From Acanthococcus lagerstroemiae (Eukaryota; Arthropoda; Insecta; Hemiptera; Eriococcidae): DNA of 64,000 nt. Location: positions 5,270,001 through 5,334,000 of the forward strand of contig CM063114.1 in the NCBI GenBank assembly GCA_031841125.1, given 5' to 3'. Below, piece by piece: positions 1 through 64,000 of this stretch (its first letter is position 1; every line of letters starts with the position of its first letter). The translations under genes and the position numbers were made by a program. Below the pieces are notes generated by a model. That model saw only the letters and a program-made list of their open reading frames with translations. It was not told where the DNA came from and searched no databases.

Positions 1-390
1 AAGAAAACGGTCGGTAAAACGGTAAGAAAAACGGTTAGAAAAGCGGTTACGGTTCACAATACATCCGGTCGCGGAGGATCAAAAAATGTAGGTGACGATT
101 TAGCACTTTTTCGATCTCGGTAGAATGAAGGAAAGAAATGCATGGAAACAGCTTAAAACGTTTATAATTAACAAGAAGAAAAATACTGACACACTCGGAC
201 ATGCAATCTTCGGACATCTAGCGATAAAACGTTGTAACTCGGTCGGTACTTCACATACTATATACTATACGAATTTTTCAATATCTGAAGCGAGCGAGCT
301 TCGGCGATAACAACGGTGGGAACTAGGCACAGGAGATAAGCGTGTCGTTACACGCTACTACTGTACTCGACGATATACGCTCAAGCGAAT
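1..390. other. No gene; short AACGGT-type repeats at the left edge
   Basis: The first 60 bases are an irregular run built on the word AACGGT/CGGTTA spaced by A-tracts, probably the end of a simple repeat that continues outside the window. It does not match a known telomere repeat. Nothing else is recognisable up to 390. Confidence 0.5.
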
Positions 391-905
391 ATGAAAGTTG
401 TACCAAAATTCAGGTACTGTAGGGAATACTTCAGTTCCAGCATTGATTATCGCTTATTTGAAGTTGGTCATGATTTTAAAAGGTGCACATGGTTTGATTC
501 GGTACCGCTCCACAGCTTCTTTTACGACCTTCAAGACTTCTTTGTATGGCTGTTTCCTTACCAGAGAGGAATGCATACGCGAATGGAATTGCCACAACCT
601 CTTCATCCACACCGGTCGAATGCCCATTCCAACGAGCTATCGGCGAGATTTGTAGCGTTTTTTGTTTCGGAGATACAAGCGGTCAAAGATGAGCGTAACA
701 AGAACGCGCAAAAACACGTTTTTGGGAAAGACGCGTTTAAAGTTGGACACACCTTTTTTTCCCACTCCGTCAAGCGGCCCTAACTCGCCGCGGAATCACG
801 TTACCAGCCTCGACGAGGGCTTGTTGGAAAGGTAATTTTTCGCTCTTCTGCGTGGTAACAATTCAGAACATCGGATTTATTCGTGAGCTCCGAAAAACCA
901 CGATG
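391..905 (-). pseudogene. Mutator-like (MULE) element fragment with transposase remnant
   Basis: Read on the minus strand, 615 down to 391 gives a decayed peptide with the words KEVLKVVKEAVERY, FKIMTNFK (stop) AIINAGTEVFP and a following NFH. This resembles the MULE transposase core around its acidic residue (the DFE-like position, here NFK) and the downstream histidine. From 616 to 905 the same strand matches the interior of the elements at 40228-40816 and 61886-62486, and the transposase follows directly after that shared part. This piece therefore looks like part of the autonomous parent from which those two short elements derive by internal deletion. It has in-frame stops and is not functional. 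The plus-strand open frames over the same bases are shadows. The family call rests on short motifs only. Confidence 0.5.
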
Positions 906-1010
906 ACTGTGAGAAACATAGGTTTAGAATTTGAAAATCAAATTCAAATAAAACTTAATTACCTCAAAAATAAGAAAACTAAAAATAAACAACGCGTTTT
1001 ACCTCGCTAT

Positions 1011-1157
1011 GCACTTTGGTGGCCCTTGGTTACTTTTAGTGGGCATTTGTTTTCAAATTATGTCAAGGTCCTCTTCTCCCCCTTAACACATTTTCATCCA
1101 GCTGTGCACTTTGATGGCCCGTGGTTATTTTTAATGGGCATTTGTTTTCGAATTTTT
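1011..1157 (+). repeat. Tandem duplication, period about 95 bp
   Basis: The segment beginning GCACTTTGGTGGCCC at 1011 recurs, with few differences, at 1106 (GCACTTTGATGGCCC). Both continue with a TGGTTA...GGGCATTTGTTTTC stretch of about 50 bp. Confidence 0.8.
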
Positions 1158-2137
1158 TTTGGGGTCCTCCCCTCCTCCATTATTTGTATCTTTCTCTGTT
1201 GACGAGGCTTCGGAGGTCGTATACTTTGGTAGCTTGTAAAACTATGCATCTGCGAACTTATTCAGTGTGTAGAAAGTTCGATTGTATTTCATATTATTAG
1301 AGCTAGCACCTGCGTGAGGCGTAATTTTCCTTTCTTTAGCACGATGCCTTATTTGGAGGCATACCTTAGTTACCTGTAATCCTGGCGACGCAAGGACCAA
1401 CTTTTAACATTTTCGTTTTCTCATTTCGAGCTCATAGGGCGCGTACTCTAGCTTCGAGAGTGACCGCAAAAATTCGGCGATACTCGGCCAGTGTAGTCAT
1501 CATGCCGGTGCAATTTTCGACGGAAACGAGTTTTGCGGTGAAGTGAGCATCGTGAATGGGTCGAGAAAGAGGGAATAGCAGTCCTTTGTTTTAGGTTGGT
1601 GCCCTCGCCGATGTGTATACTGAATGCTTCTGTACAAGAAGTCACAGTCGCGAATATAGTTTCGTCTCGTTAACAACGTTCATTAAACGACTTCACAGTT
1701 CGACTGAGTAACCCGCCCAACTACACGGATTCAAATTGATATAGTTTTTGGTTGCCGGTGCCTTCGTGCGGTTTCGAAAAGGGAATTCTCGTACGGACTT
1801 TGCGAATTGAACTGTGTAAGCTAAAACGCAGTCGTAAAACCTACCTAGTACAATCAGTTCGCCCTCAGCACAGAGCTAGCTCGCCGCTGTCGGTATCTGT
1901 TTATAATTAGTGACACCTGATTGAGGTCGCAGAATTGCACCACTTGCTCAGAAGTCGTACTCATGATTTGAAGTCGAGTTACACTTGCGCTTTGGGACTA
2001 GCAGAATTCGAAAATCGAAATAGGCTGCTCATTTTTTCGGAGGCTGCCACCAACTACAGCTCTGTTTGGTTTAACGTAACTTACCTTTGGGTCGAATTAA
2101 GCCGTCTCGACTTCGAGGCCGGTCCCGCTGTTGTCCT

Positions 2138-2173
2138 CCCATCCACAGTGAAAATCCCATCCACAGTGAAAAT
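2138..2173 (+). repeat. 18-bp direct repeat, two copies
   Basis: CCCATCCACAGTGAAAAT occurs twice in succession, the second copy with a changed final base. Confidence 0.85.
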
Positions 2174-2381
2174 ACCGGATGCGTTACCTGTATGAATCTG
2201 AAAAATTAGAAGGGTAGATCTGTTATCCGGAGACACAGCGAGCAAGAGAGAGAGATAGATAGCTAGGTAGTCAGACGAACAATCGGGACTCAGAACTCAG
2301 GAATCTGGATCTCTTTGGCTTGGGCTATCTTACTGTCTCTTTCTCTTCGTGTTATCTAGTCCTAATTTCTAGTTTTTCAAA

Positions 2382-2643
2382 CAGGCGGATCCAGGATTAC
2401 ACTTGGGGGGGGGGGGCTAAATGTTGGAGAAAAAAAGAGCAAACAAAATTTTAAGCATGAATGCATGATTGTTGATAAGTGATAATGTTGATTCATTGAT
2501 AACGCGATATGTATTCACGAACTGTGCTGTATAAGCGCTACTGTCATTAAAACCATCGGTGGCTAAAATAAGTGGAAAAGCGAGTGAACATTTTTTTGGG
2601 GGCTATAGCCCCTTTAGCCCCCCCCCCCTTGGATCCGCCACTG
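2382..2643. mobile_element. Non-autonomous hAT-type MITE, copy A
   Basis: The ends are an imperfect inverted repeat: CAGGCGGATCCAGG on the left and TTGGATCCGCCACTG on the right, each followed inward by a G or C homopolymer. The interior is nearly identical to the copy at 18235-18503, which has a perfect 8-bp target duplication. Here the left tip has lost two bases and no target duplication is visible. No coding capacity. Confidence 0.8.
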
Positions 2644-4767
2644 TACCTGTTTTCTGCATCGCCTTTATCTATCAGTATTTTATTCTTGTTAAGTATTTGT
2701 ACCGTTCTCTTATTCTAATTTGTCTTTTGGGTAATTCTAGACAGCGCGTGGTTCTGTTTGTTTCTTTAAGTGTTCTCAGTCAGTCATTTTTGTAATAGTC
2801 GTTTCTGTAATTTTAATCCGCCCTAGTCATATATATGTTCGTTTTCAATATTTCTCCTTCCTATTGTTTCTATAGTTCGTTTTTTGCATATCTGACCGTC
2901 TTATCATTTCAAATAAAACCTTTTTCCATCTTGGCTGTTTCCTCAGAAATAACTCTAAAATCCGAGAGTTGTCAGCTGTCCTTATCGTAGCTTCCTTATT
3001 TTCCTGTCCCAAGTCCAGAGCTATAATCAAAACAGAAATGTACGGTTCTCTGAAGTTGATAATTTATCTCCTATGTCGGCTTCGATCGAAGTCCAAAATT
3101 GACCTCAACTTTTTATATATCTAAAAATTTTGAGCTTCAGCTCTAACCAGAAACAAATTGTTTGTAGATCTTATTCCACCTCCGGGGACATATTTGTATC
3201 CTATTTCAGTCGTATCTTCTTGCTTCGACTTCGAATCCACTAAAAAAAGCAATGGCTCCGAAGCATTAATCTCTGATTTCGACTTCTTTTAGGGGGAGGG
3301 TTGGTAGGGAAAATGGGAGCGAAAGGATGCGGGAGAAATCAGCGAAGAAACCGTTTGGATCCATCCTTTTGAATATTTCAATTTAGAGTGAGTTTCAGCT
3401 CTGGTTTTTTGGGGGGAAAAAGTGAAAATAGGTCCAATCAGAAAGATTCTGAAATTAACTCAGTAAGGTTTTGAAATTGATTTGCGAATGGCTCGGACTT
3501 CCAATGAATTTTAAATTTTGAATTCCGGCTTTAGTTCCGACAGTCGAGTTTCATATTTTATTTAGTTCCTATACTCTGGTAAACCTTATAATCTCTCTGC
3601 TGCTCAGCTCTGAGTTCTGGCTCGCTGTATTGTTAAAATCTGCTTCTTCCCATTTCAATCTTCTAGTGTCCTGTAATGATAGATGGACTTTTTAAAATCA
3701 GCAAACCAGCTTACTAATCAGACAGAAACACCGACAAATAAGCTTATCGGTGAGAAGACTTCCTGACTGGCAATAACCATCAGCAGAGGATATGAGTGAA
3801 ACGAGTTTCGGCATGGGATTTGAGGTACTGCGGTGCTCTCCACCGCGATCGACTTTTTTTAAGGTTCGCGAATTCTTTTGTAAATAGTTTTTTATTGTAT
3901 ATTTGTTACCTGTCCTGCCAAGCCAGTTTTCCTACGAACACCTGTGCCTTTTCATCTCTACACCGAATTACTTCTTTCTTTCTTTTCCAAAAATCTTTTC
4001 CTTTTTCCTTTCTTTTCCTCGCGCTATTCTTCCACCCTCGTATTTTTTAAACCTAATTGTCCGGCTAGGCAATGACTCGATGTTCGTGAATCAATCGTGT
4101 TTTAACAGTCTTCTTCAAGAATCGTCTTTTTGAAGTAATCTCATACTCTCGTTCTCACTAATTATTTTCTCCGCTCGCTTTTTTTCAAAATTCAGTGTAA
4201 ATATACTCGTACTTCTGAACACGCCAACAGAGAACTTTTTTTTTTTTAATGGTGATAAGTGATAACTCGCTCGCATTGTAGCCTCCAAAGCGCTACAGTA
4301 CAAAGCCATCTTTCTGTTGCCTATAATTCAAAGTGGCTGTCCCCTCAGTTCACAGGCAGGGTTTTGCAACGTTTTCCTTTTCCTTCTTTTGATCTCTCCC
4401 TTCTCCCGTATTTCAAATTACAATTACCTGACTAATGACTGTAGCCCTGACTATATATGATAAATTCTGTAAGATAATCAGAATCAGAGAACTATCGGCA
4501 TAAGTTTCGCTCTAGTTAGAATCTCCATACAGGAGAAATTATCTGTGGAATGGCTGTGAGTAGTATAAAGAACCCATGTTCAGCACACTTTTGATGTCAC
4601 TGCCAGTGTAATGTATATTATGTATCCTTTTATTACACTTCAATATCACAGGCTATGCAAAGTAGTTGCTGTTTTTTTTATTTATTTATTTTTTTTTATT
4701 AATTATAATTTGTTGGGCTACATACCGTATAGTTACATTAATGTATGGTATCCGAATTGGGATGAGC
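2644..4767. other. No gene; AT-rich, degenerate repeats
   Basis: No reading frame resembles a known protein. At 3050-3640 there is a degenerate repeat built on TTCGACTTCGAATCC / GGCTTTAGTTCCGAC-like words, similar in flavour to the interior of the element at 24233-24618. Pyrimidine-rich stretches occupy 3960-4040 and 4370-4410. Confidence 0.35.
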
Positions 4768-5158
4768 ATATGTGACCTGGAATCATGAAATGTGCCTCTC
4801 GTGCGAAAACAGGTTTTTGAGATAAACGAGTGTAAAGATGAGATGGTGGTAATGGTGCGCATAGATGTACATAGCGTGTACATCTGTGGTGCGTTTACAC
4901 GTTGCTATGACAACTGAGTTTCGAATTCTCGTTCTCTGTCATTCCCATAGGCTCGTTTCACACAACAGCATATAAACGGATGTTTTTGAACTTTGACGTA
5001 ATTTTTTAATGCAATTTGTGGAAAAACTAATGACGATAGGAAGCTGTGATTTGTTTCATTCGGAAGAGTGTGATTTTCTTCTATAAGAATTATTGTCAAG
5101 AAAGTGGAAAATGATTTTTCACACCAGAGGCGCATTTCATGATTCCAGGTCACATTTA
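4768..5158. mobile_element. Terminal-inverted-repeat element (MITE), about 390 bp
   Basis: About 38 bp at the left end (TGTGACCTGGAATCATGAAA at 4771, then TGTGCCTC) recurs inverted at the right end (5119-5158). The arms differ at a few positions. No target duplication is clear, so the superfamily is undetermined. Open frames inside are read through the arms and are not genes. Confidence 0.65.
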
Positions 5159-7194
5159 CTGAATGATGTCCATCATCCAAGATCATTTCCTGTCACTACC
5201 TGAGGTGGCCTCTGAACGATAATCTCGAAACTGAAGTTTTTCTGGGTGCCAGTTAGCTAGAATAGCCCAAGTGCTCGCTGTACTGTGCATAATGTGTGTA
5301 TGTGCTGAGAGAGAAGATGATTTAAAGAGCGCACAGGATTTCCAAAATCACGTACGTCAGTCAGTTTCTTGATCAGTGGGTCCCGTTCAATGTTCAATCA
5401 CAGTGATCTCAGCTCATAAGAAGTCACTTAATTACATTTGCAGACTGATTACATATTTAGATGAAATGAAAACTACTTGGGTATGTTCCACAACTCAACA
5501 TATCACAAAATCTGAACTCAGGATACAAAACTCAAACCGAATCTATCTTGGTCGTAGTATATTTTCCACTTTTGCGCGTTTTATACCTCTATATGCGATC
5601 CAGAAATTTGGAAATTTTAATTAAATTTTCCAGGCCTAATTTGGACGTGTAAACTTTTCACCAGTCGGGTTTTCACGATTTCCAAAAGACTGCGCCTTCG
5701 CTTCAGCCTTGTGTTCACTATTCGCTTATCTTTGTTGTATCCGCGGGATGAAGTACAATAAAATTTACGCTCAACAAAACGGTGGGAACCCCTTGTTTTC
5801 GTGTTTCACTGAAAGTAAGGTACCACGTGCAGATGACATAATTTGACATAGCGAGGTGGAACTATATCTAATGGCGGAATTCTTTACCGTCATTCCAAAT
5901 ATAACAACTTGTAATATTTTCACGCAAATCAAAATAGACTGTCCGGTAATAAAGTTAAACCAAATAAAAACAATAAAATACATATAAAATGTCCGCCTAT
6001 TGGAACAATTTTAATTACTTCAGCCGGTGTCATTTGTAGGGAAAAAATTTTCCCTTTCTAACTTCGATTATTTACCGTTTTGAGCTGAGCGAAATTATAC
6101 TGGCGTATACATTTTCAATCGGAAAAGAACGAAATTGTTATTCGTCGGTTTGCGTAAAAAATGGCCATATTTAATCACAGACCACGTCAAACGCAGATGT
6201 TTTAATATTAATGTTTCTTCGAATGCGGGTTACTTAACATTTTAGCGGGCTGATGTGGAGTCGGTGGTACCACGGAACGTTAATTACTCTAACAGGAGTA
6301 TCTCTGTACAGCTCGTCTTGTTTTCCGGGGGAAAAATTTCAACAACCACGGCAATAAACGCCGAAAAAAACACCGAATTGAATGCTTCTCCGGAAACGTC
6401 GAATTTCCGAACAAGCTTCGATTACTAATTAAATATCCGATTAATGAACGACGATTAGCCGAGTACCGTAGCCTCGGTATTTGAAGAAACCGTGAGAAAA
6501 CTCATGTAATATTAATGCGGGGCAGTTGAAACCATTACCGTAATACTACTTTGCAATCCTGCATACAGTCACTCCAGTAAATATGGAAGGAAGGTTTTGA
6601 GCCATCCATTTTAGGGGTACTCGTTAAGATGGACCTTGTAGGTAGAAACGGGATGTCAGCTGAAAGCCTGTGGCCGATCGTTTTTGCGATTTAAAGACCG
6701 AGAAATTCGAGTTCGGAGGAAGTAGAAATGAAATCCGTTTTCCTCTTTGGATTAGAATGAGTAGGAGAGTTTGTGTGCAGATTGTGATTGCAGGGTCTGC
6801 CGGAAGGGTGCAGCAGGAAAGTATGCCTGAAAGATCCGCCGGACAGATCTGTCGGAAGGGTCTATTTTAAGTGTCTTCCTAGAGGAGAGTTCAGTTCAGT
6901 GAATGTGAAAATTCCTGCACGAGTTCAAACTTCAGAACAACTCGCTTCGTATAATACTCACAGGACGGAGGAAAAAACGTTTCTTAGCCATCGTGTCATT
7001 AAAAAAATTTTGAATCTCGCTGGCATGTCCATGCTTTTCCAGCGATGATTAGTCTATTAATCGGCCGGTTAAATAGCAGGGTTGTTAAAATTATTTTGTT
7101 AGAATCAGTATCATGAAAAAGAAAATTAACATAAAGAAGGAGGGGGGAAGGGATGGGAAAAGTTAGCAACAAATAATGAAGATCCCTCAATATG
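5159..7194. other. No gene recognised
   Basis: Mostly non-repetitive AT-rich DNA. The part at 6000-6500 has more CpG and TAATTA-like words than its surroundings. It contains the paralogous segment 6463-6585. Nothing resembling an exon with splice sites was found. Confidence 0.35.
6463..6585 (+). repeat. Low-copy segment shared with 27450-27570
   Basis: The words AAACTCATGTAATATTAATG and GAAACCATTACC occur in the same order and spacing here and at 27450-27570, with similar flanks (CGGTATTTGAAGAA versus TGGTATCCGAAGAA). No terminal repeats or coding potential are seen. Confidence 0.7.
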
Positions 7195-7617
7195 ATACCC
7201 AAAGATGAAATCGAAAAGACATTGAAAAACTTGAAAGTAGGGACAGCTCCAGGCCCGCATGGAATAGAAAATGGTACATTAAAACTCTTCGCGGAAGCCC
7301 TAGCCGAACCCTTAGCAGTATTATGTAACATCATGGAATCGGGAGAACATCCAAAGCGATGATATAAATCTGAAATAATTCTTCTGCCTAAGAAAGGAAA
7401 ACGAGAAGACATAAATAACTACCGAGCCATCAGTTTATCATAAACAATAATTAAAGTATTTTCAAAAATAATTAAAGAAAGAATTTCCCACATTTTAGAT
7501 TTGAACCAACCACCTGAGCAATCCGGATGCAGGAAAGACTACTCAACAGTAGACCATAATATACGAACTATAAATCAAGTTATTGAAGAAACAACTGAAT
7601 ACGGCATTTCGATCTAA
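7195..7617 (+). pseudogene. LINE reverse transcriptase fragment (RTE-like)
   Basis: The plus strand encodes the first part of a non-LTR reverse transcriptase: KVGTAPGPHGIENGTLK (the A-P-G-P-D-G box, D replaced by H), then IILLPKKGKREDINNYRAIS (the N-Y-R-P-I-S box) and LNQPPEQSGCRKDYSTVDH (the Q-A-G-F-R-K box). Two in-frame stops interrupt it, after HPKR and after RAISLS. The catalytic F-A-D-D part is missing because similarity ends near 7617. It matches the same family as the minus-strand fragments at 18779-20066 and 35250-35930. Confidence 0.85.
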
Positions 7618-8589
7618 ATTCCCGAATTTAGATCTAAGGAAATTAGCTAAAACTACAGTGAGAAAAACTCGAGCGTCACGGCTTAAGAAATTATTAGTTC
7701 GTGTTTTATATTTATAGACCACGGCTTAAGACTTTCCTAGACCATGGTAAGCGAATTTTGAAAATTTCGTACCCCTTTCCCCTGTGAAGATGAACTGGGC
7801 CCGATATCACAGATGATATGTCTGAGACATGAACATTATCAGTTCTCATTGAAAAAAAAAATTGTCCTCAAGATTTTTCATTCTGAAATTTGCTCTTTTC
7901 CTGAGATTCACCCAGAGACCTATGCCCTAATCTTTCAAAAGAACTGAAAAAGTTATTGCTAGGAGCAGTTCACTGATTCATGAAGCGGAGGCCTCTCCCG
8001 TCGAAGCTATACGTTTGCTGACTCACCTCCAAGGAGATTTCGCCTCATTTCTCGAAAAAAAGTTCTTTTCATTCTTTTCTAGATCAACTTCTTGCTTTCA
8101 CTGTGAGTAAAATATATGTGAAGGAGACAATTTTTTTCCCCCTTGAGAAAAAAGAAAAAGTCATTAATTTTCCGGGAAAAAAAAAATTTTTCATTTCCGA
8201 ATTTTGAGGTTTTTATTTAGTAATTCGAAGAAAGAAACTATTTACTCGGTTCCTTAATGCGGCAGACATTATTCTTTCTTCAGAAGAGTAAGAAGGAATT
8301 TCTTCATTTTCTTTTTCGCGTGGGTTTTTTCTTCTTATATTCAAGTTCGGAGTAGAAGACTGTTACTTTCTTTCCTTGAGTCAGAAGAATTTTCTTTGTA
8401 AACACTTAAGCCCTCAATTCTCAAGACGAAAAAAAAAAAAAAAAAACAATGTTGAAAGGAGACAAATCCTTGGTTTACGGAAGGCCCCTTCCCCACTCAC
8501 AGCTGTCATTTCGTGGGTTACCTCCACTATCAAAACACCCAAGGAAAATAATTTGTCTTGTTATTTTTTGTAGCCAGAGATAATTCTTG
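7618..8589. repeat. Stutter-like repeat block, paralogue of 11150-11690
   Basis: From about 7920 to 8440 this shares a colinear pattern with 11150-11690. Shared words include GAAAAAGTCATTAATTTTC and AAGTTCTTTTCATTCTT. The sequence is dominated by TTTCCTTGAG/AGAAAGAAAAA words and a poly(A) run near 8430. No gene. Confidence 0.6.
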
Positions 8590-9010
8590 AACTGCAATTT
8601 TTAGCATCTGTTTTGTTCCTTGATGGATTCCTTCGTTTGCAATGTTGTAGACCGCATCGAATTCGAATCAGGACCAAATTTTTACTCCATAAAATATCAA
8701 TACTCGTAAAATTCGTTTGAAAGAAAATTATCGAATTATTGAAGTTCAAAAATGTCCGTTCGGCCAGTTGGTGACAATAAATAAGCCACTACAGTTTTGA
8801 CTTCGTTCGACTATTTACCGATTAGATACAGCGCGAGAAGTTGAAAAAAATTCTAACGACTAGTCGGTGGATATCATGCAGCTTTAGGAATACCCATTCA
8901 AGCAGTAAAAACGTTTACAATCGCTATTTTTTTTTTCAAATACTTTCTGTATCCTTGTATGTACGTCCCCGATAAGGCTGATAGTTGTACTGTATGGTCT
9001 TGTAAACGGT
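8590..9010 (+). repeat. Contiguous repeat corresponding to both flanks of the GT92-1 block
   Basis: The left part (about 8640-8855) matches 14100-14296, including AATAAGCCAC..CAGTTTTG and GCGAGAAGTTGAAAAAAA. The right part (about 8860-9010) matches 16757-16930, including CATTCAAG..GTAAAAACG, the poly(T) run and GATAAGGCTGATAGT. Here the two halves join directly. At the other site about 2.45 kb containing a GT92 gene lies between them. Confidence 0.75.
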
Positions 9011-9667
9011 GTACTTATTTGCGTCATTTGCTATGTGTCCTTCTTGCGACACACCTTCTTTATGGTATTGGAAACGTTTCAGCTTCAAAAATACTTCGGG
9101 TATGTACCTCCTGATGTACGGCATACAATCATGCAATTTGTATGTGTTTTCCGAGAGGAAATTTTGGGGACTCCGAGCCATCTTTCAATTTCTTTTCCAC
9201 ATTTTAAAAATACGTAGAAGAAAATTTTTCTCATTATTCAAAAATATTTTCATATCTGCTCCAAAGGAAGTCTAATAATTATCTTCTCATTTCTTAAAAG
9301 AAGTGTCCATCTCTGAGTGTGAGTGAACTTGGTAATATCCGTGTGTAGGGTGTATCAATTCACTCGGTCAACATACTAGACGACAACAACCTCAAAATAA
9401 CAGAGATCAACAAAATTAAACAAATACCAGCCACAAACAGTAGACAGAATAACTAACAAACTAACACAACCAAAAAGCACAGACACTGAACCAACTACTA
9501 CAAAAACAGACAAATGCGCAGGCGCAATACCATTCACAGGAACACATACATACAAAATACAAAAAATCCTCAACCAATACAACATAAAACTCGGAATCAA
9601 AAACAGACCACCTCTGATCAAACAAATAAGCAATGATAAAACAGAGACAAAGAACAGAAACAACAGT

Positions 9668-9960
9668 AGCGGTGTATACAGACTGGACTGTGAACACTGT
9701 GACATGACCTACATAGGGGAGCAACAGGCAGAAAATTCACAACCAGAATCAAAGAACATGAAAAATCACAGAAGTTAAATGATGACAAATCACTGTTTGG
9801 AAAACACTGCAATGACCAGGGACATAACAATGACAATTTGACAGAAAAGTATAAAATCTTACACATAGAAAACAACACAAGAAAAAGAAAATTAAAAGAA
9901 CAACTAGAAATAATGAAGGTAAAAACAAAACAAAACAACCTAATGAACACAACAACTAAC
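9668..9960 (+). pseudogene. GIY-YIG endonuclease domain of the Penelope-like element (frameshifted)
   Basis: The plus strand reads SGVYRLDCEHCDMTYIGE, the GVY...YIG signature of the GIY-YIG nuclease with the CxxC typical of Penelope proteins. Just before it is NQYNIKLGIKNRPPL, the linker that follows the reverse transcriptase in this family. Near 9720 the frame shifts; the next frame continues GRKFTTRIKEHEKSQKLN and FGKHCNDQGH, which supply the arginine and the HxxxxxH region expected downstream. In live elements this nuclease cuts the target DNA. This copy is broken by the frameshift and lacks the polymerase. The copy at 36203-37047 carries an independent frame error at nearly the same place. 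Confidence 0.88.
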
Positions 9961-10123
9961 TTCCAAAGTGAGAACTTATTCCAACTAATAACATAACACC
10001 CACGGATTGGACGGACTGCATATGAAGGCAACCAATAGGAGCACAAGACTAAACAGGTTTACCATACGGTACTACTCTCGACTATAACTACAGGACCACA
10101 ACAGACAAGACTCATTTAGTGAC

Positions 10124-10163
10124 TTCCACTGATGATGGCATAACAGCCGAAAGCGCTCTGGAA
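10124..10163 (+). ncRNA. Hammerhead ribozyme in Penelope-like element, copy 1
   Basis: All parts of a type I hammerhead can be placed: stem I TTCCA (10124-10128) pairs with TGGAA (10159-10163); the core CTGATGA is at 10129-10135; stem II is GGC/GCC around a short loop, with one extra T; the core GAAA is at 10149-10152; then the palindrome AGCGCT gives a very short stem III, with the expected cut after the C at 10158. Hammerheads are known in Penelope-like elements, usually with a minimal stem III thought to work as dimers. This copy has every core base. Activity is inferred, not shown. Confidence 0.85.
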
Positions 10164-10216
10164 CACAGAAGGAAAAAAGTGAATTGGCACACCCTACACA
10201 CGGATCTTAAAAGAAG

Positions 10217-10650
10217 GAATAAAGTTCTACCTTGACCATTGGAGAAAATAATTTCTTAGCTTTTTCTTAAAAGATAAGGCAGAGAGAAAGGTCCTCATCT
10301 TGTTACTGAAGGAAAGGTGAGATAGGTTCATTTTGAGACATTAATCAGTCGCATAGGACATTTCTGTCAAGTGCAAGCAACGCTCAAAGCGAACTTTGTG
10401 TTTTTTTAGGTATAGTCATCGTTTTCTCATCACGAAAAAAAATTCTCGTTTCTCAGGAGAAAAAACTATCATTTTGTAAAATGTACGAAAATAAACGATT
10501 TTTCCTTTTTTTTTCTTTTCTTGAATAGATGTCGTTCTCCTAGTTTAGAAAGGAAAATTAATGCTCATTTTGTTACATTAGGTCATTAACAAGTTTCTCT
10601 TCATTTCTCCTGGTGAAAAATAAGTTCTTCGCTTTTCGTACATGGAAGGG

Positions 10651-10682
<32 letters not shown>

Positions 10683-10881
10683 CAAATAGAGAAATTTTTA
10701 TTTCGTGACTTAAGAAAACGTAATCACTTCTTCATAATTTCTCCTAGAACAGCGAACAAAAGGATTCATTTTCTTCATGAAAAAGAATAATTTTTTCTCT
10801 GGACAAAATATACAAATTTCTATTTATTCATTTTCTGAAAAGAAGGCATTTTCATTTCTTTCCTTGATGAAGGAAAAGAAG

Positions 10882-10913
<32 letters not shown>

Positions 10914-11690
10914 GTTACTTGTCGTATAAAGCATGAGTTGAAAATCTTCTTTTCTGAATTCTGAAATATATTTGTGTTTTTCTAAGGAAGCAGAATGTGT
11001 CCTTTTTCAGTAAAATAAGCTTTTGTTCTCCTGAAGCACAAGAAGAAAATTCGTATTTTGACGTGATTGAACTTCTTTTCATTCATATAGGTGAGAACAA
11101 ATATTGGTCTCTTCTGAATAAAAAGGACATACTCTTGTAGAGACCTAGCCCTGATCTTTTGAGCTAACCAAAAAAAAAAAAATATTACGAGGAGCGACTC
11201 GTTGGTTTTCAAGAAGGGTCTCTTTCCCGCCAACCCTGTGGGTTTGTGGACACCTTTAAAAGCCTGCTCATATCGAAGGATTTGGCCTCATTTCTTGAAG
11301 AAACAACCTAAGTTCTTTTCATTCTTCAAATTTAGGATCAACTTTTTGCTTCCACTGTGAATGAAAGTTGAATTCCTTTTCTTTTTTATTATTATTATTT
11401 TTTGTGAAGGAGGTAAATTTTTTGTTTCTTTCCTTGAGAAGAAAGAAAAAGTCATTAATTTTTCTGAATCAAAGAGGAAATTTCTGTTTCTCTTCGAAAT
11501 TCAAGGATTTGTTTTACTTAGTTGTTCTAAGGAAGATACAAATTGCTCGATTCCTCTACAAGACAGGCATTGTTCTTCTGATGAATAATACGGGACTTTT
11601 TCTTTTTGTTTCCGCGTGGATTTTTTCTTCTTTTATCTAAGGTCAGACTGGGAGATTGTTACGTTCTTTCCCTGTATGAGAGGGAACATA
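10217..11690. repeat. Degenerate A/T-run repeat region with long homopolymers
   Basis: This stretch is made of loosely repeated words such as TTTCCTTGA(T/G)GAAAGA and AAAATTCTC, a run of more than 30 T near 10650-10682 and a run of more than 30 A near 10877-10911. The part 11150-11690 parallels 7920-8440. Open reading frames here are lysine- or phenylalanine-rich products of the repeats and are not genes. Confidence 0.6.
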
Positions 11691-12631
11691 TTGAACTGTC
11701 AACCAGATCGGCAAATTGCGAACCGTAGGAGAAAATGCTGATGTACGAACGGCCAACTGAACCAATAGTGTATCGAAAATGAGATGTAGGAAAGAAGGAG
11801 GATAGTCTCAGGACACTTCGTACATCTTCCTCATTTCAGAAGAAAACATGTGTAATTATTATTCTAAACATTCTCTTGCACCGCCATTGGATAGCGCAAT
11901 TTATGGAGTACAAACTGAAAAAAAAAATGGTTAGAGTGCACTACAAGGCGTACAGGCCATGTTTTTTAAATTTGTCTGTTTGTCCAGACTATTCACCAAT
12001 GTATGAGATAGTGTGGACAATATAGAATTTCTGAATAAACGCGGGTTATACGTTACAAAATATATTGACGAATGTATATCTATGGATAAATATGTAATAT
12101 TCAGTTAGTGAGATTCAGGCAGTAGTCACAGACGAAATTTTCTGTGCCAGCACATAATTCGTGAACTCATCTGTTACTGCCCGTAAAGCGTTGAAAATTT
12201 TCGTCCCTGGGAATTGCACCCGTGGATTACTTACTGTAGGTTTGTAAAAACGAGGCATTCTGTGAAGAGATGAGGAAATAATCACTTTACTTTCATTCTG
12301 TGAAGTTACTACCTGCAGCGTATGAATATAACATTGTGTCCAGACAATCCCATAGGTCACTGTTTTCATTCAACCGATCATTACGAAAAATTTTTGCAAA
12401 AATGCTTGATTTCAAGTATACTTTAACTGACATTACTCGCCTACTTTCGTGACACGATTCCACAATTTCTGGGCAAAATATTCAAAAATGCGTACTTTTA
12501 ATTCAAATCACAAAAACCGCTCGAAAACAATAATCGTATTTTTTGCAGGATGATAAGCAGTGCCCTCCACCATTTCGAGTACGATGTATTCAAAGCCTGT
12601 CCCAGAATTACATGCAATGAGCTCGTACACA
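11691..12631. other. No gene recognised
   Basis: AT-rich sequence with no frame resembling a known protein and no inverted or direct repeats that I could find. Confidence 0.3.
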
Positions 12632-12800
12632 CAGGGCTCCCGAGAAGGGGGGAAAGGATACTTTCCCCAGGGCCCGGGTTTTTTGAGGGGGCCCGCAGAG
12701 TCACAGAAATCATAATTATCAAATAGACAATATGCCAAATAATTTCAGTATAGGCCTGCAGATTTTTCCACCGGGCCCGGTTTGGCTCTTGGCGGCCCTG
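12632..12800. mobile_element. Short hAT-type MITE, 169 bp
   Basis: The ends read CAGGGCTCCC and GGCGGCCCTG, an imperfect inverted repeat starting with CAG. The interior is GC-rich and partly palindromic (GGGCCCGG words). Flanks are CGTACACA and CGTACACG, a 7-of-8 match to an 8-bp target duplication as expected for hAT. Confidence 0.72.
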
Positions 12801-12862
12801 CGTACACGGACGCCGTACGCTTTTCAGGGGCAACAAAAAGACCCTGCAACTTGAACTTTAGT

Positions 12863-13183
12863 CTATTTTGAGTTGAACGAGCGTGCACCGATCGAAATCG
12901 GTACTGGTTGAACGAAACGAGTTCGTATGTTGCCTACAGACTGCATTGGCAGGAAGCGCCCCAACTTGCGCGACAATTGGGTGCTGCAGCATGACAATGC
13001 GCGGTCAGGCGAGTATGGTGGATGTGGGAGGATTGTCAGACATGCGTCCGCCAGGAAGTGCATTGTTGAGGCAGATGTGTGAGGTCGGACATTGTCAAGG
13101 TGCAGTACCCAATTGTCGCGCAAGTCGGGACGCTTCCTGCCAATGTGGTCTGTAGGCAACATACGAACTCGATTTACGGGCAT
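12863..13183 (-). pseudogene. Fold-back mariner transposase fragment
   Basis: On the minus strand the peptide NWVLHLDNVRPHTSAST followed by LPHPPYSPDRA carries the second and third catalytic aspartates of a mariner-type DD34D transposase (consensus HDNARPH and PPYSPDL). About 95 bp of it (13080-13172) is repeated in inverted orientation at 12919-13013, where the plus strand reads LQHDNARSGEY. The locus is therefore a palindrome made of two head-to-head copies with a spacer of about 65 bp. Much shorter than the usual 340-residue protein; not functional. Confidence 0.8.
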
Positions 13184-13236
13184 TGGTCCTGGCGAATATA
13201 GGAGGGAAATTTAGTCCTGTACAAAAGTCAGAACTC

Positions 13237-13480
13237 TGTGTGTTTTTCCCATAAGAACGAAAGGGAGCTTGTGGCATCGATTCCCCTAATCCAATCGACC
13301 TAAAACTTTGTAGTTTTCTTTTTTGTTTTGATTTTATTGGAACTACTTTAGGAGACGAATCAGAGAAAATTCAGAAAAAAATATCACCAAGAGTAAATAA
13401 CGACTACCTTAATGTGTGAAGAAAGTTGTGTGTTCCTCTCAAGTATTCCTAACATCCTTCCAGCTTACCCTCCCAGACTA
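13237..13480 (-). repeat. Dispersed repeat, inverted relative to 45400-45630
   Basis: Read on the minus strand this matches 45400-45630 over its length: TGGAAGGATGTT, ACTTGAGAGGAACACACAAC, CGTTATTTACTCTTGGTGAT and GCCACAAGCTCCCTTTCGTT appear in the same order. A third, more degraded relative is at about 30220-30340. Confidence 0.75.
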
Positions 13481-13529
13481 TTATGAGTGCTGAGGGAATA
13501 AAGTTCCAATCTGCATTTGCTAGGACGAA

Positions 13530-13712
13530 ACGATGGGGGGAGGGTGAAGCATCCCCAATAATTTGACAGTTGGCAAATTTTGAAACTGTTCATTTGAATT
13601 TTTCATTTTCGAAGAACGTTTGTTTGTTAATTTTTTTTTCAATTGAAGAATATTTTGATTAAAATGTCGATAAATTTTCAAATTTTTTAACCCCCCTCCC
13701 CCTCCCTCAACC
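13530..13712 (-). repeat. Dispersed repeat, inverted relative to 43600-43812
   Basis: Shared with the other locus in inverse orientation: a C/G homopolymer end, AATTGAAAAAAAA, AAACGTTCTT, ATTCAAATGAACAGTTTC and CAACTGCCAAAT. Confidence 0.65.
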
Positions 13713-14040
13713 ACCCAAAAAATTGAAAGTCATGTTTGTTTCATCTCTGCTGATTTGCCAGTGAAAGTGCTACTTTTCACTTGCAAAATACTAAAGTAAA
13801 CATCGTCTTTCTCATCATGTATTATAAAAAATAGTTGTTCTTATGCACGTGAATCGTGTATAACTGCAAGGAAAAACTAGGCGCGTAGTCGAAAGTTCCA
13901 TCACCTCTTCAAATTATCAACCAGTTAAAACGAGGTACACTCCTTTATGCTGCATTTCCTCTTAGTATTTGCTGTGCACATTCTAACAAGAATCCCTGAA
14001 TCAGCATTTGCGCAAACGCACCATTTCATTTTGCGCAGAC

Positions 14041-14100
14041 AGGGGTCTTTTCACCATAATTTGCGCAGTCAGGGGTCTTTTCACCATAATTTGCGCAGTC
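14041..14100 (+). repeat. Perfect 30-bp tandem duplication
   Basis: The 30 bases at 14041-14070 are repeated without change at 14071-14100. A partial third unit (TTGCGCAG) precedes them. Confidence 0.95.
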
Positions 14101-14296
14101 GTTATACGTCCGGATTTTTGGCATCTGATTTATTCGGACCAAACTCTTACTCCAAAAAAAGTCGGTACTCGTCGAATTCGTTTTCAAGAAATTGATCGAA
14201 TCGATGGAATTCAAAAAAAGTGCTTTTTATCAGTTGGTAATATTGAATAAGCCACCGCAGTTTTGCAAATAAGATGCGACGCGAGAAGTTGAAAAA
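14101..14296 (+). repeat. Left half of the repeat split by the GT92-1 block
   Basis: Matches 8640-8855. A shorter match to its end, GATAAGATAC..GAGAAGTTG, also precedes the second gene block at 20067-20095. Confidence 0.7.
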
Positions 14297-14913
14297 AACA
14301 AGTATACTAAATTTTGGAAGGCAGTGTGGTATATTTAACTTCTTTTCGCTTACACACTAAGTGGTCAATTACAACCAAGGGAAATTATAATGTACAATGG
14401 TTTGCAAAAGTTCACGGATAATATCCATAACAAAACGTATCCTACAACGTAGCAAAAAAATTGAATTTAAAGTAAATGTAGTAGCGATGACGTCTACGAT
14501 TTAGCAAACCTTCGTTATTATTGAAGCTGGTATACATGTGCTGAAGAAATACAGACACAGCCAGTACTGTTCTTTATACGTGACCAAGACTACGAAAAAT
14601 AACCTATCGTCAGAACATTCAATTTTCACTTTTTTGACGACTTTTATTATGAAAAGGACGCCTTTTTTAATGGTAGAAACCGCAATGTCCTAATTTTTTT
14701 GTTACTTCACAAATCGATCTCAAACACGAACATGTGAACGCGGGGAAAAGTACATGATTTTTAAACGCGGTTTTCTTGAACAGTAGTGCTTTGATGATAG
14801 GTATTTTTCGGTAGTCGAGGTCACATATGAACCAACGTGTTCGTTTGATAGGGCAGACGCAGTGTCAATTTCCAAGCAATCACTTTTTGCATAAGACGTT
14901 TTCACTGAACTGG

Positions 14914-15048
14914 AGTGCATGGCAACCGCCATTTTAATAGCAAAAACGACCTACAATAGTTGTTCGGCTGCGCGGACTAATCCGCTTCACTGAACGCCTA
15001 TCCTCGGTCTTCTCTGCTGCTAAAATAGCGGTTTGCCATACCCCCATT
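14914..15048. repeat. Short inverted-repeat element in the GT92-1 3' flank
   Basis: GCATGGCAACCGCCATTTTA near the left end is matched, inverted, by TAAAATAGCGGTTTGCCATA near 15025-15045, followed by CCCCC. A homologous element sits at 20633-20782 downstream of the second gene, so it predates the duplication. A right-arm-only copy lies at 21850-21890. Confidence 0.7.
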
Positions 15049-15162
15049 AAGATAACTAACTGCACTAACTTATTATCCATTTTGACACTGTATATCCAGT
15101 TATGCGACCTCAAACAGTCCTCATCGCATCTTCCAATAATTAGCTACAAATGAAAACACAGA

Positions 15163-16701
15163 TTACAATTTGAGAAGACCAAGTGTACTCAGAACAGGCA
15201 GCACTCTTCCAATCAAGGCCTCCTTATATCTCCATACATTTGCATCAGTAATGTTAGCTGCTCCTCTACACTTATCCCTTAAGCTGTGGTAGCAATAATG
15301 TTGTAGCTTAGCTGCATTCGGGGAAAACCAGTATATTTGCTTACAACCGCCGAAGCACGTGTGAACGGTGTGTTGCGTATCAAATTTTATATTATCGGGC
15401 TTACGAAAACATTTCATTTGGTATAAAAAAGGCTTCTCACTCTTAGTTTGGTTTTCCGTCCTGTGCACATGTCGGAGCATGTGTAGGTAATCCGGCACAT
15501 CCGGATAGTTCTGCTCGGGATACCTGTCATCGCCATGAAACCAGTAATTTTGCGCGCAAAATTGCGTCAAATTGTCTTTAGCATATGCTGGAATACTGTC
15601 AATCAAATCCTTCCAAGTGAATCCGTCCTGTGGTACTATAACTTCATCCACATCCATGAAGACTATGTATTTGTAATTATACATATTCCTGTATAGACAG
15701 TCGTGCAGTGCTATAAACTGGCTGCTCACGTACTCCTCAACGATTTGAAGGAACCTATCTTGGAGGATGGGTGTATTCGGTAGATCAGAGGGCAGTGTAA
15801 ATCGATGTAGCTGTACTTTACCTTCCTGTTCGTAATACTTCAGTACCTTAGAAACGTTCTCGTGATGGTGATGGTAATAGACGAATATTTTGTGAGCTCC
15901 GAGCAGGTTAACCAGTTCAACCCATTCTGCAATCCTAATAGAGATATCCAAGCGGGCGAAGTTTAGAGGTGTAGAGCAGACCGCGAAATCCTGCTTCTTT
16001 TCTGATTTGTTATAAATCACTCGCAAATGATTTGTCGCTGTGTCGCACTTCTTTTCGACTAGCGATACTGAATCAGGTACCTGGGAAGTGTGCTTTGCTT
16101 GTATGGGGCACGTAATGATATATATGGAATATTTTTTTCTTGCTCCAGGATAAAGAGAGATACACTCTGGCTTTATTGTTCTAACAATCTCTGGCTTGAA
16201 GAATCCCGGAAACCACATCTGACAAAACATAACCGCACTCTTTCTAATATGAAAACCTGTGACTAGTATTCTGACCGCGGGTTTTACGTCGCTTTTCGGG
16301 CGATTCTCGTAATAAGCAGCAAATAAATACCAAGCACCATTTGACGTTAAAAGCGACTGCCAGTATTCGTTGTGGAATGACTCGTGAAGTTGAGGATACG
16401 GCGCGCAATGATTGCTGAAGCTGTACTTGTCATGATGGAAGCTCGTGTTGGAGTAGGCCGACGGCAAGTTGGGAATTTCCTCGGATATATCTTGCAACAA
16501 AAGAGGCTGTGGTGTGTCTGTCCGTGGGCTTATAGTGCACAGCTCCAGGGGAATCGATCCATTTACCATACGAGTATTGCTAAGGTTCACAAAAAGTGCG
16601 ATGCCGCAGTAGACCGCGAAACTGACAAATAATAAAATATAGAAACGTACTAGCAATTGTCTGATTTTTGGTTTGATCCAGTTCATATCTTGTGGTAACA
16701 T
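15163..16701 (-). CDS. Glycosyltransferase family 92 (GT92/DUF23) protein, paralogue 1
   Basis: A 512-residue open frame without introns. Residues 1-18 are short and basic, and about 19-40 form a hydrophobic signal-anchor, giving a type II membrane protein, presumably of the Golgi or ER. A luminal stem of about 190 residues follows. From about 235 to 485 comes the GT92 domain: FAVCSTPLNFARLD, IRIAEWVELVNLLGAHKIFVYY, and YIVFMDVDEVIVP with the metal-binding D-x-D at D350-D352. C-terminal cysteines and NYWFHGDD are further conserved positions. Characterised GT92 members add galactose to fucose or N-glycans; the substrate here is unknown. The first ATG has a purine at -3; M6 is an alternative start. 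The 3' flank is homologous to that of the paralogue at 22004-23551. Confidence 0.93.
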   Translation of the reverse strand: MLPQDMNWIKPKIRQLLVRFYILLFVSFAVYCGIALFVNLSNTRMVNGSIPLELCTISPRTDTPQPLLLQDISEEIPNLPSAYSNTSFHHDKYSFSNHCAPYPQLHESFHNEYWQSLLTSNGAWYLFAAYYENRPKSDVKPAVRILVTGFHIRKSAVMFCQMWFPGFFKPEIVRTIKPECISLYPGARKKYSIYIITCPIQAKHTSQVPDSVSLVEKKCDTATNHLRVIYNKSEKKQDFAVCSTPLNFARLDISIRIAEWVELVNLLGAHKIFVYYHHHHENVSKVLKYYEQEGKVQLHRFTLPSDLPNTPILQDRFLQIVEEYVSSQFIALHDCLYRNMYNYKYIVFMDVDEVIVPQDGFTWKDLIDSIPAYAKDNLTQFCAQNYWFHGDDRYPEQNYPDVPDYLHMLRHVHRTENQTKSEKPFLYQMKCFRKPDNIKFDTQHTVHTCFGGCKQIYWFSPNAAKLQHYCYHSLRDKCRGAANITDANVWRYKEALIGRVLPVLSTLGLLKL

Positions 16702-16756
16702 GACAGCTGGCCCCTGTGTTCAAGTCGCTATAACCTACGTTAAAAAACAACGAATT

Positions 16757-16930
16757 CGGGTGACTAATTGGTATAAGTCATGCAGAGCTGTAAGAATGTT
16801 CATTCAAGTGGTAAAAACGTTTTCAGTGGTGTATGCATCGTTGTATTTTTTTTTTTTTTTTTAAATATGTTCCTGATAAGGCTGATAGTGCAATATGGTT
16901 TCGTAAACGGTCAGTGTATCTTCACTTGCC
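16757..16930 (+). repeat. Right half of the repeat split by the GT92-1 block
   Basis: Matches 8860-9010 (GTCATGCAG, CATTCAAG..GTAAAAACG, poly(T), GATAAGGCTGATAGT, GTAAACGGT). It lies just upstream of the GT92-1 start and may contain part of its promoter. Minus-strand CTTATACC near 16770 is the only TATA-like word seen and is weak. Confidence 0.7.
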
Positions 16931-17607
16931 AGTACGGACGTTATGGACATAGCCCAATCTAGCTCAGCTGTGCGTTAATTTTTTTTTTTTCTGGAGTACG
17001 CATAAAGCTATTTGTATAATGCATATGTTAGGAGGAGAAAGCGAAAACGGCCATTGAGCAAAAAAACTGACCACGACGCGGTTTGCTCCTTTGATAGCAG
17101 TGAAATCGGCCACAACGCATAGGTAATGTTGAAGGAAAATGAGTCAGAACGCGTTCTCTTGGATAAAAAAAGGCATAACGTGTTGTGGCAGAACAAATGA
17201 AGCTCTGGAACGGGTTGAAGAGAGTGTGCCAGAATGCGTTGTGGGAACCAAATAATTATTTTAATGTAAAATAATAGAAGTACAGAAAAAAAAATAGAAA
17301 TAAAAACTAATCTGAGAGAAAAAACCATAGAGATTCAAAAGCCTGACTACTCATTCTTACATGCTGATGGTTGTGGCATTTTGAATTACAAAGGACGCCA
17401 GTTCTTCTGAATTACACTTTTTATTGATGAAATATCTTTGACAAGTACAGTGTACGAAACCTTGTTGGCTGCCGGACGTATAGTACGGATGCTGACCCCA
17501 AAGATATTGACGTAGGGGGAATATCAGCGGAAGTAATGAAATCACTGTCAACAGCAGTGATTTCATTTCAAGCATAATATAAAGATCAATATTGCGTTCC
17601 TTGGTAC

Positions 17608-18006
17608 CTAGAACCTATACATACTACAGAAACTAGAAGAATTTATGTCGACAACAACTGCTAGAACACTTCTAGGGACGAGACGACCTCGGCCGACATC
17701 TGGAAGGCGGACCACAACATTCTGACCAACCACAATCGGTGGGAGTTTAGCATTCGATAACTTGAGCATTCTTTCAACTTGCTCCTGTAGTCCTTTTTTG
17801 GCGTCTTCACGCTGACTGTTAATGTCATTCTTTCGTTTGCAAAGACTACAAATAATGTGTACGTCTTCCGCATATTCGCCACACTGTGTATGAATGCGTT
17901 CATTACCAGACGAACATTCCTTCGGATTGGCCACACTCTTCTCACAGACTATGCAAAGAACGTCTCTTACAGTAACCTCATCCGGCTCTCCTTCATGACC
18001 GCTCAC
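17608..18006 (-). pseudogene. C-terminal fragment of a Ginger-type integrase protein (SCAND3/KRBA2-like tail)
   Basis: The 132-residue minus-strand frame contains a cysteine/histidine cluster (CIVCEKSV, then IHTQCGEY and CSLCKRK) followed by KLSNAKLPPIVVGQNVVVRL and PDVGRGRLVPRSVLAVVVD. The order zinc finger, short coiled region, then a VGD.V.V.VPDVDRGR box is that of the tail of Ginger-derived integrases and of vertebrate proteins such as SCAND3 and KRBA2. Similarity stops at FCSMYRF, about where the family continues YKIGTKHG, so the end is lost. The integrase core that should precede it is absent. It is transposon debris inside the element at 17026-18774, not a host gene. Confidence 0.7.
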
Positions 18007-18234
18007 ATCATTGTCGTCGTTGTGTTCCCGGTAGTGCTTAGAGTTCCGTACATATCTTCAGTCAGTGTCGAGTCTGCCAGTCTTATCCTCTGTGCACTTC
18101 CGGACATAGCCTAGTACGGACTAGTCGTTATACCCACATCCACATGTAGGGCACAATTTTTCTTACTGTTGATGCATTGAAGGCCTTCTGACCATGTTGA
18201 CTGTTGATTGTCGCTCATCCATGTGACAAGCATA

Positions 18235-18503
18235 CAGTGGCGGATCCAGGATTACACTAGGGGGGGGGGGCTAAATGTTGGAGAAAAAAAGAGCAAACAA
18301 AATTTTAAGCATGAATGCATGATTGTTGATAAGTGATAATGTTGATTCATTGATAACGCGATATGTATTCACGAACTGTGCTGTATGAGCGCTACTGTCA
18401 TTAAAAACATCGATGGCTAAAATAAGTGGAAAAGCGAGTGAATTTTTTTTTTTTTTGGGGGGGGGGCTATAGCCCCTTTAGCCCCTCCTTGGATCCGCCA
18501 CTG
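18235..18503. mobile_element. Non-autonomous hAT-type MITE, copy B
   Basis: Ends CAGTGGCGGATCCAGG and CCTTGGATCCGCCACTG form the inverted repeat, and the perfect 8-bp duplication CAAGCATA lies on both sides (18227-18234, 18504-18511). G runs follow both tips inward. The interior is almost identical to 2382-2643, so these copies are young relative to most repeats here. It is nested inside the Ginger-like element and is therefore younger than it. Confidence 0.95.
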
Positions 18504-18778
18504 CAAGCATATCACGAATATTCTGGTTAGAACGTTCCACCGAATCCTGGCTCTATGAGTGTCTAGGTTTTCCATGCACCAACGCGTTGAGGTTAGTTTC
18601 TATGCTCTTCTTTTGTACCATAACGCAATGTGCGCGTACTCAAGGTTTAATGACTTCCATGACGCGTCTTGGTTGCTTTGAATTGACCAGAACGCGATTT
18701 GTCCTACATCAGTTGGCACAACGCGTTGTAATTTTTTTTTGCTCAGTGGCCGTTTTCGCGTTCTGCTCCTAACACATA

Positions 18779-20066
18779 TAATAATAAGCCTTTATTGATT
18801 AGAGGTACATTACAGAACAGGAATGTGTGTCTCCCACGTGCTTCGCCCTCATTCCGAATGTACCCCTGGCCCATGGAGGGCAAAGGTACCCCTCACCCTC
18901 TCCCATTCCTTTCGATCTTGGGCAATCTGGTGAAAAAGTTTATTTTTGATATAACCGTCAATCTCGTTCCTCCACCTAGTTTTTTGTTTTCCTCTGCTTC
19001 TTGTTTTATGACTTAAGAACCAAAAGGTGGATTGGTAAGATAATCTATCTTGAGGTAGTCTCGCAACGTGCCACGCCTATCCCCATTTTAGGTTTCTAAT
19101 TAGTTGTACACAATTTTTTACGTTGGGAAGTTTTTCCCGGGTTACCTTCAGACTGATTTTGTCCTTTATTTTTATCCCTAGAATGGAGCGCATCATCGAA
19201 TTTTGGGCTGTTTCCTAAATACGTTGTTTCTGAGACTACTTCAAGCTCTTTATTACCGACCAAGATTTTTGGTTTCTTTTGGGAAGTTGTTATAATTTTG
19301 GATTTTTCAATGTTAATTGTTAGCCCTGCTAATTTTCTGCTTTCGTTCAGTTCTTGAATCATTTCTCCCAGCTCAACCAGTGATTCTGATTTAAGAACTA
19401 TATCGTCTGCAAACCTCAGGTTCGAAACTTTGATTTCGTTGATATTTAAGCCTTTGTTTCTCCATTCTAGCTGTCTGAAAACTTCCTCTAGGACCATGTT
19501 AAAAAGACTAGGTGACAGCGGGTCCCCTTGACGAACCCCCATTCTTATTCCAAAATATTCTCCCGTTTTGTTTGTAATGAGACGACTTTCTGGGCCCTGA
19601 ATACATTTCTTCTATCATTTTGGTAATTTAGTAAGGGACTCCCTGGTTTTGTAGTGCTCGTATCATGTACTGATGATTCAAAGAATCAAACGCCTCATTG
19701 TAGTCGATGAATGCCAAGCTTATATTCAGATTGTATTCCGAGGATTTTTCTAAAATTTGGTTTTTAGTGTGAAGATGATCTAGTGTAGAGTAGTTCTTCC
19801 TAAATCCTGCCTGGTTTGGGGGTTGTTGAAGTTCCAAGTAGTTTTTTATTCTCGTTTCCACGAGCTTGGAGAAGATTTTCGAGATTGTTGCGATGTCTAT
19901 TTCCTTTTTTGAATAGTAGCATTACATCAGAAAGTTTCCATGTTTTTTGGTATTTCCCCGGAGGACCAAATTTTGTTAAAGAGAGAGGTGATTGCCTTGA
20001 TCATCTCCTCGCCTCCATAAATAATGTGTTCGTTTTTTATTCCGTCGCTACTTGGCCCTTTCTGAT
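18779..20066 (-). pseudogene. LINE reverse transcriptase, RTE-like, 3' half, frame-broken
   Basis: Read on the minus strand from 20066 downwards the frames give KGPSSDGIKNEH, then LQQPPNQAGFRKNYSTLDH (Q-A-G-F-R box), SLAFIDYNEAFDSLNH, MGVRQGDPLSPSLFNM, and VSNLRFADDIVL with the catalytic F-A-D-D. Next come LAGLTINIEKSKI and a degraded C-terminal region. Stops and frameshifts separate the pieces (for example near 19620 and 19900). The 3' end is a short (TTA)n-like tail at 18779-18800 that abuts the CATA duplication of the Ginger-like element. The N-terminal endonuclease is missing. The left end stops where the GT92 duplication block begins. Confidence 0.9.
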
Positions 20067-22003
20067 TGCTGATAAGATACTGTAAGAGAAGTTGGGAAAA
20101 AAAACTAGATGTATTAAGTTTTTACGAGGCAGTGCAGTATATTTGACTTCCTCAGTTACATCCTAAGGGCGAATTGCAGTCAAGAGACACGATAATGTAC
20201 ATTAGTTTACAATAGTTTACGGACAATATCCGGGACCAAAGGTATCCTACGACGTACAAAAATTTGAATTTAACCACCCAAAACATCATGAACTTGATAA
20301 ATCGTAGGTTGTAGGGTCTACCTGATCTTGAGGGTGCTTGCAGTAACTTGTAGTGGGACAGGAAATTGGAGTAAAATAATTCAGATCAAATTTAATTTAA
20401 TTTCAGATGGTAATAGGTGTAGCATCTTCACCGAGTTAGGAAATCTTCACTCAGTCTCTATTGAAGCTGGTATAGATATGCTGAGGACATACTGACAAAC
20501 AATTAGTACTGTTCTTTTCCCCAATGTGTTCGTTTTGATAGGGCAAACGAAGTGTCAATTATTAAACAATCATTTTATGCAGGCCTTTGATTCAGTCTGG
20601 ACTTCTTCACTAAACTAGGCGCTATAATGGAGGGTGTAGCAAACCGCCATTTTAGCAGCAAAAGTAGCAAAGACGATCGACGATACGTGTTCGGCCACGC
20701 GAACCGGTCTCCTTAACTGAACGCCTATCCTCGGGGTACATTTTGTTACTAAAATGACGGTTTATCATACCCCCTTTATGGTACTCTTAGGGTTATCAAC
20801 TGATTTTTTCAGAAACGCAACCTTTTATGAAAAAAACAAATTTCATAATAGAAACACAAAATTTTCATGAGTATTCACTTTTTTATTTTTAGTAATTGAC
20901 TGTGTCACTTCAAAGACGGCCTATCTGAGACAGTGCAATCGTGAGAAAAGTGCGTTCAAAATTTCGAAAGGAAAATGTGTATAGTACAGTGAGATATTTA
21001 TATGTTCAACGCGTTAGTAATATTGTTACAGGCAACCCTGTACTATACGAGGAAATTTACCGCGGCGCTGTAGCACAACCTGTTCTTTTTCTACTGCTGT
21101 TTGAAGTAGGAAGTTTTTAGGCACTTTTTGAAGTGACTAGCATTTCCTCCATGCAGTGAAATAAAATGCTCGGAAAAATCATGGGAGACTTAAAAAATCA
21201 CTTTCCCGAATACCTCCTGTTAAAGTGTTTCTTTACCCACGCAAAACTGTGAGTAAAGTTTCGTTTAACAGCATGTGTATTATAGTGTGTAATAAAGATG
21301 GCGCAGTTCGAACAGCCAAAATTCGGCAGTTTTTCAAGGTAGCGAGGTAGGGAAAGTCTCATTTGACGGAGAATTGTACGCAGAACTAGAATCTACCATG
21401 CCCCTAAAAAGGGCATGAACCTCATATAGGCCCTTTTTGAGGTGACATCGTCAGTTGACATTTATTTCTTCTTTGGGATCATTAATTTTCAGAATAGCTT
21501 CGCATCGATCTATATCTATCGACTTTTTTTAGTATTAAGGACATTTCTGGCTTGCTGTTTTACGCTGGAGACTTGAGAGCAAGCAAGTAAGCAGTGTTAC
21601 AAAACATTAAAAAAAGAAAAATAGAAAAAATAACTGAGGAATTGAATAATGTTATTGAAATTGATGATCAACTTTGAGTGAGATTTCCGCAATTTAAATA
21701 AAATATCGGACTGGTGGACATCCATCTTCTGTAAACGCGAGCAAACAGCAAAGGCCACGTGACAAATGCGAACATATTTACGGAAATGCAAACAGATGGT
21801 AACCCTATGCTCTCTAATTGCGTTAACTGAACACCTATATCCACAGTATTTTTTGCCACTAAAATGGCGGTTTGCCATACCCCCTTTTTAGTGCACTAAC
21901 TATACTAACTTATTATCTGTTTGTGACGCGGTATATCCGGTCACGCTGTCTCAAACAGTCCTCATTGCATCTTCCAATGATTAGCTTCAAAGAAAAATAC
22001 AGA
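20067..22003. repeat. 3' flank of the second GT92 gene, homologous to 14268-15162 with an extra 1.1 kb
   Basis: From 20067 to 20785 the order of shared words follows 14268-15050: AGTATATTTGACTTC, AATATCC, ATTGAAGCTGGTATA, GTGTTCGTTTTGATAGGGCA and the inverted-repeat element at 20633-20782. Sequence at 20714-20785 is then repeated at 21822-21890, enclosing about 1.1 kb that the first block lacks. From 21890 to 22003 it again follows 15048-15162. No gene inside. Confidence 0.7.
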
Positions 22004-23551
22004 TTACGAGTTGAGAAAACCAAGTGTATTCAGAACAGGCAGCACTCTTCCAATTAAGGCTTCCTTATATCTCCATATATTCGCATCAGTAATACTAGAT
22101 TTTCCTCTACATCTATTCCTTAAATTGCGGTTGCAATAATGTTGTAGCTTAGCCTTATTCGGAGGAAACCAGTATATTTGCTTGCAACCGCCGAAGCACA
22201 TTTTAACGGAGTGTTGCGTATCGAATTTTATAGTGTCAGGCTTACGGAAACATTTCAATTGGTATAAAAAAGGACGACTCCTACTCACAGTGTAGCTTTC
22301 CGTCCTGTGCACGTGTCCGAGCATGTGTAGGTAAGCAGGTACCTCCGAATAGTTCTGCTCCGTATAGGTATCATCATCATGAAACCAGTAATTTTGCGCA
22401 CAAAATTGCGTCAAATTTTCTCTAGCGTATGCCGGAATACTGTCAAACAGATCTTTCCAGGTGGATCCAACCTGCGGTATTATGACTTCATCTACGTCCA
22501 GAACTGCTATATATTTATAATTATACATATTCCTGTAGAGACAGTCGTGCAGTGCTACATACTGGCTGTTCAAGTATTCACCAAATGTACGAAGGAACCT
22601 ACCCTGGAGGATGGGTCTATTCGGTCGATCAGATGGTAGTGTGAATGGGTGCAGCTGTACTTTACCTTCCTGTTCGTAATATTTCAGTACCTTAGAAATG
22701 TTCTCGTGATGGTGATGGTAATAGACGAATATTTTGTGAGCTCCGAGCAGGCTAACCAGTTCAACCCATTCTGCAATCCTAATAGAGATATCCAAGCGGG
22801 CGAAGTTTAGAGGTGTAGAGCAGACCGCGAAATCCTGCTTCTTTTCTGATTTGTTATAAATCACTCGCAAATGATTTGTCGCAGTGTCGCACTTCTTTTC
22901 GACTAGCGATACTGAATCAGGTACCTGGGAAGTATGTTTTGCTGGTATGGGGCACGTGATGAGATATAATGTCACATGATTCCTGGAAAAGTCTCCAGTG
23001 GATGGAAAAAGAGGGATCTTCTCTGGCTTTTTTGTCTTAACAATCTCTGGCTTGCGGAGTCCCCGAAACCACATCTGACAGAACATAGCCGCACTCTTAT
23101 TAATGTGAAAACCTGCGACTAGTATTCTGACCGCGGGTTTTATGTCGCTTTTCGGGCGATTCTCGTAATAAACAGCAAATAAATACCAGACACCTTTTGA
23201 CGGTGAAAGCGACTGCCAGTATTCGTTGTGGATTGATAATTCTTGAAGTTTAGGATATGGCGCGCAATGTTTGCTGAAGCGGTACTTGTCATGATGGAAG
23301 CTCGTGTTGGAGTAGGCTGACGGCAAGTTGGGAATTTCCTCGGATATATCTTGCAACGAAAAAGGCTGTGGTCTGTCTGTCCGTGGGCTCACGCTGTACA
23401 ACTCCAGTGGAATCGATCCATTCCCGGTACACGTTTCAGCGAAAACTACGAGGACGTAATAGATCACAAAGCAGACAAATGCAAACACGCAGAACCATAC
23501 CCGCCATCGTTTAATTTTTGAAATCACGTAGCTTACATAACTTGGCCACAT
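22004..23551 (-). CDS. Glycosyltransferase family 92 (GT92/DUF23) protein, paralogue 2
   Basis: A 515-residue intronless open frame. A basic start is followed by a hydrophobic anchor at about residues 18-38, the stem, and the GT92 domain from about 238, with YIAVLDVDEVIIP carrying the D-x-D pair at 352 and 354. From NGSIPLEL (residue 44 on) it is closely similar to the paralogue at 15163-16701, while the first 43 residues are largely different. Small insertions occur near 184-193 (STGDFSRNHV), where paralogue 1 is shorter. Both frames keep the catalytic motif and cysteines, so both are probably functional enzymes of the secretory pathway. The substrate cannot be told from sequence. The upstream region is not homologous to that of paralogue 1. 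Confidence 0.93.
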   Translation of the reverse strand: MWPSYVSYVISKIKRWRVWFCVFAFVCFVIYYVLVVFAETCTGNGSIPLELYSVSPRTDRPQPFSLQDISEEIPNLPSAYSNTSFHHDKYRFSKHCAPYPKLQELSIHNEYWQSLSPSKGVWYLFAVYYENRPKSDIKPAVRILVAGFHINKSAAMFCQMWFRGLRKPEIVKTKKPEKIPLFPSTGDFSRNHVTLYLITCPIPAKHTSQVPDSVSLVEKKCDTATNHLRVIYNKSEKKQDFAVCSTPLNFARLDISIRIAEWVELVSLLGAHKIFVYYHHHHENISKVLKYYEQEGKVQLHPFTLPSDRPNRPILQGRFLRTFGEYLNSQYVALHDCLYRNMYNYKYIAVLDVDEVIIPQVGSTWKDLFDSIPAYARENLTQFCAQNYWFHDDDTYTEQNYSEVPAYLHMLGHVHRTESYTVSRSRPFLYQLKCFRKPDTIKFDTQHSVKMCFGGCKQIYWFPPNKAKLQHYCNRNLRNRCRGKSSITDANIWRYKEALIGRVLPVLNTLGFLNS

Positions 23552-24232
23552 GATAGTTTTTCACTGTGTGTAGCTGCTGGAGCGTCTCTATCTTAACAAT
23601 CCACGAATTCCAGTCGCAAGACAAAACATTTTGTACACCGATTACTAGACATTTTAACTTCCTTTTTCGAAGACGTTCCTGGCCTTACTGACTGAAACTT
23701 ACATTGATAAAATGTAGATGAATAGAGACCATCGAGAGGGTATAAATCACAAATGGACGCACCATTACGTAGAATCACCGCTCGTAACTTACTTCTGTGT
23801 CATTAAATAGTAATATCAAGGCCATGCACACGTCATGGGTCACACACTCCTCTACTGATAAAGCTCGAAGTATGCTTATCATCCATACAAAGTCAGTATT
23901 CTGTTATAACATACGATACGATGATATAGTAAAAAGTAAAAAAAAAAAAATAATAATAATAATAAAGTATATGACCGCACCCAATACCACAGTTTACCAC
24001 TTGAAATAATTTATTGAATAACAGTCCGCATGTGTTATCTCACTGTCACTTGTTTTAAACCTGAAGTAGTGGAGTTCGTGTTACGCTCGTGAAGGATATT
24101 TCACGAATCCCCCCCCCCCTCCATACTTCATTGTGGAAACTGTCACGATCTTACAGGTATGAAGTTTAGTGTTCCTTACAGCGTCAAAAATTATCTCTTC
24201 TGCGAACGCGCGAAAGGCGGAGATCCGTCAGC
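23552..24232. other. Upstream of GT92-2; no further gene
   Basis: Contains an (AAT)n/A-rich microsatellite at 23939-23966 and a C run at 24110-24119. The minus-strand open frame at 23593-23778 could be 5' leader of the GT92 gene but has no recognisable protein. Confidence 0.35.
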
Positions 24233-24618
24233 CAGGATTGCGAAGCCGAAGCCAATGGATACCAACATCAAGTCAAAGCTGAATTTGGGACCGAATCCAA
24301 ATGAAAAATTTTGTTTGAAGCGGAAGCCAAATTAAAGATTTTGCTCAAACCCGAAGTCAGACTGATAATTTGGCTTCATTTTGGTGTTGCGATGCAATTT
24401 TACCATCTGGATTATTTCTATGAAATGTGTTTCAAGCAGCTTAAAACCCAATATTCGTTTTTATTACTAGCTTCGAAGCTGGAATTGGTGTTGTTTTTTG
24501 CCTTCGAAACCAAAATTTACTTTTTTGGTGACTTTGAAGGCAAAAAAGCCCAAGTCAGGCAAAATAAAAATTTTGCCGGAAACCGAGGTCGAAGCCATTA
24601 GTTAGCTTTGCAATCCTG
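24233..24618. mobile_element. Probable hAT-type MITE with degenerate GAAGCC repeat interior
   Basis: The ends CAGGATTGCGAAGC and GCTTTGCAATCCTG are an inverted repeat starting CAG. The interior is an irregular repeat of CCGAAGCCAA/TTTTGG words. Flanks CCGTCAGC and CCATGAAC agree at only 5 of 8 bases, so the target duplication is doubtful. The open frame inside is low-complexity. Confidence 0.55.
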
Positions 24619-27449
24619 CCATGAACACTGGAATTTCAAACCAGAGGATATTGTGCAAATATTAAAATATAGAAGTTTCTTAGGTCATTGATTGCAAATA
24701 CCCGATCAGATTTTATAGATCTGGTCCTGATTCGGTCCTCAAATTCCATTAAATTCGAAATGATTAAAATGAACTCCAGTTGTGAAAATTGAACTAATTG
24801 TCTGAGTGATTCACTTTCAGGAGGCTATGTTTTTATTTCGACGTTGGATCGGTACAGGACGAACGGGGATATTCATGTGGCAATAGCAAGATTTACTATG
24901 ACTTCCCCCCCCCCCATTTAAAAAGATCCCCCATGTACCCCAGATTTTGGAATTACAACTGGGAAGAAATTTAACAATGTCAAAATAGGAGTATTTTGGG
25001 TCGCTAATTACAAATATTGTATCAGATATTTGATTCTGCCACTGTTTGGACTCAAGAATTCCAATTTCAGATTTGAAGTGGGCAAAATTGATTGGTATTA
25101 AAAACAAAACCTATCGAAATGGGGCAGTGCAAGAGATAAGGTCCCACTTTATCGATTCTAGTTTTAGAGATACGGCGATTTTTGTAAATAAAGGCCAAAA
25201 CTGTCGACATCGGGATTCCTGGCGATTTCTGTAGAATAAACCCTCCTCTTTCGAATGGCGTTATCCACTTTTTTCTGTCTGCGTTCGTCCATTACAGACG
25301 AAAATGTGAACCCACCTCCTCTCTGTTTTGTCACCATCTAACTCAGTTTTATTATCACTGGAAATTAAACTTCTCAAAAGGTCCCAATTTATCGATGAAA
25401 TTGTGAGCTAAACGAGACTTCGCGAAGCTCTCTAGCTTCATTTGTCTCTGAAATATGCCACTTTGAATTTGTAAATTTTCGTTTTTTGAACCTTTTTTGA
25501 ATTGCATTTTTCTCCCAGTCGGGTTTTTGAAATTTCAACTTTAAAGAGCCATATCTCTGCGAATTTTAGAGCTTGAAAGCTCCGCAAGGTCTCATTTTGT
25601 CGGAAATCGTATCTGGTATATGCCAGTACTTATAACTCCGTATCGACAAAGTGGGACCTTATTCCGTGCTCTACTACAAATATGAGTTTGGACGTCATTG
25701 ATCACGAGTATTGCGGCGTATTTTTCATTCAGCCCCGATTTGGGAGTAAAAATTTCAGCTTCAAACCTAATACGTGCAAAATTGACTTTCCGGAAGTGAA
25801 TAACTGCGTTCTCTTCTCTGATTTTTGAGAAAAATATTACTTCATTTCTTGAGGAAAGAGAAACTGCTTTATTTCCTTGAGGAAACAGAACTTCATCCCA
25901 CCTTTTCCCGACTGACTAAAGAGGAATTTCATTTCTTTAAATTTTAGTTTGGAGAAAGAGAGGAGAATCTCAATTCCTTTTCCTAGATGAAAACTTTGTT
26001 CCTCTGTTTGAAAAACGAAAACTTGTTTCTTTCATAAATGAAAATGGCCCTTATTAATTTTCCTTGGAGGAAGAAAAGAAACTTGCGTCGTCACTACGCC
26101 CAATGAGTACAGGTTCACTCAGTTCCGACATGTTTTCCTCTACGATGACTGAATAAGTGAGTAATTTCATTCCTTTCTTTGAGAAAGCAGAAGCTAATTT
26201 TCTTCTCTTTTCTAGGCGAAACAAAACTCCGGTTCTTTTATCTAAAAACAATTATTTTGTAAAAAAAAAAACGAGGAAATACTTCGATGTCCCTGTCTCT
26301 GAGGAAAGAAAAAATCATGCCATTCCTTCCCTGAATGAGTAGAACTTTGTTATCTTTTTTCTCCCTCTCTCCTTCTTCCAGATGAATGAGACTCGTTTCT
26401 TTCTATTAGAAAAAAGAAACAAACCATCTCTTGTTACTGAATGAAAGAAGTGTGGACTCTTTTCCGATGGTCAATTTTGTTTTTGGGAGCTCAAATTGGC
26501 ACTAAAGCGATTTTCTGATTGGATGTCCTGAATTAGCGATCCAGAAAAAACTTATTTCGATATTTTTTTAATTTTCCCAGTTGGATGCATTTTACCCATT
26601 TGCCGCGATGAATTTGGATGTTAGGACCCAAGATGGAACCCAAAGTCTAATGTGATATTCGAAATCAGCGACCCAAAACCTTCTATTTTAATGCTTTATT
26701 TAATTTTGCAAGTCAAGCTATTTCATCCATTTGAAGGGAGTTCTGATTTTCGAACCCCAGTTCTTGCCTATTTCTACCCTTTACTCGATTGCTCAATTCA
26801 ATTCAGTTTTAACCATTTTGGGTTCAAAGTTATAGGTTTTGTATCCAAATAGGTGCTGGATCGAAATTCTGAGCAAAAACACCCGTATTTTGATACTTTG
26901 TTTGATATCTTTCCGTTTAAAATTCCAAAATCGTCGGTACATGTAGGCTTCCCTTGGAGAGGAGGAAAAATTTTTGAACTCTAAAAAAACTGGACTTTAC
27001 CACTTGAAGATCCTCGTTTGTGTTGTATCGATATGATGTCTCCATTAAAAAAATATATGGGAGGGTGTATATGTTAAAATGGAGATGAAGAGGCCTATGC
27101 GAGGATTCTGCTAGAATAAATGTTTCTTTCTGTCCAGTTTTTTCCCTCAACCGTTCCTCTCACTTGGTGGAGCGTATGGCGATGCACGCTTGCCAAAGTT
27201 GCTCCCGAGACACCGTTCTTATGGATGTCATTTCTACCATTTCTTTCGTTTATTTTAAATAAAATTACAGAGAATATGTTAAATATTGTTATAATTTATG
27301 TACTAAAAGCTGGCTTCCCCTTGCTGCCTCCTAAGCTACTTTATGGAAAGAATTCAAACATCTGACATAGACAGTAGGAAAGTCAAATAATATTCGAAAG
27401 TAGTCTTTCATTAGTTCATTACTACGTTCGCTTACAAATTCAATACCCG
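24619..27449. repeat. No gene; old degenerate repeats
   Basis: Segments 24640-25110 and 26470-26950 share the loosely repeated theme GGGTCGCTAATTACAAATAT..ATCAGATTTT, also seen at 44150-44980. Between them, 25830-26460 is a run of TTTC(C)TTGAGGAAAGAA-type words like those at 10.2-11.6 kb. A short copy of the GGCGATGCACGC repeat lies at 27165-27230 (others at 46125-46200 and 57795-57890). Confidence 0.5.
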
Positions 27450-27570
27450 AGTACGACGTCCGTGGTATCCGAAGAACCCGGGCAGGAAAACTCATGTAAT
27501 ATTAATGGCGAAGCATTTGAAACCATTACCATAATTACTCTCCAGTCCTGTGTACACTCGCTGATACTAA
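27450..27570 (+). repeat. Low-copy segment shared with 6463-6585
   Basis: Same order and spacing of AAACTCATGTAATATTAATG and GAAACCATTACC as at 6463-6585, in otherwise non-repetitive CpG-richer DNA. Confidence 0.7.
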
Positions 27571-28879
27571 GGAACTAAAAAAGCGTTTCTCATTTTATTG
27601 CGGTTCAAAAGTGATCGATCGTCGACAGTTTCAGTTATTTTGTAATTACAAATATCTCCGAGTCATCATTCACGCCACGGATATATTCGCAAAACAGGAT
27701 ACCGAATGTTCAAATGTTTCAAACTTTTTTCGACACTTCCAAAATAGGAGAAAGTTTTTTGGAAGACGGTGACAGCGTTTTGTTTTTTTTTTTCACTCTC
27801 TCCTTATGTTATGCCGGGAAAAAAGAAACTTTCAATGAAACCGATGAGAAAAGTTTTTACCATCGTTTGATTAGAATACATCGAGGAAACAAACGAGTAC
27901 TGGATATTTTCAGGTTGTTTGTTACGCGAATTTTTTCTAATCGATCGACTACAGAGTTCTCGGATAAAATGATCGAGCCAGCTCTGAGAACAGCTCGTTG
28001 GTATTGGGAAATAAAATAAGTAATATACTTTTCCCTGATGCAGTGCAATACTATATTGCAGTGATGTTTCAGGGAATATATCAAAGAGTGGAGATGTGAT
28101 GCTTCAAAAGTAGGTAGAAAATTTTGAAAATTTGAAGCAGCTTGCTGTAAAATATATCGCGAATGGTAGAGGTTGAGATTTTCTAACAATGAATTCTCAT
28201 GTCTCAGCGAGACATCCATATAAACAATGTCTGAGGGGGAAAGGTAGCGAAAATACCAACCGAAACCTCACCTATTTCTTCAAAAGCAATGTTTCCTAAA
28301 TTCTGCTGGCTGGTTGTAAAATTGGCTGAAAACGCCGGAAATGCGCGGCTATTAAAATGATAAGAAGAAAACGTAACTCCTACTAATACACACAACTTGA
28401 TCGTGGTTGAACTTGAACTTTTAGCCAGTCTTGAGGGTAAATGTTTTCAACAAGATAAAGTAAGGAATCTCAACGAGTTGTTAAGTCTTACCGAATACCT
28501 TTGGATGATCTTTAACAAGTTTTATGACGAATTGTAACACATCGGGTTAAGTCATAATAAGTCTTGATAAGTATCAAGTTGGAAGGATTTCTACACAAAC
28601 TTAACGGGCCTGCAACGAGTAGGAACCAATCAGTGGTGAATCCAGGAAAAATGGGGGGGGGCAACTGAGATGACATAAGAATGGAATATCCCCCTCGAAT
28701 ATTTGGAATATTTATATGAACTTTAATTGAATAAGAGAAAGGAAAAATAATTCGGGATTTCGAAAGTTTATGCTGTTGACTATATTTGTAATTACGTATT
28801 ATAGTTAGTAATTTTCTCAAGTGTGCAATCCAATTTGGATTTGAACTGAGTAAAAATGTTTAAAAAATGTTCAAAATTC
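27571..28879. other. No gene recognised
   Basis: AT-rich. A lone hAT-like tip CAGTGGTGAATCCAGG with a G run starts near 28630, but no partner end was found. Confidence 0.3.
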
Positions 28880-30130
28880 GCCTCAAGGTGACTTATCATT
28901 TAATTTTCTCCCTTGGGAAGTTGATCAGATTCTTTGTGTCAGTTCAAGAATTTCAGACTTTTCGAGACTTGTTGCAAACTTTTCAAAGCTTTTTCGAACT
29001 TCTTTAAAGGTCGCTAAGCTGATCAGAACTAGTGTACGACTTTTTATAACTCTCAGCTTTCAAACTATGTCCGTTAAAACTTCATGTAAGACGGCGAGGC
29101 TCTTCAATGTTCATTTAAGACTCTTCAAGATTCTCGCAGACTTGTTAGTACTTTTTATGGCTCTCTCAAACTTGTTTAAGACTCGTTTGAGCCTTTTTGT
29201 AAATCTTCCAGATAGAAGACTTCATTAGGGTTTTTCAAGAATTGATTAATACTTTTTAAGACTAGTTTAAGACTATTGAAAACGGGTTCAAAACTATACA
29301 AGATATCTACCGGTCATATAAGTCATCTAATGTCATCAGTTTCGAAAAGAGGTCATGTGAGTCATCTACAGTCATATTTTTTCGCTGTAGGTCATCCAAA
29401 ACATTTTTATTCTATGAAATAATTGAAAAAAGAAACACAAAAAAACTACCCAAATAATGTAAGTTTGTGGTACAGGTATCAGCTAATGAGTAAATAGCCA
29501 GCGAGTATGAATGAAATAGAAAGAATAGGAATGATTTTTTAAAAGTGTATCATAAAGTAGGAAAGCAACAGAAAAGTAAGCGAACGGAGCTAGCGAAGAT
29601 TTTTTTGAGGCTATTAACAAATTGGATTAAAGTCATCTAAAGTCGTGTTTTTTTACTTAACTATTTTAGTATACAGCTTGCTATCAGACTCTTCTTCATT
29701 TGCTTAAGATTTTCTATACTTTACAACACCTAGTTAAGATTTCTTTAGATCGTTCAAAATTCTTGCCGACTCGCTCGAAACTGTAAGAATTTCCCACTGG
29801 TCAACTATTTTTCAAGAATTCTCAATTCAAATTTTGATCTCTGGGAGCGGCAATTGCTCCTTGTGTCCTCCCCGTGTATCTGCGCTGGGGCCAATCTTGA
29901 ATTGTCCAACTGCATTTTGAGCGAGTTCTATCTAGTCATTTTCAGTTTGAAAGAGTCTTAACATGTCTTTAATCAGTCCAAAGAATCTTGAAAAGTATTG
30001 AATATCACTACGCGAGTTTTATTCGAGATAAGTATTGAAGATTTGCAACATAGTGAAAAGCTGTAAACGAGTTGTAACGAGTCTTAAATAATCTTAATAC
30101 TGTGTATTTATCCTGACCAATATCAAACGA
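28880..30130 (+). repeat. Degenerate GACTCTT/AAGACT array with embedded GTCATCTAA repeat
   Basis: 28880-29290 and 29690-30130 are made of loosely repeated 10-15-bp words around AAGACTCTTTCAAGACT. Between them, 29290-29660 carries repeated TCATCTAAAGTCAT words, TTTTTCGCTGTAG and TAAATAGCCAGCGAGT. The same arrangement recurs at 47900-49160, so this is one composite repeat family. Further GACT arrays: 31380-31530, 33360-33600 and, on the opposite strand, 58010-58520. Confidence 0.65.
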
Positions 30131-31813
30131 TTATAATTTATCAGAAGTGTACCTGGATGAGTTTCAGTTGTCTCTGAAGGTATCTTACGGAGTGATTAGG
30201 GCGGCCGCTATATTCGACTACCGAAGTTTCCTCTAGTTTTCCTTGAATCAGTGACAAGAAAATAAATTCGTACAAAGTTTCAGGTCGATTGGATTCAAAG
30301 AACCAGTATCACAAGTTCCTCCTCTTCTAAGGGAAAAAATTTCGGAATTTTGGCCTTTCTTTTTCAACAAAAAATTGTTTTTTTCCGCCTCTAAGTGCCT
30401 TAGAAATTCTTACTCCAAGTTTCGAACTACAGGTTATTTAACTACGATTTACAATATGTATAAAGATAATGACTCCACATTCTGGTATAATGACCCCAGG
30501 CAGTGGTGTAGCATAGGGGGAGCAAGGGAGGCACGTGCCCCCCTCTCACTCTAATATTTTTACATAGTCCTCAAATATCGGCGATTTTTAAAAAATACCG
30601 CAATTTTCGACTTTTTCTCCCTTAAAAACCTTATTGTGTCCTCCCTTTGGGAAACCCCTAGCTACGGTACTGACCCCAGGAAGTAGCTTCAAAATTGAGG
30701 ATGAAGAATTCAAAAACTGAAATTCGAAATACGAGTATGTTTACAAGATTCCGATGTCGCCGAATTCGAGTTTGAGGGTAACGTTACAATCCGATTCCCT
30801 GGTATACCACCCAGAGGGATTTATACTTCGATTCTGTCGATCATTTTTTCATATATCCTCAGATACTCACCGAGGTACCATCATATGGAGTTCAACGATC
30901 TTAAGATGGTATTCGGTTGATCCTGTGCGGTCATATCCTCAGGAGGAAGGATTCGATCCAAAAATTAGCCCCGAAATCGAGTTTCGACGAGTCTAATGTT
31001 TTCACACCCCCTCCCTGCCCTGAAGACTTGGATAAATTTTAGCCTCCAGTTTGTGATCCAGTAAGTAGGTAAAAGAGGAATACTTGCATTTATGAGCGAT
31101 TTGCGCTCACTACAACTCTTTTCTTACTGACGCTGAAAATGGAACACCTTTTGAAGTGACCTGTCAAAATTTTTCAGTTCCTTGGATTCTCGACTGTGTG
31201 ACAATTTTCGGAGAATTTTCAAGGTTCATAACAAAGCTACCCAATTTTTCTCCTAAGGAGAGGGAGGCAGTTTCTTGAAACAAGCTTAGACTCTTCCATT
31301 TTCAACGCTCATGTGAGAATGCAATTTCCGTAAAGTTTCTCCAAACTTGCCTACGAGTCGCTATGTTTTGTCCTCTGGCAGATTGATTATAGCCCTTCAA
31401 CCCTTGATCAAGACTTTTTAGGCCTTTTAAAGCTTTCTAAGATTCTCATAAAATCTCTAAAATTTCTGAAACCCAACGAAACCTTTTCAGTGCTTATTTA
31501 GGACTCTTCCAGAATTGTTAATTTGCATTAGCTATGTCTACCATGGATATAATCAGCGACCATGTTCGCTGATTTATCTTCGTGTTTTGGCTGAGAGTCA
31601 GTGACTTACTAATATATTAATCCAATCAGCAAATATACATTGAAAAACCATTAAAAATAGTCATTGATTGAATCTGTAGTTTGACTTACCGCTGATTCAA
31701 ATTTAGGGAGTGAGGCTCTTATTTAAAATTTGCTGATTGTTGAAGACTCGTTTGAGACTTTTTACCTCTGTCCCACTTTATTCGTACCATTCTAAAAGTT
31801 ATCAATCCGTGCT
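30131..31813. other. No gene; degraded repeats
   Basis: 30220-30340 is a degraded relative of the 13237/45400 repeat. The hAT MITE 30501-30672 lies here. A short GACT array occupies 31380-31530. The plus-strand frame at 30754-30996 has no recognisable similarity. Confidence 0.35.
30501..30672. mobile_element. hAT-type MITE, 172 bp
   Basis: Ends CAGTGGTGTAGCATAGG and CCCTAGCTACGGTACTG form the inverted repeat. A perfect 8-bp duplication ACCCCAGG flanks it (30493-30500, 30673-30680). It belongs to a different subfamily from the GGATCCA-tipped elements. Confidence 0.93.
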
Positions 31814-32024
31814 ACTGTTGTAAGTTGATACACGAAAAGTTTTTGGGCAATAATTTCACCAATTTTATCGCAAAGGATTTCTGTTCGAATCACTAAAAAG
31901 AGAACAAATTTCATACAAAATACACATTTTTTGAAATTTTTATGATTTCACGGGTCTACAACGTTCAAGAATCAGAAAAACACAAAACTGTGTCAACTTA
32001 TAATATGGCTGTTCTCCATATCAG

Positions 32025-32455
32025 GCATTTTTTTGGGCGAAAAATTTTTCGGAGGACTTCGGGGCGGGTAACGGGTGGAAATTATTCAACTTTTCGAGAC
32101 AAATTCATGTACGTCCTCAAAATTGATCCACCGTCAATTTTCGACCTAATATATGCCCCGCCCCTAAGTGTAATCAAATTTGATCTATCTCGAGAACCGA
32201 AGGTCCGCGCCAAATTTGGACAACGAATTTGAATTCAGCGAGAAAAATTGAGTATGAATAGGTAATTATTTTAATTTTTTTGATTTTCGAAAATTTCTTC
32301 ATACTCATCAGACATTTTTTTGGGCGAAAAATGTATCGGAGGGCGTCGTGGCGGGTAACGGGTGGAAAATTATTCAACTTTTCGAGACAAATTCATATCC
32401 GTCCTCAAAATTGACCCACCGTCATTTTTGACCCAATCAATGCTCTGCCTCCGCC
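32025..32455 (+). repeat. Direct repeat, period about 287 bp
   Basis: TTTTTTTGGGCGAAAAAT, GGCGGGTAACGGGTGGAAA, CAACTTTTCGAGACAAATTC and CCGTCCTCAAAATTGA-like words occur in order at 32025-32180 and again at 32311-32455. Confidence 0.85.
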
Positions 32456-32565
32456 GTTGTAAGTTGACACAACCCCTATTGTAAATTGACACAACCTATT
32501 AAATTTCAAAAAAATGTATTTAGAAAGTAGAAAAAATCATATATTTGATTATTACAAATCATTTA

Positions 32566-32719
32566 CAGGGGTGGATCCAGGAAAACATTTCAGGAGGGTT
32601 TCACAATATGATTCTTGTGTTTCACACTCCCTGTTCAGGAACAATATTTTGGTGCCCTGTAATGTGCGATTCAACAACAAAAAAATCGCCAAATCTTGCC
32701 CCCTCCGGATCCGCCCCTG
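32566..32719. mobile_element. hAT-type MITE, 154 bp
   Basis: Ends CAGGGGTGGATCCAGG and CTCCGGATCCGCCCCTG are inverted repeats. A perfect 8-bp duplication ATCATTTA flanks it (32558-32565, 32720-32727). Related at the tips to the elements at 2382 and 18235 but with a different interior. Confidence 0.93.
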
Positions 32720-33776
32720 ATCATTTACATGCATATCGAATTGAAGCATATCATGGCGTAACGTATTGGTGGATTCAATTTTTTTTTAATCTGGTTGAAA
32801 CAAAAAGAGTTTTGACTATCGCAAATTATTGGGTATGAAAACACAAATCTCATACAGTTTTGTGTAAATCTTACTCTTAAGGAATTTACAGTAAATTTTC
32901 CCTTTTTGGCTTGATGTTCAAAAAGTAAAATTTTACTTTGTGTCAACTTACACCAGTAACCGGCAAATTCTTCGTAAATATATTCTGTCGTTGATAAAGT
33001 ACTATTTCAAAATCCAACTAAATCACTTTACGACTGACATAATTACCTTAATTTTGATATACATATAAAACATTAATATTCCACTTGAAACAATTTTTCG
33101 AGACCAAAAAATGAACAATTATCAGGAAAAATATTCAGCTGTGACAAACATCGTTTATTTATTTCGTCATGGTCTAACCATGCAAGGTAGGTCGCAAGTG
33201 CCCAAATGGATATAGCGCACAAAAGGCATTCTTCATGATTTTTTTGCCGCCAGATGGCGCTAGTTAAGCCCAAAATAATGGCAGTGTGTGAATGTGGAAC
33301 GTGTGTCAACTTACAACAGTTGCCCTTACTTAGAAAGATTCTTCCGTACACGCTTTTTAAGGCTCTCATCAAAGCTTCTTCGTGATTTCAGACTTGCTCA
33401 AGACTGTTCCTGACTTGATTAGGACTCCTAAAACTTGATCGTGACTTCCTAAGCCTCTTTAAGATCTTGTAAAAGGTTCATAAAGGTTCATTATGATTCT
33501 TTGACGATTTTTGAGACTCTCTGATGCTTGTTTATGAATCATAGAAACTCTTTAAGACTCTAGGAAAGTTATTTGAAACTCTTTGAGACTTGCCATTTTC
33601 ATAGCTCGTTCAATTTCAGTTTCTCCGAGGGAGGAATCATTAAACCAATAGCTTCCCCATATATTTTCACTGGGGAATGAGAAAATTATTCGAAACAAAT
33701 CAAACGTCAACTGAACATGAATGAAATCGGAAAATATTTCTGGTGTAGGAAGGAGTGCTCTCTGGAAACACTTTAT

Positions 33777-33953
33777 AGTAACATGTAGCTTGACTGGTGC
33801 TGTTTTCGAGGCTGTAAAGTCTGCTCGAAGTTGCGCTTTGGAACGATTTCTTCCACCCTCTGAAATTCAGCGTCTGTGGCGTGGTTGAAAAGAACCGCGA
33901 ATAATCGTAAATCTCCCGGATGATTAATTCTACTCACCAGTCGCACCTGAAAA
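33777..33953 (-). CDS. Candidate terminal exon of an unidentified gene
   Basis: On the minus strand a pyrimidine-rich tract ending TTTTTCAG (acceptor-like) leads into a frame beginning VRLVSRINHPGDLRLFAVLF and continuing NHATDAEFQRVEEIVPKRNF to a TAA, about 57 residues. Base composition is less AT-rich than the surroundings and the amino-acid mix looks like a soluble protein, unlike the low-complexity frames nearby. No family is recognised and no other exon was found. A GTGAGT just after the acceptor could also be a donor, making a 9-base micro-exon instead. Treat as a guess. Confidence 0.3.
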
Positions 33954-33994
33954 ACATAAAATTGAAAGAGGGAAAAAGAATACCATCGTAACAT

Positions 33995-35249
33995 CGAATA
34001 ACTTCTGACACATTAGTGTAAACAGCGGAAAAGAAAATTCGTTCGTGTATACGAAAAAAAAATCCTCTATAAATTACAAAATTATAAATTAAGTCGTTTT
34101 CGTAATGGAAAAATGATTGTTCTATCGTTTACGTCTTGTCAATTACAGAAAGTGCGCGAAAGAAAAGGCTTTTCGAGTCGTACACCCGCGAGTCGATTCC
34201 TTTTCCTTTTTTATAATTCTGAATTTCTTCCAAAAACTAATTTTCTTTTCTATATAGCAATTTGAAACCTGTCAATTGCCACGATGTATTTAAAAGAAAA
34301 CTTATTAGCGTGCGGACGGGCACATCAGTAACGACGGCCGTATATTATTAACGAGTTTCTCAAAAATATATCACTCGTTCGTGTTCCGACGTGAAAGGGA
34401 TTAACTAGTTATTATTTTGCAGTTTTTACATTCTATTTTAATTACACATTACGTAAACTGCCCGACTTTTTCTATGTGATTGGCACTGGGCCGGGAATTG
34501 GAGCGTTAAGAACTTTTTTTTTCCCCCAGACGGAACGAGAAAATAGCGTCGTTTAAAGATTTTCACGAATAATTGCGAATAAGTCCAGGCGGGAGCGGAA
34601 TTTTTTACAAAATTAACGGACGCTTCTGGAAAAAGTGCTTTCAGCGATTTAAATCGACAAGGTTCTAATAACGAGCGACGATTTGGGCGAAATGACTTTT
34701 TGAAAGCTCGCTGGGACGTGCCGGGACTGTGATACGAGAAATTACACCAACTTACACTTCACCCTTTTACGATTTTTACAAAACGAGACGTTTATCAGCT
34801 CGGCTTTTAGCAGCGAATCACAAGCTCGTAGATTTGGTAAAAACTGCATGCCATTTCGAATTAAAAGGAAGAGTGAAAGTCGAAAGACCGTGTCGAGACT
34901 GGACTGGTCACCAATAAACTGAGACTACTACCTTAACCTTTTATATCGTTTCTTTCTGTTTCGTACGCTAGGTTTTATTTTGTCGTAGAAGTAGAAACGA
35001 GTATCATAATGATCACGCCCGATGACTTGGAAACTAAAATCAAGGTCGTAACTTTTATTCAAGTTCGCAAAGCGCCCGTCGAGCGATACTGGGACGTATA
35101 CGAGTATACTTTATTTTCGAAAATGGTTATTTCGGGTTACATTCTCAACTCGAAGGAACAAAGAAGAATCAGGATATCTAACAAAGGTCGTGGCTCGCAA
35201 CTGCAAATTTGGAATATCTTTATTGTTGAATAACGCAACCATTGTTGCT
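33995..35249. other. No gene; CpG-richer, apparently unique DNA
   Basis: Lacks the homopolymer and GACT-type repeats typical of the window and is rich in CG dinucleotides and AATTA/TTAAT words. It could be regulatory or intronic sequence. The short frames 34729-34917 and 35009-35233 have no recognisable family. Confidence 0.3.
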
Positions 35250-35930
35250 CTTTTATCCTGACTCAGCAGAATGTATCTGATGATGATGAAGTTATCAGTC
35301 TTACGCCCGGTTTGATGCAGCTCTCCATTGTTTCCTATCTTGCGCGAGTTCCTGCATTTTCAAATAACTCTGACATTTGACATCCTCGATAATCTGTTGA
35401 ACATAGCGGAATCTTGCGGACGCGCGCAATTCTTTCCTTTCACCCTTTCTTCACGGTGGTATAATTCCCTGGAGCCTCAAGTTATGCCTTATTAATTTAT
35501 CCCTCTTCCTTTTCCGACAATTCCAAATATCCATTTTACATTTTACTCTGTCAAGTACTTCCTCCTTTCTCACCTTATCCGTCCGTTTGATACTAAGTAA
35601 GTATATCCGCCTATAGCACTACATTCCAAAAGTTTCTATCCTTCTCTTCTCTGATTTTCCCTATGGTCCACGTTTCACATTTATACAAGGCTACACTCCA
35701 AACGTAAGTTTTTAAAAATAATATTTTGATTTTCAGATTTATTTTTGATTTGAAAAGATTGCCTTTTTGATCAAATGCTAGTTTGGCTTGTGCTATTCTA
35801 GTACTAATATCCCTTTTACTCCTTCCACATTTTGTTATTTTACTTCGTAATTAGCAAAATCCACTTACTTCCTTATTTTCTTCTGACCAATTTTTATATT
35901 TAAGCTATCATGTTCATATCGATTTCATAT
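35250..35930 (-). pseudogene. C-terminal region of an RTE-like LINE
   Basis: Read on the minus strand, in broken frames: STRIAQAKLAFDQKGNLFKS, KILFLKTYVWSVALYKCETW (the Y-W-S-V-A-L-Y-G-x-E-T-W box), TIGKIREEKDRNFWNVVL, RTDKVRKEEVLD, and KRDKLIRHNLRL ending in a QELAQDRKQWRAA tail. This is the region after the F-A-D-D box in endonuclease-reverse transcriptases. It complements the parts present at 7195-7617 and 18779-20066. A 5' truncated, decayed copy. Confidence 0.85.
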
Positions 35931-36202
35931 TCCATTACTTTAGTTTTATTTTAATTTATTTTCATACGATATTCGGATTCCGCAACAAAGTGGGCGGCAT
36001 CTAGTGGACGTTTTCATAACTAACGAAAGAGTGATAGAACGATACGAGGATACGAATTTCATTAATATTCTTTACCAATCTTGTAGTTTGGTTTCTTATC
36101 CGTTTTAGTTTGGTGTTTCACTTTTCCTTACACTTCACTTCTGATTCTTTACTTTTATTTTGCAACTTAGTAATGATTTTGTTTTAATATTACGAATATC
36201 AG

Positions 36203-37047
36203 TGTCCATTTCTGAGTGTGGGTGAACTTGGTAATATTCCAAAATTAAACAAATAGCAATTAACAACAAATACCAGCCACAAACAGTAGACAGAATAATT
36301 AACAAACTAACATCACCAAAAAGCACAGACACTGAACCAACAACCACAAAAACAGACAAATACGCAGGCGCAATACCATTCACAGGAACACATACATACC
36401 AAATACAAGAAATCCTCAACCAATACAACATAAAACTCGGAATCAAAAACAGACCACCTCTGATCAAACAAATGAGCAACGACAAAACAGAAACAAAGGA
36501 CAGAAACAAAAGCAGCGGTGTATACAGACTGGACTGTGAACACTGTGACATGACCTACATAGGAGAAACGGCAGAAAATTCACAATCAGAATCAAAGAAC
36601 ATGAAAAATCACCGAAGCTAAATAATGACAAATCACTGTTTGGAAAACACTGCAATGACCAGGGACATAACAATGGCAGTTTGACAGAAAATTATAAAAT
36701 CCTACACATAGAAAACTACACAAGAAAAAAAGAAAACTAAAAGAACAACTAGAAATAGTAAAGGCAAAAACAAAACAACATAATAAACACAACAACTAAC
36801 TTCCAAAGTGAGAACTTATTCCAACTAATAACATAACCCCCACGGATTGGACGGACTGCACAATCACAGACAACCAATAGGAGCACAAGTCTAAAGAGGT
36901 TTACCATACAGTACTACTGTAGACTATAACTACAGGACCACAACAGACAAGTCTCATTTAGGGTACTCCACTAATGATGGCATAACAGCCGAAAGCGCTC
37001 TGGAATACAGAAGAAGAAAAAGTGAATTGGCACACCCTACACACGGA
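36203..37047 (+). mobile_element. Penelope-like retroelement, copy 2
   Basis: Closely similar to 9304-10204 over its length, with the same start (TGTCCATTTCTGAGTGTG) and end (ACACCCTACACACGGA). It codes for FTGTHTYQIQEILNQYNIKL, GVYRLDCEHCDMTYIGETA and, after a 1-base loss near 36570, FTIRIKEHEKSPKLNN-like sequence on the next frame. The inverted copy of the 3' end near the 5' end, present in copy 1, is deleted here. No target duplication is clear, so it is older. Long minus-strand frames across it are shadows. Confidence 0.85.
36966..37005 (+). ncRNA. Hammerhead ribozyme in Penelope copy 2, core mutated
   Basis: Aligned with 10124-10163: stem I TCCA/TGGA, stem II GGC/GCC, GAAA and the AGCGCT palindrome are kept, but the core reads CTAATGA, with the invariant G5 changed to A. 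That base is needed for catalysis, so the copy is predicted inactive. Confidence 0.75.
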
Positions 37048-40000
37048 ATTTTCCCAAAAATATCTCAATACTTCTTATCATCAACAATCTGATTTAAGGC
37101 TTCCGAAACATTTTTATCATATTTAAGTTCTTGTAATATAATGACATAATTTTCATACACTAAAAGAAGATCTACTCTACATTGATTTTGACCAGGAGCA
37201 TATTATACAACCTCGAAAAAACACTTAAAGTTAGTTAGTAGTCTCTAATTTCTAATAATATATTAAAGTGTTTGTTTGTGTTTGTTCGAGCTTGGTCGGG
37301 TGAATCGTAAGAGCTGGGGGGTTCGTATTCCTATTAACTCTGAATTGGTTTTAGGCTGTAACAAATTTCAATACCCTTATTAGAAGAGGGGCCACAAAAT
37401 TTTACCCCCTCTGGACCCTTAATTTTTTTCGACTTGGACATTTCAGAAGTGTTTTGCATTGAACTTTTTCATATTATGTTGAAATTTGGTGGCTGTAACT
37501 GCCTCCATTCAGAAATTATTAAGAGGTGGACATTTCTAATCTCTATTACATGTCAACGTGTTTGTTTGTCTCTGCCCCTTTCGGCGGATCCAGGGGCGTT
37601 AGAAATATGGTATCCATCCCTTTTGGCCATCACCGACTCTAAATTCAAAATTACACGCAACCGTGCCCGGGATCCCCCTTTCTTCCTGCTCTGTATGGAT
37701 GCTGAGGGTGCTGATGGAGTTGGAACTCACTGGTCTTCTTGGAGGTGGGTCTGCGTTCTCCGGGATCGTCTTCCTGGTGGGTCTAAAGGGCTGCTAGCAA
37801 AAGTGTAAACGTGAAATAATGGAGGCATAATCCATTTGAAGTGTCCAATGAAACTTTCTGAATGATGTTATTTAATAATTCACTGAAAAGTGCTCAGAGT
37901 AATTTCTGGATCTAACCGTAATAATAATTACGTGTTCAGTTAGTAGAACTATCAAATATTGAGAACCAACCTCTCAATAATTTCAGTATATAACAGAGCT
38001 ATAATCATTTTCGTCTCAATTTCCCTCTAATTTCTTCTTTAGGTTTCGTCATATTATAACTATTCAACGTAATTTGTTTTTAACAGGCTAAGTCACATTT
38101 TATCAATTTTTCAGAAGACGGAAAAATGATCCAGATTTTACCTAATTACATGAACGCTGGATTACTTCATGATAAGATAGCCTCAGTCTTTCTAAACCCC
38201 ATGGTACAGCACAGCCTTCAAAATATGGATTTTAACCAAAAAATGTAATAAATATGGATATATTCTTTCTGAAATGCAAATAGACGATCGCTTTTATGTT
38301 ATTATTCCGTTTTGGTGGTCTGTAATGTTCAAAGTTCAAAGAATTGTACATCTTACTCCAAGTTCAACAGAAGCCATTGACCTTTGAATTTAATATTCCT
38401 CAGTATTCTCGGTAGGACTCCATTCATACATAAATTAAAATGTCCATCTGGCCCATTTTAAGTATTTTGAGGCCTGAGTCTGGGTTGAATAAAACATAGG
38501 ATGAAAATTTCAAAATCACTGACCCAGAAAAACTGTAGTAGGTATGATAAGTTGAAAGATTCTTTCGGTTTTTGGTTCACGTTTGTTTATTCTAAAATTG
38601 GGATGGAGAAATATTGAAATTTTTTGGAATGTTGAACTTTTGACGTGCTCATGGTTTAGAACATAGAAACCCGACTATGTTCAGCTTAAAATTCCAACGA
38701 TAATTTCGTTCAAAACATTAGAATTACTGCTGGAGAAATTTTCCTCCGAAATTCTACAGAAAATTCAGCACTATTCTAAAATCGTTTACCGTGTATCTCT
38801 AGGTCTTTTCGGATGATAGAAAATTGGAGGTCAAGTATTGCGACGTTAACTTTGATCTCCCCTCCCCAAAAAGGGATTGATCAAAAAAATTTTAATTTTA
38901 ATTTGAAAGGAGCCATTTGAGAACATTCTATATCGACTGCAGATCCTAAACTCGAAAAAAGTTTCAAATTTCGTTTTTTATTTGTTGGATTTAATATTGT
39001 TGTGGAATCTACCGAGCCACGGTAATGTATATTCGAAGACGTGCTGGAAAATGAAAAATCGAACCGTGGTGTTTCATCTGGAGTGATGAATAGCGCCTCG
39101 TGAACACGTAATTTAATAAACTGTACCCCGGCCCTGTCAACAAAAATTTTACGAAGCCTTGAACTGAAGCTTTCGCGGCACGAAAACCAGAGGAAATATT
39201 AAAATTAAAATTAAAGCCGGGGATAACGGGGCTACAAAATGTTTTCTTATTTGATAGTGTATAATGAAAATATTAGCGTTGTTATAACAAAACAGATGGG
39301 ACCTGTATTGCCGAACTTGGGAATAATTAATAATCCGTTTTGTGTTCCTGTAAACGGAATAAAAAAAGCTATTAAACTATTGCCTTTATTACTCTAAAAA
39401 GGAAAACTGGTACCAAAATTATGTTTAACGTATTACGTGGAATAAAATTATACGACCAGAAAAAAATGTTTTTCGTGAGAGATAATTGCCAACAGTCAGC
39501 AGCCTACGAGATATGCTCCAGACTCGGTAAGATTTTTGTTTTTACATGTTTTGGAAGAAAACCTTATCACTGAATCCCCATTGTTTTAGTTATTTGTTAT
39601 GAACAGCCCTGTATCTGAAGAACAATTTGTAATTTTCTTCCTGTGTTTCAAAAAACTGTTCTCTGACATTGGTTACTCTGAGTCTTAAGACTCGGGCTGC
39701 TCGCCCTCTTCCCTCCATAAGTACGAACCTGAAAAGCGAGAACGACAAAAATGACTAAAAGAGTGTGGAAATTACGGAAATATTGGAAAATATTGAAATG
39801 GTAGAAATGACTGCAGAGAGAGAAATGACGGAAACTCTTTTTTCCCTTTTGTGTAAAGGTGTTCTCTTTTCGTGTTTTTTTAAAATATTTTTTCGCCCTG
39901 TCCATCAACCTTGTTGTATACCTTCATAATATTTTCTGTCTCTTCCCCCAATGGTAGTGACAGACCTTTAGCCAACTTCTTCTGTCAGTAGTGGGGTAAA

Positions 40001-40227
40001 TTGGAAGGAGGGGGTCAACTGAAGCGAGTATAGCAATAACAACAGATTTTCTATTTTCCGAACTGGGAAGGACCATTTTCTTCGGAGTCAGTGCTCTCGT
40101 TTGCCCTTTCCTGGTTACGGGCTTAGGCAATAGGACTTTTACATATTTTTTCGAGAGAGGCAGACTACATGATTTTAGATAAGAAAATATTTTTCTGCAG
40201 GTATGACAGTTCAGAGAACTACATGTA
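37048..40227. other. No gene recognised
   Basis: AT-rich. The plus-strand frame 37434-37808 crosses a hAT-like word (GGCGGATCCAGGGG near 37584) and has no protein similarity. At 39648-39908 a minus-strand frame has an acceptor-like TTTTCAG but a low-complexity product. Parts near 38.9-39.4 kb look unique. Confidence 0.3.
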
Positions 40228-40816
40228 TGTGGCAGTCTCTACAAAAAGGGGTAACTTTGTCGGTTGATTGCAGTCTCAGAAAACGGAAAAAAAGAAAAAA
40301 TTTTTGGCCGAAAAAATCAATTCTGAGATTTTGGTCGATTTTTATAGAAAAAACATCGCAATGACAAAGAGACAAAATTTACTGGTGTGAGAGAGAAGAG
40401 GGAGAGAGAGAAAGAGAATTATGAAAGAGAATGAGAAAAGAATGCGAATGTCTGCGTCGCTTCTTCGCGGTTTTTCGGAGCTCACGAGTAAAGCCGATGT
40501 TCTGAATTGTTACCACGTAGAAGAGCGAAAAATTACCTTTCCAACAAGCCCTCGTAGAGGCTGGCAACGTGACTCCCTGGCGTGTTACGGCCGCTTGAAG
40601 AAGTGGGAGAAAAAGGTGTGTCTAACTTAAGACACGTTTTTCTCGAAAACGTGTTTTCGCGCGTTCTCGTTGGCCGTTTGTGTCTCCGCAAAGAAAAACG
40701 CTACAGATCTTGCCGATAGCTCCTTGGAACGGGCATTCATTCATCTATTATGTAATATCCCTAACTCAAAATTTGTCGTATCGACAAACTTGCTCCTTTT
40801 TACAGAAACTGCCACA
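40228..40816. mobile_element. MULE-derived non-autonomous element, copy 1
   Basis: Ends TGTGGCAGTCTCTACAAAAA and, inverted, TGTGGCAGTTTCTGTAAAAA form terminal repeats of about 35 bp ending in ACTTTGTCG-like sequence. The interior is colinear with 61886-62486 and includes a (GA)n stretch at 40388-40412. Its middle also matches 616-905, where it is followed by MULE transposase. Flanks TACATGTA and TACATACG are only partly alike, so the target duplication is uncertain. Confidence 0.75.
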
Positions 40817-40822
40817 TACATA

Positions 40823-40862
40823 CGTGGCAGTTTCTGTAAAAAGGGGTAACTTTGTCGATGCG
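40823..40862. repeat. Solo terminal repeat next to the MULE derivative
   Basis: GTGGCAGTTTCTGTAAAAAG continuing to GGGTAACTTTGTCG repeats the left tip of the adjacent element and is followed by unrelated sequence. With the element's right tip six bases away it forms a near-perfect palindrome with arms of about 22 bp. Confidence 0.75.
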
Positions 40863-43599
40863 ACAGGTATGTTTATGCAGGCACAGCCTGACGGTTAAAT
40901 TCTTGGAATGCAAAACGTGAAGGGCCCAGTCAACAACTCCAGACATTTTTGCAGTGATGATGTGGATTGCGACAAAACAGGCCCACAAGGCCACAATAGG
41001 TCGAAAAGCCCTGGATGCATTCGCATCCCAGCATCCCCAACCAGCCCGTGCGTGTGTTTTTAATGAATAAATAAAACGTTACTTATTACCTATTCAAGAT
41101 ACCTAAGGTCAGAGAAATATTGAAACTTTTCCTTTCTCATTTCTAAGGGCGTGGCTCTGTTACTTTCCACTCCTGTTTGCTTGTTGTCATTTTAGTCTCC
41201 TGAATGAAAGTCCGTTGATGTACTTTTTCAATTTTAAATTCAAGTTACGTCGAGAAATGCTCTGAGGTCGTCGACATGTCGAGATGTTGATACGCCGCTC
41301 CAATTAGACGTTAAAGGAAACTGTCAATTAAAATAGTCAATTATCGCGAGACTTCGTAAACTCGATTAATTAAGTCCGTCGAAACGACGTATTTAAATTT
41401 TAAATATCCAGCTAAACAGGATTTTAGATCGCAATGATTAATAATTGAGTTTTCTCGACGACAAACGAAAGTGGTTTTTCTTTCCTCTCATCAGGAATTT
41501 CGTGAGTCGGTATAGTTTTCCTCTGGACGGATGTTTCGATTTGTGTTATTTACCAACTGTCTGTCGATGTCGATTGCAACATACAGCGAGCTGTAAAAGT
41601 GAAGATTTGTTGAGCGACAACCTTACTGTTCCATCAGCTCAGCGTTTTCGAAGTTTAGAAACATCAAATATTGAGCGAGTCGTGAATGTTGAAGTCATCA
41701 TCCTATATTCCGTCAATTCATTTGTTTCGAAATCGAGTCCATCGCTTCGGGTTTTAATTGCAGTCGACGGATCCGCGAATGCGACGATAAATAAGAACGT
41801 ACCCCTTGGAAGTTGTTAATTAGGTTACCTTTTAACCTCGTAACCGAATCGAGCTTCAAAGGCTTCAAAGAGCTAGAACATATGCCAGATGGGTTTTAAC
41901 TTTTAATACTACCTACCTACACCCTCCAGAGAATCAGAGAAACGCCGTCAAAGCTCATCGCGCCCACCCTTGTTTCAAACAATCAACACGTGCACAGAGT
42001 GTAGTTTCCAGAGCGAACTTGCCTTTTGCTTCGTTCTTTTTTTGCTACAAATCTCTGCAGTTGAGTCGTTCTCGGCTGTAATCCTTACTGCGGTTATACT
42101 ATACAAGTTTACAAGACGCGGTGTCAGCAAAATTGAAATGTTAACCATAAGCGCGAATAGCGGGACTTGCCTTCACCTGTAATCCCTGTGAAAGACCTCC
42201 CAGAAAAAAATGAGAAATTACGCAACAGAAAGAATTTATTGTTAGCGTTATTTTGATACTCTTTAGCTCCCCGCGGACCCCTTCCTCCAGTCCAGGTCGG
42301 CTAGTTACTTTTATGCTGTTAACGATAGAAATAATCGCTGAGAACGAGTAGAAATGCGTGTGCGAAAAGCGATAAAGTGAAAAAGTCCGACTGTTATGGA
42401 AGTGAAAAGTTGTAAATGGAGAGGCATGATAGAGATCATTAGTAATACGGACGTTAATTTCTCATTTCCATATTATATCTCGTTGTTAATTCGCATTATA
42501 AAGAGATTTCGAGTGTGTTAATCGAGAATTTTTCATTCGCGAATCGGTGTGTACATCCAACTATTATGCGAAATATAAGTCGTTTCTACGCGAGCAGTGG
42601 TGACGATGCGGCTATTTTGCACAGTTGGATTTTATAGAAGAAAAAAATAATAATAATAAAGGAATTATGGGAAAATGAGGTGGAAAAGAAAACGTAACTA
42701 AGTCTTGCGAATAAATTAACCCTTTAGCTGGGCTTCGTTGGCATTAGCATTTTCAGTTTTATCAATATTCATCGGATGCGGTTCATCTGCCTGCGATTTT
42801 CCTCGGTCATATTCTCGCGAATTCTAACATTAATGAAGCTCATTTACTTTCATGATATGCATTTACATCCGTTGGCACGGTAATATTCTGAATACGTATC
42901 ACTCGTACGGAGCAGTCTCATGTATTTTGAGCGAGACAAAACAACCATTTGTCTTCTTGAGAATTCGCAGTTCTCAGTTTCCAGGTTACATTAGGATCGA
43001 CGATGACTTTACAGGTGTAGCAAAGTGGGTAAGTCTCCTCTCGTGCTTTAAAAAGAGACACAAAAACACCTAAAGAGAATGGAGAAGAAAAACATGTTAC
43101 AACTGTAGTGAATGCTGTCAATGACAACAGATATATTTCAGTTGTATGTTAGTCAACACTGTTTCCCCGTTTCACGCCATCCAATCAAAGAGCATGTATC
43201 TCACGGTGACGACTATTGAGTTCGATGCGCAGCCAAGAGCAGTCATTACCTTTTCTACTCTCGTGGCAGATAGACTAATTTTCACTTTTCTATTTTTATC
43301 TAATGATATGTACTGCTAATGTATGAGAGGGAAAATGGTGGGGAAAATAAGACAGAAATAACCAGGAAGGGAAACCCTTTTTATTCTAATTAACTTAATT
43401 AATTTATTAAATTTAATATTTTCTTTAAATTTTATTTTATTAAATTTAATCTAAAAAGAATCAAATAACAATCGGTATGGCAAAAGTCCAGAAAGATATC
43501 CCCCAACCCAGGATGTAGGCACTATGGGGGATCCGGGCTGCATGAATTCACCGTCCAAACCCATTCAATCGAATTAAAAAAATCACGGCTAAGAAACAG
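40863..43599. other. No gene; 41.2-42.8 kb CpG-richer and apparently unique
   Basis: 41200-42850 is free of the common repeats, rich in CG dinucleotides and in homeodomain-like AATTA words (for example ATTAATTAAG near 41367), and could be regulatory. The frame 41445-41819 starts at a TTG and has no recognisable family. 43380-43460 is a run of TTAATTTATTAAATT words. Confidence 0.3.
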
Positions 43600-43812
43600 A
43601 GACGAAACTTGACTTCCAGTTGTTTTTTTTGGGGGGGGGGGAGAAAGAAAATTTGCTGACAATTTTTTTTCAAACGAGAAAAATCGCCGACAAAATTTTT
43701 CAAAGTATGCCGATTTTTTAATTGAAAAAAAAAAAAAACAAACAAACAAACGTTCTTAGAAAATGAAAAATTCAAATGAACAGTTTCAAACTTTGCCAAC
43801 TGCCAAATCATT
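43600..43812 (+). repeat. Dispersed repeat, inverted copy at 13530-13712
   Basis: Contains a G run, (CAAA)n near 43738-43750 and the shared words listed for 13530-13712. Confidence 0.65.
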
Positions 43813-43817
43813 TGGGT

Positions 43818-44123
43818 CAGGGACGTCCCGATAAGGGGGCAGTGGGCAACGGGAAGATTTACCATTTCAGTCAGGTGAGTTGAAAAAATCTTGGGAATTG
43901 AGTTGAGAGGTTGGGAAAGTCCAAAATAAGTCAAAAGGTTTTTCTTCTTTTGCATTGATACTTGGGAATTTTGAGTTGAGTTAGTTGAAAAAATCCAACA
44001 GGTCTAAAGTTTTTGTTTTTTTTTACTTTGATACTTGGAAATTTTGAGTTGAGTCAGTTGAGACTTTCACAATTATACTCTTCCCCCCCCCCTCCTCAGA
44101 AAAAACCCTTCGGTACGTCTCTG
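43818..44123. mobile_element. Possible hAT-type MITE with AAGTCAAAAGG interior
   Basis: Tips CAGGGACGTCCCGATAAGGG and (inverted) CAGAGACGTACCGAAGGG, each next to a G/C run. The interior repeats TTGATACTTGGAATTTTGAGTTGAGT. The right side is closely similar to 53733-53990. No target duplication found. Confidence 0.5.
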
Positions 44124-45399
44124 GACTCCAGAACTCAGAAAGGGATCCCAAAGTGGATAGACTATCGACATTAATTACTGACCTTAAGGGTAGTTGAAAA
44201 CGAACATGTGCTGAATTTTGAATCTGATTCAGCCTTAAAAGACCAAATAAATCGAAATGGACAAGCACTAATTAGTTTTTACAAATCGAGTAGACTATTG
44301 AAGTGGAGAGTTCTTAAGATCTTAAATTCAAATTAACAGACTGTTTTTGAAAATGCTAAAGATCGCTGATTCATTTTCATCATTACAAATATCCTAATCT
44401 CTTGAGAACGGGTTAAATCGTCAAATGCCGAATTTTCAAAAGCAGCATATGATCTTATAAAGAATGATTGAACTATCGAAGTGAAAATTGTTTTATTTCC
44501 ATTTTCTTGTTTGAGGTGGGAGGGGGCTGTTACAAATTTATTGGACTTTTGATTGGACTTCATCATTCATAGGTTAAATGGAACATTTTGTGTGTTATGT
44601 TGAAGAAAAAACTCATTAAAGCTTGCATCTTTACGAGCCAACATTTGAAGTCCAAAGATGGACAAAAATTAATTGACGTTGAAAACCCAAGTAATCTATT
44701 GAAACAGCGATTATTGTAATTCCTAATTTTGGTTCAGTTTTATAGTTTTTGAGTTTTAAAGACTTAAATGTTCCCCTTATAATAACTCATACTTGGATAA
44801 TTTTGAAATTTTCCCTCCAATTTGAATTTTGGTAATTTGATGGTTATGAAAATGTTGAAAGATGAAATCAAAATCGTTCAATTGTGACTCTCATTTTGGT
44901 GTTTGGGGTCTACTCGAAAGCCAATGTAGAAAATTGATTGCGTTGATGGAATTTCCAAAGTAAGCGACCTCTCCTCTTCCCTTCCCCATTTCGATATTTG
45001 ATTCGGTTCCCGGAAAGTCAGGAAAAAACTTTCATTCTTTTCCCATTCGGAATGGGCTCATCTTCATTCTTTGCGAAAAAAAAAGAGAAAAAAAGGGGAA
45101 AGTGAGAGTGAATGCATTCTTCAATTCAGCATCTCTACTTGCCTTTTGAAGACCCCAGTATGTCCCACGTCGATCGGACTTTGGAATAGAAATTGGTGTG
45201 GGGATTATCATTTTACAGTTTGTATAAAAATTAACGGTCAGTGTTTTTATTCACTAACAAAGGTCGGATTTACCTAACTGGCCGCTATTTACCGCCCCCC
45301 CCCCTTCAAAATATACGTAAAATAAATCTCACTTTATTCGTTTTCGATTTTTCATCTCCCAAGCACTTATATTTGCGCATATAAGCATACCCTAATCTG
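44124..45399. repeat. No gene; old degenerate repeat
   Basis: 44150-44980 shows the same loose theme as 24640-25110 and 26470-26950 (TTTGAAAATG, ATTACAAATATCC, TATTGAAGTG). C run at 45294-45304. Confidence 0.45.
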
Positions 45400-45630
45400 A
45401 GAGGGTAAGCTGGAAGGATGTTCGAAATACTTGAGAGGAACACACAACTTCCTTTACACACCAAGATGGTCGTTATTTACTCTTGGTGATATTTTTTTCT
45501 GAATTTCCTCTGATTTGTCTCTTAAGTTGGTTCCAATAGAATCAAAAAAAAAAAAAAAACAACTACAAAGTTTCAGGTTAATCGGATTAGAGGAATCCGT
45601 GCCACAAGCTCCCTTTCGTTCTTATGGTAT
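45400..45630 (+). repeat. Dispersed repeat, inverted copy at 13237-13480
   Basis: Colinear with the reverse complement of 13237-13480, differing mainly by an A run at 45544-45559. Confidence 0.75.
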
Positions 45631-45780
45631 TAAATAATAAAGAATGTCAGTTTGAAAAAACTTAATGCAAAATTTGTGAAGTAAAAATATATCTCCTCTT
45701 AATAAAATATCAAAAGCAATAAGTACAAAAAATGCATCCTGTTACCCCCGCCAATTCACATGAATAAGGCATTACAATCG

Positions 45781-45965
45781 CAAGACGTGTTACCACCAGA
45801 TCAGAAGTATTGGTACTGTGCATGTGCATATCGCGAACAGCTTACTCAGCATTGCGAAACTCGTGGCTAGTAGTAAGCAAATTGCGGCAGCACACTCTTC
45901 GGCACGAAAGGGAAAACTCTAACTCAACAAAATCGTGGGGAAAGCAACGGTAAACTACCCCCGCA
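45781..45965 (+). repeat. Body of tRNA-headed SINE family, partial copy
   Basis: Matches the reverse complement of 62985-63200 (GTGTTACCACCAGATCAGAA, CACTCTTCGGCAC, AACAAAATCGTGGGGAAAGC). Like the copy at 50160-50360 (minus), it lacks the tRNA-like head. Confidence 0.65.
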
Positions 45966-47899
45966 CTAACAGTTTCTGTCTAACTCCAGCTTGTTATCAA
46001 AAACATTTCAATTTCTTTTATTTATGCAGACTGATTGTCCGAGAAAATTACGTAAAAAGGGTACCAAGTTCGACAAAAATATCACAAAGTTGAATTTTGG
46101 TATATTAGGTCAGTAGAGCATCGATGATAGAAGGGCGCATGGCGATGCACGCATATCAGATTGGCCCAGAGACACCGCACGGATCCCGGAAACGCCCCGA
46201 ATAGGCTTTGAGGAACGATCTAAAAATTCTAAAAAACCCTGCTGAAGCTTCATCCTCTAGGGTGTGAAACAGTGCCTCATAAATTAATTTTTGATCATTA
46301 GTCAAAAAATATTTCAAACAAAATCATTCTAAAATGGATTATACATACAAATGGTCGTTTACAAATTTTTGATATCTGCCCCAGAAATGTCTTGAATATT
46401 GCAACGGTTCTGGTAGGCCCCCTCCGAAATATTGCCACAGTTTGGTAAGTGGCCCTCACCAAAAAGATCTGACCGTGTTAATTCAATTTTTTGATAAATT
46501 TTGAGTTATTTCAAATGTCCTTCCTGCATTTTTTCCATTTTAATGTTTGTATTATTTTGTATGTTCATTTTGGATTGATATTTTTGAGCACATCCTGGTA
46601 TTGGCATTTGAAAGAATGATAAAAAATGATGATGCTTGATCTATAAATTTCATTTGCCAGCATTCATTGTTGCACTTTTCAGTTTTCAGTTATTTTAGCA
46701 ATAACTGATTATTGAATAGAAACTAGTAATAAGCCTTTCCTAAAAATGTGATTGTCCCCTGTAAAAGTGGTCACGCTGCAAAAGGGCGAAAAATGGAATA
46801 AAAAATAAAAATGAGAAAAAAATCAAAAGAAAGACTAATATTCCCGTTTTTTTTTTTGTGGTCGATCTTTAATAATTTCTTTCAGAACGCATTTCGTCTT
46901 ATTTTGGGATTGATTAGCAATATTGGATTTTTTTCTTTATCTCATAGTCATGATCTCTGATAAAATTTTGTAAAATTCGTTCTTAAAAGCTCCGCTAATC
47001 CTCTTTATTTTCCATCTAACGTATTTTCAGGAATGGGTAGATACAAATTTCTGTTCGGCGTTTGCCATTTCGTTCCGTTCATCATTCAGTGTCTAGGTAT
47101 ATATTAATCAGGATTCAGGAAATAGATTTCAGTTCGTCAAATACGAAGTCTATATTTCACGTAGTACCACTCGTCTTTGTACAAATTAAATTAACGAGCG
47201 CGATATCTATTTCAATCCAGTGAACTATCGTTGATATTTTGGGACTGGAGCGTATCACGAGCGATAGGTTTGACTCTTACTTCGCGTATTATTCGTTTAA
47301 TTCGAGTTTCATATCACCAAAATTTCCCCATAAAGCGACCATCCGAATCCGTCGAAGTTCGAGAGACACAGAGGCAATAACACTTTTCTCTTAAAGATCG
47401 GTTTTCGACTTTGACGAAACTCTGTTAGCGTATACGCCATTTTACAAAGCACCTAATTCTGAGCCAGGTTCTCTTTCCTCTCCTACGCTGTCGAGGAAAA
47501 CAATTTCGAAAAAAGAAAAAGGAAGAGAATGGAGTGAGCTTGATAAATCGAAATTTAATTAGTGGTTTCCAAAGAAACAACATTTTTTACATTGAAATGA
47601 AAATATTAAAAAGGTACATTTACGGATGGGTGAAACTTCGAATATAATTCATCACCTTTTGTGATACTTTTCTGTTGGCTCAGCAAGGCCGGACGTATAT
47701 TCGCTCTGTAAGTTTAGAATTTGAACGATGCTTGTGAAAGTCTAAATAAGTCTTCTCGGAGCCTGCATAATTACAGTGGGTCTGATAAATATCAGCCCAA
47801 TGATGGTGGATTTCTGAAATGCGCTCGGGGAAAATAATTTTAAAATGCCCCCCCCCCCCACACACACACAAATTTTCTTTTTTTATTCTTCCTTTTTGA
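45966..47899. other. No gene recognised
   Basis: A copy of the GGCGATGCACGC repeat is at 46125-46200. 47020-47420 is CpG-richer and apparently unique. A C run and (CA)n are at 47850-47870. Confidence 0.3.
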
Positions 47900-49160
47900 C
47901 TATTCAAGACTCTTCACTGACCGTTCGAGATCCACTTAAGATTCTTCTATATGTTTTCAAATCCATTTGTAATTCTCAAGGAGTAGCTGAGACTTATTCA
48001 GACTGATTGAAGATTCTCAGGACTCTTTCAGACGTCTTGAAAACACTTCTAAGCACTTGCAGACTGACTTTAGATACTTTGTTAGAATTATAGCCTTTTA
48101 GACTCGTTCAGATATTTCAAAATTTGTTAGTGATTACTTAAGACTGCTGTAAGACTTGTTTAATACTCTCCAAGACTCCTGTATAGACTCCTGTAAACTT
48201 ATGTAGGTTTGCTCAAAACTCACCGAAACTCTGAAACTTGTTCAAGACTCTTACTTTTTGTCTCTCGTTTGAAACGCAATCTTCCGAGCCCTTGTCTTAA
48301 GATTGCATTAAGCTGAGTTTAACCGTCTAAGACTTTTCGGGATTAATCTCATTGTATGTCGAGAAACTTGGCCTCGCCCCTCCCGCTTAAGCATTACGAC
48401 TTCCCCAGACTACGCCGAGTTGCAGAAACTTTCGAGTAGCCTCATACAGATGCAATTTTTTCTGTCTCTCGATTGGCTCATTCGACCCTAATTATGAGCC
48501 GCTGATGTAACCCAACTGATCACCTTCTCCTTTGGTTAGTGCACATACCCATCATGACCTCAACAGGAAGAAGGTGGCCAGCTCCCTACTGACTAATGTA
48601 GAAAGATGAATTACCCTTGGCAATGTATTACATATTATGGAGACTGTAGCCAACTTCTTGTAGAATTTTGTGATTGGGATTGGGTATGCAGGGTGTTCAC
48701 TGGTCATTTCAGTCATCTAGGGTCACCTATTTTGAAAAGTGGTCTTCTAAGTCATCTTTTTTCGCTGTAGTTATTCAAAAAATTCTTATTCTATGTATTA
48801 AATGTTTTTTTTTCTTTTAAAAGCGGCTAAAATAACACAAGTTTGTTGTACAGACATCAGCTAGTGAATAAATAGTCAGCGAGTGAAATATGACTGACAT
48901 TCATAGACAATTTTTGTGTTAGCTATTTGAATACACTGGTTAGGCTCGACGCACCAGCAGACTTCAGTTCCAGTAAATGCAATTTACCTCAAAACTAAGA
49001 ATGCAACAGAAAGAAAGAATAGGAGTGATATTCTAAATGCAATATGAAGTAGGGAAGCAACTGAAAAGTATAAGCGATCTGAGCGAGCAGAAAAATGTTT
49101 GAGGCTACTAAAAATTTGGATAAAGGACATCTAAAGTCATCATTTTTTTTTTTTATTTAT
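47900..49160 (+). repeat. Second composite GACT array plus GTCATCTAA repeat
   Basis: 47900-48360 is a degenerate array of GACTCTT/AAGACT words. 48690-49160 matches 29290-29660 (TTTTTTCGCTGTAG, CAAGTTTGT.GTACAG.CATCAGCTA, TAAATAGTCAGCGAGT). Between them lies about 330 bp with no recognised feature. Confidence 0.65.
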
Positions 49161-49507
49161 CAATTCCAGTAGATACCCTGTCAAGACCAAAATGAGAACA
49201 AAGAGAAAGTCATTGATGTGTTAGTTATTTGGGTATGAACTGTCATATCACACATAGTAGATGAGACTTGTCAATCGTTCACCCTGATTATCCCTTTTAT
49301 GATACCTTCCGGGAAAGGGTTGAGGCTAAAATGTACTTGCACATTATGGTAAAGTTAGGTAAATAGCTGGGTTACATCTTCGATTCATATTTATGTTTGA
49401 ATTGAGCTATTAGGAAATACGCGAGAGGAAGGTAATCAGTGAAAATATTTCATTGATTGATAGTTCGGTTCGAATCCACCAGTCAGGAGGCAGGAAACAA
49501 GACGTAT

Positions 49508-49765
49508 ATGGACGCTGTTTAGCAAAAAGCGCGCAAGCGACATTTGTTGACCAAATGAGTTACTACATAGTATCGTTGGAAAAAGCGTAGAATGTAGAAT
49601 TTTTCAAAATTGGGCCCCCGATACAGAAATGTGTATCTACGTTGAAAAAAGCGTGTAAGTAAACGCTATGTCTGGAAACCGGCATTATTCACTAGCTTTT
49701 AATGTTACGTTTTCTCAAAAAAACAGATTTCGTCGTTTGGGTGCTTTTTGCTTAACAGCGTCCAT
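49508..49765. mobile_element. Terminal-inverted-repeat MITE, 258 bp
   Basis: ATGGACGCTGTTTAGCAAAA at the left end is matched, inverted, by TTTTGCTTAACAGCGTCCAT at the right end, with one mismatch. The arms continue AAGC(G/A)C. No clear target duplication, so the superfamily is unknown. Confidence 0.8.
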
Positions 49766-49799
49766 CTGTAAGGGCCACTTGAAAATTCACTGAGTTGTA

Positions 49800-50600
49800 T
49801 ATGACCTTGGGAGTTGGCAGTCATGTCGCACGGCTTACTAGGTAAGGTAATTCGGATAGTTGTCCATTACCTTCCCCATAATGTGTTGCTGATCAGAGAC
49901 ATGTGCGTGCGTGAATAGTTACTAGCTACATGCCTCACAATGATGAGTAAATGACCCATGAGACACACACTATGGAGCACTAATCCTTTAGATACTGGCT
50001 CTCAGGCAAATCGAGGGCTCCAATGCCAGTTAGGGATTGGTTTCAATATGTGATGATGGTAATTTCGGTTCAGATATTTTCAATATTATCCGACTTAAAT
50101 ATCTTCTTCTAGGGCCATATCTGTACTCGAATATCGATGACTGAAGCGATCACATATCGCGCAGCTTACTATGTAGGATAGTCTGGGGTAGTTTGGCATT
50201 GTTTTCCCCGCAGTTTGTCATAGTAGAATATCTCCGCCATGCCGATTACTAGTCACGTGTGTCATAACAATAAGCGTCTCAGGAGACATAGACACACACA
50301 TTGTAGTACCAATCCTTCAGATACTGGTACTAACGTGTTCTGCGGTATGTCTTGTTTCTGAGAATTGGTGGAAGATCGCAGTGCACGCTATCTATCCGCC
50401 TCGATTAGTACTTCAGTCGTTCAGTTCATTATGATGTTGCGGAGAGACAAGACTTGTTCGCTAGCTTTCTCGTGCCGGGAATCAACCCCGTGTCCCGAGG
50501 ATGCGAGATGGACAGACGAGCAAGGATACCATTCAGTCATAAATGACTATTTATTCTGTAGTGGACCCTCATTGAAATTACCTTACCAATTTTGATGTTA
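49800..50600 (-). repeat. tRNA-headed SINE-like composite, longest copy
   Basis: On the minus strand a tRNA-like head has a pol III B box GGTTGATTCCC (50478-50488) and an A-box-like TGACTGAATGGT (50528-50539). It is followed by GGATAGATAGCG and ACCGCAGAACACGTTAGTAC, then a body containing GATATGTGATCGCTTCAGTC and AGATATGGCCCTAGAAG. Relatives: 54300-54530 (head, plus), 57553-57790 and 45781-45965 (body, plus) and 62985-63290 (minus). The plus-strand frame 50365-50595 is a shadow. Confidence 0.6.
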
Positions 50601-51796
50601 CAATGAATTATAGTATGAGAAGGTTGATATGATTTTTGCACCTTTAGTAGCCGAATAAAGCAACTGAGACGTGTTTCTACAATTCTCGAGATGATAGGTC
50701 GGCTTCAGCTTAATACAACTTCTCATTCATCAGTTTCAAAATTTCATTTCGACCGGTCGAATGGCAGGGAAGAAATCCTTCATCTTGGCGAAGGCTGCGA
50801 ATCATTTTCAGTTTGCCGGGGCATCCATCCGTCAGATTTCGTATTGAACTTTTGTCATTTTTCACCCGGCCTCACGGGCGCCTTCTGTATCCCATTTTGT
50901 CCTTACCCGGTAATCGATTATCATCGTGGACACCTGTACCGAATAAAGATACAGGAGTTTGTGGGCCACCTGTTGGAAATCTACGAATTCACATTGTACG
51001 ATCTGCTACGAGTTAATGTTGGGCGCAAAATTACAATATTATTATGTATACAGCTTCCCTATCGCTGTTTTTCGGTTGCAAAACTAACGACCCGATTCGT
51101 CTTGGCTATGCGGGTCTTGTTTCATTTTTTCCGTTTTCCTCGTCCAGGAAAACAAAAAAACAAAAAAAAAAACAATAATACGCTCGTCTCGTAATCCGTT
51201 CGTGTTTTTATCGCGAAATTATGCCACTTGTTCCGGAGGAAACTTCATCCTACCTGAACTTCTCGAAATTAAGGTCATCAAAAAATTGCTATATGAAGCT
51301 TTTTATATAAGCGTGGAACGATTCATCCGGGTTGGCAATATATTTATATCCCTAACATAGGCAATAAATATTGCGTGAAACGAAATTGGCGAATTAAAGG
51401 GAAGGAAATGGTAGTCGACAGCGACGTTCTGCAGTGAAAATGAAAGTGGAAAGTGGAAAACAGAAACATCTAACAAGGCGGGATTGTAACATAAACTCGC
51501 GCTTGTATTTCACCTATATTACAAACCAGCGACATCCGACACCCGACAGTCTATGCGTATTTATAGTCCATTTGGAATTCTCCGGTTCAATAAGTGCTCG
51601 GCTACACTAAATTTATACACACGAGGGCGCTCGAGTTATGTCTTGTTAGAACGAATAACGATTTAATTTCTCAACGCGGGGTGAGCATCGCCAGATTTTC
51701 CCAGCAGTGTGGAGGATGCTCTTCCTCCTCAGTTACATAAATACACGCTTCTTAATGCCACGCAGACAAGTGACTACCGAGATTTTCCGTTGTCAT
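50601..51796. other. No gene; CpG-richer, apparently unique DNA with an open frame of unclear status
   Basis: The plus-strand frame 50691-51194 encodes 167 residues ending in a lysine/asparagine-rich tail. No domain, signal peptide or splice context supports it. The surroundings lack the usual repeats. Confidence 0.25.
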
Positions 51797-52116
51797 CAGT
51801 GGCGTGCATTCCAGGCAAGCGAGGTAAGCGTCGCTTACCTTGAAAATTCTCGAGAAAATAAGTTTTTATATACAGTATATCAACTTCAACTTGTAACAAG
51901 TAAAAGATAATGAAACACTGGGCAAAACAGCGACTCTATTGACGCTTACGACGCTTACGCTTAAGTATAATAATAAATTCACGGGAGATGTACATACTGT
52001 TCGATGCTCGGCAATCCTCCAGTGCTGCCAACCAAGCCTGTTGAAAAATCCCAGGATTCTTCGTAAAACATCTTGAGACAAAAATTTTCGCCTTTCCCGA
52101 TGCGCAAAATCTCGTA

Positions 52117-52372
52117 AGTTACCCGGGTAACTGAAGGGGAACAAGGGTAATCCGAGGGTAACCAAAGGTAACAAATGGGTAATTTTTTCGCCGCTGGTAA
52201 CTAGAGGGTAGATAACTAGTTGCGTAGTATCCCGCCAGTTACCCGAGTAACTACAGGGAACAAGGGTAACTAAAGGGGAACAAAGGTAATCTGAGAGTAA
52301 TTCGAGGGTAACAAATGGGTAACTTTTCCACGGGTAACTGGGTAACTAGAGGGTAACCAACTGCGCATTGGG
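52117..52372 (+). repeat. 120-bp tandem duplication built from GGGTAAC words
   Basis: Two units begin AGTTACCCGGGTAACT (52117) and AGTTACCCGAGTAACT (52237). Each is itself made of irregular AAGGGTAAC/AGAGGGTAA words and ends near GGGTAACTAGAGGGTA. Confidence 0.9.
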
Positions 52373-53732
52373 TTTCTATGTTTCTCAACAATGAAATGTT
52401 TACTGACTCATCACATTTGTTGTTTTACCCCCTCCACCCTCAGTTCTGTCGAGAATCCTAGAAATTTTTCTTTTTCTTTTCACTTTTGTTCTTGAATACT
52501 GTGAAGAAGAGAGAAGAGAATTTCATTTCTTACGCCCTTTTCTTAGAACATTTCGATGCCACTAAGGACTCATTTCTTGTGACAGGTCACAGATGTGTTT
52601 TACATTTCTATTGCTGTGTAAAATCTGAGTGCTTATTACTCTCATAAGGCGATAAATTTTCCGTTTCCCAAATTTTGGAAGTGAAAAATTTGATAAAGCA
52701 ATGCATATTCACTCAGTTTGTAAATTCTTGAGAACTCTTGGGATTTTCTTGAAAGTCTTGAGATCTCAAGATTTATCTTGAGGTTGGCAGCAGTGCAATC
52801 CTTGTGCATGTATATTTGTATAGGCCAGCGGTTGTGGGTCGAATCTAATGCTTCTTTTCCATACTGCACGCATTGCACGACTTATACTCCACCGCTGTGT
52901 TAATTACACTACTGAACAACTATCTTGCACTATGCATTTCAAGAGGTGATTCTGAGGTACTGTTTAACGCTAAACACGATACTGCGACCCATTTTTCTCT
53001 ATCACGTCACAATTCTGAGTTCTGAACGACTGAAATTCGTTTCCATTTTGTTTTTGCAGTGGAATAAGCGGTACCACTGACTGAATATTATCAGTGTTAT
53101 CAGACCATTATAACAGAAAACGAACAGACGGAATACACACCACTACACACAAGCTCAACATACAACAACGCGAATCAGTATGACCATATTCAGTTCCTAA
53201 GCCTCTTTTTGAACACATTTAGTTGAATTGTTTATAGTTTTTGATCAGAAAAACTAGACGTGATAGAGAGAAACGACCGACGGCACTGTATTCAGCATTG
53301 AAAAGTACTCAAGAATAACCTCCTTAAATGCGTTGTGCAAACAAAAAATATAATTTTGTTCAGTAGTGTTACCGACACAAAAACACTCCAGCATGTTCAA
53401 CACGACAAAACCTGTGCGTTTGGTTACGTTCTGGAAGGCGCTTTGAGTCCGGCTTGGCTCGGCTTGGCTACACACGAACGTCGAAGTTGGCAGTGAAATG
53501 TGATTACATAATTATGTTCTTCTACTAGTCAACGCGTTATGTTTGAATGCTCCGTATTTTTTTGCCCACAAAATGCATATTCGAGATATTATCGAAAAAC
53601 CATTTTCGTGACTTGGTCTTAATAAACAATTAGAAGTTATTAACGGTTGGAGGCCTAAACCAGACTACCATTTTTAAAAACTGAACAAAGTGAATTTTTC
53701 ACTCAGCAGTTGAAAAATTTACAAATTTCAAT

Positions 53733-53990
53733 CAGGCGGGGTTGGGGGGAAAAATCCAAGTCAAAAGGTTTTTTTTTTTGCTTCGATATTTGGGAATTGA
53801 GTTGTGAATGGCGAGGTTAGAATGTTTTTTCTTCTGTGATGTTTGGAAATTTTGAGTTTAGTCAGTTGGAAAAATCCAACGTTTTTTTTTTTTTTTGCTT
53901 TGATACTCGGTAATTTTGAGTTGAGTCACTTGGGACTTTCACAATTTAGCCCCCCCCCCCCAAGGAAAACTCTTCGGTAATACATCCCTG
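53733..53990. mobile_element. Possible MITE related to 43818-44123
   Basis: The right end (CCAAGGAAAACTCTTCGGTA then ACATCCCTG) and the interior (AAGTCAAAAGG, GAATTTTGAGTT) parallel 43818-44123. Left tip CAGGCGGGGTTGGGGG. No target duplication seen. Confidence 0.45.
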
Positions 53991-54299
53991 TGACTATTAT
54001 TCGTCACCGAAAAGAATAAATGCATATGGAATGACACCCATACAGGGATACGACTATTTGAATAATTTCATCAATGCCGTTTTGTAGTAGCATGTCTCAT
54101 ACTTTCATTCTGATTTTTACTTCACCTCTACGCTTATCGCTTACCTCCTGGGAAAAATCACCGCATGCCACTGATTGTCATTTGCTCTGAAACTGTCGAC
54201 CCTCTGCTTTACTGTGAGCACTCGAAATCTTATTGACAGCTAGAAAAATTGTTAGGTTTAACTCCATATCGGCTCTTTGTAAATTTTCTCTGTCCGGTA

Positions 54300-54530
54300 T
54301 TATGAGGAAGTCGCTCTGTACCTGAGTAGTTTCCCATTTGCTTCGCATTCTTGCAACGCAGGTTCAATTCTCAGTGCCAGGAAGCTAGTGAACAGGTTTC
54401 GGCTCTCTCACCGAAATATCCTAGCGAACAGAGCGACTACAGAATCAACAAGGATAGATAGCGCGCTCTGATCTTCGAACAAGACATACTCGCAGAACAC
54501 GTTACTACCAATATCTGAAGGATTGTTGCT
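54300..54530 (+). repeat. tRNA-headed SINE, head portion
   Basis: A-box-like ACCTGAGTAGT near 54320 and B box GGTTCAATTCT at 54361-54371 are suitably spaced for an internal pol III promoter. GGATAGATAGCGCGCTCTGA and GCAGAACACGTTACTACC then match the copy at 49800-50600. Truncated after CTGAAGGATTG. Confidence 0.65.
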
Positions 54531-54979
54531 GTATCAGCGTTGCCAACCCTAGTGATATAACATTAGGTCTAAGTGTTTTTCACATTTTAAAAAGTCTAGT
54601 GATTTTGTTGGTGATTTTTTCTTGTTTTGTGATTTTAGTGTGTTTCGTAGTTGTCTGCTTCAATTTTTCAATTTTCTTGGTTTTTGTGAGTATTTAAGGT
54701 CGGATAAAAGGGGTGCGGATTTATAGCGTTTTCCATCTGGTAGTACTGGTTATGTCCTTATCAGCAGTATTCCCAAACGCGTCGGTATTTCATGCCACTT
54801 TCGGAAGAAAAAACCAGCCACCGCAAAATTCCTAGAGTGAACCCTCCTGTCCTCAGTTCCTGTTTTTTCACGCGCGCGTCTTCGATTTTCGCGCACAAAT
54901 TAGGCGTTTCTCGCGTTTGTTTTAAACGCGCCGGATTTTCACGCGTGCGTCTTCGTTTCAGTGGTGTCTGATGTGATCT

Positions 54980-56356
54980 GATGAAATTCTTCGAAAATAA
55001 TCATAAATTTTTCCTCAATATTTTCGATCAAATTCCTCGGAAATCAAAGGATGAATCTCTCGAAGAGTGATGATGAAATTTTTTGGAAATCGTCGCAGAT
55101 TTTTCCCAAACATTTCCCAAGAAGATCATCAAAAATTATCGGAGATTTTCGACGAAATTCTTTGGAAAACATTGGTATTTTTCTGAAAATTTCCGATGAA
55201 ATTCTCCAGAAATCATCAGGGATGGTTCTACAGATTTCTATCCGACAAAATTCTCTTAAAATCATCGGGATTTTTTTTTTTTTTACAATAACGAGACTTT
55301 TAATGCCTAACGGCTATGGTCTCGGAATGGAATTACATGGAATTACAATAGTTACAGGGTTTGGGTTTTATGGTTATAGGTAAGCGGTGTACATCTTAAG
55401 ATTTAAATTAGGTTTAGTATACAGTTCTGAACTAGGAAATCGATTAGTAGTGACAAATTCTTTAGCTGAAGTAGGTTGTCCGGGTTGGTGTTTTGGTGGT
55501 ATTTGGTGCAGCTATTGATGATGTGTTGGATGGTGAGTTGTGAGTGGCAGGTATCGCAATTCTCAATTATATGTCCGATGAAATTCTTCGAAAATGATCG
55601 GAAATTTTTCCTTAATATTTTCGATAAAAGTCCTCGAAAATTACTTTCGGAAATCAAAGGATGAATCTCTCGATTTTCCCCAAACATTTCCCAAGAAAAT
55701 CATCAAAAATTATCGGAAAACTTTCGAAGAACTTCTTTGGAAAACATTTGGAGTTTTTTCTGAAAATTCCCGATGAAATTCTTCAGAAATCATCAGAGAT
55801 TGTTCTACAAATTTCTTTCTGACAAAATTCTCTTGAAATCATTGGGGAGTTTTCTCAATTTTGTACGATGGAATTCTTCGAAAAAATCGGAAGTTTTTCC
55901 TTAATATTTTCGATAAAAATCCTCAGACATCTTGGGAAATCAAAGGATGAATTTCTCGAAGATTTCTGATGAAATTCTTTGGAAAACATCGCAGATTTTT
56001 CATAATCATTTCCCAAGAAAGTCATCAAAAATTATCGGAAAATTTTCTCGAAGATTTTCGACAAAGTTCTTCGGCAAACATTGGGAGTTTTTTCTGAAAA
56101 TTTCCAATGAAATTCTCCCAGAAATCATCAGAGATTGTTCCCAAAGATTTCACTGCAATAAAATTCTCCTGAAATCATCTGGAATTTTTCTCAATTATGT
56201 CCAATGAAATCCTTCGAAAGTGAACGGAAATTTTCCCGAATATTTTCGATAAAATTCCTGGTAATTATCTTCGGAAATCAAATTGGAATCTTCTCGAAAA
56301 TTTCTGATGAAATTTTTGGAAATCATCGCTAAATTTTCCCGAAGATTTTCGATGAA
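54980..56356 (+). repeat. Higher-order minisatellite, unit about 300 bp
   Basis: Units start at 54980, 55577, 55867 and 56203 with (G/A)ATG(A/G)AAT.CTTCGAAA and contain, in order, AATATTTTCGAT, GGAAATCAAAGGATGAAT, CATTTCCCAAGAA..TCATC, AAAAATTATCGG and TTCTGAAAATT. Each unit is in turn made of about 40-50-bp variants of GATGAAATTCTTCGGAAATC. Unit 1 is split by the LINE at 55274-55561, unit 2 has a small deletion near 55674 and unit 4 is partial. Confidence 0.9.
55274..55561 (-). pseudogene. 3' end of a Jockey/CR1-like LINE inserted in the minisatellite
   Basis: The minus strand reads CDTCHSQLTIQHIINSCTKY, the C-x2-C...H...C zinc knuckle typical of the C-terminus of such LINEs, then LSLLIDFLVQNCILNLI and a stop. 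A poly(T) on the plus strand (55270-55284) is its poly(A) tail. The satellite sequence resumes directly at 55562 with CTCAATTAT, as in units 2 and 3, so both borders are well defined. 5' truncated, as is usual for LINE insertions. Confidence 0.82.
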
Positions 56357-56690
56357 ATAAATAATTGTACAACTTTATTCTCGGGTGACAAAACAAAACT
56401 GCCATGTTTTCGCGTATTTTTTCGCACATTATTCCTCGCCTGATTCGCCCATGAAATACGAAATTGGAACGAATGCGAATAGTGTATTACTGATGAGAGC
56501 TGATGAGTGATGACCTAAAAACCGAAGACGTACCTGCACACGAAAAAACGCCGCAATGAAAAACCTTAAGGAAAAACAGACAGTGATAACTGATAACTCG
56601 ATCATAGCGGGAAAAACAGAAAATAACGCAGGAACTCTGCTGGGTTTTTCTTCCGAAAGTGGCATGAAATACCGACGCGTGTATTCCCAA

Positions 56691-57419
56691 TACTCCCGAA
56701 TTCGTATTAAAAATAATAATAATAATTCAATCGCTGATGTCGCGTTCATGTATTTATTAATATATAAATAGAAAACTGAGACAAACTAAAGGCCTTACTA
56801 CATATCACTTGGATGCCTTTCCTTAGATTGTAGATTGGAATCATTTATTTCAAAAATTTTTTTTGGAAAAAGATGTCTGTAAGATACAGAGTATAGATAC
56901 CACTGAAGCTCCCATATATTTTCAGGTATGTGTGACTTGTCAAGAAGAAAGGGAAAGTATCCAAAGAAATGATTTTGAGGAACTCGATCAGTTATACCTA
57001 ATCTGGATTATAAAATTTGAAAAAAAATGGCTTTTCAACAAGCAATTCAATCGAAGATTGGCTGACAAAAAAAATCGACATACAGGCAGAACAGATTGTA
57101 CTCTTTTTAGAGGGAAATAGTTTTCCAGACTGCTAAAAAAGAATGTCCTATTTTTTTTTAAAATTGGCAATTACACTCTATTTTTTCAATAATTGCTTCT
57201 CTGTTTTGACTAGAGAAACTTGTACACCTTGATAATCAAAAATCTTCGTATAACACGTAAATTATATAGGTCACATTGTATATGCGTATAATTTCTATAT
57301 GTAAGAATCACTAAAAAGTGATTTTTTCTCAACCTAAACAAGGGTTTTTTCTATTCATGGGTTGGCAACGCTGTGCTGTATGAGAAACATGACTAAGTAA
57401 TCAGTATAGAAAAGATAGT
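56691..57419. other. No gene recognised
   Basis: AT-rich with an (AAT)n stretch at 56707-56725. The plus-strand frame 56863-57120 has no recognised domain. Confidence 0.3.
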
Positions 57420-57546
57420 ATCCATATTGGAGTGTGAGTGACCTTGGTAAATCCTATATTTAGGGTGTGCCATGATGGCATAGCAGCCGAAAGCGCTCTG
57501 GACTACAGAAGGAAGAAATTGTAAATTGGCACACCCTAAATATAGA
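57420..57546 (+). mobile_element. Minimal Penelope-derived element, copy 3
   Basis: Only 127 bp. It joins the Penelope 5' tip (GGAGTGTGAGTGACCTTGGTAA) directly to the hammerhead region and the 3' tip (AAATTGGCACACCCTAAATA), with all coding sequence absent. The two ends are inverted repeats of each other over about 26 bp with one mismatch. It sits beside, or in, a copy of the SINE body that resumes at 57553. Confidence 0.8.
57467..57505 (+). ncRNA. Hammerhead ribozyme remnant in the minimal element
   Basis: Retains TGATGGC...GCC, GAAA, the AGCGCT palindrome and CTGGA, but the first bases of the CTGATGA core are missing (GCCATGATGG). Predicted inactive. Confidence 0.65.
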
Positions 57547-57552
57547 ATTTAC

Positions 57553-57790
57553 CTAGACTACCCTACCTAGTAGGCCGCGCGACGTGATCGCTTCAGTCGT
57601 CCATATCCGAATGCAGATATGGCCCTGAAAGAAGGTATTCTGCAACGTGAGAAATATTTAAGTTAGATAATATCGTAAATACATTAACCACAATTTCTAT
57701 TATCACCTGTCATAAACCAGTCCTAAACAGCTTTTGGAGCACTTGATTTGCCTGAGAGCCTCCGAAAACAATGTCCATGACTCCCTGTAT
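57553..57790 (+). repeat. SINE body, partial copy
   Basis: Reverse complement matches 49990-50215: GTGATCGCTTCAGTC, AGATATGGCCCTGAAAGAAG, ATTTAAGTTAGATAATAT and GATTTGCCTGAGAGCC. Confidence 0.65.
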
Positions 57791-58009
57791 CCTGCCAGAA
57801 GCGGATGTTCGGTTGCGTAGGTATCGATGCACGTATGCTAAATTGGCTCCTCAGACACTGCACCCCTGGCCCTGGAAACTACCTTTTCGAGTATCACATC
57901 AGTGATCAGAGGGAAAAAAGATACGGGGATAGCAGTGTATGTAATTTACCCTCCAGTAATAAAAATTTGAATCGAAAATTCTTCAAAAATTGGTGACCGG
58001 TAGAGTCGG
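57791..58009. repeat. GGCGATGCACGC dispersed repeat, third copy
   Basis: GGTATCGATGCACGTATGCTAAATTGGCTCCTCAGACACTGC-type order (57811-57860) parallels 27165-27230 and 46125-46200. The plus-strand frame across it is not a gene. Confidence 0.55.
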
Positions 58010-58520
58010 CAAGGCTCTCAAAGAGTTTCCAGACGTTCTGAGCAAAAATGAAAAATCTTGGTAGTCTTAAACCGGTCTGGAAGCGTCTAACCGAGTCTTG
58101 ACACTAGTCATGAGAAGTAAAGTGTCTCAAAGAGTTCAGTCCTTAAGTCCTAATCATTCCTGATGAATCTTAATCAAATTTGGAAGTCTTAAAGTCTCAA
58201 TCAAATTTGGAAGATCTGTGAAGAGACTCAAACGAGTATTAAACAAATTTGGAAAAACCCTAAAGAGTCTTGAACTAAGTAGCCTAGAAGAGCTTTGTAT
58301 GATCTTCAATGAGCATTAAGGAGTCCCACCATCGTACATGGATTTTAGAGAATGGCAAACAAGTATGGAATAGTTTTAAAAATCTTGATGGTATCTTGAA
58401 GAGCCCTAATGAAGTCTGGTCGAACGAAAATTTTCGCCAGTTTGAGAAAGCGTTCAAGAGTTTGAAGTAAATTTAGGAAAGGTTAAAATTCTTGAACTAG
58501 TATTGTAAGATCTTTGGTAG
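58010..58520 (-). repeat. Degenerate GACT array, inverse orientation
   Basis: Loose repeats of AGTCTTAAAGAGT/AAATTTGGAAG, the complement of the arrays at 28.9 and 47.9 kb. Confidence 0.65.
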
Positions 58521-61500
58521 ACTTTAAGATTGCGATGAATTTTAAACGTTTTTTTTTTAGAAACCTCCACCCAGTCGGAAATCTAGCGGATTAAAAATTG
58601 ATTGCCAATTAAAAATTTGAAAAAAAAAGAAAAAAAAAACAGTTGGCGGAACAAACGTTCATACGCCCCCCCCCCAAAAAAAAAAAAAATCTTCCTTCTG
58701 TCCTCATTCAATGAGAATTTTCATTCTATTAGAATCTTTACCCAGTGTAAAAATTATCGAAACATTCGGGTGAGAGTAACTACAAAGTTTTTACTCATTC
58801 ACATCATCAGCACACAAAAAGTCACGTATAAGACCCCCCCCCACTCCACCCAAGCAGTCTGTCAACAGTAGTTATTGAGAATATTGTCACATTATAACGT
58901 GAGCATACTATGGGCTATAGGTCCCCCGTCACGTAAGTCCATGGGTGCTTGTTGTGGGGGAACGTTAATAATAATATATAAATATTGTAGGTAATGACTC
59001 CATGGAGAAAGATTAAATGGTACTCGAAAACTATACCCATTTATTTGAAATCAATGTTTATTTAATGTTTGTAAGTTGTGCACGAGCACCGAAGAATGCC
59101 TCGTCTGATTGCATACATATGTTGCTCATTTTTATTTCTTTAATTACCTATCTACTTATTTAGAAAATGATCTTTTGTGTTTATGCTTTGCAGGTATGTA
59201 CGTGCAATATTCAGTACTCTGAAGATGTTGTTTGAATATGAATGGAAGTTGAAGAACCGTGTCTATGTCTCAAGAATATTCACGATGTCTAAATGAACTC
59301 ATGTCAAAAAAAGGTGTGTATGAGTTTTGAAACTGTATCATTTGAGAAAATCGGGTTGTTTACCTGTTATGGTGACGAACTAATTCTGATAATATTTTTG
59401 CTCGTTATGTACGACCAAAATTTTTGTTTGGATGAATTTCGATCCTACCCAGGCCTGCCTATGTATTTATGTCGAGTTGATAAATGAAAATAGATGATTC
59501 GCTTTTCTGCCCAAGCATTAATAGCGAGAAATATTTTTGATGTTATACCTAATTGATTTCGTTTTCATCCGCAACTTTTTAAACCCATTTTGCGCAGGAG
59601 CTCGCTGTTGTTCAGCCAGAAATCTGCTATAGTCTTTTCTTGATTGATTGATCAGCGTTTCCGTTATCCCGGTAATCAATTGAATAAGATTTGAAACAAA
59701 AGAAGTGTAAGCTTATATTTTTATAATGGTTTGTGCCGTCGAAGATTGCTTCGGAAACCTAATCACATCCTGACATATTGCGGACTTGAAAACTATCTAC
59801 AATATAATTTCTACGACAGTCTATTTTGATATATGAAGTATAAGAAGCTTTTTAACATCCTTCTAAGTTCGCGTTATTGTTGAACTTAAATTTCGCGGAA
59901 GCGACTTAGCTCTTGCTGACTTGTAATTTTTATTTATTTAGAGATATGGGGTTCGAGACTGACTGCCGTAGTCAAAATTATAAAGTCCTTAGGGTTGGCT
60001 CGGATACACAATTTATGTTTGATGAGAAAGTTGTAAAATGCAGGATGTTGATCTTAGATTCGGGGAAAGCTTGTTAGCCTCTAAGCCACACATTACTTTT
60101 GGGTGATAGTAATTTTGCTCTATAAAAATCTATTAAGTATAAGAGAATCCTGCCTTTATCGTCGAAAATCATTTTAGCCCTGCGGTAGCGTGGAAGTCGT
60201 TCTGGAGGAGGGGATACATTTCAGATTTTTTTCTCAGGGAAATCGGGTTACTTCTGGTGAAGAGGGAGCAAGCAACCCTTTTCGAAGCTTTTCAAATATC
60301 TGAATTGGAAAAAATATTTGTAGGCTGGGGAATATACCCTTTTACCACCCTTTATTTACGTCATTTGAACCCAATACTGAATACAAAGAATTCTGATAAT
60401 CGGTATCAAGAAAGCTGAAAAGAATTTGAACACACTTCAAGCGTCATTTTTGAAAATGAAAGTGCAATTTCTAGAGTACATTGGCATTCCTGACTCTGAA
60501 ACTACTAATCATCTCCATGAACATTTTAGCTAGCTACCTCAGTTGAGGACCTGACTTCCAAAATGCGGTTAGTCCAAAAAATGAAATGTTGCGAAATCGA
60601 AAAAAACATTCTAACTCGCGAACGATTGCGTGGATAGGAAAGGGGAGGGGTCAATGCTAATACCGCCCAAGTATGAAGATTGGCGTGGGAACAATCTTCG
60701 AGCTACGGGAGGCAAAATGGGAAAAGTCGTGGACGTAGCTCGTTTTGGCAGACCATGTCATACTTGTGAAAGGTTAAAATTCGAACATCTTGACCCATAA
60801 ACTGTCAGAAATCAGAAGATACAGCTTAAAGACGACCATTCCGATGAAGGAGCACAGGTGAACAATGCCCCCCCCCCATCCCTCAGACATCCTTATACCC
60901 CCCTGAACAGGAAAAAGCACGTATGACTTACAGTCGTAAAAGTCTTTGTATTCATAAAATTTGAAAAAACAAGTAAGTCAGTATCATAAAAAAGAACGAG
61001 AGAAAGGTTTAGCTGGCTCTAAGTCGTGATTAAATCGTGAAACCAACTCTGAAAGGTTCCTTTTGACTTTCTCCATCAGACTGCGCTAAAAACTTGATTT
61101 TTGATTTTTAGGACTAAGCGCGTTTTGGAAGTCAGGTTCCCTTAATTATGGTAATCTGGACAATCATAGTGCGGATTGCTATATAGGTACTTCTTTGGTT
61201 TGGCGGAGAAAATGAAGCTTTTTCTTATTATTGCAACTATAAGGTACTCTAGGGGAGAAAATGAAAAGTAATGAGAAAATCTACAAATTACCATAACGTG
61301 TCCTCGAAAAGTATTAAGAAGCCCAAATCTGACCGCTTTTCAGGCAGCAGATTTTTAGGTTGAAAATAATGCCGCATCTACACAATCTGGAAGTCTAATT
61401 ACAGTTCAATTCAAAGACCTTTCAGTTCTCAAAATACGTAGCACTTTGTTCATGTATTAGTACATTTTATCAATAACACTAGTATGGAAGCTCGATTTTC

Positions 61501-61885
61501 TCCATAAGCGCTCTGTGCATTTATGAACAGATCTTACCAAGGAGGCTATAGCCTCCTCCCAAAAAAATTGAAATGAAAATAGGCAAGTACGAACCTGTTC
61601 AATTTTTTTCTCTTTTAGCCCCCACCAAAAAACCTCTGGCGGCGTCTCTGGCTCTGAGTAGATGCGAAAACTAAGATATCTTCATACGTATTTGAGGGTC
61701 GATAGTATGAAAACGGTTGATGCTAGTGAAGTTGTGTTCTTATGAAAATGACATGACTGACTTCTAGTCGAAATCATGCCATAAATAATTGGGGTAGCAC
61801 ATAATTTTTTGAAAATGAGATTGAAAACAGATGGATTCAATAATGACACTATCTTATGATGGTAGCCAAGTGGTATTTTAACAAC
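58521..61885. other. No gene recognised
   Basis: Homopolymers at 58617-58690 (A and C runs). 59100-60000 appears unique and less repetitive. A perfect palindrome GGAGGCTATAGCCTCC lies at 61540-61555. No frame resembles a known protein; the frame 59293-59487 is hydrophobic and unsupported. Confidence 0.3.
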
Positions 61886-62486
61886 TGTGGCAGTTTCTAT
61901 AAAAAGGGGTAACTTTGTCGATCGATTAAAGTCTCAGAGAACGCGAAAAAAGAAAAACAAAATTTTTTAGTCAGTAACATCAATTTTGAGATTTTGGTTG
62001 ATTTCTATAGAAAAAACATCGCAATAATGAAGAGACAAAATTTACGCGCATGAGAGAGAAGAGGGAGAGAGAGAGAGAAAGAGAATTATGAAAGAGAATG
62101 AGGGAAAAAATGCGAATGTCTCCGCTCGCTTCTTCCTGGTATTTCGGAGCTCACAAATAAATCCGATGTTCTGAATTGTTACCACACAGAAGAGCGAAAA
62201 ATTACCTTTCCAACAAGCCCTCGTCGAGGCTGGTAACGTGATTCCGCGGCGAATGACGGAGTGGGAGAAAAAGGTGTGTCTAACTTCAAACGCGTTTTTC
62301 CCAAAAACGTGTTTTCGCGCGTTCTCGTTACACTCATCTTTGACCGCTTGTATCTCCGGAACAATAAAAGGTACAAATCTTGCCGACAGTTCGTTGGAAT
62401 GGGCATTCATTCCTCTATTACGTATTGTGCGTAACTCCAAATTCGTCGGATTGACAAAGTTACCCATTTTTATAGAAACTGCCACA
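61886..62486. mobile_element. MULE-derived non-autonomous element, copy 2
   Basis: Ends TGTGGCAGTTTCTATAAAAA and, inverted, the same word differ only further in (GGGG versus TGGG); the repeats continue to AACTTTGTC. The interior is colinear with 40228-40816 and includes a (GA)n stretch at 62052-62080. No clear target duplication. Minus-strand frames inside are shadows. Confidence 0.78.
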
Positions 62487-62984
62487 TTATTGTTCGTGTG
62501 CGTAACTGACTGCCTCTACATATCTGATAACGGCTTGCTAAGAAAGTCAAATTTTGTATATAGTTAGAGCAGCTGTGCCAAAAAGCCCAATAATGCAGCT
62601 ATTTTGAGAAATAATGGTGCTATAAAAATACTGCAAAATAAGGAAATTTCCAGTTCTGCAATAATTGACGTGTCCCTAATTATCCTTCTACTTGGTAGTT
62701 TCTCTTCTTCATGATTGTTACAGTGTATGCATTTGAAGATTGACCACTGTAAGATATGTGTACATTCTTGTTATACTAACTAGTGGCGCCATATGAATAT
62801 TATATGCATTCAACCCCTCCAGTTTACTTATTCTCTCATTCGTCTCCCTAATTTGCCGTATTATGCCTCCATGTTGACAGATAAGAAAACTTACCAGAAC
62901 CGCCTCCCCTATTTACATATTTTTTCATTTCTTCAGGCGCCGCATCCGGTACCGGACGTTGGCGGTCGCGGTTTCTGACGCGGG
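62487..62984. other. No gene recognised
   Basis: AT-rich spacer between the MULE derivative and a SINE copy. Nothing identifiable. Confidence 0.3.
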
Positions 62985-63290
62985 ACACTCCTGGGCAGGT
63001 TAGTCGGGGTATCTTGCCGTCGCTTTCCTCACGGTTTTGTTGCGTTAGTTTTTCCCTTCTCTGTGCCGAAGAGTGTGCAGACGCAGTTCGCTTACTAGCT
63101 ACGTGTTTCACGACGTTGAGTAAGTTGTCCACGATGTGCACACGCACAGTACCAATCTTTCTGATCTGGTGGTAACACACCCTGCGATTGCAATGCCTTG
63201 TTCGTGTGAACTGGCGGGGGATACAGAACGCGCTATGTTTCCTCCTCGATTGAATTTATCTCCCTAATCTGTCAAATACCCCCAAGTTGA
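62985..63290 (-). repeat. SINE body, partial copy
   Basis: Plus-strand words GTACCAATCTTTCTGATCTG, GGTAACACACCCTGCGATTG and ATTTCTCCC-like tails correspond to 45781-45965 (inverted) and 50160-50440 (direct). Confidence 0.6.
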
Positions 63291-64000
63291 CGGATCAGGA
63301 AAACAAACGTTATTAGAACTCACTTTCGATTACTATCGACTGTTACAGAACATCCGTTTTCTTACTAGTGCCGCTGAAACTGAAAACGCAAGCCAAGCCA
63401 CAAATTTGGCAGCCTATACAATATGAAATATGCAGATAAGTCATGAGGCTATATGGTTATATAAGAGCCGTGGACATATACATTTTCTCCCTCATAAAAG
63501 TCTCGATTTCCGACAGGCCAGTTTCGATTTCATTTCGAATAATAAAATTTTATAATGAGAAAGAATCAAGACTGCTTCGTCCAGCCGACCCTGAAATTAC
63601 GATTCCATAAGTATATAAAATTTCCGCGGACGGGAAATTCCTCTGTTTAAAGCAAACAGTAAACTTTTCATGCCTATACATATTTTCCATTTTGTTGATA
63701 CTTTATAGCCGCAGTTTTATTATTTTATCACGATTCAAAACAGGAAAATTGTTACGCGAATGTACGCGTATAGTTCTCTAAATGGGATTGAAACAAATAT
63801 TTCGCGGGTTATAGCTTCTTTTTTATTTTTGTTATTTTTATTTAAATTGAAATAGTAGACGAAAAAAAATTTTCTCGAAGATGAGCAAAAGACAAATAAG
63901 TCGATTATGCTGTATGGAGTCAACTGGTGCGTGTGGTTCGGTTTTTCAGTTTCCTTTTTTATTATATGACTGCTGTGTTTGCTGTAGCTTAGGTGCTTAG
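63291..64000. other. No gene recognised up to the window edge
   Basis: AT-rich. The minus-strand frame 63735-63923 is a low-complexity product. Confidence 0.3.

What the first reader, a model, noticed from the sequence alone, without database searches (positions are those of the whole stretch)
10124..10163. Apparently complete hammerhead ribozyme with a palindromic zero-loop stem III
Seen: CTGATGA, GGC/GCC, GAAA, AGCGCT and the stem I pair TTCCA/TGGAA all fall in the type I hammerhead order, with the cut expected after C10158. Known: Penelope-like elements carry hammerheads with minimal stem III that act as dimers. Inference: this copy keeps all core bases and its palindromic stem III suits dimer-only cleavage. 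One unpaired T before stem II is unusual.
Basis: partly seen in the sequence, partly recalled or inferred. Interest (0 to 1): 0.8.

Follow-up and report, generated by a model that had tools for sequence, protein, structure and literature searches.

The report
Dimer-type hammerhead ribozyme of Penelope retrotransposon
The 40 bases are an intact-looking self-cutting RNA motif in the end repeat of a broken copy of a common mobile element (a Penelope-like retrotransposon) in an animal genome, a kind that is already known, although this family's copies are joined at their ends in an unusually regular way.

Summary
The motif is real, at the stated coordinates, and not chance. It is a minimal type I hammerhead in the pseudo-LTR of a 5'-truncated Penelope-like element (PLE): insertion 9302-10204, 10-bp target duplication TCTTAAAAGA, broken endonuclease frame upstream of the ribozyme. 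Two sister copies lie in the window: 36,966-37,005 (core G5 to A) and 57,472-57,503 (cut off inside the core). The family is abundant in the same 658-Mb genome. The "unusual" T is fixed (66 of 67 copies) and lies where a lizard PLE has its start codon. Folding prefers a double hammerhead through the palindromic stem III, but also for a copy with a damaged core, so it says nothing about activity. Rfam misses the motif and 20 sister loci; sister copies show one compensatory change. Dimeric PLE hammerheads are published: new member of a known kind. Beyond the finding, all 36 head-to-head arm pairs found have one long and one short tail, two ends about 36 nt apart, which suggests two coupled but different reverse-transcription starts; one further insertion has a tail-less arm. 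None of 91 copies starts at the predicted cut.

The parts
10124..10163 (+). Hammerhead ribozyme: stem I 10124-10128/10159-10163, CTGATGA 10129-10135, extra U 10136, stem II GGC/GCC, GAAA, palindromic stem III AGCGCT 10152-10157, predicted cut after C10158
9302..10204 (+). Whole insertion of the Penelope-like element (5'-truncated)
   Evidence: arms end at 9302 and 10204; identical 10-bp flanks
9292..9301 (.). Target site duplication, left copy (TCTTAAAAGA)
10205..10214 (.). Target site duplication, right copy (TCTTAAAAGA)
9302..9364 (-). Inverted arm with long tail (ends +114 counting C3 of the core as +1)
9401..9778 (+). Decayed reading frame with GVYRLDCEHCDMTYIGE, part of the PLE GIY-YIG endonuclease; homology goes on to 9993 in another frame, so the frame is broken
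   Evidence: GIY-YIG Pfam match on relatives only; none on this frame at E<=0.01
10164..10204 (+). Short tail downstream of the ribozyme (ends +77)
36201..37057 (+). Second copy of the element: inverted arm 36201-36240, endonuclease frame 36235-36621, direct arm 36822-37057 (right boundary uncertain by about 10 nt; no clear target duplication)
36966..37005 (+). Hammerhead of copy 2: core reads CTAATGA (G5 to A), so probably inactive; outer stem I pair C.A
57417..57556 (+). Third copy: head-to-head mini-insertion, inverted arm 57417-57472 and direct arm 57472-57556, truncated inside the hammerhead core; no clear target duplication

Best explanation
The motif is the minimal type I hammerhead of a Penelope-like retrotransposon family, lying in the pLTR just upstream of the points where the element's cDNA starts. 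In RNA from a working element, two such motifs would pair through the self-complementary AGCGCU stem III and swap stem I strands, giving a double hammerhead that cuts after C10158. The monomer, with at most one stem III pair, is expected to be nearly inactive unless a protein helps. The copy at 10124 is a 5'-truncated insertion with a broken endonuclease frame; it keeps the family's ribozyme as a remnant and probably has no host function. Shown: sequence, insertion anatomy, target duplication, family membership. Computed: dimer preference. Inferred: cleavage, and its use in processing element RNA.
For: Core, stems and order present and beyond chance. Three copies in the window. 47 genome matches from the 40 of 2628 candidates that were scored. 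Endonuclease homology in 32 of 67 fetched family loci (some overlap) and in window copies 1 and 2, up to 76% identity to a metagenome relative; GIY-YIG Pfam matches of E 0.0015 for that relative and 2.3e-4 and 0.032 for two family copies, all under the curated cut-off. 3' ends at two places about 36 nt apart (46 short, 45 long of 91) match the PLE 'tail' and the two reverse-transcription starts described for PLEs (text). Dimer -28.3 against -22.2 kcal/mol for two monomers, stem III pair probabilities at least 0.84; of all 256 four-base loops, GCGC is among the 10 with the largest dimer gain (-6.1, median -1.6). 32 of 67 gap-free copies keep core plus stems.
Against: No Rfam hammerhead match. 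One double change in stem I among 67 copies. The core is hardly better conserved than its flanks, 0.964 against 0.954 in 48 copies. The dimer fold is at least equally preferred for copy 2 with a damaged core (-27.1 against -18.8), so it is no evidence of activity. One of three endonuclease pieces gave no GIY-YIG match (L090), and the relative has no match among solved structures. No reverse transcriptase was seen joined to this family; the searches meant to find full-length copies did not complete. No copy of 91 starts at +31, the expected 5' end of a cut RNA. No activity data.
Confidence: 0.85

Rival explanations
1. The motif is a hammerhead-shaped remnant with no catalysis in this family: the sequence is kept because it codes for the start of the element's protein or lies next to the reverse-transcription start, and resemblance to an active ribozyme is inherited only.
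For: Core not clearly more conserved than flanks; one frame is open across the whole motif in 5 of 5 copies translated; no copy start at the cut site; the Anolis PLE hammerhead was not needed for insertion in vitro (text).
Against: All core bases, the A15.1-U16.1 pair (67 of 67) and a palindromic stem III occur together in the common form; the Anolis hammerhead does cut when protein is added (text).
Confidence: 0.25
2. Chance match in unrelated repeat DNA.
For: No Rfam match; the stem-less pattern is no better than chance.
Against: 35 of 33,200 Markov windows; the family carries it in the published PLE position.
Confidence: 0.01
3. Non-autonomous retrozyme or satellite carrying a type I hammerhead rather than a PLE.
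For: Many type I hammerheads of animals sit in short tandem repeats of about 300 bp (passages).
Against: Endonuclease sequence upstream, PLE tails and inverted arms; no head-to-tail array in the fetched loci apart from an internal duplication of about 66 nt and the two pieces in L047.
Confidence: 0.03

Closest known systems
Hammerhead motifs of Penelope-like elements (Cervera and de la Pena 2014; Lunse, Weinberg and Breaker 2017; neither paper is held; known here from titles in reference lists and from passages of reviews)
   Same: Type I order, helix III almost absent, position in the pLTR, palindromic stem III suited to double hammerheads
PAc (Poseidon) of Anolis carolinensis, Frangieh et al. 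2024, PMC11167929 (outline and main text section read; methods, figures and supplements not)
   Same: Hammerhead at the pLTR-ORF junction, an ATG overlapping A9 at the start of stem II (my inference for PAc), cut 24 nt from that A here against 26 there, cDNA starts at two sites downstream, tail of 30-40 bp
   Different: Here a stop follows that ATG within three codons in the window copies and in all 5 copies translated, so a protein start there is unproven; the element's protein was not found whole
Penelope elements of Adineta vaga, PMC3846280 (passages read)
   Different: There the tail is called optional; here 36 of 36 paired arms carry exactly one long and one short tail
Rfam hammerhead models
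   Same: Core consensus (recalled)
   Different: No match at the thresholds tried

Membership tests
Type I hammerhead ribozyme | CUGANGA and GAAA core in order, stems I and II, A15.1-U16.1, H17 | tested here: met
Type I hammerhead ribozyme | Match to a curated covariance model | tested here: not met
   no Rfam hammerhead match. I file it as the minimal PLE variant, not as a member of the Rfam family
Type I hammerhead ribozyme | Compensatory changes in stems | tested here: inconclusive
   one double change in stem I, none in stem II, among 67 close copies
Type I hammerhead ribozyme | Self-cleavage after H17 | not testable with these tools
   needs transcripts
PLE minimal (dimer-type) hammerhead | Very short stem III with palindromic loop, dimer favoured | tested here: met
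   (folding only)
PLE minimal (dimer-type) hammerhead | Tandem pLTRs able to pair in cis | tested here: inconclusive
   among the fetched loci, which hold mostly 5'-truncated copies, only L047 has two hammerhead-bearing pieces in one orientation, about 350 bp apart
Penelope-like element | GIY-YIG endonuclease at the C-terminus | tested here: inconclusive
   E 0.0015, 2.3e-4 and 0.032, all under Pfam's cut-off; one piece without match; window frames without match at E<=0.01
Penelope-like element | Telomerase-like reverse transcriptase in the same ORF | not tested
   genome searches for the endonuclease and thus for full-length copies did not complete
Penelope-like element | pLTR with tail, inverted arm, target duplication | tested here: met
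Retrozyme | Short tandem repeat monomers with hammerheads | tested here: not met
   fetched loci only

The most novel reading that the evidence does not exclude
Each PLE insertion with a head-to-head structure is made by two coupled cDNA starts, one on each target strand, that use different start sites about 36 nt apart (one long arm, one short arm, never two alike), on RNA that the hammerhead has not cut. The ribozyme would then act before or after, not during, template use. This is an asymmetry that the published in-vitro work on PAc did not report between strands.
Probability: 0.4. Interest if true: 0.6.

Novelty: new member of a known kind. Interest (0 to 1): 0.38.

Why it matters
What the hammerhead does for Penelope-like elements is called unknown in a 2020 review (passages). 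A genome with many young copies of one family lets the question be asked by counting ends: where cDNA starts, where it stops, and whether any end falls at the ribozyme cut. Here none of 91 segments starts at the cut, and the two cDNA starts are paired one long with one short in 36 of 36 arm pairs, which constrains models of how these elements insert. The family is also missed by Rfam in the 20 loci tried.

Tried and rejected
Chance: rejected by simulation and by the family. IMG/VR pattern scan: 26 stretches, none with both a stem I of 3 or more pairs and a full stem II, taken as chance. IMG/VR scan for the endonuclease: 5 stretches matched a pattern, none confirmed. First genome pattern had the wrong spacing (11 N instead of 13); its counts (562 and 496 against controls 104 and 130) are not used. 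An apparent cluster of copy starts at the hammerhead's 5' edge was largely an artefact of using the window copy as query; with another copy as query it spread out, leaving a mild excess between -13 and +8 that I do not interpret. Arm-to-arm identity is slightly higher within than between insertions (0.936 against 0.918; 24 of 36 pairs usable; 0 of 2000 permutations reach it), which does not separate self-priming from two primings. Which frame holds the protein start is unresolved: in 5 of 5 copies translated the ATG frame has a stop right after the ATGs, and another frame is open across the motif (the script's frame label for L078 is wrong because that copy lacks the exact core letters). Pfam on the window's endonuclease frames: nothing at E<=0.01.

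Rows left out of counts: one search drops identical segments and those that do not reach the tail; the arm-pair counts drop hits ending before +70 and take only neighbouring arms facing each other within 1500 bp, with the long/short limits set after seeing the two end clusters; one search drops copies with indels or more than 9 substitutions in 53 nt; one search uses 48 of 86 distinct segments.

Full report
What is there. A two-strand descriptor scan finds this site alone in the window, and 35 of 33,200 Markov windows of the same size have any hit with the stricter descriptor. Without stems the pattern is at chance level. Rfam has no gathering match in the window and no hammerhead at E<=10 around the site; 20 sister loci also give no hammerhead at E<=1. 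I take it that the Rfam models do not recognise this short form, but I ran no positive control for that.

The element around it. A repeat search shows two sister copies, at about 36.2-37.06 kb and 57.42-57.56 kb. Copy 1 is an insertion from 9302 to 10204 flanked by TCTTAAAAGA on both sides. It starts with an inverted arm (9302-9364), goes on with a decayed frame containing GVYRLDCEHCDMTYIGE (9401-9778), the pLTR and the hammerhead, and ends in a short tail. The only relative listed for the endonuclease frame of copy 2 is a JGI protein, 55% identical over 72% (one of 4 candidates at E<=0.001). That relative matches the GIY-YIG domain at E 0.0015; of three family pieces, two match at 2.3e-4 and 0.032 and one (L090) does not. 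All are below the curated cut-off, the window frames themselves gave no match, and the relative has none among solved structures. tblastn of the relative finds the endonuclease in 32 of 67 fetched family loci (some overlap) and in window copies 1 and 2, at up to 76% identity. Copy 2 has CTAATGA in the core; copy 3 begins inside the core, the letters before it being the inverted arm.

The family. The window lies in a genome of 658 Mb; 47 matches to the pLTR came from only 40 scored of 2628 candidates. Of 67 distinct gap-free copies, the extra T after CTGATGA is present in 66, A15.1-U16.1 in 67, and 32 keep core, four stem I pairs and stem II. Stem I shows one double change; its usual fifth position is a C.A mismatch, which copy 1 has as T-A. 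In 48 near-complete copies the core is conserved at 0.964 and the flanks at 0.954. The copies look as if they decay neutrally, so they neither prove nor refute selection on the ribozyme.

Why the extra T is not odd. [quoted passage not shown] That puts A9-U-G there too (my inference; figures not held). Here the same ATG lies at 10135-10137 and the cut 24 nt from its A, against 26 in PAc. But a stop follows at once in the ATG frame of the window copies and of 5 of 5 copies translated, while another frame is open across the motif in those 5. The true start of the protein is unresolved.

How it would work. Folded alone, the motif forms stems I and II but no 15.1-16.1 pair (probability 0.0). Two molecules fold without constraint into a double hammerhead with a six-pair AGCGCU stem III (probabilities 0.84-0.998) and exchanged stem I strands, -28.3 against -22.2 kcal/mol. 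As a control, of all 256 possible four-base loops GCGC is among the 10 with the largest gain (-6.1 against a median of -1.6), though some loops that are not palindromes gain more by other folds. Copy 2, whose core is damaged, prefers the dimer at least as much, so folding says nothing about activity. Reviews (passages) state that PLE hammerheads lack helix III, may cut as dimers, and have an unknown role; the PAc hammerhead cut only when protein was added. Among the fetched loci only L047 has two hammerhead-bearing pieces in one orientation, about 350 bp apart. Full-length tandem copies, which would allow a dimer in cis, could not be searched for because the genome search stopped answering.

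Beyond the finding: ends of the copies. With a real family copy as query, 91 distinct tail-bearing segments end in two places: +74 to +88 (46) and +111 to +114 (45, of which 39 exactly +114), counting C3 as +1. These fit the two ends of the PLE tail. Where two arms face head to head, 36 of 36 pairs have one long and one short arm. 21 of these pairs were fetched only through the long-tail query, so there only the second arm is informative; 15 were not (8 through alone, 4 through both, 3 in the window; my tally of the loci). 21 of 36 share a flanking word of at least 8 nt against 2.75% for shuffled flanks, so at least these look like single insertions. Another 21 copies had no tail-bearing partner (11 short, 10 long). 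One of them, L082, has a 12-bp target duplication and an inverted arm that ends inside the hammerhead without a tail, so the rule is not a law for every insertion. Published text calls the tail optional on one of the inverted pLTRs (PMC3846280, passages), and the in-vitro work saw no difference of start site between strands. Two primings at different sites explain the pairing better than a hairpin copy of one cDNA (inference), but arm similarity does not decide. No segment of 91 starts at +31, the first base after the cut; the nearest are +26, +26 and +27. With 24 starts over +1 to +77, about 0.3 per position, this only excludes a strong hot spot.

Verdict. A real, family-wide hammerhead of a Penelope-like element, of the published minimal dimer type: a new member of a known kind. 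Activity is unproven. The long/short pairing is the more interesting lead. Paper searches; in the listings and in what I read of the papers I saw no statement of such a strict pairing, but the two key papers on PLE hammerheads are not held.

Noticed in passing
fetched loci L035-L101: Head-to-head arms pair one long with one short tail in 36 of 36 pairs found; 21 of 36 share flanking words of 8-12 bp. L082 has a tail-less inverted arm.
   Followed up: yes
window 15163-16719 and 22004-23560, minus strand: Two related 518-aa glycosyltransferase family 92 frames (Pfam on the first); named relatives of the second are mainly insects and crustaceans, with one tick and one frog entry, so the host is probably an arthropod.
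   Followed up: partly
window 54977-56361: Diverged direct repeats, 12 copies in one family with many spacings of about 45-46 bp; an old satellite-like array.
   Followed up: no
window 19096-19611 minus; 12863-13210 minus: Fragments of a reverse transcriptase (RVT_1) and, below the curated cut-off, of a DDE_3 transposase.
   Followed up: no
L079 and other family copies, about 76-209 nt upstream of the core: The pLTR of many copies holds a tandem duplication of about 66 nt that window copies 1 and 2 seem to lack.
   Followed up: no
L045, L091, L094: Head-to-head mini-insertions score below the gathering limits against several microRNA families of Rfam, presumably because they form long hairpins.
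   Followed up: no
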